Shown one piece after another: positions 1 to 54,048 of a stretch of DNA of 54,048 nt; position 1 is the first letter of the stretch; the number at the start of each line of letters is the position of its first letter. The position numbers were made by a program, and so were the translations under genes. The notes under the pieces were generated by a model. The model had not been told where the DNA came from, ran no database searches, and worked only from the letters and a program-made list of their open reading frames with translations. Location: positions 1,859 to 55,906 of the forward strand of contig JANQTG010000173.1 in NCBI GenBank assembly GCA_030731855.1, given 5' to 3'. The DNA is from Cellulophaga sp. Its GTDB lineage: Bacteria; Bacteroidota; Bacteroidia; Flavobacteriales; Flavobacteriaceae.

Positions 1-770
1 CCAACCGTATTTAAGTCGCTCTTGTAAATCGCTAGTTCAATATAATCTGAAGAGTTGAACAAGGCTAATAAATCTCCTGGGCCATTTCTTTTGTCTTTTT
101 CGAGATCAAAATTTATAATATCGCTATATTTTTTGTGGATTTTTGTGATTTTTTTATTTCGCGCATGTAACACAAAATTCCTGCCTTTGCCATAAGCTTC
201 AAAGATACGACGGGGAATATTGGTGATTACGTTGCCAAAATTATCAATATAAATAATGCTTCCCACAATTCCATTGCCGTCTTCCACAATTCGTGGAGCA
301 AATTCGCGAATGTCTTTCAAATGCTTAAAGGGTTTACCGATAACTTCTAAGGTACCCCCTCGTGCCATATGGCAAGCGGCTTTAACAAAAACATCAAGTG
401 CAGGAAAAGAACTAAATTCGGGCATCGGAATATCAATTTTAAATACCTTGTCTGGCTTTATTTCTGATGTAATTAATGAGGTTGCTCCATTGTTAGCCGT
501 AATGAAATAATGGTCGTCTACCAATAGAATAAGATGTTCGTTTTCTGGCGTAAGTTCGGCATCAATACCTAAAATATGAATGCTGCCCTTAGGAAAATAT
601 TTGTATGAATTTTTGATAATATAAGCGCACTCAGGAATATTAAATGGACTTATTTCATTAGAAATATCGACAATTTTGACATCAGACAGTTCACTGTAAA
701 TAGCTCCTTTGATAGCACCTACAAAATGATCTTTATATCCAAAGTCTGTAGTTAAGGTTATTATTGCCAT
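1..770 (-). CDS. SAM hydroxide adenosyltransferase / SAM hydrolase (DUF62 family), 3' end beyond the window
   Basis: Minus-strand reading from ATG at 770: MAIITLTTDFGYKDHFVGAIKGAIYSELSDVKIVDISNEISPFNIPECAYIIKN...; the TLTTDFGxxDxFVGxxKG start is typical of DUF62. Not in the ORF track because it is open at the edge. Confidence 0.9.
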   Translation of the reverse strand, partial: MAIITLTTDFGYKDHFVGAIKGAIYSELSDVKIVDISNEISPFNIPECAYIIKNSYKYFPKGSIHILGIDAELTPENEHLILLVDDHYFITANNGATSLITSEIKPDKVFKIDIPMPEFSSFPALDVFVKAACHMARGGTLEVIGKPFKHLKDIREFAPRIVEDGNGIVGSIIYIDNFGNVITNIPRRIFEAYGKGRNFVLHARNKKITKIHKKYSDIINFDLEKDKRNGPGDLLALFNSSDYIELAIYKSDLNTV

Positions 771-917
771 GAAAGAAGATTGCTATTTGTTTATCTATAA
801 AAAAACTGAAAGTGCGGTTGAATACTGCTATTTTTAGTTAAATTTGTGAAACAAAATTACATAAAAATAAAGCAATTAAAATTAAAATTATACGATATTA
901 ATTAAACTAGATACTCT

Positions 918-1871
918 TTGAACGAACTTGTAATAGAACTAACGGAAATTAGTCCAAGAGATTTTTTTGGACAACAGAATGAACATATAGATTTAATTAA
1001 AAAGTACTTTCCTAAGCTTAAAATTGTTGCTCGCGGAAGTAAAATTAGAGTCTATGGTGACGACGAACTGCTTGATGAGTTTGATAAAAAGTTCAAGTTA
1101 CTTACTACGCACTACCAGAAATATAATAAGTTAGATGAAAATAGTATTGAGCGTTTATTGCTGAGTAGCGAAAAAGACGATTTATCGTCATCTGAAAGTA
1201 GTGGAGAGGTTTTAGTTCATGGTATGGGTGGTCGTTTAATTAAGGCACAAACCGTAAACCAACGTAAATTAGTAGACTCTGTTCGTAAAAATGATATGGT
1301 TTTTGCCATCGGCCCAGCCGGAACAGGAAAAACCTATACAGGCGTAGCTTTAGCTGTACAAGCATTAAAAGAAAAAAAGGTTAAGCGTATTATTTTAACC
1401 CGACCCGCAGTGGAGGCTGGAGAAAATTTAGGTTTTTTACCGGGTGATTTAAAAGAAAAATTAGATCCGTACATGCAGCCACTTTATGATGCTTTACGAG
1501 ATATGATTTCGCCTGAAAAATTAGCCTTGTACATAGAAAATGGTACCATACAGATTGCCCCTTTGGCATTTATGAGAGGTAGAACCTTAGACCATGCTTT
1601 TGTTATTTTAGACGAAGGCCAGAATACCACCCACGCACAAATGAAAATGTTTTTAACCAGAATGGGTAAAAATGCTCAGTTCTTAATTACTGGCGATCCA
1701 GGACAAATAGATTTACCCCGAAGAACAGTTTCTGGTTTAAAAGAAGCACTTTTAGTACTACAAAATATTGAGGGCATTGGTATGATTTATTTAGACGATA
1801 AAGATGTCATTCGACATAAATTAGTTAAAAAAGTAATTGAAGCGTATAAAGGTATTGAGCATCAGGGATAG
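918..1871 (+). CDS. PhoH family ATPase
   Basis: GPAGTGKTYTGVALAVQAL Walker A, RPAVEAGENLGFLPGDLKEKLDPYMQPLYDAL, ILDEGQNTTHAQMKMFLTRMG; TTG start. Confidence 0.95.
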   Translation: MNELVIELTEISPRDFFGQQNEHIDLIKKYFPKLKIVARGSKIRVYGDDELLDEFDKKFKLLTTHYQKYNKLDENSIERLLLSSEKDDLSSSESSGEVLVHGMGGRLIKAQTVNQRKLVDSVRKNDMVFAIGPAGTGKTYTGVALAVQALKEKKVKRIILTRPAVEAGENLGFLPGDLKEKLDPYMQPLYDALRDMISPEKLALYIENGTIQIAPLAFMRGRTLDHAFVILDEGQNTTHAQMKMFLTRMGKNAQFLITGDPGQIDLPRRTVSGLKEALLVLQNIEGIGMIYLDDKDVIRHKLVKKVIEAYKGIEHQG

Positions 1872-1873
1872 TT

Positions 1874-1908
1874 TAATTTATAATTAAAAATGGATAATTA
1901 ATAATTGA
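1874..1908. repeat. degenerate heptad array (TAATTNA-like units)
   Basis: Units TAATTTA TAATTAA AAATGGA TAATTAA TAATTGA immediately after the PhoH stop codon. Confidence 0.6.
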
Positions 1909-2043
1909 AAAGATTAGAAACACGAAGTACGAAAAATTTATGCTGAATTTAATTCTAAATGAATAATGTAACAATGTTTTTAATTTTAAAATCATTATTT
2001 GCGTAAAAATGAAAGTATTTTAAAATACATCAATTTTATTTTC

Positions 2044-2158
2044 AACCAAAAACCAAAAATCAAAAATCAAAAATCAAAAGCCAAAAATCAAAAGCCAAAA
2101 ACTAAAAACTAAAAACTAAAAAATCAAAAACTTTAAACCTTAAACTTTAAACCTGAAA
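2044..2158. repeat. heptad array, about 15 units
   Basis: AACCAAA x2, AATCAAA x3, AGCCAAA, AATCAAA, AGCCAAA, AACTAAA x3, then (after a short phase change) CTTTAAA CCTTAAA CTTTAAA CCTGAAA; 7-nt period. Confidence 0.9.
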
Positions 2159-2184
2159 CAATTATTTACCCAACACCTAATAAA

Positions 2185-3138
2185 ATGAAAAACACCATCA
2201 TAACGACTAATTTTAATTTTCCAAAACAAGTAAGTGTATATAAAGGTAAAGTGCGTGAGGTATATCGTTTAGAGAATAATATCATGGTTATGATTGCTAC
2301 AGATCGGCTTTCGGCTTTTGATGTGGTGATGCCTAAAGGAATCCCTTATAAAGGCCAAATATTGAATCAGATTGCTACGAAAATGATGGCAGATACCGCT
2401 GATATTGTGCCTAATTGGTTACTAGCCACACCAGATCCAAACGTAGCTATAGGATTTGCTTGCGAACCTTTTAAAGTCGAAATGGTTATTAGAGGGTATA
2501 TGTCTGGCCATGCGGCACGAGAGTATACCTTAGGAAAAAGAGTTTTGTGTGGGGTTGCCATGCCAAACGGAATGAACGAAAATGATAAATTTCCAGAACC
2601 TATTATTACTCCGGCAACAAAAGCAGAAATGGGTGACCATGATGAGGATATATCTAGAGAAGATATTCTAAGTAGGGGAATAGTTTCTGAGCAAGATTAT
2701 CTAATTTTAGAAAAGTATACAAGAGCTTTATTTGAAAGAGGTAGCGAAATTGCCGCTAAAAGAGGCTTAATTTTGGTAGATACCAAGTACGAATTTGGAA
2801 AAACAGTAGATGGCAAGATAGTTTTAATAGATGAAATTCACACCCCAGATTCCTCACGTTATTTTTATGCTGACGGCTACGAAGCGCGTCAGGAAAAAGG
2901 AGAAGCGCAAAAGCAGTTATCAAAAGAATTTGTTCGGCAATGGCTTATAGCCAATAATTTTCAGGGATTAGTAGGTCAAAATGTTCCTGAAATGACTGAT
3001 GATTATATAACCTCTGTTTCTGATAGGTATATTGAGTTATATGAAAACATTATTGGAGATAGTTTTCAAAAGGCAGATATTGCAAATATTCATTCGCGTA
3101 TAGAATCGAATGTTTTGGCGTATTTAAAAACTAATTAG
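2185..3138 (+). CDS. purC: phosphoribosylaminoimidazolesuccinocarboxamide synthase
   Basis: [58 protein letters not shown]. Confidence 0.95.
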
Positions 3139-3149
3139 TCTCTCTAAAT

Positions 3150-3341
3150 CTAGTAATTGGCCTTAGCTGATTTTTCTAAAACGTTTTGTTGATTGTCAGA
3201 CTCTAAAGTTATTGTTGATGTTTTTGTGGTGTTTAGTTGCTCTGAATTATGTTTTTCACTTGTAGTTACAACATAAATGAACGCAGATACTAGTAAACAA
3301 ATAAAATAAATTAAGCTCTTTATTTTTTGTGGTTTGGTCAT
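3150..3341 (-). CDS. small hypothetical protein with one predicted N-terminal transmembrane segment
   Basis: 63 aa; IKSLIYFICLLVSAFIYVV hydrophobic segment; no recognised domain. Confidence 0.35.
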   Translation of the reverse strand: MTKPQKIKSLIYFICLLVSAFIYVVTTSEKHNSEQLNTTKTSTITLESDNQQNVLEKSAKANY

Positions 3342-3503
3342 CGTTTTTCATCTTAGGAAGTATGAAAATAATAAAATAAAATGAAAAAAATGCATTTCAT
3401 CGTATTTTTTATACACTTTATCGATAAAATAACTATTTGTAACCAGTCAAATTTCTTAATCAATTCATTTTCAAGGCTATTGAAAAAGGTACGAATATAA
3501 AAT

Positions 3504-4163
3504 TTATTGAAATAGAATACTCAAAGTAACTTCCTTTTTTTCTTTTAATTTGGTAATTATCTTCAAAAATATGATGGCTGTTATGTAGGCATCGCCCAAG
3601 GCAGTATGTCTGTCTTTTTTGGAAATACTAAACTTATCAGCAAGTTCATCTAATGAATATTGCTCTTTTTTAGTGATAAATTTAGATTTTAACAAGGTTT
3701 TTTTATAAAGGTTCGAAGTATCTAAATAGTTGTTTTTTAAAGGCGGTAAACCCTGTCGCGCTAATGCTTTGTTGATCATATTTATATCAAAAAAAGCGTG
3801 GTGTGCAACAATAGTTTTGTTGCCCAAGTACCTTAGAAATAATTGTAAGGCTTCTAATTCCGATATTTTAGGAATTACGCCATCTTTTAAAATACCATGA
3901 ATTTTAGCTGATTCTTTGCCATAAACATCTTGTTGAATATAGACTTCAAAAGCTTTATGTATTTCAATAGTCTGTTGGCGAATCTCTAAAGCGCCAATAC
4001 ATAAGATTCTGTCAGAGACGTAATCAAAACCAGTAGTTTCAGTGTCTAAAACTATAAATGATGTAGCATCAACATCTTGGGAAATAGGATTTTTAAAAGT
4101 TTCAGCATAAGTATTCCAATAATCTGGATACTCTTTTTTATTTTTTTTAAAAAAATTGAACAT
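3504..4163 (-). CDS. DnaQ-like 3'-5' exonuclease
   Basis: FIVLDTETTGFDYVSDRILCIGAL (ExoI), TIVAHHAFFDINMINKAL (ExoII), RHTALGDAYITA (ExoIII). Confidence 0.9.
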   Translation of the reverse strand: MFNFFKKNKKEYPDYWNTYAETFKNPISQDVDATSFIVLDTETTGFDYVSDRILCIGALEIRQQTIEIHKAFEVYIQQDVYGKESAKIHGILKDGVIPKISELEALQLFLRYLGNKTIVAHHAFFDINMINKALARQGLPPLKNNYLDTSNLYKKTLLKSKFITKKEQYSLDELADKFSISKKDRHTALGDAYITAIIFLKIITKLKEKKEVTLSILFQ

Positions 4164-6079
4164 TACATAACTTTTAGTTGAAATCTGTGCATTACTAATT
4201 CTTGAATTTCTTTAATAGTTTTAAAGGTACGCTTTAACTTTATTTTTTCCTCTTTTGTTAAATCATTCAAAGCTATAAAACGTCCTGAACTATTATTTGA
4301 TAAACCCTGTTTAGTTCTAAATTTCAACAAGGCTTTTGAAGCGTAGGAGCAGGCTAAGTAAATTTCTTTATTATTGGGTTCTAACTCCGCCAGTTTCTCA
4401 AAACGTTCTGCGGTATTATTAATTCCCTTAATATAATGTGATAAAATCAAAACTCTTGCAGCATCGGTTAGTGGTCTTAAAGCTCTACTTTTTACATCAA
4501 AGGTATCTTTATGGTCACCGTCTTGTTCTACCAAAAACTGTCTAAAAAACCCTGTAGGAGACGGATTTTGAAGTGCTCCTTTCGCTAAGTGAAGAAAAAA
4601 TATGGGGTATTTTTTTACGGTATAAAAAATATGTTCCGATAATTCATTGGCTAGTTTGTTTTCTCCGTAGACCACATTATAATCAAAGAAAATAGAAGAT
4701 AATAGTACTTCATCAATCCCAGGGTTAATAATCCAATGCGAGGTGCTTTTTTTCCATTCACTTAAACTTAAACACCATTTAGGGTTTGATGCCATCATTT
4801 CTGCTGGGCAATATTCATAACCAATATCATTTAATCCTTTGGTTATTAATTGTGACAATTTCAGAAAGTAAGCGGTTGTTTTGGGTAGTAATTCTTCTTC
4901 TACATCTTCAAATATTAGTGCATTGTCTTGATCCGTATGCAGCATTTGTTCACTTCTACCTTGACTCCCTATGGCCAGCCATGCAAATTTTACGGGTGGT
5001 GGATTTTTTATTTTTTCTAATGAAATTTTAATAACCTGTTTCATGCAGGCATCATTTAGTTCAGAGATTATTTTGGAAATTAAGGTCATCGGAATGTTAC
5101 CTTGTAAATACGCACGCAACAAACCCATAACGCTATGGCGAATTGGTTTTAAATGCTTAATTTTTTTAGCGCGTTTTATGGCTTTGATCAATACTGCGGG
5201 GTTGTTACCTAAAGAAACCATAATGTCATGTTTAGATAACATACCCACTACTTTTGTGTTTGGTGTACCATCTTCAGTTAAGCACAAGTGACTAATATTA
5301 CTTTTCATCATAGCCATTTGGGCTTGAGTAATAGTTAAAGAACTTGGGTAGGTAATTACCGGTGAGGTCATTATTTCATCGGCAGTAGCGGTAATCGGAA
5401 ACTTGCCTGTCACAATTTTATTTCTTAAGTCTTTATCTGTAATGATGCCAACAGGTAATTTATCAAGGGCAATAATAATTGATCCAATTTTTTTTTTGGT
5501 CATTAACTCCGCTATTTTTTTTACCGTGGTAGTCGGACTGCAAATAGCGATTTTTTTTGAGAATTGAACAGGTTGAACATCTATTAAACCAATACCAGGA
5601 GTTTCTTTAGATGGCTCTGTGGCTTCACTGTATAGCTTCCCACGGTGAATTTTAGAATAGGGGTTTCTGGTGTTCGATGCAAAACTTTCGATTAAAAAAT
5701 TGCCTACAGCTTTATTTTCAAGTGCCAGGGGTTTAAATAGAGTAATAGGGATAGCATAGAGGATACTTTCTTCGTGTGCTTTTGCCTCTAATTCATAATT
5801 TTCATTAGCCATTAAAGGGCGTAAACCGAAAATATCGCCTTCATCGCACATGTCTATAATGGCATCTGTCGATTTTTTATGTAGTGAAATAGCACCTTTA
5901 TGTACTATATAAAAAAAAGCATGCCCTGCCTCTTTTTCAGTAAAAATAACACTTCCTTTTTCTTTATAAACAATGCTTACTTGTTCTGATAGCTGTTCTA
6001 AGGCTATATTTTTTAATTCATTAAAGGGAGGGTAGTTTTTTAAAAAATCAGCAACTCTTTGAGAAATAGTATTTTTCAT
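4163..6079 (-). CDS. DUF294 nucleotidyltransferase-like protein with cyclic-nucleotide-binding and CBS domains
   Basis: N-terminal cNMP-binding-like fold, CBS pair (SIIIALDKLPVGIITDKDLRNKIV), IGSQGRSEQMLHTDQDNALIFED nucleotidyltransferase motif; TAATG overlap with the exonuclease gene. Confidence 0.9.
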   Translation of the reverse strand: MKNTISQRVADFLKNYPPFNELKNIALEQLSEQVSIVYKEKGSVIFTEKEAGHAFFYIVHKGAISLHKKSTDAIIDMCDEGDIFGLRPLMANENYELEAKAHEESILYAIPITLFKPLALENKAVGNFLIESFASNTRNPYSKIHRGKLYSEATEPSKETPGIGLIDVQPVQFSKKIAICSPTTTVKKIAELMTKKKIGSIIIALDKLPVGIITDKDLRNKIVTGKFPITATADEIMTSPVITYPSSLTITQAQMAMMKSNISHLCLTEDGTPNTKVVGMLSKHDIMVSLGNNPAVLIKAIKRAKKIKHLKPIRHSVMGLLRAYLQGNIPMTLISKIISELNDACMKQVIKISLEKIKNPPPVKFAWLAIGSQGRSEQMLHTDQDNALIFEDVEEELLPKTTAYFLKLSQLITKGLNDIGYEYCPAEMMASNPKWCLSLSEWKKSTSHWIINPGIDEVLLSSIFFDYNVVYGENKLANELSEHIFYTVKKYPIFFLHLAKGALQNPSPTGFFRQFLVEQDGDHKDTFDVKSRALRPLTDAARVLILSHYIKGINNTAERFEKLAELEPNNKEIYLACSYASKALLKFRTKQGLSNNSSGRFIALNDLTKEEKIKLKRTFKTIKEIQELVMHRFQLKVM

Positions 6080-6186
6080 ACTTTTTGGTTTTGAATTGTA
6101 AAATTACACGATTTTGTAGAACTTTTTGAATTCAAATTAAAATGGTAATCTATTTAAAAAATAGTGTTTTACGAGTAAATATCTTT

Positions 6187-6194
6187 TAAATTTG
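6187..6194 (+). promoter_or_regulatory. Bacteroidota -7 element TAAATTTG, 4 nt before ATG
   Basis: TAAATTTGcagcATG. Confidence 0.6.
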
Positions 6195-6198
6195 CAGC

Positions 6199-7116
6199 AT
6201 GTTAAGGTTTACTTTTTTTATGGTATCGAGGTTATTTTGCTGGTTTGTTATTTTAAATATTGGTTATTTTTCATACGGACAAAAAGCTAAGATTTTTACT
6301 ATTTCTGATTTTGACTTATCGGGAAACGTAAAAACGTGTTTTGTGTTAGCGGATTATGGAAAAGAGGAATTCAATTTTAATAAAAAAGGATTGCTAACCA
6401 AATTAGTCACAAGGTATAATGAAAATGATTACGATATTACTTATTACAAATATGTAAATGAAGCTATTAATGAAAAGCGAGTAGAGGTATACAGAGATGG
6501 TGTTTTTGATAAACAATTATCTATTGCTAATATTTATTCTCAAGACAGTATTCCGAATGGAAAAAAAATTACAGAAAAAATAATATCGTACACGAAAGAA
6601 TTTTTAGATCAATACGAATATTCGTATGATGTTAATGATAAACTTATTCATATCAACAGAAATGATGGTCGTGGTATTGAAAACACAAAAATAAGTTACG
6701 AAGAAGTTCAGGGAGAAACCACCATTACGTATATTACAGATGGCGTATTAGAAAAAACGATACGAACTTCCGCTCAAAAAAACGCTACAAATCAAAAAGT
6801 AGTGCTTACTAAACAGTATTTTGAGGGAAAACTGAATACGGCTATAGAACAAGTTTTCAACAAAAAAGATAAATTAATTTCAGAGCAAAAATTTATTTAC
6901 GATGATACGTTAAATTCTTTTGTGCCTAATGAGGTTAATTTATTTACCTACAATACGCTAGGCATGTTAATTGAATCAAAAACAAAAAAGGATAAAAAAG
7001 AAGTAATTAAAAAATATATTTATCAATATGATAATGGTGAAAAAGGCAATTGGATTAAACAAATTACAACGCCAGACAACACTTATATCACTAGAAAAAT
7101 TAGCTATTACGAGTAA
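6199..7116 (+). CDS. secreted hypothetical protein with YD/RHS-like strand repeats
   Basis: Hydrophobic N-terminus; repeated Y-x-Y-D/N patterns (YEYSYDVNDKLIHINRND, KFIYDDTLN, YIYQYDNGEKGNW). Confidence 0.65.
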   Translation: MLRFTFFMVSRLFCWFVILNIGYFSYGQKAKIFTISDFDLSGNVKTCFVLADYGKEEFNFNKKGLLTKLVTRYNENDYDITYYKYVNEAINEKRVEVYRDGVFDKQLSIANIYSQDSIPNGKKITEKIISYTKEFLDQYEYSYDVNDKLIHINRNDGRGIENTKISYEEVQGETTITYITDGVLEKTIRTSAQKNATNQKVVLTKQYFEGKLNTAIEQVFNKKDKLISEQKFIYDDTLNSFVPNEVNLFTYNTLGMLIESKTKKDKKEVIKKYIYQYDNGEKGNWIKQITTPDNTYITRKISYYE

Positions 7117-7118
7117 TG

Positions 7119-7177
7119 TTAATGTACTAATATACCAATGTGAAAAATGTACTAATGTAGCAATGTTTTAATGTTGA
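7119..7177. repeat. ~8-nt-period degenerate array (xxxxAATG units)
   Basis: AAT occurs at spacings 8,8,9,8,8,8 in TTAATGTACTAATATACCAATGTGAAAAATGTACTAATGTAGCAATGTTTTAATG. Confidence 0.6.
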
Positions 7178-7221
7178 AATTTAGTAAGACAATTAGTAAT
7201 TGCATTTATTTTTTTAATTTC

Positions 7222-7267
7222 ACTAACCACTAACCACTAACCACTAACCACTAACCACTAACCACTA
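7222..7267. repeat. perfect heptad tandem repeat (ACTAACC)x~6.6
   Basis: ACTAACCACTAACCACTAACCACTAACCACTAACCACTAACCACTA. Confidence 0.97.
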
Positions 7268-7276
7268 TCTCACTAA

Positions 7277-7921
7277 TTAAACCAATCCATTAATAAGTTC
7301 TTTTTTTACTTCATGCTTTCCATCAAAAACAATCATTTCTGCTTTATTATTGAATAGCATTTTTATTTTCTCCTTTTCGGTTTTCATGCTTTCTTCATTT
7401 AAATACTCATCTTTATCGCCTACAATAACTGTTACTTTGGTGTTAGTATTTTCTAGAAAAGTAAAATCACTCGCGTTTAGTTCGTTCGGGATGCCGCCAG
7501 CATATAAAATAAGTTCACTACAAGCGAGTTTTTTATAGGCAACCCAGCGGGTAACTATAGAAACTCCCTGTGAAAAGCCGAAAATAATTAGCTTTAGGTC
7601 CTTTGGTATTTTTTCAGCTTCATAAACAGCCTCTAAATACTGGTTTAAATTTTCTAATTCTAGGTTCGTATTTTCTTTGGTGAGCCAACTTGCGCCAACG
7701 TGAACGTAGGCGCCATTTAAATAATACTTTGAGGGTGCTTGCGGAGCGATAATATAATTTTCATCGGGATTCAGTTCTTTAAAATATTTTAAAAAATACC
7801 GACTTAAATACCCTATTCCGTGAAAAACGATCCATACATTTTTAGTTTTATTCGTTAGCGTATTTAAAGTCTCATAAGTGTTGGTAGTCGTATACTTTAC
7901 TTTTTTTTCTATCGATTTCAT
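7277..7921 (-). CDS. alpha/beta hydrolase (carboxylesterase/phospholipase-like)
   Basis: LIIFGFSQGVSIVTRW nucleophile elbow GFSQG; VGDKDEYL; FDGKHEV catalytic-His context. Confidence 0.85.
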   Translation of the reverse strand: MKSIEKKVKYTTTNTYETLNTLTNKTKNVWIVFHGIGYLSRYFLKYFKELNPDENYIIAPQAPSKYYLNGAYVHVGASWLTKENTNLELENLNQYLEAVYEAEKIPKDLKLIIFGFSQGVSIVTRWVAYKKLACSELILYAGGIPNELNASDFTFLENTNTKVTVIVGDKDEYLNEESMKTEKEKIKMLFNNKAEMIVFDGKHEVKKELINGLV

Positions 7922-8026
7922 TTCAAATTTTTTCTACAATTGAAATTTAAGAAGAATTATCAATTTCGAAAGAATTATATGCCTTTTGTTGTTTTCAGAA
8001 TCAGTATTTTTACATAAAAGTTGAAT

Positions 8027-8449
8027 ATGGACGATTTTAAAGAAAAAATTCTAAAAATTTGCAACGAAACTTGTAAGGGCACGTTGATGGAAACTTTAGA
8101 AATTAGCTATGTAGATGTCGGCGAGAATTTTTTGGTAGGTAAAATGCCTGTCACTTCAAAAGTGTACCAACCAGACGGAGTTTTACACGGTGGCGCCATG
8201 GTGGCCTTAGCCGAAAGTGTCGGAAGTGCAGCATCGTATATATTTTTAAATGCACAAGAGGTGACTATCCGAGGTATCGAAATTTCGGCCAATCATGTAA
8301 AAAGTATTCGTGAAGGTTTTGTTTTTGCGAAAGCTATTATAGTTCATAAAGGTAGAACCACGCAACTTTGGGATATTAAAATTACCGATGCTAACGATAA
8401 TTTAATTTCTGTTTGTAAACTAACAACCATCGCTTTACCAAAAAAATAA
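8027..8449 (+). CDS. PaaI-type hotdog thioesterase (probable DHNA-CoA thioesterase from context)
   Basis: VYQPDGVLHGGAMVALAESVGSAAS hotdog motif; directly upstream of menF. ORF track starts at TTG 8021; ATG at 8027 preferred. Confidence 0.9.
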   Translation: MDDFKEKILKICNETCKGTLMETLEISYVDVGENFLVGKMPVTSKVYQPDGVLHGGAMVALAESVGSAASYIFLNAQEVTIRGIEISANHVKSIREGFVFAKAIIVHKGRTTQLWDIKITDANDNLISVCKLTTIALPKK

Positions 8450-8450
8450 T

Positions 8451-9566
8451 ATGTTTATTGATTTATTATCAAAAGCCGAAAAACACTTTAAAAGTGGCAA
8501 ACCTTTTGTGCTGTATCGTAAACCTATGGAGCAAACCGTAAAAGCTATTTTTCAGGCCAACGACATGTTGCATTATGTAAATGACTATACTGAGAATGGT
8601 TTTGTTTTTGCACCCTTTAACGATGAAAATAAAACTATTTTACTACAGGTTGATGAAGCTTTAGAAGCCGACTTTGATTTGACCATTGCTACCAAAACAA
8701 TAGCCTTAAGTGAAAATATTTTAAAAGACGAGCAGAAAGAATTCCACATTGCTTTAGTCAAAAAAGCACTAAAAAGCATTGGACAGCAGCAGTTTAAAAA
8801 AGTCGTAATTTCTAGGTGTTTAGAAGTAAATTTTGATGATTCTGCCTTTGATTTATATACTAATTTATTACGCATTTATTCCAATGCCTTTTGTTATTTG
8901 TTTTACCATCCTAAAGTCGGACTCTGGTTAGGGGCAACACCAGAATTATTACTTACAACAGAAAACAAACAACTTAAAACCATGTCGCTCGCAGGTACTC
9001 AAAAGTATACAGGAAACGAACATCCCGTTTGGGGTACAAAAGAATTAGAGGAACAAGAATTGGTTACGAAGTATATAGCAGCGGCTTTAGCAGATGAGGT
9101 TTCGGAATTAAAAATTTCAGAAACCACCTCAGTTAGAGCGGGCGATTTATGGCATTTACGCACTTCGGTTTCTGGTAGGTTGAGAAATAACACGCTTAAA
9201 AATGTGGTGGCAGCATTGCACCCAACACCAGCGGTTTGTGGGATGCCTAAAAACGCATCTAAAGCCTTTATTTTAAAGAATGAAAATTATAATCGAGCGT
9301 ATTATACAGGGTTTTTAGGCGAATTAAATTTTAAAACCGAAGTATTTAGAGATAGTAATAAACGTAATAAAGAAAACCAAGCCTATAAAGCGATTAAAAA
9401 CACCACCTCATTATATGTAAATTTGCGTTGTATGAAAATTGAAAATCTAAAAGCTTCAATTTACGTAGGTGGTGGAATTACAGCGGCATCAAACCCAGAA
9501 AAAGAATGGGAAGAAACAAAAGCTAAGAGCGAAACAATGCTTAAAGTTTTTAATAAATATAGTTAG
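8451..9566 (+). CDS. menF: isochorismate synthase
   Basis: Chorismate-binding domain: FYHPKVGLWLGATPELLL, MSLAGTQ, HPTPAVCGMPK, YTGFLGE, YVGGGITAASNPEKEWEET. Confidence 0.92.
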   Translation: MFIDLLSKAEKHFKSGKPFVLYRKPMEQTVKAIFQANDMLHYVNDYTENGFVFAPFNDENKTILLQVDEALEADFDLTIATKTIALSENILKDEQKEFHIALVKKALKSIGQQQFKKVVISRCLEVNFDDSAFDLYTNLLRIYSNAFCYLFYHPKVGLWLGATPELLLTTENKQLKTMSLAGTQKYTGNEHPVWGTKELEEQELVTKYIAAALADEVSELKISETTSVRAGDLWHLRTSVSGRLRNNTLKNVVAALHPTPAVCGMPKNASKAFILKNENYNRAYYTGFLGELNFKTEVFRDSNKRNKENQAYKAIKNTTSLYVNLRCMKIENLKASIYVGGGITAASNPEKEWEETKAKSETMLKVFNKYS

Positions 9567-9583
9567 ATTAAACATAAAATTAC

Positions 9584-11338
9584 GTGAAATATTCTACGAT
9601 ACCCTCAGCTCAAATTGTAGCACAATACTGTAAAAAATACGGCATAAAAGATATTGTTATTTCTCCTGGTTCTAGAAATGCCCCTTTAACAATTACTTTT
9701 ACTGAAGACCCTTATTTTGAGTGTTACAGTATTGTTGATGAACGAGCAGCTGCATTTTTTGCTTTAGGGATAGCGCAGCAACAACGTAAACCAGTTGCTA
9801 TTTTGTGTACTTCTGGGAGCGCTTTATTAAATTATTACCCAGCCATTTCAGAGGCGTTTTACAGCGATATTCCTTTAGTAGTTATTTCTGCCGACAGGCC
9901 ACCTTATAAAATAGATATTGGCGACGGACAAACCATTCGTCAAGACCATGTTTTTGACCGACATATTGGCTATTCTGCGAACTTAAAACTCGATGTGAGT
10001 CACGCTACAGAAACCATAAAAAATCAAGGGAAAGGACTTATTTTTGAAACAGAGTCTATTGACGATCAGCAAAAAAAAGTGGTTAGGTATAACATTGCAG
10101 AATTAAATAAGGCCTTTACGAAAGCCATAAATCACAGCGATCCTGTGCATATTAATGTGCCTTTTGAAGAGCCTTTGTATAATTTAACGGATCAAGAATA
10201 TGCATTAGAAGATGAAAGCATACCTTTAAAAAAACCTGAAGGATTAGGAGATATTTCAGCATTTATTTCGCTTTGGCAAAATGCGAAAAGAAAAATTGTT
10301 TTAGTGGGCGTAGATTATCCTGGAAATGTAGATCAGGAGTATTTAGATGTATTAGCGAATGACGATTCTGTGCTTGTTTTAACAGAAACGACATCAAACT
10401 TACACCATCCTAATTTTTTTCCGAGTATCGACAGTTTAATTGCCCCGATTGAAAAATCGAACAATAAAGAAGCGCTATTTGCCTTATTACAACCCGAAAT
10501 AGTACTCACTTTTGGCGGTTTAATTGTATCAAAAAAAATTAAGAGCTTTTTACGAAAGTATAAACCAAAACAGCATTGGCATATAGATGATAAAAAGGCA
10601 TATGATACTTTTTTTTCATTAACACATCATATTAAAACATCAGAAAATATATTTTTAGGAGCACTTTTAGCTCAAAATAAAGACGTAGAAAGTGATTATT
10701 ATCCGTTCTGGTCTAAAGTAAAAATGGGGTACGAGAAAAAGAGGGCAGCGTATATAGATCAAATTCCGTTTTCAGATATGTTAGCATTTTCAATGCTCGC
10801 AGAAACCATCCCAGAAAATTATCAGCTCCATTTGGCTAATAGTTCAACAGTACGCTATGCGCAATTATTTGATATGCATCCTTCTATTACTGTTTTCTGT
10901 AATCGTGGCACAAGTGGTATAGACGGTAGTACTTCAACGGCAATTGGCGCATCAATCTATAACCAAACACCTACACTTTTAATTACGGGCGATTTAAGTT
11001 TTTTATACGATAGTAATGCACTTTGGAATAATTATATCCGCAGCGATTTCAGAATTATTGTCATTAATAATGACGGAGGCGGAATCTTTAGAATTTTACC
11101 GGGACAAGAAGATACAGAGAATTTTGAACGGTTTTTTGAAACTACCCATACCATTGATATTGCAAAAATAGCTAGCACTTATCACTTTAACCATGAAATT
11201 GTGCAGAACGTCGATAATTTGAAAAAAGTTTTAAAGGAGTTTTACTTGCCTAGCGAAAAACCTAAATTGCTGGAAATTAAAACACCTAGGCTTGTTAATA
11301 ATAAAATTTTGCTTAGTTATTTTGATTTTATATCTTAG
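9584..11338 (+). CDS. menD: 2-succinyl-5-enolpyruvyl-6-hydroxy-3-cyclohexene-1-carboxylate synthase
   Basis: ThDP enzyme: ISPGSRNAPLTITF, NRGTSGIDGSTSTAIGAS, LITGDLSFLYDSNALWNN, INNDGGGIFRILPGQ. Confidence 0.95.
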   Translation: MKYSTIPSAQIVAQYCKKYGIKDIVISPGSRNAPLTITFTEDPYFECYSIVDERAAAFFALGIAQQQRKPVAILCTSGSALLNYYPAISEAFYSDIPLVVISADRPPYKIDIGDGQTIRQDHVFDRHIGYSANLKLDVSHATETIKNQGKGLIFETESIDDQQKKVVRYNIAELNKAFTKAINHSDPVHINVPFEEPLYNLTDQEYALEDESIPLKKPEGLGDISAFISLWQNAKRKIVLVGVDYPGNVDQEYLDVLANDDSVLVLTETTSNLHHPNFFPSIDSLIAPIEKSNNKEALFALLQPEIVLTFGGLIVSKKIKSFLRKYKPKQHWHIDDKKAYDTFFSLTHHIKTSENIFLGALLAQNKDVESDYYPFWSKVKMGYEKKRAAYIDQIPFSDMLAFSMLAETIPENYQLHLANSSTVRYAQLFDMHPSITVFCNRGTSGIDGSTSTAIGASIYNQTPTLLITGDLSFLYDSNALWNNYIRSDFRIIVINNDGGGIFRILPGQEDTENFERFFETTHTIDIAKIASTYHFNHEIVQNVDNLKKVLKEFYLPSEKPKLLEIKTPRLVNNKILLSYFDFIS

Positions 11339-11380
11339 TAGAACATTAACAATAATTTTATTTAACGAACACTAAACATT

Positions 11381-11725
11381 ATGAGTAAAAGAGACGAATT
11401 AATCGAGAAGTACGCAGCAGATATTAAAGATAAATTTGGCGAAGTTGCTGATTTAGATTTATTAACAAAAGTAACTATAGGCCTTGGCCCAGCAATTTAC
11501 AATTTAGATGCTTCAAAAGTATCTGGAGGAGACCAAAAAGAAAAAGACACTGTTAAGAATAATTATTTAATTAAAAAATTAGGAATGACAGAAAGTGCTG
11601 ATATGATGCCAGCAATTGATAGCGTTCTTGAAAAATATGGTTCTTCGAATAAGAATAAGCATAGAGCAGTTGTATATTATATGTTATGTAAGCACTTTAA
11701 AAAAGCTGCTGCTTATAACAAATAA
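11381..11725 (+). CDS. DUF2853 family protein
   Basis: MSKRDELIEKYAADIKDKFGEVADLDLLTKVTIGLGPAIYNLDASKVSGGD; family known next to men genes in Flavobacteriia. Confidence 0.8.
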   Translation: MSKRDELIEKYAADIKDKFGEVADLDLLTKVTIGLGPAIYNLDASKVSGGDQKEKDTVKNNYLIKKLGMTESADMMPAIDSVLEKYGSSNKNKHRAVVYYMLCKHFKKAAAYNK

Positions 11726-11747
11726 ATTTATACTAAATTTTATTAAA

Positions 11748-11782
11748 AATAGCGTAGACCAAAAGTCTGCGCTATTTTTTTT
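11748..11782 (+). terminator. Rho-independent terminator after the men/DUF2853 operon
   Basis: AAATAGCGTAGAC-CAAAA-GTCTGCGCTATTTTTTTT. Confidence 0.85.
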
Positions 11783-11932
11783 ACCATGAGTAATAAAACC
11801 ATTTTGGTGAAGGTAATTCGCTTTTAACACAAAAAAATTTGCGATAACTACACGTACTTATTATTCCTTTATCTAAAAACCGACCAATTTACCTAGCATT
11901 AAAAAGGATGAGTGCTCTTAGATCATAGGTTT

Positions 11933-13348
11933 TTATTTTATAAGTGATTCTAGCATAGTAGCTAACTGAACTTTAGGATACACCTTATTGCTTTGGATTA
12001 CAATATTTATTTTTTGAGTATTTTTAATATCTTCTAAAGGGTTTGCCTCCAAAAGCACTAAATCCGACTGCTTTCCTATTTCTATGGTTCCGATTTCAGT
12101 GTCTTTTTTGAGAAAATGCGCACCATTATAAGCCGATGTTTTTAAAGCTTCTAAAGGAGTCATACCTGTATTAACCATCGCTTCAAGTTCATGATGCAGC
12201 GATATACCAGGGTAGGTGTAAGAATTATAGGCTCCGCTGTCTGAGCCAGCCAAAAGATTTACACCAGCATCATTTAGCGATTTTGTTAGGGTGCCAAAAA
12301 AGCGGTCTAATTCTTTTCTATCTTTTCTCGCTTTTTCGGAGGCATTTAATGCACTATTGATTCTGCCTTCATAGGTTTTTAAAATACCTTTTCCCATATA
12401 TTTCAAATAGGGATCATTAGTGTGATTTACTTCGTCTAAATAGCTCAAAGTTTTACCGATATGCAAGGTAGGCACCACAAAAACATTTTTATTTTTTAAT
12501 AGCGCAAACGTGGCTTCGGCTGTACTAGATTGATACCCATCCATCAATAATGGCATGGCTTGCCAAAAACCTATCTCGTTATTTTTAAGCATTTCTGTAA
12601 CTTCAATTTCTACTGAAGAGCATCCTTTCATTACGTAATAAAGATGTTCAATAGCATCTATGCCGGCATCTACCGTTTCTTTAAGCGTAACGGTAAACGG
12701 CATGTGGCCCGAGGTAATAATACCTCTTTTATCAGTTTCTATTAAGGTTTTAAGATAAATATCTCCAGAAATTCGACTGTCGTATAATTTTACAAAATCT
12801 GTATTTAAGGTTTCTAAAGAATCTAAAGCGGCCGAAATATCTTTATCTGTTGCCACTTCTAAAGATCCTGCCCAGGTACTATTTGGGCCATCAATTTTTG
12901 GTCCTGAAGTATAAATTGTAGGGCCATCTAATGTTCCGTCAGTAATGTCTTTTTTCCATTGCATAACGCTAGAAGTTAAATCGCCACCAGCATCACGAAC
13001 TGTTGTAATACCGTTGGCCAAAAATAAGGGTAACAGATTCTTGTTTTCTAAAATAAGACTGTCACCACCTCTAAAATGAACATGATTATCCCAAAAACCA
13101 GGAAGGATATAAAGATTAGAAGCATCTATTATTTCTTTGGCATTAAATTTTTCAGTACTTCCTAAAGAGGCAATTTTTACAATTTTCCCCTCGGTAATAT
13201 AAATATCCTGAGCGCTTATTTGTCCTGTTACCACATCAATAGTTTTGCCATTTTGAATAACAAGGTCATAAGAGTTTACCTGTTTAGTTTTGCAACTACC
13301 TAATAAAAAACAAGCTAAAATTGGAAGAATATATTTTTGAAGTTTCAT
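11933..13348 (-). CDS. amidohydrolase family lipoprotein
   Basis: Lipobox LLGSC; LPGFWDNHVHFRGG; GIITSGHMPF; LLAGSDSGAYN; GTIEIGKQSDLVLLEANPLEDI. Confidence 0.88.
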   Translation of the reverse strand: MKLQKYILPILACFLLGSCKTKQVNSYDLVIQNGKTIDVVTGQISAQDIYITEGKIVKIASLGSTEKFNAKEIIDASNLYILPGFWDNHVHFRGGDSLILENKNLLPLFLANGITTVRDAGGDLTSSVMQWKKDITDGTLDGPTIYTSGPKIDGPNSTWAGSLEVATDKDISAALDSLETLNTDFVKLYDSRISGDIYLKTLIETDKRGIITSGHMPFTVTLKETVDAGIDAIEHLYYVMKGCSSVEIEVTEMLKNNEIGFWQAMPLLMDGYQSSTAEATFALLKNKNVFVVPTLHIGKTLSYLDEVNHTNDPYLKYMGKGILKTYEGRINSALNASEKARKDRKELDRFFGTLTKSLNDAGVNLLAGSDSGAYNSYTYPGISLHHELEAMVNTGMTPLEALKTSAYNGAHFLKKDTEIGTIEIGKQSDLVLLEANPLEDIKNTQKINIVIQSNKVYPKVQLATMLESLIK

Positions 13349-13595
13349 GTGGCTAAAATATTTAACGTTAGTGGTCTGAATAAAATTTTGACCGTTTTTG
13401 GATGTGATTAGATTGAAAATACGAATAAAGTTAAAGATTTTATCATAACGCTATTAAAATCTTTTTTGTGAATTTCTCAGACAATTTTGATGTGATCTAA
13501 TGCTATATTTGAAGCTCAGCTTAATTTTTAATCAAGAAGAACTATAGGGTTTATTTTTTACTAGTTAGGTATCAATTAAATTTACTTATAATGTG

Positions 13596-13603
13596 TATTT
13601 TTG
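13596..13603 (+). promoter_or_regulatory. -7 element TATTTTTG, 4 nt before ATG
   Basis: TATTTTTGcagcATG. Confidence 0.6.
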
Positions 13604-13607
13604 CAGC

Positions 13608-14438
13608 ATGATAGAATTAGGGAACTATAACACACTAGAAATACTTAGAGATACAAGTGTGGGTCTTTTTTTAGGGGACGATGAAGGTAATGATGTATTG
13701 TTACCCAATAAATATGTTCCTGAAATATATGAAATAGGAGATAAGCTCACTGTTTTTTGTTATTTAGATTTTGATGAAAGACCAGTAGTTACGAACCTAA
13801 CGCCTTATATTTTAAGAAATACTTTTAAACTTTTAAAAGTAGTAGAAGTAAATAAAATTGGGGCTTTTTTAGATTGGGGTTTAGAAAAACATTTGTTAGT
13901 TCCTTTTGGGGAGCAACGAGAAAAAATGGTAGCTAACCAATGGTATGTGGTGTATTGTTATTTAGATGAAAAATCGTTTAGACTTGTTGGTTCTAATAAG
14001 TTAGATAAGTTTTTAGATAACGAAGAATTAACGGTCGCCGTTAATGACGAAGTGAATTTAATTGTTACACGCCAAAACGATTTAGGTTGGGATGTAATTA
14101 TTAACAACCAACATAAGGGACTCGTATATCAGAACGAAGTTTTTAAGAAAATTGCGGTAGGTGATACCATAAAAGGCTATATAAAGCATATTAGACCTGA
14201 TAACAAAATAGATGTTAGCTTACAAGCCCTTGGTTATGTTAGCGTTGAACCTGCAGCGAACACTATTTATCAGATATTAAAAAAAGAAGGAGGTTACCTT
14301 AATTTACATGATAAGTCTTCTCCTGAAGAAATTAGTGCGCGACTACAAATGAGTAAAAAAATCTTCAAAAAAAGTATTGGAACACTCTATAAAGATCGAA
14401 AAATAAACATTAAACCCGATGGTATTTATTTAGTTTAA
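13608..14438 (+). CDS. CvfB-like S1 RNA-binding protein
   Basis: MIELGNYNTLEILRDTSVGLFLGDDEGNDVLLPNKYVP; tandem S1-like modules and C-terminal winged-helix-like end. ATG 13608 preferred over the upstream start in the track. Confidence 0.88.
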   Translation: MIELGNYNTLEILRDTSVGLFLGDDEGNDVLLPNKYVPEIYEIGDKLTVFCYLDFDERPVVTNLTPYILRNTFKLLKVVEVNKIGAFLDWGLEKHLLVPFGEQREKMVANQWYVVYCYLDEKSFRLVGSNKLDKFLDNEELTVAVNDEVNLIVTRQNDLGWDVIINNQHKGLVYQNEVFKKIAVGDTIKGYIKHIRPDNKIDVSLQALGYVSVEPAANTIYQILKKEGGYLNLHDKSSPEEISARLQMSKKIFKKSIGTLYKDRKINIKPDGIYLV

Positions 14439-14446
14439 GGTTAAAA

Positions 14447-14488
14447 TAGTATTAAGTATAAGGTACAAAGTATAAGGACTAAAAAGTA
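14447..14488. repeat. degenerate heptad array (AAGTATA-like)
   Basis: TAGTATT AAGTATA AGGTACA AAGTATA AGGACTA AAAAGTA, starting 8 nt after the cvfB-like stop. Confidence 0.75.
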
Positions 14489-14581
14489 TGTCAATAGTTT
14501 ATTAGGTTAGATGTTTAAAGTTTATTTGTGCTCTATTCTCAGTAAAAAGCTTAGACAAAATAAAAAGCAAACTGTCAGAAT

Positions 14582-14630
14582 CCAAAACCATAAACCATGC
14601 GCCCAATACCCAGAACCTAACACCCAGCAC
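14582..14630. repeat. degenerate heptad array (CNNNNAC, 7 units)
   Basis: CCAAAAC CATAAAC CATGCGC CCAATAC CCAGAAC CTAACAC CCAGCAC. Confidence 0.8.
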
Positions 14631-14801
14631 CAGATTTAGGTATTTCATCTACAATAAAATGATTTTCAGATAAATGACCTAGTATAATTTTAAATATTGT
14701 TAAAAAAAACTTACTTTTATCGATTATAAAAAAACAGATTTATAAAACCTGTTTTTTTAATTAAAAAAAATCACAAATAATCTACATAATATTCCATTTT
14801 T

Positions 14802-15401
14802 ATGCCGTTTATAGAAGAAAATGACTTGCTTGATTTACATAAAGATATAGATAAAGCACAAATCCTTAATGAAAGACTTTTAGATCAAATTAAGTATAAG
14901 AACAAAGAATTAAGATCCAGTAAAATTCAGCGTAATGTTTTAGCCGGTTTTACGGGTATATTTTTGTTAAGTGTTTTGGCCTTATATTCTTTTAATGCGG
15001 GTGCTCGTAGTAATGTAAAAGAAGATAATGGAAAGTTATTGGTGATGAGTTTAGATAGTTTAAAGGTTATTGAAGCGCGACTTAATAATCTTAAAATGAA
15101 AAATGAAGAATTAAGCACAGTAAAAGAATTTTATTTAGCGAAAGAGTTTTTAGATAAAGAAAAAATATATTCTGTTCAAATAAAGTCTTTTATTGATAAT
15201 AACGTAACACTTACGTCAAACGCTTTAAATAACACCTTGTTTGTGAAGACAAATCCGTTTTACTCCTACTCTTTAGGAAATTTCGAAACTATTGAAGAAG
15301 CAAGATCTTTTCGGTATCAACTCGTTAAAATGGGTTTTAACGACGCTTTTGTTGCATCGTACCAAAACGGAAAACGTTTAAAAATAGAAGATCCTAATTA
15401 A
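14802..15401 (+). CDS. membrane protein with C-terminal SPOR-like domain
   Basis: N-terminal coiled coil, TM NVLAGFTGIFLLSVLALYSF, C-terminal YSYSLGNFETIEEARSFRYQLVKMGFNDAFVASYQNGKR. Confidence 0.7.
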   Translation: MPFIEENDLLDLHKDIDKAQILNERLLDQIKYKNKELRSSKIQRNVLAGFTGIFLLSVLALYSFNAGARSNVKEDNGKLLVMSLDSLKVIEARLNNLKMKNEELSTVKEFYLAKEFLDKEKIYSVQIKSFIDNNVTLTSNALNNTLFVKTNPFYSYSLGNFETIEEARSFRYQLVKMGFNDAFVASYQNGKRLKIEDPN

Positions 15402-15402
15402 A

Positions 15403-16311
15403 TTGACGAAATTTAAAGCTTGGCTTAATGCAGCTCGTTTGCGCACCTTGCCTTTGTCTGTTTCTGGTATTATAGTCGGAGCAGCAATGGCTAATTTTTA
15501 TGGCTTTACAAATCCTTTAGTTCTTTTTTTGGCTATTTGCACCACCATAGGTTTTCAAGTTACTTCTAACTTTGCCAATGATTATGGCGATGGGGTAAAA
15601 GGCACTGACAATGATGATCGGATTGGACCAAAGAGAGCCTTACAAAGTGGTATTTTAACCGATAAGGAGCTTAAAAATGGAATTATACTTTCGGTAATAA
15701 TCAATATTATTCTTTCGATTACACTACTTTTTGTTGCCTTTGGAACGGAACAGTTATTTTTAATTTTGTTTTTTTTAGGTTTAGCAATTGCTAGTATCTG
15801 GGCAGCTATAAAATATACCGTAGGTAGTTCTGCTTATGGCTATAGAGGTTTGGGTGATGTTTTTGTATTTTTATTTTTTGGCTTATTAGCTGTTTTAGGC
15901 ACTTTGTTTTTATTTACAAATTACCTTACTGTTGAAGCTGTTTTACCTGCTATAAGTATTGGCTTATTAAGCACTGGTGTCTTAAATTTAAATAACTTGC
16001 GAGACTGCGTTTCTGATAAAAAATCGGGTAAAAACACGCTTGTTGTAAAAATGGGTTTTGAAAAAGGAAAAATATATCACTTCACTATTTTAATCATAGC
16101 TTTTTTAAGTCTGTTAATTTTTACTTTTTTGAATTATGAATCTTGGATAAATGTAACGCATTTACTAGTTTTTATTCTTATTTTTACACATGCAAATAAA
16201 GTACGAAAAACAGTAGATCCTAAAGAATTAGATCCTGAGTTAAAAAAATTAGCCTTGAGCACCTTTTTACTTTCGATACTGTTCTATGTAAGTTATACTA
16301 TTTTTTTGTAG
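15403..16311 (+). CDS. menA: 1,4-dihydroxy-2-naphthoate polyprenyltransferase
   Basis: UbiA family: NFANDYGDGVKGTDNDDRIGPKRALQSG, NNLRDCVSDKKSGKNTLVVKMG; TTG start. Confidence 0.95.
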   Translation: MTKFKAWLNAARLRTLPLSVSGIIVGAAMANFYGFTNPLVLFLAICTTIGFQVTSNFANDYGDGVKGTDNDDRIGPKRALQSGILTDKELKNGIILSVIINIILSITLLFVAFGTEQLFLILFFLGLAIASIWAAIKYTVGSSAYGYRGLGDVFVFLFFGLLAVLGTLFLFTNYLTVEAVLPAISIGLLSTGVLNLNNLRDCVSDKKSGKNTLVVKMGFEKGKIYHFTILIIAFLSLLIFTFLNYESWINVTHLLVFILIFTHANKVRKTVDPKELDPELKKLALSTFLLSILFYVSYTIFL

Positions 16312-16348
16312 TTTTGATTAAATACAACCCTAATAAACATAACCAAAT

Positions 16349-17113
16349 TTGGAACAGCCCATTAAAATACTGATTGTAGAAGACAACGTAATCATCGCAG
16401 ATGACATGCAGTCTATGTTAGAAGAAATAGGCTATGAAATTGTCGATAACGTAATTGTTTACGAACAAGCTGAAGAAGTATTAAAAAATAAGCAAGTTGA
16501 TCTTGTTTTAATAGATATTATACTAGCTTCTGATAAAACAGGCATAGATTTAGGGAAACTTATCAGAGAAAAATATAACATCCCCTTTATTTTTGTAACC
16601 TCAAACTCAGACAGAGCCACGGTTGAAAGCGCAAAGACGGTAAAACCTAACGGATATTTAGTAAAACCTTTTGAGCAGCAAGATTTATATACGTCTATAG
16701 AAATTGCATTGTCTAGTTTTAATTATAACGAAAAGCAAAGCAGCGACAATAAAAACGATTCCGAAGAAGAGGACGAAGACACTTTAGTTTCTAATTCTGT
16801 CTTAAAAGATTCTATTTTTGTAAAAAAACAACACTTATATTACCGAATTCAATTTAGCGATATTCAGTTTATAAAGGCAGACAATGTTTATTTAGAAGTA
16901 AATACGGTAGATAAAAAATTTCTTGTACGTTCGCCTTTAAAGGATTATTTAGAAAAGTTACCGCCTAAAAAGTTTTATAGAGCTCATAAATCTTATATCG
17001 TAAATGTAGATCATATCGAAGCTATTAATTCTAAAGATATTTTAATAAATAATAATTTAATTCCGATTTCTAAAGAATTTAAAGAATTTATAATTTCAGC
17101 GATGAATTCTTAG
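16349..17113 (+). CDS. LytTR-family response regulator
   Basis: REC domain KILIVEDNVIIADDM, DLVLIDIIL, GYLVKPF; C-terminal LytTR RVSPLKDYLEKLPPKKFYRAHKSYIVNVDHI-like segment. Confidence 0.93.
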   Translation: MEQPIKILIVEDNVIIADDMQSMLEEIGYEIVDNVIVYEQAEEVLKNKQVDLVLIDIILASDKTGIDLGKLIREKYNIPFIFVTSNSDRATVESAKTVKPNGYLVKPFEQQDLYTSIEIALSSFNYNEKQSSDNKNDSEEEDEDTLVSNSVLKDSIFVKKQHLYYRIQFSDIQFIKADNVYLEVNTVDKKFLVRSPLKDYLEKLPPKKFYRAHKSYIVNVDHIEAINSKDILINNNLIPISKEFKEFIISAMNS

Positions 17114-17134
17114 TACATAAATTCATAAATTTAT

Positions 17135-17164
17135 AAGCCGATGAAACTTTCATCGGCTTTTTTT
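17135..17164 (+). terminator. Rho-independent terminator of the response-regulator gene
   Basis: AAGCCGATGAAA-C-TTTCATCGGCTTTTTTT. Confidence 0.92.
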
Positions 17165-17268
17165 GTATCAAAAATTCGATGAATTACCTCCATTACATTT
17201 AATCGTATTTTTTACAACAAGAATTAATCATTACACAACAAATTAGAAAAGTGTCTTATGTTTAGCAA

Positions 17269-17276
17269 TATCTTTG
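17269..17276 (+). promoter_or_regulatory. orphan -7 element TATCTTTG
   Basis: TATCTTTG with no convincing ORF before the terminator at 17341-17371. Confidence 0.5.
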
Positions 17277-17280
17277 AAGT

Positions 17281-17371
17281 GTAAAATAGAAGATCCCAAA
17301 TCTTATCATTTTCATATATAGTGTTTAGTTTATTAGAAAAGACCGTCTAAATTTATTTTTAGACGGTCTTT
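17281..17371 (+). ncRNA. candidate small RNA (orphan promoter to terminator)
   Basis: Begins just after TATCTTTG; internal AAGAT-CCCAA-ATCTT hairpin; ends in GACCGTCTAAA-TTTAT-TTTTAGACGGTC-TTTTT. Confidence 0.45.
17341..17371 (+). terminator. strong Rho-independent terminator with no upstream ORF
   Basis: GACCGTCTAAATTTATTTTTAGACGGTCTTTTT. Confidence 0.9.
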
Positions 17372-17675
17372 TTGATTTTAGTCTTTATAATACTTTAAAT
17401 TTTTCTCATCAAATCTGGTATTAACCTTTACTGGTTTTTTTTTAAATGATATAATTTTTCCCCTTATTAATTCTAGTAACATATTTACAGCATATTTATA
17501 AGCTTTACTTTTTCTAGTTTTATAAATGCAGTATATTTATACTAAACAACATTAGTAGTATAAATGAAAATAGAAAACCTTCAAAAAAAATCATTTAAGT
17601 ACTGTAGGTAGTCTGTAGACTTATTTTTTAAAATATACAATACGGTTCTTTTTTAAACAGAACTAAAAAAACTCC

Positions 17676-18878
17676 ATGAAAATACTTCATACTGCCGATT
17701 GGCATTTAGGACACAGATTGCACGAGTATTCCCAATTAGAGGAACAAATTTTATTTTTAAGTTGGATTGAGAATTGCATCATCGAAGAAAAAGTAGAAGT
17801 ACTTTTAATTTCAGGAGATGTTTTTGATACAGGAGCACCATCAAACCAGAGTCTAGAGTTGTACTATAATTTTTTAGTAAAGCTTACTAATACCCCTTGT
17901 AAATCGATTATTATAACAGGCGGAAACCACGATTCGCCAGGTACTTTAAATGCCCCAAAACATATATTAAATGCGCTTTCGATTAAAGTGGTGGGTAAAG
18001 CAACAGAACATATCGAAGATGAAGTTTTTGAGATAGATATAGATGGTCAGAAGCTTATTATAGCCGCTGTTCCTTATTTACGCGATGGAGATATAAGACG
18101 CGCTGTCGCAGGCGAATCTTTTGATGAACTTAGCGATAAATACAAAAAAGCTTTAATAAACCATTATACTGCGGCGGCAGAGTATTGCGCTCAAATAAAT
18201 GCGAGTAAAGCGCCTGTAATTGCCATGGGGCATTTATTCGCCGTCGGTGGTTCGGTTTCGGATAGTGAACAGAATATTTATGTGGGTAGTTTAGGGCATA
18301 TTGGGGCCGAAGATTTTCCCACCTATTTTGATTATATCGCCTTAGGCCATTTGCACAGGCCGCAAATAATTGGAAAAAACCCTAAAGTTAGGTATTCTGG
18401 ATCTCCAAATATTTTGAGTTTCAGTGAAATAAACTACGATAAAAAAGTTCTGATCTTGACTATTAACGATAACATAATTAGTGATGTGACAGAGCTTGTT
18501 GTACCTCGTTTTAGAACGTTTTACACCCTAAAAGGTACTGTTGAAGAATGTTTAAACCAATTCCCAAATGTTATATCGAATTCGTACGCCTTAACGCCTT
18601 GGGTAGAAATTATTTTAGATGAACCACAGCATGTAAATACCGATAGCTTAAAGAATGCAGCGCAACAATACGGGTTCGAAATACTTAAAACCAGTCTAAA
18701 AGCACAACGAAATACCAAAGGAATAGAGGCCTTATTGGCGGATACAAAATCGATCAAAGAATTAGTACCTACCGATGTTTTTAAGCTTAAATGTGAAGAA
18801 TTAGGGTTTGATTTAAATGAAAATCCTAAAATATGGGATGCCTTCAATGAAATACTACAATCTGTAAAAAATCAATAA
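17676..18878 (+). CDS. sbcD: exonuclease SbcCD subunit D
   Basis: MKILHTADWHLGHRLHEYSQLEEQ; LLISGDVFDTGAPSNQSLELYYNF; GNHDSPGTLNAP; IALGHLHRPQ. Confidence 0.97.
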   Translation: MKILHTADWHLGHRLHEYSQLEEQILFLSWIENCIIEEKVEVLLISGDVFDTGAPSNQSLELYYNFLVKLTNTPCKSIIITGGNHDSPGTLNAPKHILNALSIKVVGKATEHIEDEVFEIDIDGQKLIIAAVPYLRDGDIRRAVAGESFDELSDKYKKALINHYTAAAEYCAQINASKAPVIAMGHLFAVGGSVSDSEQNIYVGSLGHIGAEDFPTYFDYIALGHLHRPQIIGKNPKVRYSGSPNILSFSEINYDKKVLILTINDNIISDVTELVVPRFRTFYTLKGTVEECLNQFPNVISNSYALTPWVEIILDEPQHVNTDSLKNAAQQYGFEILKTSLKAQRNTKGIEALLADTKSIKELVPTDVFKLKCEELGFDLNENPKIWDAFNEILQSVKNQ

Positions 18879-18890
18879 GTCTCGCAAGGC

Positions 18891-21800
18891 ATGAAAATTT
18901 TAAAAATCACCCTACAGAATATAAACTCCTTAAAATCAAATGTTCCAATTGTCATCGATTTTGAAAGTAATCAATTTAAAGACGTTGGTTTATTTGCTAT
19001 TACAGGATCAACTGGTGCTGGTAAAACTACTATTTTAGATGCCATCACTATTGCTTTGTATCATAGTGTACCACGTTTTAGTGGGGCAAAAGGTACTTTG
19101 TTAGATGTAGTAAGTTATGGCGCTACAGAAGCCTTTAGTTGTGTAACTTTTACCAATGAAAATATAGTCTATGAAGCCTATTGGGGCATTCGGTTAGCAT
19201 CCAATACAGGAAAAAGTTTGCAGAATCCGCAAGAAGAAGTAAGTTTAAAAAACCTGACTGCGAATACTATTTTAGCCTCTCAGAAAAGAGCTTTAATTAC
19301 TGAGGTTATAAGAGTTACTCAATTAGATTATGATCAGTTTTTGAGATCTGTATTATTGGCGCAAGGCGAATTTGCTTCTTTTTTAACAGCCAAAGGACCC
19401 GATAAGGGTCGTTTATTAGAACAAATAACGGGCGAGGCTATTTATAAGAAAATAGGGCAGGGTATTTTAGATAGAAAAGCTTTAGAGGAAGCTAAGCTAA
19501 AAGAAATACAAGCTAAAATTAACGATGATGATGTGCTATCCGAAGAAAAAAAGATAGCGTTAACGCAAAAAAGCAAAGAACTTGAGGTGGAATTGGCGGC
19601 ATCGGATAAACAAATAGCAGCGCTACATACCATCCTTAATTGGTATGTTAAATCAAAAGAGGTCTCGAACGAATCGCAACAATTACAAAAAGATTTCAAA
19701 ATATTAGAAGAAGTCGTTGCAAAACATACCTATCAATTTCAATTATTGGCGCTAGATGAAAAAGCATCACCCTTTAAAGAAGGTATTCAGAATTTTAATA
19801 GAAACGAACTACATACTAAAGAAAAATCGAATCAGTTAAAACGTTTAGAAGCTGAATTGGCCGCTTTAAAGCCTGAAATTGAACGTATTACTTTGCTTTT
19901 TGAAAAGCAACATACCGAATTAGACCTTGCCGATAAAGAATTTAATGTCTGGTTGCCAAAATTTGAACGTATTACCAAACTCGACGGACAACTAGAGAGT
20001 GAAACCAATACCCAACAAAAAGCAACAGAAAAACTAAGGGAGTTAAAAGCACAAGTCTTTTCATCCGAAGAAGAGAAGCATGCTTTGATTAAAAGCGTGT
20101 TAGATACAGATGCAGAGATTAAAATTCAAGAAGAATTTGTACATCAACATAAATTTTTAATCGAAGTTGCCTCAGAAATATCAAATTGGACCACAGGTTT
20201 AATAAGCCTAAAAAATAATAGAGAATCTTTTAACGAAAATGCTTTAATTATAGCTCAAAAACAGAAGGACTTAGATATTGCACTAGCAGATTTAGCTGCG
20301 AATAAACTACTGTTGAGTAAAAATTCAGCGACTATAGAAGCTGTTGAATCTGAAATAAAAGCTATTGATGTAGAATTGGTGCAAAACGATTTATCGGCTT
20401 TGCTAGCCGAAGCAAAAAAACAAGGTTTAGTTGATGCTCATTTGAAAAAACTAAAAGAATTTTCAGAAGATATCGCCAAAGAAGAGAAAGAAGTAACACT
20501 TATAATAGAGAAGAAAAAAGCCGCTTTAGCCGACTTAGCTGTGGTACAGAAACAGCTTGTCTCAATTAAAAACGATATTGAAAATCAAGAAAAATCGGTT
20601 GAAGATGCTGAAAAGATTCTAAATCTAGAAAAGAGTATTTTAAAATATGAAGCTGATCGTAAAAACTTAGTAGACGGGCAAGCTTGTGGTTTGTGTGGGG
20701 CTCTAGAACATCCGTTTGCAGAAAAATTGGTATATAACGGGGTTTCGGCATCTGAAGTAGAAGTAACGAAAAGAAAAAATGCTTTAAAAACATTGCTTTC
20801 AGCCAAATCAGAGTTAGATAAAAGTGAAGTCAGACTCAGCACGTCTCTTGATAATTTTACGCTTCAAACAAGCTCAAAAAAGGAAACAATACAAGCTATT
20901 TATGCAAATGCAAAGCCATTAGAAATGGATGTTGATCTCACTGATATGGAGAGTATACACAAAGAAATACAACTTTCTGCCGCGCTTTTAAAAGAATATG
21001 ATATTAAAATAGTGGCGGTTCAAAAACTGCAAGCTAAAAAAGATGACTTGTCTAAATCTTATAAAGAACATTATGCAACTATTGAGGTGTTAAAAAATAA
21101 AGACGCCACAGGTAAAGAAAAAATAAAAAATACCAAAGTGGAGATTGCAACAACACTAAGGACAATAGAAACTTTAAAAAATATAGGGCTTAGCTTAGAA
21201 AACAACTTAAAAATAGCCTTGGCTAAATTTAAGTACGAACTGCCCTCAGTAGATAATACCAATAAATTTATTAAAACACTAGAGGCTGATATCGCTAAAC
21301 ATACAAAAACTCAGCAGTATTTAGAAGCTTTGAAAGCCGATAATAAGGTATTTAACGCAAAATTAAATGCTGTGGAAAAGCAATTAGCAGCGTATCAAAC
21401 AACTCAAAAAGAAATTGATAAAACCATAGGAGATTGCGAAAGTAATTCAACCACGCTAAAAAGCGAACGTATGGCGCTATTACCATTTTCGTTTACCGTA
21501 GAAAGCAAGCGCGAAAGTTTAACAAAGTTGAAAGAACAACTTTTAGAAAAATCAGAAGCTACTAAAACGGAGTTACAGAAATTATTAGACAGCAAAACAG
21601 AAAAAGAAGCTTTAAAAGTAGAGAATATCAAAGAGCAAAATAAATTAAGTACTGAGTTAGCCACGATCACTTCATCATTTAAGCTGCTTTTGAATGAAAG
21701 CAATTTTACAAGCAAACAAGAAGTGGAAGAGGCTTTATTGTCTGATGAAAATAAACAGAAGTACCTAAATACTAAACTTAGAATAGAAGCGCAACAGCTA

Positions 21801-22544
21801 AAATTATTAACCTTAAAAGAGGTAAATGAAAAAAGGCAAGAAGCCATCTTAAAAGATAAAGATTTTGAAACTTCCGAAGCGGAGAGCATAGCGGCGCTAG
21901 AAGCTTTAAAAGGTAAAAAAGAAAGTTTATCTAATAGAAAAGGCGAAATAAAAGAAGCCTTTAGAAAAGATCAAGAAATAAAGGACAGAAACCAAGAAAT
22001 CTATAAACAGATTGAAACTCAAAACGATATTTGTGGGGTTTGGAAAACGCTTTTTAAAATCATAGGAAATTCTAAAGATGCCTTTAATGTATATGTGCAA
22101 CGCCTAACTTTAAAACATTTGTTAGACTTAGCTAATGTGCATTTATACGATTTAAACAAGCGTTATTCCTTAAAAATGGAAGAAGATTATAAGCCAAAAG
22201 AAGAGCTTAATTTTAATTTAATAGATCATTACCAAACCGACCAGGCTAGATTGGTAGATACCTCTAGTGGTGGGGAAAAATTTATTATTAGTCTGGCTTT
22301 AGCACTTGGATTGTCTGATCTTGCTAGTAAAAATGTAAAAATAGACTCCCTATTTATCGATGAAGGATTCGGCACTCTCGATAAAAATTCGCTAGAAACT
22401 GTAATTTCGACTTTAGAAACTTTGCAATCAAAAGGAAAAATGATTGGTATTATTTCTCACGTTGAAAACTTAAAAGAGCGCATTCCGACACAAATAAAAA
22501 TTATTAAAAAGAGTGATGGCGTTAGTGTGGTTGAAATAGTATAA
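18891..22544 (+). CDS. sbcC: exonuclease SbcCD subunit C (SMC-like ATPase)
   Basis: FAITGSTGAGKTTILDAITIALYH Walker A; CGLCGALEHP zinc hook; DTSSGGEKFIISLALALGLSDLAS signature; IDSLFIDEGFGTLD Walker B. Confidence 0.97.
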   Translation: MKILKITLQNINSLKSNVPIVIDFESNQFKDVGLFAITGSTGAGKTTILDAITIALYHSVPRFSGAKGTLLDVVSYGATEAFSCVTFTNENIVYEAYWGIRLASNTGKSLQNPQEEVSLKNLTANTILASQKRALITEVIRVTQLDYDQFLRSVLLAQGEFASFLTAKGPDKGRLLEQITGEAIYKKIGQGILDRKALEEAKLKEIQAKINDDDVLSEEKKIALTQKSKELEVELAASDKQIAALHTILNWYVKSKEVSNESQQLQKDFKILEEVVAKHTYQFQLLALDEKASPFKEGIQNFNRNELHTKEKSNQLKRLEAELAALKPEIERITLLFEKQHTELDLADKEFNVWLPKFERITKLDGQLESETNTQQKATEKLRELKAQVFSSEEEKHALIKSVLDTDAEIKIQEEFVHQHKFLIEVASEISNWTTGLISLKNNRESFNENALIIAQKQKDLDIALADLAANKLLLSKNSATIEAVESEIKAIDVELVQNDLSALLAEAKKQGLVDAHLKKLKEFSEDIAKEEKEVTLIIEKKKAALADLAVVQKQLVSIKNDIENQEKSVEDAEKILNLEKSILKYEADRKNLVDGQACGLCGALEHPFAEKLVYNGVSASEVEVTKRKNALKTLLSAKSELDKSEVRLSTSLDNFTLQTSSKKETIQAIYANAKPLEMDVDLTDMESIHKEIQLSAALLKEYDIKIVAVQKLQAKKDDLSKSYKEHYATIEVLKNKDATGKEKIKNTKVEIATTLRTIETLKNIGLSLENNLKIALAKFKYELPSVDNTNKFIKTLEADIAKHTKTQQYLEALKADNKVFNAKLNAVEKQLAAYQTTQKEIDKTIGDCESNSTTLKSERMALLPFSFTVESKRESLTKLKEQLLEKSEATKTELQKLLDSKTEKEALKVENIKEQNKLSTELATITSSFKLLLNESNFTSKQEVEEALLSDENKQKYLNTKLRIEAQQLKLLTLKEVNEKRQEAILKDKDFETSEAESIAALEALKGKKESLSNRKGEIKEAFRKDQEIKDRNQEIYKQIETQNDICGVWKTLFKIIGNSKDAFNVYVQRLTLKHLLDLANVHLYDLNKRYSLKMEEDYKPKEELNFNLIDHYQTDQARLVDTSSGGEKFIISLALALGLSDLASKNVKIDSLFIDEGFGTLDKNSLETVISTLETLQSKGKMIGIISHVENLKERIPTQIKIIKKSDGVSVVEIV

Positions 22545-22577
22545 AATTAATAGGTAACTAAAATAAAAGAGCAGTAT

Positions 22578-22955
22578 ATGGGATTGTTAAATAAATTATT
22601 AGGAAACGCGAGCGAGGTTTCTACCGAGAAATTAAGTGAAAAATACGGACGCTTATTAATCGATACGGAGCAGATTGAACTCGGTTTTACCTTGTTTAGA
22701 GATGTGTTTATGTTTACCAACAAGCGCTTAATCTTAGTAGATATTCAGGGCATAACGGGCAGTAAAATTGAATATAAATCGATGCCTTATAAAAGTATTT
22801 CTAGATTTTCGTTAGAAACTTCTGGAACTTTTGACTTAGATGCAGAACTTAAAATCTGGATTTCAAGCGAAGATTTACCTTCGGTAAGTAAAAAATTTAA
22901 TAAAAGTATTAATGTGTACGAAGTGCAAAAATATTTAGCGTCTAAGGTGATGTAA
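22578..22955 (+). CDS. bacterial PH domain-containing protein
   Basis: FTNKRLILVDIQGITGSKIEYKSMPYKSISRFSLETSGTFDLDAELKIW. Confidence 0.85.
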   Translation: MGLLNKLLGNASEVSTEKLSEKYGRLLIDTEQIELGFTLFRDVFMFTNKRLILVDIQGITGSKIEYKSMPYKSISRFSLETSGTFDLDAELKIWISSEDLPSVSKKFNKSINVYEVQKYLASKVM

Positions 22956-23002
22956 TGGTATTAGAGAAAATATAAAAGGGTATTTATGTTGTGCATGAAT
23001 AT

Positions 23003-23038
23003 AAAAAAAAGGCTTTAGAGAAATCGAAAGCCTTTTTT
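23003..23038. terminator. bidirectional terminator between the PH-domain gene and tRNA-Met
   Basis: AAAAAAGGCTTT-AGAGAAATCG-AAAGCCTTTTTT; U/A tracts on both sides. Confidence 0.8.
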
Positions 23039-23040
23039 AC

Positions 23041-23117
23041 TGGTAGCGAGAACGAGAGTTGAACTCGTGACCTCCGGGTTATGAATCCGACGCTCTAACC
23101 AACTGAGCTACCTCGCC
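23041..23117 (-). tRNA. tRNA-Met (CAU), CCA encoded
   Basis: Reverse complement GGCGAGGTAGCTCAGTTGGTTAGAGCGTCGGATTCATAACCCGGAGGTCACGAGTTCAACTCTCGTTCTCGCTACCA; anticodon loop contains CAT. Confidence 0.95.
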
Positions 23118-23130
23118 TTTTTAACGGGTG

Positions 23131-23138
23131 CAAATATA
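23131..23138 (-). promoter_or_regulatory. -7 element TATATTTG upstream of tRNA-Met
   Basis: Plus-strand CAAATATA, 13 nt upstream of the tRNA 5' end. Confidence 0.5.
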
Positions 23139-23249
23139 TAGTTATTTATCTTATCTATCAAAATATGAACCATAAAAATATTATATCAATTTTAATTTTT
23201 TAATCCTTTATAAATATATATATTGCCCACTGAAAAAGTATACGTAATG

Positions 23250-23630
23250 AGCGATAAAGTAAAATTCGAAATTGAGTTTGTGATACAGTCATCACCTCAG
23301 TTGTTATATAACTATTTATCAACACCTTCAGGATTATCAGAGTGGTTTGCAGACAATGTAAACTCTCGTGGTGAGAAGTTTTATTTTATATGGGACGAGT
23401 CTGAGGAAGAAGCAAAATTATTAAAACGCAAGAGTGAAGAGTTTGTGAAATTTAGATGGGCAGAGCAAGACGATGATGCTTATTTTGAAATGCGTATTAT
23501 TGTTGACGAAATTACGTCTGATGTTTCGCTATTTATTACCGATTTTGCAGAAGAAGACGAAGTAGAAGAATCAAAAATGCTTTGGGCCAATCAAGTAGGT
23601 ACTTTAAAACAAGTTTTAGGTTCTTCTTAA
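23250..23630 (+). CDS. START-like domain protein
   Basis: MSDKVKFEIEFVIQSSPQLLYNYLSTPSGLSEWFADNVNSRGEKFYFIWDESEEEAKLL; ATG 23250 preferred over TTG 23223. Confidence 0.85.
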   Translation, partial: SDKVKFEIEFVIQSSPQLLYNYLSTPSGLSEWFADNVNSRGEKFYFIWDESEEEAKLLKRKSEEFVKFRWAEQDDDAYFEMRIIVDEITSDVSLFITDFAEEDEVEESKMLWANQVGTLKQVLGSS

Positions 23631-23651
23631 GGCTATTTTAGTATAAAACAA

Positions 23652-23659
23652 TATCTTTG
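23652..23659 (+). promoter_or_regulatory. -7 element TATCTTTG overlapping the terminator region
   Basis: TATCTTTG, followed directly by the hairpin at 23661-23678. Confidence 0.5.
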
Positions 23660-23660
23660 A

Positions 23661-23685
23661 CCTTGAATTTATTCAAGGTTTTTTT
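23661..23685 (+). terminator. Rho-independent terminator ending directly at the next start codon
   Basis: CCTTGAAT-TT-ATTCAAGG-TTTTTTT, ATG at 23686. Confidence 0.75.
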
Positions 23686-24531
23686 ATGCTTAATTTTAAC
23701 GGTACATTAGTATCAAAAGATACTAATTTTTTACTTTCTGAAAATAGAGGTTTTAAATATGGCGATGCGCTATTCGAAACTATCAGAGTCGTAAATAATA
23801 AAATATATTTTTGGGAAGATCATTATTTACGCTTAATGGCATCGATGCGTATTTTAAGAATGCAGATACCGATGAGCTTTACTATGGAGTATTTAGAAGA
23901 ACAACTTTTAGATACCATTGCTGTGAACTCCTTGCAAAATAATGCTGTTAGAGTAAGACTTACCGTTTACAGAAATGAAGGCGGACTTTATTGTCCTGAA
24001 ACAAATGAAGTTTCTTTTGTCATTGAAGTGAAGCCTTTAGACGTGAACTTTTTTACTTTAAATAATGACGAATATGAAGTAGAACTTTTTAAAGATTTTT
24101 ATGTGAATGCTGATATGCTCTCTACGCTAAAAACCAACAACAAAATTATTAACGTGGTTGGGAGTATTTTTGCTAAGGAAAATAAGTATGCGAATTGCCT
24201 TTTATTAAATCAGCAAAAAATGGTAGTTGAAGCCTTAAACGGTAATCTATTTTTAGTTGTTGGTAAAACTATTAAAACGCCACCAAAAAGCGACGGTTGT
24301 TTAAACGGCATTTTACGAAAAAAATTAATTGAAATTATTTCAAAATTAGAAGAGTATACACTAGAAGAAACTTCTATTTCGCCCTTTGAACTTCAAAAAG
24401 CAGATGAACTTTTTATAACGAATGCTATTGTTGGGATTCAACCGATAACTAAATATAGAAAAAAGGAATACACATCAGTAGTAGCAAGTGATTTAATTGG
24501 AAAACTAAATGCGGCGGCAAGATTAGGATAA
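23686..24531 (+). CDS. aminotransferase class IV (aminodeoxychorismate lyase / BCAT-like)
   Basis: NRGFKYGDALFETIRVVNNKIYFWEDHYLRL; LKTNNKIINVVGSIFAKENKYANCLLLNQQKMVVEALNGNLF. Confidence 0.88.
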   Translation: MLNFNGTLVSKDTNFLLSENRGFKYGDALFETIRVVNNKIYFWEDHYLRLMASMRILRMQIPMSFTMEYLEEQLLDTIAVNSLQNNAVRVRLTVYRNEGGLYCPETNEVSFVIEVKPLDVNFFTLNNDEYEVELFKDFYVNADMLSTLKTNNKIINVVGSIFAKENKYANCLLLNQQKMVVEALNGNLFLVVGKTIKTPPKSDGCLNGILRKKLIEIISKLEEYTLEETSISPFELQKADELFITNAIVGIQPITKYRKKEYTSVVASDLIGKLNAAARLG

Positions 24532-24624
24532 GTTTATAAAAGAATATTACGGCGTTTGCGAAACCATTCAGTAATTACACTTAAAACTTTTTATTTTTTT
24601 TATTGAGTCTTTACTACTAATACA

Positions 24625-25185
24625 TTAATTTAAACTAGGATTTTCTGGAGTATTAGACCACAGGAGATAATCGCCACCAAGTTCCATCATTTTTTCTTTC
24701 CAAAAAGCATCTGGCGCTTTTTGAATAATATCACTTTCGTATTTATTTGGTACAATTACCCACGATTTTGATAACACTTCTTTGTCTAGTTGTAAGGTAT
24801 CCCAACCCGTATATCCTAAAAAAAAGCGAATATCATCTTGTGAAATAATATTAGTGTTGATAAGCGAAACAATTTTATCAAAATCTCCACCCCAATAAAT
24901 TCCGTTTGATATTTCAATACTATTATCTATTAACTCTGGCACTTTGTGAATAAAATATAAGTTGTCTTGTTCTACAGGTCCGCCGTTAAAGACTTCAAAA
25001 GGCACTTTTATTTCTTTTACCAAATCGCTTATAGTATAGGCTAATGGTTTATTCAAAATAAAGCCTACGGAGCCATTTTGGTTATGTTCTGCCAACAATA
25101 CCACTGAGCGGCTAAATGATGTATCGCCTGCAAGTGATGGTTCTGCAATTAGAAGCTTTCCTTTTTTTGGTTTAATTGTAGTCAT
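24625..25185 (-). CDS. YqgE/AlgH family protein
   Basis: KGKLLIAEPSLAGDTSFSRSVVLLAEHNQNGSVGFILNKPL; FNGGPVEQDNLYFIH; FLGYTGWDTLQLDKEV. Confidence 0.93.
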   Translation of the reverse strand: MTTIKPKKGKLLIAEPSLAGDTSFSRSVVLLAEHNQNGSVGFILNKPLAYTISDLVKEIKVPFEVFNGGPVEQDNLYFIHKVPELIDNSIEISNGIYWGGDFDKIVSLINTNIISQDDIRFFLGYTGWDTLQLDKEVLSKSWVIVPNKYESDIIQKAPDAFWKEKMMELGGDYLLWSNTPENPSLN

Positions 25186-25241
25186 AATTCAGGGTTATTG
25201 CTTCTAATGTACTATTTTTTTTTATACTTTGAGACTTGTAG

Positions 25242-25271
25242 AAAAAAAAAGCACCTCGATGGAGGTGCTTT
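25242..25271 (-). terminator. terminator of the HU gene
   Basis: On minus: AAAGCACCTCCATCGAGGTGCTTTTTTTTT. Confidence 0.88.
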
Positions 25272-25293
25272 CATAATAATACTAAGGTATTTT

Positions 25294-25566
25294 TTAGTTT
25301 ACTGCTTTTGCTAATTCAGCACCAGCTTTAAACTTAACAACGTTTTTAGCAGCAATTTGGATAGTTTTTCCTGTTTGTGGATTTCTACCATCTCTCGCTT
25401 CTCTTCTAGATACAGACCAAGATCCGAAACCTACTAAAGAAATTCTATCTCCTTTTTTAAGAGAACCTTCTACATTTCCTAAAAAAGACTCTAAAGCTTT
25501 CTTTGCAGCTGCTTTTGTGATACCAGCATCTGCTGCCATTGCATCGATTAATTCTGTTTTGTTCAT
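25294..25566 (-). CDS. hup: HU family DNA-binding protein
   Basis: MNKTELIDAMAADAGITKAAAKKALESFLGNVEGSLKKGDRISLVGFGSWSVSRREARDGRNPQTGKTI. Confidence 0.97.
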   Translation of the reverse strand: MNKTELIDAMAADAGITKAAAKKALESFLGNVEGSLKKGDRISLVGFGSWSVSRREARDGRNPQTGKTIQIAAKNVVKFKAGAELAKAVN

Positions 25567-25607
25567 AATTTGTAAAATTAATTATTGTTAAAATTTCTAT
25601 ACTTCAA

Positions 25608-25615
25608 CAAAATTA
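25608..25615 (-). promoter_or_regulatory. -7 element TAATTTTG upstream of HU
   Basis: Plus-strand CAAAATTA, about 42 nt upstream of the HU ATG. Confidence 0.45.
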
Positions 25616-25738
25616 TAAGGATTTGTCATTAACGCAAGTAAAACATAGGGAAATCACTGTTTTTGTTGATAACTCAAAGCGTTTGTTGATAAAGTAGGGC
25701 TTTTTTTACATTCTCGAGAGGTCAAGCGTAGCAAGGGA

Positions 25739-26686
25739 TTAGCCAACTTTTGTATTTATTTCTAATGTGATCCCATTTAACACATCTTGTGTTTTCATTT
25801 TTCGTTTACCCGGTAACTGAATTTCTAAAAGTTCTATGTAACCACCTTCAACGGCTATTTTCATAGTTTTTTTATCAAATAAAACTGTTTTTAAGCTATG
25901 TTCGTGTTTTTCTTTATGAATGGCAACATTGTATATTTTTAAAAACAAACTTTCGTGGTTGTTATATAAGGTAGTCCACGATGCTGGGTACGGACTCAAT
26001 CCTCGGATATGATTATAAATCTCCTCAATAGGTTTATCCCAATTAATTTCACAAGTTTCTTTATGAATTTTGTAAGCTACTTTTTCTATAGGTGTTTTCG
26101 GTTGTTTTTTAGTGCTTACTTTATTTTCTTCTATTTGTTTTACAGTTTCTAATACTAAATCGGCACCTAAGTGCATTAATTTATCGTGCAGGGTTCCGGC
26201 GGTATCGTCTTCTGTGATTGGTATTGTGCTTTGGGCTATGATTTCTCCGGTATCAATTTTATCATCAATAAAAAAAGTAGTCGCCCCAGTAACTTTCTCA
26301 CCGTTCATAATCGCCCAATTTATAGGAGCCGCTCCTCGATAATCTGGTAATAAAGAGGCATGTAAATTAAAGGTTCCGTACGCGGGAATTTCCCAGACTA
26401 CCTTGGGTAACATTCTAAAAGCAACAATGATTTGTAAATTGGCTTTTAAATTTTTTAATTCTTCTATAAATGATTCACTTTTTAAATTAGTAGGCTGTAA
26501 TACATTTAAATTATTGGCGACAGCATATTTTTTCACGGCTGATTCTTGCAATTTTTGTCCGCGACCTGCTGGCCTATCTGGTGCAGTAATGACACCAGCA
26601 ATGTGATAAGAGTTTTTTACCAGATGCTCTAAAATGCCCACAGCAAAATCTGGTGTTCCCATAAATACGATACTTAAATTATTCAT
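25739..26686 (-). CDS. fmt: methionyl-tRNA formyltransferase
   Basis: IVFMGTPDFAVGILEHLV; NLHASLLPDYRGAAPINWAIMNGEKVTGATTFFID; GLSPYPASWT. Confidence 0.96.
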   Translation of the reverse strand: MNNLSIVFMGTPDFAVGILEHLVKNSYHIAGVITAPDRPAGRGQKLQESAVKKYAVANNLNVLQPTNLKSESFIEELKNLKANLQIIVAFRMLPKVVWEIPAYGTFNLHASLLPDYRGAAPINWAIMNGEKVTGATTFFIDDKIDTGEIIAQSTIPITEDDTAGTLHDKLMHLGADLVLETVKQIEENKVSTKKQPKTPIEKVAYKIHKETCEINWDKPIEEIYNHIRGLSPYPASWTTLYNNHESLFLKIYNVAIHKEKHEHSLKTVLFDKKTMKIAVEGGYIELLEIQLPGKRKMKTQDVLNGITLEINTKVG

Positions 26687-28584
26687 TGTACTGGTATTTT
26701 ATATTCGTTGGTTTCATTCATTACAATAATTTCATCCTCGAGCAATTCTTGTAATGCTTTTAAAATAATTTCTTCTTTATAAAGTATATTTTTTATCAAT
26801 ATTCTCGAAGTCATGGCACTAGTTTTAAGTTGTGCTAAAATGGCCTCCTTGGCTAATTCAATTATAGTACCATCAATGGGTGCTTTTTTTAGGCAAATAT
26901 CGCAGGTACCACATGGTTTTTTTTCTTCTCCAAAATAACGTAACAAATAAGTACTTCTACAAATACTATCATTTTTTACATAGGCTAACATAGCCTCAAT
27001 ATTTCTTGTTTTTTGTTCTGTGAGTAAGTGCACTTTTTTAGCAAATAAATGAATAGTACTATCATCTTCTCTTGGTACTAAAAAAACAATTTCTATATCG
27101 CTATTTTGGGCTTTGTAGGTAATTATTTTGTCTTTTTCTAGTTGCAATAATGTTCTTGTAATTGTGCTCTCTGGTACATTTACTTTTTTAGCAATAGACC
27201 AAGTATTTATTTTTGTATCGTATTCAAAAATACCGCCATAGGTTCTTAAAATTGTCTGTATAATTTCGGCACTTTTGCTATAAGTTTCTATATAATCGAA
27301 AACTTGATTTTTAGAAGCGATGAACTGTATGCTTGTTTTTTTTGAAAATGATTCTGATAAGGCTAAAACCGAATTCTGATCTAACATCCTAAGTCCGTTA
27401 TAGGTCAAAAACGGATTTAATTTATATGTATCGCAAAACGAGTTAAAATTTAGCGCATAAGTATCTAGCCTAATTTCTCCAAAAGAGATTTGAAAATAAT
27501 TGTTTAGTTTTTTATAGAGTTGTTTTAAAAAATCAATCGTTGGTAATCCGCCTAAAAATTGACTTTTTACATGATTTTCGTCTGCTTTATTAGTAAGTAA
27601 GATAGCATTTGCAGGGGCACCATTTCTACCAGCTCGCCCAGCTTCTTGAAAATAATTTTCGATGCTATCGGGTATCTGAAAATGCACTACGGTACCAACA
27701 TCGGGTTTATCAATACCCATTCCGAAAGCATTGGTCGCCACCATTACTTGCATTGTATCGCTTAACCAATTATCTAAACGACTGTCTTTTTCCTTTTTTG
27801 TTAATCCGCCGTGATAAAAAGTGGCTCTTATATTTTGTTGATCTAAAAATTTTGCAAGTTCAATGGTGCTTTTGCGGGTTCTTACATACACGATACTGCT
27901 TTGTGACGTCGCAGAAAGAATTTCTTTTAATTGATAATTTTTATCTTCATAAAATTTCACTAAAAAAGTAATATTATCACGCGCAAAAGATGTTTTTTCG
28001 GTGTGATAATTCTTAAAGTTTAAATTTTCTATAATATCATCGGCAACTTGTGGTGTGGCAGTTGCAGTGAGCGCTATAATTGGTGTATTAGGTGCTAAAT
28101 CTTTTAGAATGGCACAATTTAAATAGGCGGGTCTAAAATCATTTCCCCATTGCGAAATACAATGCGCTTCATCTATAGCAATTAAATTTACATTCATTTG
28201 CTGAATGCGGTCTTTTATAATATCTTGTTGTAAGCGCTCAGGTGAGAGATATAAAAATTTGTAATTTCCGTAAAGGCAATTATCTAATAGATCTACTAAA
28301 TCGTCTTGCGAAATGCCACCAGTTAATGCAATTGCTTTTATGCCTTTTGCTTTTAAGGTATCTACCTGATTTTTTATAAGTGCAATTAAAGGCGATACTA
28401 CAATACAAATACCTTCTTGTGCCAAGGCCGGAATTTGAAAGCAAAGCGATTTTCCACCTCCTGTAGGTAACAAAGCAAGTACATCTTTTTGTGCTAAAAC
28501 GGCACTGATAATTTTCTCTTGTGAAGGTTTAAAATTATCAAATCCCCAATATTTTTTTAAGATTGTTTTTGGGTCTTTTTGCAC
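26683..28584 (-). CDS. recQ: ATP-dependent DNA helicase RecQ
   Basis: LLPTGGGKSLCFQIPAL; IDEAHCISQWGNDFRPAY; ATNAFGMGIDKPDV; QEAGRAGRNG; zinc motif CRSTYLLRYFGEEKKPCGTCDIC. Confidence 0.96.
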   Translation of the reverse strand: MQKDPKTILKKYWGFDNFKPSQEKIISAVLAQKDVLALLPTGGGKSLCFQIPALAQEGICIVVSPLIALIKNQVDTLKAKGIKAIALTGGISQDDLVDLLDNCLYGNYKFLYLSPERLQQDIIKDRIQQMNVNLIAIDEAHCISQWGNDFRPAYLNCAILKDLAPNTPIIALTATATPQVADDIIENLNFKNYHTEKTSFARDNITFLVKFYEDKNYQLKEILSATSQSSIVYVRTRKSTIELAKFLDQQNIRATFYHGGLTKKEKDSRLDNWLSDTMQVMVATNAFGMGIDKPDVGTVVHFQIPDSIENYFQEAGRAGRNGAPANAILLTNKADENHVKSQFLGGLPTIDFLKQLYKKLNNYFQISFGEIRLDTYALNFNSFCDTYKLNPFLTYNGLRMLDQNSVLALSESFSKKTSIQFIASKNQVFDYIETYSKSAEIIQTILRTYGGIFEYDTKINTWSIAKKVNVPESTITRTLLQLEKDKIITYKAQNSDIEIVFLVPREDDSTIHLFAKKVHLLTEQKTRNIEAMLAYVKNDSICRSTYLLRYFGEEKKPCGTCDICLKKAPIDGTIIELAKEAILAQLKTSAMTSRILIKNILYKEEIILKALQELLEDEIIVMNETNEYKIPVQ

Positions 28585-29126
28585 TAGATGGTATTTAAAG
28601 AATTTAAAATAAACTCGACTCTTTGCGCTATCGATACTTTTGGAACCTCAATTACCTCGTACCCAAAATCAGTATAAGTTTTTTCTAAACAATCATGAAT
28701 TTTTAGGGCCTCTTCAAAATTCTCGTAACGTTCACTATCAGAAGTATGTATTTCTTTCCAAGGCGGTAGTAAAAATATTTTATCATAAGTATATTGTTTA
28801 CAAACCTTTGTAAATTCGCTTGGATATGTTGTATTAAAACATTCTAAATACGCCAAAACATCGTGCAAGCCACGATCTAAAAATACAATGGCATCAGCAT
28901 GTTTTGTGGCTGCTTTAAATTGATGCACACGACCTTCTAAAATACGTTCACTAAACAGTAGGGGATCAGTTAAAAAAAGTTGTTCAATCCCTTCTTTTCT
29001 GGCCTGTAAGGTTATTTCTCTTGATATTTCATGAAAACAAGTAAATCCCTTTCCTTCAATCGCTTTGATTACGGAGGTTTTACCCGTGCTTGGACCACCT
29101 GCAATAACTATTTTTTTAGAACTCAA
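28584..29126 (-). CDS. AAA/NadR-like P-loop ATPase
   Basis: KIVIAGGPSTGKTSVIKAI Walker A; FLDRGLHDVLAYLE. Confidence 0.85.
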   Translation of the reverse strand: MSSKKIVIAGGPSTGKTSVIKAIEGKGFTCFHEISREITLQARKEGIEQLFLTDPLLFSERILEGRVHQFKAATKHADAIVFLDRGLHDVLAYLECFNTTYPSEFTKVCKQYTYDKIFLLPPWKEIHTSDSERYENFEEALKIHDCLEKTYTDFGYEVIEVPKVSIAQRVEFILNSLNTI

Positions 29127-29179
29127 ATGCTAATTTTTAGGTTGCAAAAAATAAGAATTAATAGAAGATTATTTAGGCG

Positions 29180-29971
29180 CTAATAATCTACCCCTGGGTA
29201 CCAATCCATAATAACGACTTTAATGCTCGAATCGCCTTCATTCACTAATTTTCTAAACTTGTTAATATCGCTTACATCGGGTTGACCTCTGTAATGATAA
29301 GGATAAACCTCTTTTGGTTTAAATTCTAATACGGCATTTGCAGCACTTTCTTCGGTCATTGTGTAGGGAAGGTTCATGCAAATAAAAGCTTTATCAATAT
29401 TTTTTAACGCACGCATTTCTGGAATATCTTCGGTATCACCTGAAAAATAAATACGTTGATCTCCTTTTGATAATACATACCCGTTTCCTCTGCCTTTAGT
29501 ATGAAAATTAAGTGCTTCTTCTCTTAAATTATACATGGGGATTGCCTCTACGGTTATTCCGTAGCGTTCTTTAGATTCGCCATTACCTAATACATCTAAT
29601 TGCGGTACGTAGTTTTCTGGCATTTTATCAGCTACAGCCTGCGGTAATATAATTTTTGCTTTGGCAGTATCTAAAGAATCTAAGGTTTCTAAACTAAAAT
29701 GATCTCCGTGTATATCGGTAATTAAAATTAAATCTGGTTTTTTTTGATTTTCGAAAGCTTTTGCACCACCTACTGGGTCTATGTAAATAGTAGTTTCTCC
29801 CCATTGCAAAACGGCAGTCGCATGGGTTATTGGTGTAATGTTAATTTTTTCTGAGATGGTCGGAGTTTCTATAACTGTCTCGACGATTTCAATGTCTGAT
29901 GGATTTTTTTTAGTGTCTTTACACGCAATTGAGAATAGTATTGTAAAGGCTATATAAAGTACGTTTTTCAT
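29180..29971 (-). CDS. MBL-fold metal-dependent hydrolase, lipoprotein
   Basis: Lipobox FSIAC; DLILITDIHGDHFS; RIYFSGDTEDIPEM; YPYHYRG. Confidence 0.88.
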   Translation of the reverse strand: MKNVLYIAFTILFSIACKDTKKNPSDIEIVETVIETPTISEKINITPITHATAVLQWGETTIYIDPVGGAKAFENQKKPDLILITDIHGDHFSLETLDSLDTAKAKIILPQAVADKMPENYVPQLDVLGNGESKERYGITVEAIPMYNLREEALNFHTKGRGNGYVLSKGDQRIYFSGDTEDIPEMRALKNIDKAFICMNLPYTMTEESAANAVLEFKPKEVYPYHYRGQPDVSDINKFRKLVNEGDSSIKVVIMDWYPGVDY

Positions 29972-29976
29972 AAGGT

Positions 29977-30444
29977 TTAAGTATTTAATATAAGTTCCAT
30001 TTTAATATCGCTCCTTAAATAAGGTAATTCTTTTTCTAGGGCTATTTCAACAAAACCGAATTTTCTGTAAAGATATAAAGCATGTGTAAGTTTTGTGTTG
30101 GAATAAAGAATTATTTTATCCCAATTAGCTTTTTTAGCAAATTCAATGGCAAACGTAAGTAGGTGCTGACCTATTTTTAATCCTTGAAATTCTTCATCAA
30201 CAGCCATTTTACCTAATTCATACGTTTTAGCATCAATCTTTATAAAAGAAAAGCAACCTACTATTTTATGTTTATATTCAGCAAAGAAAATAAAGCCACC
30301 TTTATTGATTATGGTGTTTTTACAATCATTTAAAAGTTGAATATCTTTTTCTTCAACAAAAAAGTATTTTTCTAGCCAAGCTACATTAAGATCTTTAAAT
30401 TTTGATGCTAAAGAAGGTGTGTAAGGTAAAATAGAGACAAGCAT
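29977..30444 (-). CDS. GNAT family N-acetyltransferase
   Basis: YELGKMAVDEEFQGLKIGQHLLTFAIEFAK acetyl-CoA motif A; LYLYRKFGFVEI. Confidence 0.9.
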   Translation of the reverse strand: MLVSILPYTPSLASKFKDLNVAWLEKYFFVEEKDIQLLNDCKNTIINKGGFIFFAEYKHKIVGCFSFIKIDAKTYELGKMAVDEEFQGLKIGQHLLTFAIEFAKKANWDKIILYSNTKLTHALYLYRKFGFVEIALEKELPYLRSDIKMELILNT

Positions 30445-30595
30445 ATTTGGTAAAAATTAGGAAATAAAGATAGCACCTGAAAAACTATTTTGAATCAAAA
30501 AATCTAAATTTTAAATTAAGTCGTATATTAAGCAGATACAAACAAACACTTCGAGAGAAGAAAACTAAAAAGAGAACATTTAATTTTATTAAATT

Positions 30596-31483
30596 ATGGC
30601 AGAAACTAAAAATAATAACGGATTAAAGGTAATAGCGGGACTATTATTGGTATTGTTAATAGCTTTAATGATTTATACAGTAAGTCTGTTTAAAGAGAAA
30701 GAAGACAATACCTTACAATTGAACAGAGAGAAAGAATTAGTAGTTGAAGATTTAACAAGCTTAAGATCAGAATATGATAAAGCTATTTTAGAAAGCAATG
30801 CAACCAATGACGAATTAGTGAATGCGAGAGATAATATTGCAAAGTATATCGATTCTGTTAAAACAATGCGTTTAGATATTGCTGCTTTAGGAAAGTACAG
30901 ACGTCAGGTAAGTATTTTAACGAAAGAAAGAGGACAGTTATTAAGAAAAGTAGATTCTTTAACTCGCTCTAACAGTGCCTTAGCTATGCAGCGTGACAGT
31001 ACTTTTGTTGAGTTAGAAAAGCAAACTGTTTTTAACGATTCTTTAGTGGTTCAAAACACACAATTAGCAGATGCCGTTGAAAGAGGTTCAGCTTTAAATA
31101 TTTCAAAACTATCTGTAGATGCTGTAAAAGAGCGTAATAGCGGAAAACTAGTTTCTACGCAAAGAGCAGGTGCAACTGATAAGTTTAAAGTATGTTTTAC
31201 TTTAACAAATAATGCTATTGCGCAAGCAGGTGACAAAGAATTTTACATCGAGGTTTTAGATCCTCAAGGGAATGTTTTAGGACAGAGTTATTCTAAATCA
31301 GCCGATTCTGGCGCATCTGTAACGTACAGCAAAGCAACTGCTTTTTATTACGAGAATAAGGCCTTAGACGTTTGTGATTTTATCAGCAAACCAGCCGGAG
31401 ATTTCCAAAAAGGGAATTATATGGTAAATGTATATGATAACAAACTTAAATTATTAGGAACTAGTAAGTTTGCTTTAAAATAG
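30596..31483 (+). CDS. hypothetical membrane-anchored coiled-coil protein
   Basis: N-terminal TM (GLKVIAGLLLVLLIALMIYTVSLF), coiled coil, compact C-terminal beta region. Confidence 0.75.
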   Translation: MAETKNNNGLKVIAGLLLVLLIALMIYTVSLFKEKEDNTLQLNREKELVVEDLTSLRSEYDKAILESNATNDELVNARDNIAKYIDSVKTMRLDIAALGKYRRQVSILTKERGQLLRKVDSLTRSNSALAMQRDSTFVELEKQTVFNDSLVVQNTQLADAVERGSALNISKLSVDAVKERNSGKLVSTQRAGATDKFKVCFTLTNNAIAQAGDKEFYIEVLDPQGNVLGQSYSKSADSGASVTYSKATAFYYENKALDVCDFISKPAGDFQKGNYMVNVYDNKLKLLGTSKFALK

Positions 31484-31505
31484 TACAATACTATCCATTA
31501 ACATA

Positions 31506-31537
31506 AAAGGGGAACATCATTTTTGATGTTCCCCTTT
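31506..31537 (+). terminator. Rho-independent terminator
   Basis: AAAGGGGAACATCA-TTT-TTGATGTTCCCCTTTTT. Confidence 0.9.
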
Positions 31538-31570
31538 TTATATTTTAATCAGAATTCTAAAAAATAATAA

Positions 31571-31619
31571 TTTTCAATTCTAAACTTTCAATTTTACATT
31601 TTCAAATTTCCATTTTCCA
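31571..31619. repeat. degenerate heptad array, 7 units in register
   Basis: TTTTCAA TTCTAAA CTTTCAA TTTTACA TTTTCAA ATTTCCA TTTTCCA, abutting the fumC stop codon (minus strand). Confidence 0.8.
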
Positions 31620-33017
31620 TTATTTCAAGCTCCCAACCATTTCTTCTGGTTTTACCCAATTATCATAATCTTCGGCGCTAACATAGCCTAAGTTTACGGC
31701 TTCTTGTTTTAAGGTAGTTCCGTTTTTATGTGCCGTATTGGCAATTTCAGCTGCTTTATAGTAGCCAATTTTTGTGTTTAAAGCCGTCACAAGCATTAGC
31801 GAATTGTTTAATAATTGGGTAATAACTTCGTGGTTAGGCTCAATACCTACGGCACAATTAACATCAAAACTTACACAAGCATCGCCTAAAAGTTCTGCTG
31901 ATTGTAAAATATTGGCAGCCATCATAGGTTTAAAAACGTTCAATTCATAATGGCCTTGAGTGCCACCAACACCAATAGCCACATCATTACCCATAACTTG
32001 AGCGCAAACCATCGTTAAGGCTTCGCACTGCGTAGGATTCACTTTTCCAGGCATAATAGAACTGCCCGGCTCATTAGCGGGGATGATGATTTCGCCAATA
32101 CCAGAACGTGGGCCAGAAGCCATCATTCGAATATCATTGGCAATTTTATTTAAGGCAATTGCTAACTGTTTTAAAGCACCATGACTTTCAACAATAGCAT
32201 CGTGAGCTGCTAAAGCTTCAAACTTATTTTCTGCCGTAATAAATGGTAAGCCTGTAAATTCCGCAATATATTTTGCTACTAAAACATCATAGCCATCGGG
32301 CGTATTTAATCCTGTTCCAACAGCTGTACCTCCTAAAGCAAGTTCAGAAAGGTGTGGTAAGGTATTTTTTAAGGCTTTTAGTCCGTGATCTAATTGAGAA
32401 ACATAACCAGAAAATTCTTGTCCCAAGGTTAGGGGAGTCGCATCCATTAAGTGAGTACGACCAATTTTTACCACATTCTTAAATTCAACAACCTTTTTTT
32501 GTAATGTATCTCTTAATTGTAACACTCCAGGGATAGTTACTTCTACTATTTTTTTATAGGCTGCAATATGCATGCCGGTAGGGAAGGTGTCATTAGAAGA
32601 TTGCGATTTGTTTACATCATCGTTTGGTTGAATCACTTTTTCGCCTTCGCCGATTACTTTTCCTGCTAATTCTTGCGCACGATTAGCAATTACTTCATTC
32701 ACATTCATATTACTCTGCGTTCCAGAGCCAGTTTGCCAAATAACTAACGGAAACTGATCATCGTGCATACCCGTCAAAATTTCATCACAAACTTTTGAAA
32801 TCAAATCTCTTTTTTCTTTAGTTAATACGCCAAGTTCTTCGTTGGTATAGGCAGCAGCTTTTTTTAAGTACGCAAAGCCATAAACAATATCTAACGGCAT
32901 AGACGCCACTGGGCCAATTTTGAAATTATTACGAGAGCGTTCTGTTTGTGCACCCCAATATTTATCAGAAGGGACTTCAACGTTACCCATCGTGTCTTTT
33001 TCTATTCTATAACTCAT
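31620..33017 (-). CDS. fumC: class II fumarate hydratase
   Basis: [51 protein letters not shown]. Confidence 0.97.
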
Positions 33018-33041
33018 ACTACTTTTTATTAATGTGTCTTA

Positions 33042-33049
33042 CAAAGATA
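33042..33049 (-). promoter_or_regulatory. -7 element TATCTTTG upstream of fumC
   Basis: Plus-strand CAAAGATA, about 25 nt upstream of the fumC ATG. Confidence 0.5.
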
Positions 33050-33161
33050 TTGTATTCACATTTTATTTACATAGAATTGAATTTTTTTATAGATTTTTTT
33101 GATTTTCATTTGTTAAATTCAGCATTTTCAAACTATCTTTGCAGTATTAAAATAAGATATC

Positions 33162-33344
33162 ATGTTTGAATTTGATCAATACTTAGGATTTATAGCTTTT
33201 TTAACCATTTTAACCATAGGTTTTTGGTTAATGATATTTTTATTAACCTTTGTTATTCCTTATTGGGTGACTGGTAATATTTTAGAGATTTTAAAAGAGA
33301 AAAGAGAAGCCAAAAAAGCTAAACTAGAAGCAGAGCAAAAATAA
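33162..33344 (+). CDS. small membrane protein
   Basis: 60 aa with a hydrophobic core and basic C-terminus; TATCTTTG -7 element at 33134-33141 and a terminator downstream support expression. Confidence 0.65.
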   Translation: MFEFDQYLGFIAFLTILTIGFWLMIFLLTFVIPYWVTGNILEILKEKREAKKAKLEAEQK

Positions 33345-33371
33345 TAGCTTTACTAACTAGGATATAAAATA

Positions 33372-33405
33372 AAAAAGACTGTCTTGTAAAAGGCAGTCTT
33401 TTTTC
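33372..33405 (+). terminator. Rho-independent terminator of the small membrane protein gene
   Basis: AAAAAGACTG-TCTTGTAAAAGG-CAGTCTTTTTT. Confidence 0.75.
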
Positions 33406-33516
33406 GTTTTAAAGTTTTTTGGTAAAGTAAAGTACTTGTTGTTTTAGCAATTGGTTCTAAAATAAAAAATCGTCTAAAAATTTCTTCTTAAACGATTTTA
33501 TTATGTTACCTAAGTA

Positions 33517-33897
33517 TTATAAATTAGGTATAACTAAAACTTGATCAGGGTGAATAACATCAGGATTTTTTAATAAACCAGTGTTAGCTTCAAAAATTTG
33601 CTTGTATTTCATGGCATCCCCATAATAATGCTTTGCAATTTTACTTAAAGAATCACCACCTTTAACGGTATGTCTGTGAAAAACAGAACTGTCAGTAACA
33701 GAAATATTCGCTTGAATATCAGCAGCATTTTCGCCACCTAATTCCTTTATTTTATCCCAAATAAGGTTTTTTTCATAAGGAGTTGCAGCTTCGCCTTTCA
33801 TTTTTAATACTCCAGCTTCTTCCGAAACGTCTCCGTTTTTAATTCCAAGTTGCTCACCTAAATTTAAAACGCCTTGATATTTAGCTTTTACGCTCAT
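33517..33897 (-). CDS. LysM peptidoglycan-binding protein (Kbp/YgaU-like)
   Basis: HTVKGGDSLSKIAKHYYGDAMKYKQIFEANTGLLKNPDVIHPDQVLVIP. Confidence 0.88.
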   Translation of the reverse strand: MSVKAKYQGVLNLGEQLGIKNGDVSEEAGVLKMKGEAATPYEKNLIWDKIKELGGENAADIQANISVTDSSVFHRHTVKGGDSLSKIAKHYYGDAMKYKQIFEANTGLLKNPDVIHPDQVLVIPNL

Positions 33898-34119
33898 CTA
33901 TTTTATATTTTTAATGGTTAATAAAGCCTAAAGATAGTAATTATTGGTAAATATTATTTTGAATACAAGTATAAATTACAAGTATTACATCAGAGATAGA
34001 TAATTACTTAAAAAATATGCATCCCTATTAGGGGTGTATAATTTGAGTTAGTTGCTTATCTAAACCTGTTTTAGAGTGTGCAAGAATAGGGATGTTTTTG
34101 CTCTAATTTTTTGGGTTTT

Positions 34120-34914
34120 CTATTTACTTAATTTAAGTATTCTAAAAGCACCTTGAATGACCAATATAAATACCACGGAGCCAATAATTAAATCTGGTTT
34201 ATTAGAGTCTAACCAATACACTAAAATTCCTGCAATGATTACTCCTAAATTGATAATGACATCATTCGAAGTAAAAATTAAACTAGCTTTCATGTGTGCA
34301 TCTTCTTTGCTTTTTGATTTCTGTAAGAGGTAGAGGCAGATTCCGTTAGCAACAAGGGCAAAAATTGAAACGATAATCATGGTTGTAAAATTTGGAAGTG
34401 TTTCGGCAATAAAAAATCGTCTTAAAACTTCAAAAAAGCCAACACATGCTAGTATAATTTGAAAATAACCAGCAAGTTTTGCGATTCTTTTTTTCTTACT
34501 TATTGTTCCTCCTACCGCAAATAAACTAATTCCGTACACAAAACTATCTGCTAACATATCTAGACTATCGGCTACTAGTCCCATTGATTTTGAAAATAAC
34601 CCTGTGGTCATTTCAATAACAAAAAACAAAAAATTGATAACTAAAACCGAATACAACACTTTCTTTTGACTGGTATCTTCATCAAAATTTGCTTGCTCGC
34701 TTATTTCTGTGGACGTTAATTTTCCACCTAAATTTAGAGTGATAATAGATTTTTCGATGAGCTTTATTTCTCCGTGGTGGTAAACAGTCAATTTTCTATG
34801 TGCAATATCAAAATCTAAATGCGCTATGTCATTAATATCATCTAACTTCATTCGAATTAGATTTTCTTCTGACGGACAATCCATTTTTGAAATATGAAAT
34901 ATCGATTTTTTCAT
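34120..34914 (-). CDS. cation diffusion facilitator-type transporter with degenerate HMA-like N-terminus
   Basis: ISKMDCPSEENLIRMKL N-terminus; MGLVADSLDMLADSFVYGISLFAVG CDF TM2 motif. Confidence 0.85.
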   Translation of the reverse strand: MKKSIFHISKMDCPSEENLIRMKLDDINDIAHLDFDIAHRKLTVYHHGEIKLIEKSIITLNLGGKLTSTEISEQANFDEDTSQKKVLYSVLVINFLFFVIEMTTGLFSKSMGLVADSLDMLADSFVYGISLFAVGGTISKKKRIAKLAGYFQIILACVGFFEVLRRFFIAETLPNFTTMIIVSIFALVANGICLYLLQKSKSKEDAHMKASLIFTSNDVIINLGVIIAGILVYWLDSNKPDLIIGSVVFILVIQGAFRILKLSK

Positions 34915-34984
34915 CTTTTATTTTAAGTAGAAGTTACCTTTTTACAAGTATTATATATAAGTAGGAAATATCATAAAAATTGTC

Positions 34985-34992
34985 TAATTTTG
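34985..34992 (+). promoter_or_regulatory. -7 element TAATTTTG upstream of rpsA
   Basis: TAATTTTG leaving a predicted leader of roughly 110 nt before ATG 35107. Confidence 0.5.
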
Positions 34993-35106
34993 CACTCCTT
35001 TTTAAACGAAACAAGAGAAAAAAGGAAGTTAAAAAAAATGTATAATTCTTTTGTAGTACTAGTTGAACTCTTGTAAGGCTGCAAAATACAAATTATTAAT
35101 CAGCAA

Positions 35107-36927
35107 ATGGCTGAAGACAAAAAAGAAGCTGAAGTAACTGTAGAAGCTACTGAAGCAAAAGTACAGGCACCTGTACAAGACCCTCAAGAATTTTTAGAAA
35201 ACTTTAATTGGACTAAGTACGAGCAAGGTATTGAGCAAGTTGATGACAAAAAACTCCAAGAGTTTGAGACATTAGTGGCTGAAAACTTTGTAGATACTAT
35301 GGATGAAGAAGTGGTAACAGGAACTGTAGTGTATATTACAGATCGTGAAGCTATTATCGACATTAACGCAAAATCTGAAGGTGTTATTTCACTGAACGAA
35401 TTCCGTTACAATCCAGACTTAAAAGTTGGTGATAAAGTTGAGGTTCTTATTGATATCCGTGAGGATAAAAGTGGACAATTAGTACTATCGCACAGAAAAG
35501 CCAGAACTATTATGGCTTGGGATAGAGTAAATGCTGCGCACGATAAAGAAGAAATTGTTAATGGTTTTGTAAAATGTAGAACTAAAGGTGGTATGATTGT
35601 AGATGTTTTCGGAATCGAAGCATTCTTACCAGGTTCTCAGATTGATGTGAAGCCAATTAGAGATTACGATCAGTATGTAGGTAAAACTATGGAATTCAAA
35701 GTAGTGAAAATTAACCACGAGTTTAAAAACGTTGTTGTTTCTCACAAAGCGCTTATTGAAGCTGATATCGAAGAACAGAAAAAAGAAATCATTGGTCAAC
35801 TAGAAAAAGGACAAGTATTAGAAGGTGTTGTTAAAAACATTACTTCTTATGGTGTGTTTATTGATTTAGGTGGTGTTGATGGTTTAGTACACATTACAGA
35901 TCTTTCTTGGTCTAGAATTAACCACCCGAACGAGGTTGTTGAATTAGATCAGAAATTAAACGTAGTAATCCTTGATTTTGACGACAACAAATCAAGAATC
36001 CAATTAGGTCTTAAGCAATTAGAGAAGCATCCTTGGGAAGCTTTATCTGACGAAATTAAGATAGGTGACAAAGTAAAAGGTAAAGTAGTTGTTATTGCAG
36101 ATTACGGTGCATTTATTGAAGTTGCTGAAGGTGTTGAAGGATTAATTCACGTTTCTGAAATGTCATGGTCTACACATTTACGTTCTGCACAAGATTTCGT
36201 AAAAGTTGGTGATGAGGTTGAGGCTGTAGTATTGACAATGGATCGTGAAGATCGTAAAATGTCATTAGGTATTAAGCAAATGACTCCAGATCCATGGACT
36301 GATATTACAACTAAATACCCTGTTGGTTCTAAGCACAACGGTATTGTGCGTAACTTTACAAACTTTGGTGTATTCGTAGAACTAGAAGAAGGTATTGATG
36401 GTTTAATCTATATCTCTGATTTATCTTGGACTAAGAAAATTAAGCATCCATCAGAATTTGTAACTGTTGGTGATAAATTAGATGTTGAAGTATTAGAATT
36501 AGATGTTGAAGGACGTAAATTATCTTTAGGTCACAAACAAACTACTGATAATCCTTGGGATAAATACGAAACTGAATTTGCTTTAGATACGACTCATAAA
36601 GGAACTATTGCAGAGGTTGTTGATAAAGGAGCAACTATCGATTTTAATGAAGACATTCAAGCATTCGTGCCAACACGTCATTTAGAAAAAGAAGATGGTT
36701 CTAAATTAGGTAAAGGTGATACTGCCGATTTCAAAATCATTGAGTTCAACAAAGAATTCAAGAGAGTTGTAGCGAGCCATACTGCTTTATTTAAAGAAGA
36801 AGAGCAACGTAATGTAAAAGCCGCTGTTAAGAAAGCTGCTGCACAAGCTGATGAAGCAAAACCTACATTAGGAGATGCTAATGAGCAATTACAAGCTTTA
36901 AAAGATAAAATGGAAGGTAAGAAATAA
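35107..36927 (+). CDS. rpsA: 30S ribosomal protein S1
   Basis: Serial S1 motifs, e.g. GVVKNITSYGVFIDLGGVDGLVHITDLSWSRINHPNEV, KVVVIADYGAFIEVAEGVEGLIHVSEMSW. Confidence 0.97.
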   Translation: MAEDKKEAEVTVEATEAKVQAPVQDPQEFLENFNWTKYEQGIEQVDDKKLQEFETLVAENFVDTMDEEVVTGTVVYITDREAIIDINAKSEGVISLNEFRYNPDLKVGDKVEVLIDIREDKSGQLVLSHRKARTIMAWDRVNAAHDKEEIVNGFVKCRTKGGMIVDVFGIEAFLPGSQIDVKPIRDYDQYVGKTMEFKVVKINHEFKNVVVSHKALIEADIEEQKKEIIGQLEKGQVLEGVVKNITSYGVFIDLGGVDGLVHITDLSWSRINHPNEVVELDQKLNVVILDFDDNKSRIQLGLKQLEKHPWEALSDEIKIGDKVKGKVVVIADYGAFIEVAEGVEGLIHVSEMSWSTHLRSAQDFVKVGDEVEAVVLTMDREDRKMSLGIKQMTPDPWTDITTKYPVGSKHNGIVRNFTNFGVFVELEEGIDGLIYISDLSWTKKIKHPSEFVTVGDKLDVEVLELDVEGRKLSLGHKQTTDNPWDKYETEFALDTTHKGTIAEVVDKGATIDFNEDIQAFVPTRHLEKEDGSKLGKGDTADFKIIEFNKEFKRVVASHTALFKEEEQRNVKAAVKKAAAQADEAKPTLGDANEQLQALKDKMEGKK

Positions 36928-36949
36928 GCCTCTATTTTAATCATAATTT

Positions 36950-36980
36950 AAAACCCGAACATTAATTTGCTCGGGTTTTT
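36950..36980 (+). terminator. rpsA terminator
   Basis: AAACCCGA-ACATTAATTTGC-TCGGGTTTTTTT. Confidence 0.85.
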
Positions 36981-36990
36981 TTAGTGAAAC

Positions 36991-37256
36991 CCTAGTTTGA
37001 AAAGCACGCAGTGCGCATACAAACTAGTTGGTTGAACCTTCCTAACGGCAGGCAGTCTAATCCCGCTGCAAGCAGGATCTGTTGAAGTTTTCTAGAAAGT
37101 TTAACGCTTTTTTGAAAAGTTGCGGAACAATGCTTCAAAATAGCTAGTTTTACCTTCCCAACGGCAGGCAGGCTAATCCCGCTGTAAGCGGGGTCTGTTG
37201 AAGCCTTCAAGAAAGTTCAATGCTTTTTTTGAAAAGCATGCAGTACGCATTCAAAT
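36991..37256. repeat. tandem ~116-bp palindromic (REP/MITE-like) repeat, two copies plus a partial unit
   Basis: ACCTTCC(T/C)AACGGCAGGCAG(T/G)CTAATCCCGCTG(C/T)AAGC(A/G)GG(A/G)TCTGTTGAAG... starts near 37036 and 37152; contains hairpin CCCGCT-GTA-AGCGGG and GAAAAGC..GCA..CGCAT ends. Confidence 0.85.
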
Positions 37257-37280
37257 TATTTTTTTTATCTATCTAAATCA

Positions 37281-37311
37281 ACATTGTCAAAGTTCTAAAC
37301 TTTGACAATGT
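37281..37311. terminator. perfect 14-bp inverted repeat hairpin, possible terminator/processing site
   Basis: ACATTGTCAAAGTT-CTA-AACTTTGACAATGT followed by TTTATTT. Confidence 0.7.
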
Positions 37312-37430
37312 TTTATTTACATCCAATAAGTTGCTACTGTATTTTGTAGCTTCACATCTCCAAAAAAATAGATTCATTAATTCTTCAAAACGAAACTGAA
37401 ATAAGTAACAATTTTTAACAGATAATTTGA

Positions 37431-37438
37431 TACTTTTG
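37431..37438 (+). promoter_or_regulatory. -7 element TACTTTTG upstream of pyrR
   Basis: 18 nt upstream of ATG 37457. Confidence 0.5.
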
Positions 37439-37456
37439 CAACCACACAAATTCAGT

Positions 37457-37999
37457 ATGAGTCAAAAAGTATTGCTTTCATCTAAAGAGATAAACATTAT
37501 CCTGCATCGCTTGGCTTGTCAGCTTTTAGAAAATCATTTAGATTTTAAAAATACAGCACTTATTGGCATTCAACCGCGTGGTATTTATTTAGCGCAACGC
37601 TTAAATGATATATTAAAAAAAGAATACGGCGTAAAGCATATCGATTTAGGATTTTTAGATATTACTTTTTATCGTGATGATTTTCGTAGAGGCGATAAAA
37701 CCCTAGAAGCTAATAAAACCAATATCAACTTTTTAATAGAAGATAAAAACGTAGTTTTTATTGATGATGTTTTATATACAGGCCGCAGTATTCGTGCAGC
37801 ATTAACAGCCATACAATCTTTCGGGAGGCCATTAGAAATAGAACTTTTGACTTTAATAGACCGAAGGTTTAGTAGGCATTTACCGATTCAACCAAATTAC
37901 AGAGGTAGGCAAGTAGATGCTATAAATAATGAAAAAGTAAAAGTAATGTGGGTAGAAAATGACGGAGAAGACACTGTTTACTTAGTTAATAATGAATAA
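37457..37999 (+). CDS. pyrR: bifunctional pyr operon regulator / uracil phosphoribosyltransferase PyrR
   Basis: LIGIQPRGIYLAQRL; NVVFIDDVLYTGRSIRAALTAI PRPP-binding motif. ATG 37457 preferred over 37427. Confidence 0.93.
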   Translation: MSQKVLLSSKEINIILHRLACQLLENHLDFKNTALIGIQPRGIYLAQRLNDILKKEYGVKHIDLGFLDITFYRDDFRRGDKTLEANKTNINFLIEDKNVVFIDDVLYTGRSIRAALTAIQSFGRPLEIELLTLIDRRFSRHLPIQPNYRGRQVDAINNEKVKVMWVENDGEDTVYLVNNE

Positions 38000-38014
38000 T
38001 TAATAGTGAATAAT
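37987..38014. repeat. degenerate heptad array overlapping the pyrR 3' end
   Basis: TAATAAT GAATAAT TAATAGT GAATAAT; the last pyrR codons and stop lie inside it. Confidence 0.6.
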
Positions 38015-38052
38015 TATAAGTTTTAGGTTTATAGCGTTAAATTTTAATAATA

Positions 38053-38087
38053 TTGAAACTTGAAACTTGAAACTTGAAACTTGAAAC
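38053..38087. repeat. perfect heptad tandem repeat (TTGAAAC)x5
   Basis: TTGAAACTTGAAACTTGAAACTTGAAACTTGAAAC between pyrR and pyrB. Confidence 0.97.
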
Positions 38088-38108
38088 TTCAACCTTTAAA
38101 CTAATAAA

Positions 38109-39035
38109 ATGAGCGAGTTAAGTGTAAACCACTTGTTAGGCATAAAATATCTTAAAGAGCAAGATATTCAGCTCATTTTTGAAACCGCAGACCATTTTAA
38201 AGAAGTCATCAATAGATCGATAAAAAAAGTACCGTCTTTACGCGATATTACCATTGCGAATATTTTTTTTGAAAACAGTACACGCACAAAATTATCTTTT
38301 GAATTAGCTGAAAAACGACTTTCGGCAGATGTCATTAACTTTTCCGCTTCTCAATCTTCCGTAAAAAAAGGAGAAACCTTAATCGATACCGTGAACAATA
38401 TCTTAGCGATGAAAGTCGATATGGTAGTGATGCGTCACCCCAATCCAGGAGCGGGAATATTCTTATCAAAACACGTAAAAGCGTCTATTGTTAATGCAGG
38501 TGATGGCGCCCACGAACACCCAACACAAGCCTTACTAGATTCGTATTCTATTCGAGAAAAACTGGGAGATGTTTCAGGTAAAAATGTGGTGATTGTTGGT
38601 GATATTTTGCACTCTAGAGTAGCCTTATCCAATATTTTTGCACTGAAATTGCAAGGGGCAAACGTAAAAGTTTGCGGCCCTAAAACGCTCATGCCTAAGT
38701 ATATTGAAGCTTTAGGTGTTACAGTAGAATCTGATCTTAGAAAAGCACTAAACTGGTGCGACGTAGCCAATATGCTTCGCATTCAAAACGAACGCTTAGA
38801 CATTAGCTATTTCCCAAGCACGAGAGAATATACACAACAATTTGGCGTAAATAAAAAATTGCTAGACAGTCTTGATAAAGAGATTGTGATTATGCATCCA
38901 GGACCTATCAATAGAGGTGTAGAAATCACAAGCGATGTAGCAGACTCTAAACAATCTATCATTTTAAATCAGGTAGAAAATGGTGTGGCCATTCGTATGG
39001 CAGTGATTTATTTATTAGCGTCAAAAATAAAATAG
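38109..39035 (+). CDS. pyrB: aspartate carbamoyltransferase catalytic subunit
   Basis: FFENSTRTKLSFELAEKRL; GDGAHEHPTQALLDSYSI; MHPGPINRGVEI. Confidence 0.97.
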   Translation: MSELSVNHLLGIKYLKEQDIQLIFETADHFKEVINRSIKKVPSLRDITIANIFFENSTRTKLSFELAEKRLSADVINFSASQSSVKKGETLIDTVNNILAMKVDMVVMRHPNPGAGIFLSKHVKASIVNAGDGAHEHPTQALLDSYSIREKLGDVSGKNVVIVGDILHSRVALSNIFALKLQGANVKVCGPKTLMPKYIEALGVTVESDLRKALNWCDVANMLRIQNERLDISYFPSTREYTQQFGVNKKLLDSLDKEIVIMHPGPINRGVEITSDVADSKQSIILNQVENGVAIRMAVIYLLASKIK

Positions 39036-39041
39036 AAACTT

Positions 39042-39377
39042 ATGATTTTTGATTCAGACGGAACAACAACTATTGTTCATCAAGAAAAAGCAAGCTTAAA
39101 ATTATTTTTAGAGAATCTAAATGCTGGCTACGCTAAAATTAAAAATGATCATTTGATTATCAATCTTTTTTCATTTTCTAAATTGACTAAAAACGATGTT
39201 TTAGAGTTTTTGAGCTTATCTAATACCCATAAAAAGTCTAAAAAGTCTTTTGTTTTAGTAACAGAAACCGTTTCTTATGATGATGTGCCCGACAGTATAA
39301 GTATCGCCCCAACCATTCAAGAAGCAAAAGACCTAATTGAAATGGAAGAAATTGAACGAGATCTTGATATTAATTGA
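39042..39377 (+). CDS. conserved hypothetical protein upstream of rnz
   Basis: 111 aa; positioned 7 nt after pyrB; acidic C-terminus EAKDLIEMEEIERDLDIN. Confidence 0.8.
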   Translation: MIFDSDGTTTIVHQEKASLKLFLENLNAGYAKIKNDHLIINLFSFSKLTKNDVLEFLSLSNTHKKSKKSFVLVTETVSYDDVPDSISIAPTIQEAKDLIEMEEIERDLDIN

Positions 39378-39405
39378 AAATTAAAAGTTGAAAATTATAA
39401 ATTAA
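39371..39405. repeat. degenerate heptad array, left flank of the four-helix-bundle cassette
   Basis: TAATTGA AAATTAA AAGTTGA AAATTAT AAATTAA; includes the upstream stop codon. Confidence 0.65.
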
Positions 39406-39422
39406 TTATTTAAAAATAGTTG

Positions 39423-39788
39423 ATGTCTAATAAGGGAAAAAATATTGTAGAAGAGAAAAGCTTCGATTTTGCATTAGCCATTATTAAAGAAGTTAAAAAT
39501 ATTCAAAATGAAGAAAGGGAATATATTTTGACAAAACAGTTAATTCGTTCAGGTACAAGTATAGGGGCAATGGTTCGAGAAGCGGAACATTCTGAAAGTA
39601 AAAAAGATTTTATACATAAAATGATGATTGGTTTAAAAGAGGCTAATGAAACAAGATATTGGTTAGAATTGCTTTATAAGTCAGATTATCTAGAAGAAAT
39701 TATTTTTAATACTTTAATGGATGATTGTACTCAGATTATTAAATTGTTGGTGGCAATTGTTAAATCTTCAAAAGCAAGTTTGAATTAA
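39423..39788 (+). CDS. four-helix bundle protein (S23/IVP family)
   Basis: EKSFDFALAIIKEVKNIQNEEREYILTKQLIRSGTSIGAMVREAEHSESKKDFIHKMMIGLKEANETRYWLELL; the LIRSGTSIGAxxxEAxxxxSxxDFxxKxxxxxKEAxExxYWLxLL pattern is characteristic. Confidence 0.93.
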   Translation: MSNKGKNIVEEKSFDFALAIIKEVKNIQNEEREYILTKQLIRSGTSIGAMVREAEHSESKKDFIHKMMIGLKEANETRYWLELLYKSDYLEEIIFNTLMDDCTQIIKLLVAIVKSSKASLN

Positions 39789-39825
39789 ATTTCATTTTCA
39801 ATTTTTCATTTTCATTTTTCAATTA
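39789..39825. repeat. degenerate heptad array, right flank of the cassette, roughly the inverse of the left flank
   Basis: TTCATTT TCAATTT TTCATTT TCATTTT TCAATTA; ends 4 nt before the rnz ATG. Confidence 0.65.
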
Positions 39826-39829
39826 TTCC

Positions 39830-40738
39830 ATGAAATTAACCATCCTCGGCTGTTACGCAGCAACACCACGAACAATGACCAACCCTACAGCTCAGGTGCT
39901 GGAGATTAAAAACCATATGTTTTTGATCGATTGTGGTGAAGGTACTCAGGTGCAGTTAAGGAAACATAAAATTCGGTTTTCTCGCATAAATCATATTTTT
40001 ATATCACATTTACACGGTGATCATTTTTTTGGTTTACCAGGTCTCGTTTCTACATTTAGGCTTTTAGGCAGAGATGCTGAAATGCATATTTATGGACCAA
40101 AAGGTATTGAAAAAGCAATACTTTTGTTGCTTAAATTAGGGAATTCATTTACCAATTATAAACTCGTTTTTCACGAGTTAACGAGTAAAAATTCAGAATT
40201 AATTTATGAAGATGATAAGGTTAGTGTAAGCACAATTCCTTTAGCACACAGGGTGTATACCAACGGATTTTTATTCAAAGAAAAAGTAGCCCCTAGAACC
40301 TTAAATATAGAAACTGTAACGCGTTACGGTATTGAAACTTGTTTTTTTCAGAACATAAAAAATGGAAAAGACATTGTTTTAGACGATGGTAGAACAATAA
40401 AAAATGAGGAATTAACTTTTGATCCTCCAAAACCCAAAAGTTATGCTTTTTGTAGTGATACCGCTTATAAGCCAGATATTGTTCCTTTAATTTTTGGTGT
40501 AGATGTGCTCTACCACGAAGCTACATTTTTAGAATCGCAATCAGATTTAGCCCCTAAAACGAAACATTCTACAGCAAAACAAGCAGCTTTAATAGCAAAA
40601 CTAGCAAGTGTTGGGCAATTGATACTAGGGCATTATTCTACTAGATATGCATCTATAGAATTATTTAAAGACGAAGCAAATGAAGTATTTGACCATGTAC
40701 TTCTGGCGGATGACGGTAAGGTTTTCGACTTTTCTTAA
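39830..40738 (+). CDS. rnz: ribonuclease Z
   Basis: MKLTILGCYAATPRTMTNPTAQVLEI; IFISHLHGDHFFGLPGLV; YAFCSDTAYKPDIVPLI; KHSTAKQAALIA. Confidence 0.95.
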   Translation: MKLTILGCYAATPRTMTNPTAQVLEIKNHMFLIDCGEGTQVQLRKHKIRFSRINHIFISHLHGDHFFGLPGLVSTFRLLGRDAEMHIYGPKGIEKAILLLLKLGNSFTNYKLVFHELTSKNSELIYEDDKVSVSTIPLAHRVYTNGFLFKEKVAPRTLNIETVTRYGIETCFFQNIKNGKDIVLDDGRTIKNEELTFDPPKPKSYAFCSDTAYKPDIVPLIFGVDVLYHEATFLESQSDLAPKTKHSTAKQAALIAKLASVGQLILGHYSTRYASIELFKDEANEVFDHVLLADDGKVFDFS

Positions 40739-40830
40739 AAACACATAATTTAGTGTATATTTTGTCTTAAAAACTTCTTGATTACCTATCTTTTGTTGAA
40801 CTTTGTTATATATTCTTTAGAGAGTTTATT

Positions 40831-41475
40831 ATGCATAAAGATTTAGGAGATTATAGAAAAACATACGAAAAAAGTGAGCTCGTAGAGACCAATATAGGAG
40901 ATAATCCTATAGAACTGTTTCAGAAATGGTTTTATGAAACAGAAGCATCTGAAGGTATTGATGAACCTAATGCGATGACAGTTTCGACTATAGGATTAGA
41001 TGGTTTTCCGAAAAGTAGGGTAGTGTTACTAAAAAAATATACGCACGAAGGTTTTATTTTTTATACCAATTACGAAAGTGAAAAGGGAAAAGCGATTGCA
41101 AATAATCCTAATGTTTGTATTTCTTTCTTTTGGCCCAATATGGAGCGACAAATTATTATCAAAGGAAAGGCAGAAAAAATTGCTTCGAACTTATCGGATG
41201 GTTATTTCGAATCGAGACCAGATGGTAGTAAATTAGGCGCCATAGTATCAGACCAAAGCAGCGTCATTGCTTCAAGAGAAGTACTAGAAACTAAATTAAA
41301 ATCTTTGGAAGCTGCATATCAATCTAAAGAAATAAAACGCCCTGATTTTTGGGGCGGATTTATTGTAAAACCTATTTCTATGGAGTTTTGGCAAGGAAGA
41401 CCCAATCGGTTACATGATCGTATTCGGTATACTTTAGAAGCTATTGATTGGAAAATAGAACGATTGGCACCATAA
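40831..41475 (+). CDS. pdxH: pyridoxamine 5'-phosphate oxidase
   Basis: EPNAMTVSTIGLDGFPKSRVVLLK; FYTNYESEKGKAIANNPNVCISFFW; FWQGRPNRLHDRIRY. Confidence 0.96.
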   Translation: MHKDLGDYRKTYEKSELVETNIGDNPIELFQKWFYETEASEGIDEPNAMTVSTIGLDGFPKSRVVLLKKYTHEGFIFYTNYESEKGKAIANNPNVCISFFWPNMERQIIIKGKAEKIASNLSDGYFESRPDGSKLGAIVSDQSSVIASREVLETKLKSLEAAYQSKEIKRPDFWGGFIVKPISMEFWQGRPNRLHDRIRYTLEAIDWKIERLAP

Positions 41476-41491
41476 CTAAAAGCACTTAAAT

Positions 41492-41977
41492 TTGAAAACA
41501 CTTATTCTAATGCGGCACGCAAAATCTTCTTGGGATTTGTCTGTTGCCGATCAAGACCGACCGTTACAACAACGCGGAATTACCGATGCTTATTTGGTAG
41601 CGAAAGAATTCAGTGTCATGAAGTTAAATATTGATGCCTGTTATTCGAGTCCCGCAAATCGTGCGTTACATACGGCAATGATAGCGCTTAAAACACTAGA
41701 TTTTCCTTTAGAAAAGTTCCAAGTATCCAAAGAGTTATATGATTTTTCGGGCCATTCTGTGATGGAATTTGTGAAAAATTTAGATAATAAATTAAATACG
41801 GTGCTTATATTTGGGCACAACCATGCGTTTACTGAAATTGTAAATCTGTGGGGCAGCAAGGCTATAGAAAATCTACCAACGGCAGGTTTAGTGGAGTTAA
41901 TTTTTGAAACCGATAATTGGGCGCGTATTGAATCTGGTAAAACCAAAACAGTACTCATGCCAAAACAGCTTAGATAA
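41492..41977 (+). CDS. sixA: SixA-like histidine phosphatase
   Basis: LILMRHAKSSWD RHG motif; CYSSPANRALHTA; FGHNHAFTEI. Confidence 0.9.
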   Translation: MKTLILMRHAKSSWDLSVADQDRPLQQRGITDAYLVAKEFSVMKLNIDACYSSPANRALHTAMIALKTLDFPLEKFQVSKELYDFSGHSVMEFVKNLDNKLNTVLIFGHNHAFTEIVNLWGSKAIENLPTAGLVELIFETDNWARIESGKTKTVLMPKQLR

Positions 41978-44049
41978 TGATAAAAAATAATAATAGGTAC
42001 ATCAATAGAGAAATTAGCTGGTTGCAGTTCAATAAAAGAGTATTACAAGAAAGTGCAGATAAAAAAGTACCCTTGATTGAAAGGTTACGTTTTTTAGGTA
42101 TTTTCTCGAATAATTTAGATGAATTTTTTAAGGTACGTTACGCCACTGTAAAACGAATTGTAGATGCTGGTAAAACAGGGAAAAGCGTTTTAGGTGGGGA
42201 GACAGCTAAAGTGCTGTTAGAAGAAATTACCAATACCGTTATTAAACAACAAACAGAAAGTTTAAAGATTTTAAAAGAAATTGAAGACGAACTCGAAACT
42301 CAAAATATTTATATAATCAAGGAAGATGAATTAAAACCTTCTCAGATTCAGTTTGTAAAAAATTATTTTATAAATGAGGTGAGTCCCGTTTTAATGACTA
42401 TTATTTTAAATGATCTTCGTGAGTTTCCGCTATTAAAAGATACCGCGGCTTATTTGGCGGTTAAAATGGTTTTAAAAACCGAAGGAAATCAAAAAATTGG
42501 GGATAATAAATATGCTTTAATTGAAATTCCAAAAGGAATTGATCGCTTTGTTGAGTTACCCAATGAAGACGAAAAAAGCTATATTATTATTTTAGACGAT
42601 TTAATAAGATACTGTTTGGCAAGCATTTTTAATATGTTCGAATATACGGCTATATCGGCGCACATGATTAAAATTACGCGCGATGCGGAATTAGATATTG
42701 ATAATGATCTTAGTAAAAGTTTTATTGAAAAAATATCGAGTAGCGTAGAAGACCGAAAAATGAGTGATCCGGTTCGTTTTGTATACGATAAAAGTATTTC
42801 AAAAGATACTTTAAATTTTTTGAAAGATAAAATGAATATCGAAGATACGGATAGTGTTATTCCTGGTGGAAGGTACCATAATCGTCGGGATTATATGAAT
42901 TTCCCAAGTTTAGGAAGAAAAGATTTAATGTACGACAAAATTAAGGCATTACCCATTAAGGGTTTAAGTTTAGAGACTAGCATGTTTGAAAGTGTAGCAA
43001 AAAAAGATTTTTTACAATACACGCCATATCATACATTTTCATACATCATTAAATTTTTACGAGAAGCAGCATTAGATCCCAAGGTTAGAGCCATAAAAAT
43101 CACGGTGTACCGATTGGCTAACAATTCTCAAGTAGCTGCATCGCTTATAAATGCAGTTAAAAACGGTAAGCAAGTTACTGTTCAAATAGAATTACAAGCG
43201 CGTTTTGATGAACAAGCCAATATTCAGTATGCAGAGCAATTACAAGCCGAAGGTGTAAAATTAATTTTTGGAGTTCCAGGATTAAAAGTACACAGTAAAA
43301 TTTGTTTAATTGAACGCGAGGAAGATCATCTTATTAAACGCTACGGATTTATTAGTACTGGAAATTTTAGTGAAACTACAGCCCGTATTTATACTGATTT
43401 CACCTTATTTACAGCGAATGAAAATATACTAAAAGAGCTTAATAAGGTATTCGATTTTTTTGAAACGACCTATAAAATTAATAAATACAGGCATTTGATT
43501 GTATCGCCTCACTATACTAAAAATGTCTTTAAAAAATTAATCGCTACAGAAATTGCAAATGCTAAGGCAGGTAAAGAGGCGTATATCAAAATAAAAATGA
43601 ACAGCTTTACGTCATATAGAATGGTCGATAAATTATATGAAGCCAGTAGAGCAGGTGTAAAAATACAATTAATTGTTAGAGGTATTTGTTGCTTAATTCC
43701 GGGTGTTAAGGGTATGAGCGAAAATATTGAAGCCATAAGTGTAGTTGATAAATTTTTAGAACATCCACGACAGTTTATTTTCGGTAACAATGGAAACCCT
43801 AAAGTGTATATTTCATCTGCCGATTGGATGACTCGAAATATAGATTATCGCGTTGAAGTTGGTTGCCCTATTTACGATGAAGATATTAAGAAAGAAATGA
43901 TAGATACTTTTGAAATTTCATGGAGTGATAATTTAAAAGCTAGAGTTTTTTCTGAAGCACAAGATAATGCGTATAGAAAAATAAAAGGGCCAAAAATACG
44001 ATCACAATTTGCTTTATATGAGTATTACAAAGCTAAGTTAGAATCTTAA
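41977..44049 (+). CDS. ppk1: polyphosphate kinase 1
   Basis: REISWLQFNKRVLQES; ALDPKVRAIKITVYRLA; KVHSKICLIERE; FGNNGNPKVYISSADWMTRNIDYRVEV. Confidence 0.97.
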   Translation: MIKNNNRYINREISWLQFNKRVLQESADKKVPLIERLRFLGIFSNNLDEFFKVRYATVKRIVDAGKTGKSVLGGETAKVLLEEITNTVIKQQTESLKILKEIEDELETQNIYIIKEDELKPSQIQFVKNYFINEVSPVLMTIILNDLREFPLLKDTAAYLAVKMVLKTEGNQKIGDNKYALIEIPKGIDRFVELPNEDEKSYIIILDDLIRYCLASIFNMFEYTAISAHMIKITRDAELDIDNDLSKSFIEKISSSVEDRKMSDPVRFVYDKSISKDTLNFLKDKMNIEDTDSVIPGGRYHNRRDYMNFPSLGRKDLMYDKIKALPIKGLSLETSMFESVAKKDFLQYTPYHTFSYIIKFLREAALDPKVRAIKITVYRLANNSQVAASLINAVKNGKQVTVQIELQARFDEQANIQYAEQLQAEGVKLIFGVPGLKVHSKICLIEREEDHLIKRYGFISTGNFSETTARIYTDFTLFTANENILKELNKVFDFFETTYKINKYRHLIVSPHYTKNVFKKLIATEIANAKAGKEAYIKIKMNSFTSYRMVDKLYEASRAGVKIQLIVRGICCLIPGVKGMSENIEAISVVDKFLEHPRQFIFGNNGNPKVYISSADWMTRNIDYRVEVGCPIYDEDIKKEMIDTFEISWSDNLKARVFSEAQDNAYRKIKGPKIRSQFALYEYYKAKLES

Positions 44050-44059
44050 ATTATAGAAT

Positions 44060-44947
44060 TTGAAAGTACGAAAATTTGCAGCGATTGATATTGGTTCTAA
44101 CGCCATTAGGTTATTAACACATAATATTATTGAAGAAAAAAACAAAGCCACTCAATTTAGAAAAAGTGCTTTGGTACGTGTTCCGGTGCGTTTAGGAGAA
44201 GATTCTTTTACGGTTGGAGAAATATCAGATCGCAACGCTAACAGAATTGTAGATACCATGAAAGCCTTTAAGCTTTTGATGGATGTTGCCGGAGTAGAAA
44301 AATATATGGCCTGCGCAACCTCTGCCATGCGAGAGGCAAATAACGGACTCGAAATTATAAAAAGGGTACAGGAAGAAGCTAATATTCAGATAGAATTAAT
44401 TGACGGAAAAAAGGAAGCCGCCATTATTGCTTCAACCGATTTAAAGCAGTTGATGCAAAAAGATAACTCATATTTGTACATTGATGTTGGTGGTGGTAGT
44501 ACCGAATTTACCTTATTTACCGAGGGTAAAATAAAAATATCGAAATCTTTTAAATTAGGTACCGTACGTTTGTTAAATAACATGGTAGGCGAAGGTACTT
44601 GGCAAAAGTTAGAAGAATGGATTAAAGAACATGTCAAAAATGTTTCTAACATTTCTATTATAGGTTCGGGTGGTAATATTAATAAATTACATAAAATATC
44701 GGGTCGTAAAGAGGGCGAATCGCTGTCTTTTTTATGGTTGAAAGCCCAATATGCTTTTTTAGAAAGTTTAACCTACGAAGAACGCATCTCAGAATTAGGC
44801 CTAAATCCCGATCGTGCTGATGTTATTATTCCTGCAACAAAAATATTTTTGCAAGCCGCAAGATGGAGTGGTGCTAAAAAAATTCACGTTCCGAAAATTG
44901 GGTTGTCTGACGGGATTATTAAAACTTTATATTTTGAAGGTAAATAA
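44060..44947 (+). CDS. Ppx/GppA phosphatase family protein (exopolyphosphatase-like)
   Basis: AAIDIGSNAIRLL; ACATSAMREANNG; LYIDVGGGSTEFTLF. Confidence 0.94.
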   Translation: MKVRKFAAIDIGSNAIRLLTHNIIEEKNKATQFRKSALVRVPVRLGEDSFTVGEISDRNANRIVDTMKAFKLLMDVAGVEKYMACATSAMREANNGLEIIKRVQEEANIQIELIDGKKEAAIIASTDLKQLMQKDNSYLYIDVGGGSTEFTLFTEGKIKISKSFKLGTVRLLNNMVGEGTWQKLEEWIKEHVKNVSNISIIGSGGNINKLHKISGRKEGESLSFLWLKAQYAFLESLTYEERISELGLNPDRADVIIPATKIFLQAARWSGAKKIHVPKIGLSDGIIKTLYFEGK

Positions 44948-44956
44948 TTTTATTTC

Positions 44957-45538
44957 TTACCCGTGAATGCTTTCTTTAGTGCCTAAATCCTTCATAATAT
45001 TAGCTTCGTATTCTAGTAAATCGTTCCATTTTTGATCTACTTCTTTACGCTCACCGTATTGTCTAGCAAATTTTAAAAACATAGTATAATGACCCGCTTC
45101 GCTAATCATTAGTTTGTGATAAAATTCGGCTAGTTTTTTGTCTTGCAATTCTTCAGAAAGTAACCTAAAACGTTCACAACTTCTGGCTTCAATAAGAGCG
45201 GCATATAACAATCTATGCACTAGCTGTGTAGTTCTGCTGCCACCTTTTGGGAAAAATTTTATAAGTTCAATAACATAGTCGTCTTTACGATCTCTGCCTA
45301 ATACCTGTCCGCGTTCTAAAATAAGGTCATGAACCATTTTAAAGTGGCCCATTTCTTCGCGTACTAAGGCAATCATTTCTTGTACCAAATCAGTATATTC
45401 AGGAAAAGAAACTATCAAAGAAACTGCTGTTGAAGCCGCTTTTTGTTCACAATATGCATGATCGATTAATATTTCATCAATATTTTTTTCTACAATATTT
45501 ACCCATCGTGGGTCTGTTGGTAATTTTAAGCCTAACAT
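44957..45538 (-). CDS. tRNA-(ms2io6A)-hydroxylase (MiaE-like diiron protein)
   Basis: MLGLKLPTDPRWVNIVEKNIDEILIDHAYCEQKAASTAVSLIVSFPEY; EEMGHFKMVHDLI; EARSCERFRLLSEEL; ISEAGHYTMFLKFA. Confidence 0.93.
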   Translation of the reverse strand: MLGLKLPTDPRWVNIVEKNIDEILIDHAYCEQKAASTAVSLIVSFPEYTDLVQEMIALVREEMGHFKMVHDLILERGQVLGRDRKDDYVIELIKFFPKGGSRTTQLVHRLLYAALIEARSCERFRLLSEELQDKKLAEFYHKLMISEAGHYTMFLKFARQYGERKEVDQKWNDLLEYEANIMKDLGTKESIHG

Positions 45539-45543
45539 TTTTT

Positions 45544-45585
45544 TAAGTATTAAGTAATGAGTATTAAGTATTAAGTTAAAGCGTA
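45544..45585. repeat. degenerate heptad array (TAAGTAT-like)
   Basis: TAAGTAT TAAGTAA TGAGTAT TAAGTAT TAAGTTA AAGCGTA, 6 nt upstream of the miaE-like start (minus strand). Confidence 0.8.
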
Positions 45586-45649
45586 AGTTTTGAGAATACT
45601 GGGGTTTAATTTGGATTCAAAAATTTAATTTTCAACTAACAAATAACAA

Positions 45650-46424
45650 CTATAAATCTAAATCAAACTCTCGTCTTAACAGATCGATTGCAGGATTCTT
45701 TTCTCTTAGTTTTTCGTATTTTTCTTCGGGTGTAAAAGCAAACTTTGTATTGGTCGTTTCATTTACCGTAATCTTTATTTTTATAAAATGATTGTCTAAT
45801 TTAGTTCTCAAATATTCCATTAAATCGAACTGTTCTCGTTCAATTTCTTTCTTCATGGTACCATTTGGGAGTTCTATCCAAATAGTAGTATCATCTCTGA
45901 GCTTTGGAAGATCTGTATTTAGGTTTGAAGCTAATATTTTTCTACCATCCGCATCAATTATCTTCACAAAATCTGCCCAATGCTTTTGCATGTCTTCTTC
46001 TGTAAACTTTGATTTCGGGAGTTTACTTTCATCAACTATAAATTCTTTTTTGTTAAGCTGATGTTCTTTTTTTAATTTTAAACTGGATAGGGATAAGCCA
46101 GAAACCCGATTTTGCGGACTATTGATATTTAATTTAGCAGGTTTATCCTCTGATTTTTCAATAGTCTCAGTCGATGTAACTTCTTTTTTTATTTCAGGTG
46201 TAATTTCTTTTTCGGTTTCCGAACTTGAAATCTCCTTTTTAGAAACAGATTTCGCTTCAATTTGCGAAACAGCATCTAATTTTTCGTCTATTACTTTGGG
46301 AAGTTCTTTACTACTTAGTAGTTTTTCAGTATTTGAAATTTTAGTATTTATAACCCTGCTTTTAAAATGCGATGCAGCAATAATACTATAGGAAGGATTA
46401 TTTAAGAATTCAGATTTTTTTTTT
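45650..46424 (-). CDS. dnaX: dnaX C-terminal (tau-specific) region in the -1 frame, continuous with the gamma ORF through an A10 slip site
   Basis: From the A10 run the -1 frame reads SEFLNNPSYSIIAASHFKSRVINTKISNTEKLLSS...SKFTEEDMQKHWADFVKIIDADGRK...LLRREFDLDL with no stop; the ORF track lists only the part after ATG 45991. Confidence 0.85.
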
Positions 46425-47487
46425 CTCCATCAAAATTGATAGAGGATAACTTCATAAGAGTAAGTTCTACTAATAGTCGTTGGTTTTTACTAGTCTTGTA
46501 TTTTATGTCGCAATCATTGGCAATGTCTAGCGCTTGTAATAAAAAGGAACTAGACGTTTTTTTAGACTGTTCTAAGTATTGTTTTTTAGCTTCATCGCCA
46601 ACTTCTAAGAGTTCTATAGTTGCTGGGTGTTGGCAAACCATTAAATCTCTAAAGTGCGCTGCGAGCCCAGCAATAAAATGATGTCCGTCAAAGCCTTTTG
46701 CAAGCGCTTCATTAAACAACAATAATAAGGAAGGAATATCGTGCGAAAGAATAAAATCGGTGGCTGAAAAATACGTATCGTAGTCTAAAACATTTAAGTT
46801 TTCGGTAACGGCTTGTCGGGTTAATTTTTTGCCAGAAAAACTAACGACTCTATCAAAAATGGAAAGTGCATCGCGCATGGCACCATCAGCTTTTTGGGCA
46901 ATAATATGTAAAGCATCATCATCGGCTTCAATTCCTTGATTTTCAGAAATATATTTTAAATAATTAGCGGCATCTTTTACGGTAATCCGCTTAAAATCGA
47001 ATATTTGGCAACGCGACAAAATGGTAGGAATAATTTTGTGCTTCTCTGTAGTCGCTAAAATAAAAATAGCATGTTTTGGTGGTTCTTCTAGTGTTTTTAA
47101 AAAAGCATTAAAAGCAGCTTGTGATAGCATGTGCACCTCATCAATAATATACACTTTGTACTTACCTACTTGAGGCGGAATCCGGACTTGATCGGTTAAA
47201 TTTCGAATATCATCAACAGAGTTGTTAGACGCGGCATCTAATTCAAAAATATTAAACGCAAAATCTTCGTCTTGTTGATTTTCGCTATCATTCTCGTTAA
47301 TTTTTTTTGCTAAAATACGCGCACAAGTAGTTTTGCCAACACCTCTAGGACCACAAAATAATAAAGCTTGAGCCAAATGGTTACTCTCAATAGCATTAAG
47401 GAGCGTGTTTGTTATGGCTTCTTGCCCAACAACATCTTTAAATGTCTGAGGTCTATATTTTCTGGCAGATACTACAAAAGGTTCCAA
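46402..47487 (-). CDS. dnaX: DNA polymerase III subunit gamma (N-terminal ATPase region of gamma/tau)
   Basis: SARKYRPQTFKDVVGQEAITNTLLNAI; LLFCGPRGVGKTTCARILAK; YIIDEVHMLSQAAFNAFLKTLEEPP; ends FDGEKKNLNS* just after an A10 run. Confidence 0.95.
   Translation of the reverse strand: MEPFVVSARKYRPQTFKDVVGQEAITNTLLNAIESNHLAQALLFCGPRGVGKTTCARILAKKINENDSENQQDEDFAFNIFELDAASNNSVDDIRNLTDQVRIPPQVGKYKVYIIDEVHMLSQAAFNAFLKTLEEPPKHAIFILATTEKHKIIPTILSRCQIFDFKRITVKDAANYLKYISENQGIEADDDALHIIAQKADGAMRDALSIFDRVVSFSGKKLTRQAVTENLNVLDYDTYFSATDFILSHDIPSLLLLFNEALAKGFDGHHFIAGLAAHFRDLMVCQHPATIELLEVGDEAKKQYLEQSKKTSSSFLLQALDIANDCDIKYKTSKNQRLLVELTLMKLSSINFDGEKKNLNS
46415..46424 (-). other. A10 homopolymer (T10 on plus), putative slippage/-1 frameshift site in dnaX
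   Basis: Minus strand: GAT GGA GAA AAA AAA AAT CTG AAT TCT TAA. Confidence 0.7.
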
Positions 47488-47534
47488 TGCTAAATACTTT
47501 TACTTCGTTAAATTGAGTCTTTTTAGACGGTTTA

Positions 47535-47542
47535 CAAATATA
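47535..47542 (-). promoter_or_regulatory. -7 element TATATTTG upstream of dnaX
   Basis: Plus-strand CAAATATA. Confidence 0.45.
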
Positions 47543-47607
47543 AAAATAGCTGAGCACTATCCGCGGTTTTAAATAGCGATAAGATATTTATTTATCAACA
47601 ATTAATT

Positions 47608-47615
47608 TACCTTTG
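47608..47615 (+). promoter_or_regulatory. -7 element TACCTTTG of rnpB
   Basis: Just upstream of the P1 helix start. Confidence 0.6.
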
Positions 47616-47619
47616 CGCC

Positions 47620-47941
47620 AGCAGGTCACCTTATCGCCGTGTGCTAAACTTGTTTTAGTGCAAGGAGGAAAGTCCGGACACCATAGTGCAGCATAGCGGG
47701 TAACGCCCGTCACTCTAGTTCGCTAGGGTAGGACAAGTGCAACAGAAAGCAAGTACAGGTAATGCTGTAGTGAAACCAGGTAAACTCTATGCGGTGAAAC
47801 GTCATGTAAATCAGCGTTAAGAGTTGCGCGCTCGTGTTGAAGGGTAGGCGGTTAGAGCTTTTAAGTAATTAAAAGTCGAGATAAATGATAAGGTATCTTT
47901 GGTTTTATCCAAGGAGAACAGAATCCGGCTTATGACCTGCT
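47620..47941 (+). ncRNA. rnpB: RNase P RNA (class A)
   Basis: GAGGAAAGTCCGGACACCATAG and ACAGAATCCGGCTTATGACCTGC conserved cores; AGCAGGTCA / TGACCTGCT P1 pairing. Confidence 0.97.
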
Positions 47942-47984
47942 TTTTTTTAAACTGATACACTTTATTGGGGTAATACCAAAAAAA

Positions 47985-48014
47985 AATCCCATTCAGTTTT
48001 GAATGGGATTTTGT
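47985..48014. terminator. bidirectional terminator between rnpB and csp
   Basis: AAAAATCCCATTCA-GTTT-TGAATGGGATTTT. Confidence 0.8.
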
Positions 48015-48033
48015 AAAATTTAGAAAGTATATA

Positions 48034-48225
48034 TTATAGTACTTTTACATTTACTGCATTAAGACCTTTTTTGCCTTCTTCTAAATCGAATTCAACTTCA
48101 TCACCTTCGCGAATTTCGTCGATTAATCCAGAGATGTGTACAAAATGATCTTTGTCTACTCCGTCTTCAGTGATAAAACCAAAACCTTTAGTGTCATTGA
48201 AGAATTTTACTGTTCCTTTACTCAT
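48034..48225 (-). CDS. cold-shock family protein
   Basis: MSKGTVKFFNDTKGFGFITEDGVDKDHFVHISGL. Confidence 0.97.
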   Translation of the reverse strand: MSKGTVKFFNDTKGFGFITEDGVDKDHFVHISGLIDEIREGDEVEFDLEEGKKGLNAVNVKVL

Positions 48226-48327
48226 GATAAAAAATTAATTATTAATAGTATTTTAAAATACAAAGATGATGCCAATAATTAGAATAAACACTATAATACA
48301 TCACTTAATTTACTTTAAACTAGAAAA

Positions 48328-48780
48328 TTAGAGTTCTTTTTTAAAACAAAGACTATTTTTGACACCCATATAGGGCCCATAATTGGCTGTAATATCATAT
48401 CCGTTTTTCTTATACAAGGCAATCGCATCTGGTTGTCGAATTCCGGTTTCTAGAATACATGTTTTATACGCTAATGAACTTGCTAGTTTTTCTAATTCTT
48501 TTAAAAGAGCAGATGCAACGCCTTTACCTTGTTCTTCCGGCAGAACATACATTCTTTTAATTTCCGCAGTAAATTCGTCATACTTTTTAAAAGCTCCGCA
48601 ACCAATTGCTTGGTTATCTCTATACGCAATAAGCACCACTGCTAGGTCTTCTAATCCATTAAATTGATTGTAAAATTCATGTTCATCTCCATCCGTAATA
48701 CTTAAATCTTGATCTAAGGCTTTGGTTAATTTTTGAAAATCTGAATTATTTTTAGTACGTTTTTTGATTTGAAACATCAA
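48328..48780 (-). CDS. GNAT family N-acetyltransferase
   Basis: AEIKRMYVLPEEQGKGVASALLKELEKLA. Confidence 0.92.
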   Translation of the reverse strand: MMFQIKKRTKNNSDFQKLTKALDQDLSITDGDEHEFYNQFNGLEDLAVVLIAYRDNQAIGCGAFKKYDEFTAEIKRMYVLPEEQGKGVASALLKELEKLASSLAYKTCILETGIRQPDAIALYKKNGYDITANYGPYMGVKNSLCFKKEL

Positions 48781-48794
48781 ATTAAAATTAAAAT

Positions 48795-49703
48795 TTAAAT
48801 AGTAATGCTAATACCGTCTGCACTTATATTTTTTTCGGTATCAAAATAAAAATCAATTTTACCTAAATTAACCCCGAAACATCCTACTTGGTTTACTAAA
48901 ATATCATTTCCCACGCTATTCTTAACAATAGTTGGTTTGTCTAAAAAAGTATGCGTGTGTCCGCCGATAATCAAATTTGTATATTTTGTTTTAGCAGCAA
49001 GTTTTAAATCGTCGGGTTTGTCAGAACTATATTCATACCCCAAATGCGATAAGCAAATCACTAAGTCGCATTTTTCATCTTCTTTTAAAATACGTTCGGT
49101 GTCTTGCGCAATTTCAAAGGGATCCAAATACTGAGTTTCTTTGAATAATTTTTTACTCACCAAACCATCTAAACCAATTCCCAGGCCATAAACCCCAATC
49201 TTTATTGCATCGACAGTATAGATTTCGTAAGGTTTTGTATGCCCATTCATAATGGTATTTTTAAAATCATAATTCGCGGAAAGCAATTGAAACTTTGCAT
49301 GCGGTAGTTGTGCAAATAAGCCATCAATGCCATTATCAAAATCGTGATTCCCAATGGTAGCAGCATCATACTTTAACATGCTCATTAATTTAAATTCTAA
49401 CTCTCCACCATAAAAGTTAAAATAAGGTGTTCCTTGAAAAATATCTCCTGCATCAAATAATAAAGTATTCGGGTTTTCCTGTCTTAAGTGGGCTACCAAT
49501 GTGGCGCGCCTTGCTAAACCACCTAAATTAGGAAAGTTGGCATGTGTTTTAGGAAAGGCATCAATATGGCTATGCACATCATTGGTGTGCAAAATAGATA
49601 TTTTTTTTGCTGTTGGATTAAAACAAGAGTTTAAAGATAAACCTCCTAAACCTACAAATGCAGCGCTAGATGTGGTATTTGATAAAAATTTTCTTCTATT
49701 CAT
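48795..49703 (-). CDS. metallophosphatase, 5'-nucleotidase N-terminal domain
   Basis: Tat-like MNRRKFLSNTT; ISILHTNDVHSHID; FDAGDIFQGTPYFNFYGGE; IGNHDFDNG; IIGGHTHTF. Confidence 0.93.
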   Translation of the reverse strand: MNRRKFLSNTTSSAAFVGLGGLSLNSCFNPTAKKISILHTNDVHSHIDAFPKTHANFPNLGGLARRATLVAHLRQENPNTLLFDAGDIFQGTPYFNFYGGELEFKLMSMLKYDAATIGNHDFDNGIDGLFAQLPHAKFQLLSANYDFKNTIMNGHTKPYEIYTVDAIKIGVYGLGIGLDGLVSKKLFKETQYLDPFEIAQDTERILKEDEKCDLVICLSHLGYEYSSDKPDDLKLAAKTKYTNLIIGGHTHTFLDKPTIVKNSVGNDILVNQVGCFGVNLGKIDFYFDTEKNISADGISITI

Positions 49704-49709
49704 GGCTTA

Positions 49710-50474
49710 TTAGTCTAGGGTTATAAATCGATCATCTACTTTAGGGGCTATGGTATCCATTTTTCCAAAATAATCAATCATTATGTTTCTAATTAAGTAA
49801 TCTGTTTCGGTAATAGAAACATGATTTTCAAAAAACATCATATTATCACCGCCAGTTACCAAATAGTTGGAGGTTGCAACATAATATATTTGATCTTCAT
49901 CAAACGGCTTTCCTTGAATATTAACGGCACTTAAGCTATTATCTTTGTTTAAAATAATTTGAATCCCAGCAATAGGATGTGGTGTTTTATTTTTTATCAA
50001 ATAGGCAATCATTTCACGGATAGCTTTGCCATTTAACCCTACTACAACGACCGAATTTTCAAAAGGCATCACTTCATAACCGGTTCTTGCGGTAACTTTT
50101 CCAATTGATATTGGACTCCGAATTCCGCCGTGGTTTAGCAGTACAAAGTCTATATTATTACCAGTTCTGGCATTAAAAACAGGGTTGCTTAATGCTAATA
50201 CAGCATCAGCCATTAAATTACCTGCCGAGGTGTTTAGTTTGCCATCGGTTTTTGAAATGTAGCTTGGTGCGAAAGCTAAAGTACTGTCTAAAACTTCATC
50301 AATTCGGTTTTTAAAGGGCTTTACAAATTTTATAATACTAGAATCTTCTTTGAAATTTTCACCGATTTCAATTTGTTCCCCGCTAATCTTAGTAAGCTGC
50401 TGTGGTTTTTGCTTACACGAAGCAAATCCAACTATTGTTATAAATATAACAAAATGTTTTAATTTTAAAATCAT
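49710..50474 (-). CDS. 5'-nucleotidase C-terminal domain lipoprotein
   Basis: MILKLKHFVIFITIVGFASCKQ lipoprotein signal (ATG 50474 preferred over the track start 50543); GNLMADAVLA; LLNHGGIRSPI; YYVATSNYLVTGGDNM. Confidence 0.9.
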   Translation of the reverse strand: MILKLKHFVIFITIVGFASCKQKPQQLTKISGEQIEIGENFKEDSSIIKFVKPFKNRIDEVLDSTLAFAPSYISKTDGKLNTSAGNLMADAVLALSNPVFNARTGNNIDFVLLNHGGIRSPISIGKVTARTGYEVMPFENSVVVVGLNGKAIREMIAYLIKNKTPHPIAGIQIILNKDNSLSAVNIQGKPFDEDQIYYVATSNYLVTGGDNMMFFENHVSITETDYLIRNIMIDYFGKMDTIAPKVDDRFITLD

Positions 50475-50514
50475 AATAGTGTTTATCTTCGTATTAGAAA
50501 TACAGTGAATATTA

Positions 50515-50536
50515 TTTACATTTGTACAAATGTAAA
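50515..50536. promoter_or_regulatory. perfect 22-bp palindrome containing a TACATTTG -7 element on each strand
   Basis: TTTACATTTGTACAAATGTAAA equals its own reverse complement; lies between divergent genes. Confidence 0.75.
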
Positions 50537-50541
50537 AATTC

Positions 50542-51078
50542 ATGTTTTTAAAAGCTATAAAACAAAAATTAAAACATAAATCTGGACGTAAATTTATAAA
50601 AGAATTGTTGAAGCACCCTATTCAAAGAGCTCAGCAAGCAAATGAAATTAAGTCTATAGGCTGTATTGTAGATTTAGACAAGTTCAATGACACCAATTTA
50701 TTTTATAAATTTATTGATGAGTTTAAGTTAAGGCCTAATTCTATACAGGTTATAGGGTATAAAAATTTTTATGATAAAAATTCGCCGTATTCTACTCCTG
50801 TTTTTTCAGATAAAGATTTAGGTTGGAATGGTAAGATAGAAAACAGTTATGCCTTAGAGTTTATGAATCGGGAATACGATTTGTTAATTAATTATTATGC
50901 GGAAGGTCATTTACTATTGCAATTAATGACCTTAAAATCTAAAGCTAGATTGCGTGTTGGATTTGATAGCGTAGATAAAAATTTAAATGATTTAATTTTT
51001 CAAGTACCAATTTCTAATTTTGATCTTTTTAAAAAAGAATTAAAAAAATATTTAAAAATACTTAAAGAAATAGTATAG
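50542..51078 (+). CDS. conserved hypothetical protein (DUF6913-like)
   Basis: 178 aa, [48 protein letters not shown]; upstream of dapA. Confidence 0.8.
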
Positions 51079-51080
51079 TT

Positions 51081-51971
51081 ATGAATAGTTTGCAAGGAAC
51101 GGGTGTTGCTTTGATTACTCCTTTTAATGATGATTTTTCGGTTGATTTTTTGGGCTTAAAACGGGTTGTTGAGCATAACATTATTGGCGGAGTAGATTAT
51201 TTAGTTGTTCTGGGTACAACAGCAGAAACAGCAACCTTAACAGAAGCGGAGAAAAAACAGGTAATCGAGACCGTAATAATTACTAATGCAGGAAGATTAC
51301 CTTTAGTTTTAGGAGTTGGTGGCAACAATACAGCTAAGGTTGTTCAGGAATTAAATACTATCGATTTATCAGCCTTTGTTGCTATTTTATCAGTCTCACC
51401 TTATTACAATAGGCCAACGCAAGAGGGAATTTATCAGCATTTTAAGGCCATATCCACAGCATCACCAAAACCGATTATTATATACAATGTACCAGGTAGA
51501 ACTGGTAGTAATATGTTGCCGGCAACAACTTTGCGACTAGCCAACGATTTTGAAAATATTATAGCAATTAAAGAGGCTTGTGGCGATATGCTACAGATAA
51601 ACGAAATTTTAGAAAGTAAACCAACAGATTTTTTAGTAATTTCTGGTGATGATGCTACAGCGTTACCTACTGTTTTGGCTGGTGGTGCAGGAGTTATTTC
51701 TGTAATTGGGCAGGGTTTACCAAGTGAATTTTCTAAAATGATACACTTGGGAATGGAACAAAAAACAGCAGAGGCCTATGAAATGCATCATCGCTTGGAA
51801 GATGGAATGCATTTAATTTTTGAAGAGGGAAACCCAGCAGGAATCAAAGCAATTTTCGAATTTTTAGGTATTTGTAGTGCTCAGGTACGACTACCTTTAG
51901 TAAAAGCAAGTGATGCCTTAAAAGCTAAATTAAATTTCTTTGTTAAGAATTTTAACTCGGTGTCCGTTTAA
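51081..51971 (+). CDS. dapA: 4-hydroxy-tetrahydrodipicolinate synthase
   Basis: [70 protein letters not shown]. Confidence 0.96.
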
Positions 51972-52087
51972 TAAAAGTCTTGCTTTTTTCTAAAGAACGT
52001 TAAATCTTCCCTAAAATAGTTGTGTTGAAGTGTATTCGCTTTACTTTAGCATTATAAAAAATGTTTTTTAAATCCAATTAGAATACT

Positions 52088-52095
52088 TAATTTTG
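52088..52095 (+). promoter_or_regulatory. -7 element TAATTTTG, 4 nt before ATG
   Basis: TAATTTTGcaaaATG. Confidence 0.6.
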
Positions 52096-52099
52096 CAAA

Positions 52100-52924
52100 A
52101 TGTTTAGAAAATTGCGGGCTTTTTTTAGTGCATTAGTTTTATTATTAATTTTTACTTCGTGCAGTGATTACCAAAAGGTACTTAAAAACGAAGATATAAA
52201 GGCTAAATACGATTTAGCTGAAAAGTTATACGAAACCGAAGATTTTAAGCGTGCGAACGTTATATTAGAACAAATATCACCGAAATATATAGGAAAGCCA
52301 CAAGGCGAGCGTGTAATGTTTTTCCTTTCAAATTCTTATTTTCAGACGAAGGACTATAGTAATTCAGGATATTATTTTGAACGTTTTTTAAAATCATACC
52401 CTAAGAGTGATAAAGCACAAGAAGCTGCTTTTTTAGGGGCTAAAAGTTATTATTTATTGTCTCCTAATTACTCTTTAGATCAAACGGATACGGACAAAGC
52501 GTTATTAAAGTTACAATTGTTCATTAATGAATATCCAAACTCTGAGTTTTTGCCACAGGCCAATGAAATGGCTCAAGATTTAACAGAGAAAAAAGAAAAG
52601 AAGGCTTTTGAAATTGCTAAACAGTTTACCAAGTTAGGGGAATTTTTTAAATTAGATTATTCTATTTCGGCCGCCGCTGCTTTAGATAATTTTATGTTAG
52701 ACTTTCCTGGATCTGTTTACAAAGAGGATGCTCTTTTTTACAAACTTAAGGCATTGAGTAATCTAGCGCTGAACAGTTCAGAATTAAAAAAAAGACAGCG
52801 TTTAGGTGATGCGAAACAAGCCTACGATGTTTTGAAAAAGAATTTTCCACAAACTCAATTCGAGTCACAAGCAACGGATATTGTAGAGAAAATAAACAAA
52901 GAATTAGAAAATTATTCCAAATAA
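52100..52924 (+). CDS. bamD: outer membrane assembly lipoprotein BamD
   Basis: Lipobox IFTSC; ADYxKxxxxYE-like TPR N-terminus (YDLAEKLYETEDFKRANVILEQI), YYFERFLKSYPKSDKAQEAAF. Confidence 0.93.
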   Translation: MFRKLRAFFSALVLLLIFTSCSDYQKVLKNEDIKAKYDLAEKLYETEDFKRANVILEQISPKYIGKPQGERVMFFLSNSYFQTKDYSNSGYYFERFLKSYPKSDKAQEAAFLGAKSYYLLSPNYSLDQTDTDKALLKLQLFINEYPNSEFLPQANEMAQDLTEKKEKKAFEIAKQFTKLGEFFKLDYSISAAAALDNFMLDFPGSVYKEDALFYKLKALSNLALNSSELKKRQRLGDAKQAYDVLKKNFPQTQFESQATDIVEKINKELENYSK

Positions 52925-52937
52925 AAATATCTTTACC

Positions 52938-53273
52938 ATGAATATGAACGATTTAAAAAATTCAAAAGCTCCTGTTTCAACAGTAACCATAAATAAAAAT
53001 GAGTTTGATGCTCCTACTGGAAATATTTATGAAGCAATCTCTATAGCAGCAAAAAGAGCGGTTCAAATTAATTCTGAAATTAAAAAAGAATTACTTGAAA
53101 AATTAGAAGAATTTGCAACGTATAGCGATAGTTTAGAAGAGGTTTTTGAAAATAAAGAACAGATTGAAGTTTCTAAGTTTTATGAAAAATTGCCAAAAGC
53201 TCACGCACTAGCTGTTAATGAGTGGCTAGAAGATAAAATATACCACAGAAATACAGCTAAAGACTTACAGTAG
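52938..53273 (+). CDS. rpoZ: DNA-directed RNA polymerase omega-like subunit
   Basis: NIYEAISIAAKRAVQINSEIKKELLEKLEEFAT; position between bamD and coaBC. Confidence 0.85.
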   Translation: MNMNDLKNSKAPVSTVTINKNEFDAPTGNIYEAISIAAKRAVQINSEIKKELLEKLEEFATYSDSLEEVFENKEQIEVSKFYEKLPKAHALAVNEWLEDKIYHRNTAKDLQ

Positions 53274-53276
53274 ATT

Positions 53277-54048
53277 ATGTTAAGCGGAAAAAAAATACTT
53301 TTAGGTATTACCGGAGGTATTGCCGCTTACAAGTCTACCTTTTTAGTACGATTATTTATAAAAGCTGGCGCTGATGTTAAAGTTATTTTAACAGACAGCG
53401 CCAGCTCTTTTGTTTCTCCTTTAACGCTTGCTACACTTTCTAAAAATGCTGTTTTATCTTCTTTTGTGAAAGAAGACAATGATGGTATTTCTTGGAACAA
53501 TCATGTAGATCTTGGCTTATGGGCCGATTTTATGATTATTGCTCCTGCAACTGCAAATACCTTATCAAAAATGGCTAGTGGGAGTTGTGATAATTTATTA
53601 TTAGCAACGTATTTATCTGCAAAATGTCCTGTTTATTTTGCTCCTGCGATGGATTTAGATATGTACCAACACCCATCTACAAAAGTTTCTTTTGAAAAAC
53701 TATCTTCCTTTGGGAATATTATGATTCCTGCTACATCTGGGGAATTAGCCAGTGGCTTGTATGGTGAAGGTAGAATGGCGGAACCAGAAGAAATTGTGAC
53801 ATTTATAAAGCAACATATCATAGAAGGTTTGCCTTTACGCGGAAAAAAAGTGTTAATTACTGCGGGTCCAACTTACGAAGCTATAGATCCAGTGCGGTTT
53901 ATCGGAAATCATTCTTCTGGCTTAATGGGTTTTGAATTAGCAAAAGCTGCTGCACATTTAGGTGCTGAAGTTATTTTAATTTCTGGACCATCGCATTTAA
54001 CTATTGAACATGATTTGGTACAACTATTTAGAGTAGTATCTGCTGATG
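53277..54048 (+). CDS. coaBC: bifunctional phosphopantothenoylcysteine decarboxylase / phosphopantothenate-cysteine ligase, runs off the window
   Basis: MLSGKKILLGITGGIAAYKSTFLVRLFIKAGADVKVILT; APATANTLSKMASGSCDNLLLATYL; FAPAMDLDMYQHPST; VLITAGPTYEAIDPVRFIGNHSSGLMG. Not in the ORF track because it is open at the edge. Confidence 0.97.
   Translation, partial: MLSGKKILLGITGGIAAYKSTFLVRLFIKAGADVKVILTDSASSFVSPLTLATLSKNAVLSSFVKEDNDGISWNNHVDLGLWADFMIIAPATANTLSKMASGSCDNLLLATYLSAKCPVYFAPAMDLDMYQHPSTKVSFEKLSSFGNIMIPATSGELASGLYGEGRMAEPEEIVTFIKQHIIEGLPLRGKKVLITAGPTYEAIDPVRFIGNHSSGLMGFELAKAAAHLGAEVILISGPSHLTIEHDLVQLFRVVSAD

Follow-up and report, generated by a model that had tools for sequence, protein, structure and literature searches.

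What does a gene of the S23/IVP family do between two protein genes, and why is it bracketed by inverted arrays of seven-nucleotide units? The window, by which we mean the whole 54,048-nucleotide stretch of DNA analysed here, belongs to a Flavobacteriaceae draft genome (G000, contig C173:1859-55906), and the gene in question occupies positions 39423..39788 of its + strand. The ORF comprises 121 aa from an ATG, or 122 aa from a TTG at 39420, and its product matches both Pfam 23S_rRNA_IVP (PF05635) over the whole domain (95.1 bits; cut-off 33.8) and the NCBIfam four helix bundle protein model TIGR02436 (106.8 bits; cut-off 24), with 2rld and 2gsc as homologous solved structures. These matches bear out the S23/IVP assignment made in a first-pass annotation of the sequence. 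The surrounding genes all lie on the + strand, beginning with pyrB (aspartate carbamoyltransferase; 38109..39035, OTCace domains) and continuing with a 111-aa ORF without family match in the profile search (39042..39377), the S23 gene itself, and rnz (39830..40738), whose Pfam matches indicate a ribonuclease Z of metallo-beta-lactamase fold. The two genes on either side of S23 appear to share a transcript. The left (5', G-rich) heptad array, AATTGAA-AATTAAA-AGTTGAA-AATTATA-AATTA, spans 39372..39404 (+; lag-7 detector G000:C173:41230-41262), and the right (3', C-rich) array spans 39789..39827 (+), stopping directly 5' of the rnz ATG. The two are imperfect inverses of each other, with a unit near AATTGAA. 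The TGA stop of the upstream ORF comes from the first unit of the left array and, because the array supplies this codon, the ORF ends in ...RDLDIN* here, as opposed to the conserved ...EMEEIERDLG(L/I)*.

The first-pass annotation had proposed that the left flank resembles the reverse complement of the right. Both arrays are indeed present and their inverted likeness stands, except that the letters printed there for the right flank are those of its reverse complement. Local inverted alignment of the two arms scores 20.5 against a shuffle mean of 14.2, and two separate computations place their inverted similarity at z 2.6 and 1.9 over dinucleotide shuffles, an excess that is modest because both arms are A/T-rich. 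The window locus by itself could not have borne the claim of a cassette; the family-level data do.

Inverted heptad arrays around S23 genes are a real and general observation, which we confirmed by aligning the left flank of each locus with the reverse complement of its own right flank and with those of all other loci. For the 38 S23 loci of the genus, the own inverted score is 18.76 and the cross score 13.37 (z 10.5; 0/20000 permutations), with a direct (non-inverted) control at z 2.8. For 76 usable loci from many phyla, drawn from named genomes, Bacteroidota, Cyanobacteriota, Chloroflexota, Pseudomonadota, Campylobacterota, Thermodesulfobacteriota and others, the corresponding scores are 23.76 and 16.60 (z 14.4; 0/20000 permutations). 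No matched inverted arms are seen at the flanks of 190 non-S23 genes of the window genome (z 0.1), nor at those of non-S23 genes in six genomes (z between -1.2 and 0.6). The S23 flanks also display the 7-nt period of heptanucleotide tandem repeats, with z-scores of 14.8, 11.0 and 8.5 at lags 7, 14 and 21 in the genus, where no other lag is strong, and of 31.9, 26.4 and 20.4 at the same lags across phyla. Tandem heptads accompany 104 of 115 S23 loci, compared with 97 of 400 random control pairs, and the units at these 104 loci fall into 63 classes, among which AATTGAT, AATTGTG and AAAATTG are most frequent. No one sequence marks the ends of the S23 cassette; the unit is particular to the site.

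This pattern holds at the scale of single genomes. The 12 S23 loci (13 hits) of the window genome carry mutually inverted arrays at both ends, with a different unit at each site, and the same flank pattern recurs in 17 congeners holding from 0 to 11 S23 hits apiece, many of them broken. On the question raised in the first-pass annotation, whether each S23 copy of the genome has inverted arrays, they flank all copies inspected in the window genome and most copies elsewhere. Matched arms are weak or absent at some loci, such as L136, L143 and a phage copy (L300) that has no arms; near-perfect ones occur at S23 genes on plasmids of Nostoc, Bernardetia and Treponema, e.g. (AAGTCGG)n/(CCGACTT)n and (TAATTCG)n/(CGAATTA)n. 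Within orthologous sites, the own arm score is only slightly higher than the cross score (z 2.9). GC-skew was considered as a sign of transcription direction and dropped, the rule of a G-rich left and a C-rich right arm being identical on both strands. Two plasmid contexts may be recorded here: in the Anabaena cylindrica plasmid pANACY.01 (L297) the S23 gene lies between cas2 and cas1 and runs opposite to both, and the cassettes of two Nostoc plasmids (L294, L296) adjoin XisI and XisH genes, the distribution of which has been compared with that of TAACTGA repeats (MacGregor 2015, PMC4679880).

The cassette is a discrete unit found at different genomic sites, as expected of a transposable element. 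Two Oscillatoriales contigs (cyanobacteria; L082 and L083) have 514 nt in common at 89%, comprising S23 and some 80 nt on each side, with no homology outside in 5.3 kb, and in many other pairs of loci homology is likewise confined to S23 and its arms. Protein and arms go together: for pairs of named loci at different sites the likeness of S23 proteins tracks that of the arms (Mantel r 0.42; 0/2000 permutations), and over all loci mean arm similarity climbs from 11.5 to 20.3 with S23 protein similarity, the Mantel test within the genus alone being not significant (r 0.066; 260/2000). The S23 tree mixes phyla, many of its rows being MAG contigs that are possibly mis-binned. A MAG contig labelled Bifidobacterium breve (L156), which has a dtd-site cassette of Flavobacterium type and is nested among the Flavobacterium sequences, is probably mis-binned or mislabelled. 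On the other hand, the S23 copies of the orf-rnz, dtd and cob sites form one clade for each site, and dN/dS values of 0.02-0.22 indicate purifying selection, under which S23 has been conserved at fixed sites over saturated synonymous divergence. Copies at single sites can be ancient, and movement must therefore be slow.

The history of the window site agrees with the patchy occurrence that the first-pass annotation had asked about. S23 is missing from this junction (orf-rnz) in all 29 relatives taken, one of which, the closest (G014), keeps a 136-nt empty inverted array with a different unit; the others show 2-33 nt, another ORF or short arrays. In many relatives (L023-L026, L030, L032, L040, L041) the junction is occupied by an unrelated ORF of ~165 aa (MSYLAQINIAKM...) that overlaps the upstream stop codon. 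The S23 of the window groups with same-junction S23 of Maribacter, Allomuricauda and Croceivirga contigs (support 99/93), and since it forms one clade with the copies of these three other genera, the insertion is probably old and was probably then lost repeatedly. A recent insertion is rejected on the same ground.

Successive states of such a history can be read at the hisH-hisA junction, compared here in 18 species. Six species retain a stop/start overlap (TAATG) and two a gap of 8-9 nt, and a full cassette is found in four, the copy of the window genome belonging to an S23 subfamily unrelated to the others (similarity 0.09-0.11). Among the remaining states, G012 has S23 coding remnants between arms, G002 and G006 a collapsed hairpin of 65 nt, G003 the right arm only, and G007 a C-terminal S23 remnant of the window-genome type. 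Comparison of TAATG with filled sites makes no target duplication evident and establishes no junction signature. The recJ site presents the same classes of state (pristine, full, remnant and solo array). The states seen at these two sites imply that deletion of S23 can yield solo arrays and that one junction can be filled repeatedly. A side observation concerns the 596-nt gap upstream of recJ in G007 (L263), where an ORF recognised by eye as GIY-YIG-type (MKLSYVYILKCSDGTFYTGVTSNLEKRF...) is flanked by REP-like hairpin sequences (TCACTTCGAGTGATTTCG... / ...GAAATCACTCGAACTGACG) beside a solo heptad array; it is possibly another intergenic cassette of like plan.

Arrays without S23 also abound in the window itself, all on the + strand: (CACTAAC)n at 7215..7274 (detector L158:9073-9132), AGTATTAAGTATAAGG... 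at 14448..14477 (L158:16306-16335), TTTTCCA-type units of the same family as the window S23 arms at 31590..31623 (L159:13448-13481; best own match L006, score 21), (TTGAAAC)n at 38044..38104 (L159:19902-19962), where it separates pyrB from a pyrR-like gene, and (AAGTATT)n at 45540..45580 (L160:7398-7438; best genus match L059, score 26), the last belonging to a family found on the hisH-hisA S23 arms of other species. By the lag-7 detector, run on samples of 120-535 kb, eight congeners have 0-17 heptad arrays per Mb and the window genome ~105. A congener with 11 S23 has 10 arrays per Mb, which rules out the notion that S23 copy number drives array number. Compared with the genome's own S23 arms, 50 S23-free arrays of the window genome give a mean best score of 18.56, above the maximum (18.37) of 2000 random arm sets from other species. 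Deletion of the S23 part can produce solo arrays, and S23-less arrays can largely be read as decayed cassettes. The suggestion in the first-pass annotation that empty arrays are decayed sites thus gains substance, both from the intermediates visible at hisH-hisA and from the heptad families that solo arrays share with the S23 arms of the genome. The arrays of this genome often string several units together as mosaics, and at two places (L163:15500-15560 and L167:9915-9960) a palindromic REP-like motif (GCACTGAGCGTNGNCGAAGTG) lies between them.

We consider it fairly probable that the feature is a copy of a widespread, minimal mobile cassette, selfish and of homing type, whose S23 protein and arms act together. 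The unit, of ~0.45-0.55 kb, consists of a heptad array, the S23 gene and an inverted copy of the array, and is placed after the stop codon of one gene and before the start codon of the next, along the direction of transcription; its expression would depend on read-through of the host operon. Base pairing between the arms, whether in single-stranded DNA or in the transcript, would form a hairpin whose loop holds the S23 ORF, as it does in rRNA IVS. We infer that S23, an Avd-related four-helix bundle, recognises its own arms, and the movement step, likewise inferred, would be one in which the protein helps the cassette to copy itself into intercistronic junctions or into homologous empty ones. 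The arms might be renewed by slippage and arm-to-arm copying, so that the unit drifts while left and right stay matched; copying of this kind at the DNA level would account for this combination. A homing-type cycle would then run from invasion through persistence and degeneration to loss and re-invasion, and long persistence under purifying selection combined with degeneration and re-occupation is what this cycle predicts.

The first-pass annotation had leaned instead towards a cassette acting in RNA. Stated for mRNA, such a reading holds that the arm stem is cut by RNase III, perhaps together with S23, so that the cassette is released and the flanking cistrons are separated, as in rRNA. The geometry is that of the helix-45 IVS of Coxiella burnetii, which has a terminal complementary stem, an S23 ORF in the loop and RNase III cuts in the stem (PMC4990558), and in RNAfold ~20 bp between the window arms close the ORF. 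Nonetheless, the whole-transcript folding energy of the window cassette is ordinary (z -0.51 versus shuffles) and does not exceed A/T-rich expectation, a measure that is uninformative in A/T-rich sequence. Two further observations tell against this reading: arm mismatches show no excess of G-U pairs on the sense strand (127 versus 175 antisense), a judgement from wobble pairs that A-rich flanks partly confound, and duplexes of the antisense strand equal those of the sense strand in strength. Selection on RNA pairing is therefore not supported. Solo arrays are nearly missing from divergent, promoter-bearing regions (1 in 10.1 kb, versus 49 in 49.3 kb made up of co-directional regions, with 38 in 40.6 kb, and convergent ones, with 11 in 8.7 kb), which speaks for processing of mRNA. 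So does the strict co-direction of S23 with its neighbours (same direction as both at 100 loci, against both at 4), but this would likewise be explained by a need for read-through transcription, and it also fits insertion via an RNA intermediate. On balance, we regard processing of mRNA as unlikely, and the original proposal is partly supported: a heptad-bounded cassette, patchy in relatives, is supported, and the RNA-level mechanism is not.

It might also be argued that S23 and its arms are a domesticated operon module, a cis-acting regulator (for instance, of translation of the downstream gene) kept for the benefit of the host, the remaining arrays being gene-less regulatory hairpins. Purifying selection on S23 at fixed sites, the single clades of the rnz, dtd and cob sites, and the position of the arms next to stop and start codons, with the 3' arm abutting the downstream start, speak for this reading. 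It fits poorly, however, with patchy loss that leaves no conserved replacement, with pristine overlapping TAATG in six congeners, with an unrelated S23 at one and the same site, with broken copies and with host operons as different as groES-groEL, leuC-leuD, a split metH, hisH-hisA and recJ, and we hold it to be quite improbable. Ordinary polymerase-slippage microsatellites among which S23 genes fall by chance, a reading that could appeal to the many solo arrays of the window genome and to the fact that, among long simple repeats, those of seven nucleotides are the most frequent in many bacteria (Mrazek et al. 2007, as cited in PMC4679880), are hardly credible and already contradicted by matched inverted arms specific to S23 genes (z 10.5-14.4, against ~0 for other genes) and by a unit that goes with the S23 gene.

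If the selfish cassette is indeed the right reading, its wider meaning deserves consideration. We advance only tentatively the possibility that it represents a new class of element, without nuclease, transposase or polymerase of its own, with ends set by inverted 7-nt arrays of free rather than fixed sequence, spread by a four-helix-bundle protein, and that rRNA IVSs as well as many of the heptanucleotide arrays in Bacteroidota and Cyanobacteria descend from it. Ends conserved in period and mutual complementarity, and not in sequence, would surprise specialists in mobile elements. Pairing of S23 with heptad arrays is not described in the literature searched, which was open-access only and makes this absence weak evidence. 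What S23/IVP proteins do and how IVSs arose, both called unclear (PMC4990558), are questions open since about 1990, and no origin is known for the heptanucleotide arrays of several phyla (PMC4679880); a link between the two would explain the nature of "orphan" S23 genes and the provenance of many such arrays, the cassette offering a source for some of these repeats. It also makes for a concrete system that lends itself to tests: the 0.5-kb element is self-contained, related genomes offer many natural sites in the empty, full or decayed state, and the small size of the protein suits it to direct binding assays.

Among known systems, REP/RAYT and MITE-like elements are likewise dispersed, short, inverted intergenic repeats, some of them non-autonomous. 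The S23 cassette differs in having no fixed terminal sequence, it encodes no integration enzyme or transposase, and the Y1 transposase expected of REP/RAYT or IS200/605 systems was found neither in the window genome nor in its closest relative, G014. With diversity-generating retroelements it shares a structurally related four-helix bundle, since Avd (4DWL) is related in structure to the PF05635 protein 2GSC (PMC10053308), but not the reverse transcriptase with template and variable repeats: RVT_1 is absent from several S23-bearing congeners, G001 and G008 among them. Absence from these genomes rules out reverse transcriptase and Y1 transposase as obligatory partners.

The STRR of cyanobacteria are heptanucleotide repeats. 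TAACTGA direct repeats, of fixed unit and unexplained origin, occur in Beggiatoaceae, Cyanobacteria and Bacteroidetes (MacGregor 2015, PMC4679880). Both resemble the arms described here in their tandem 7-nt units, their intergenic position near start codons and the phyla in which they overlap, but they have been described as fixed-unit direct repeats with no link to S23, whereas cassette units vary and flank S23 as inverted pairs; tandem arrays of TAACTGA were absent from the S23 loci examined. As opposed to the IVS of 23S rRNA, for which excision by RNase III is known, the cassette lies between protein genes, with 7-nt arrays as arms and a different unit at each site. The window locus is not within a 23S rRNA helix, both its neighbours being protein genes, and 20 S23 loci gave no rRNA or other Rfam match; lying outside rRNA, and so failing the location by which these sequences are defined, the cassette is therefore not filed among them. 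Complementary ends closing an ORF loop are nonetheless evident at the level of the family, if weak at the window locus alone, and the two systems have in common the same protein family, this looped architecture, a sporadic distribution and a suspected selfish nature.
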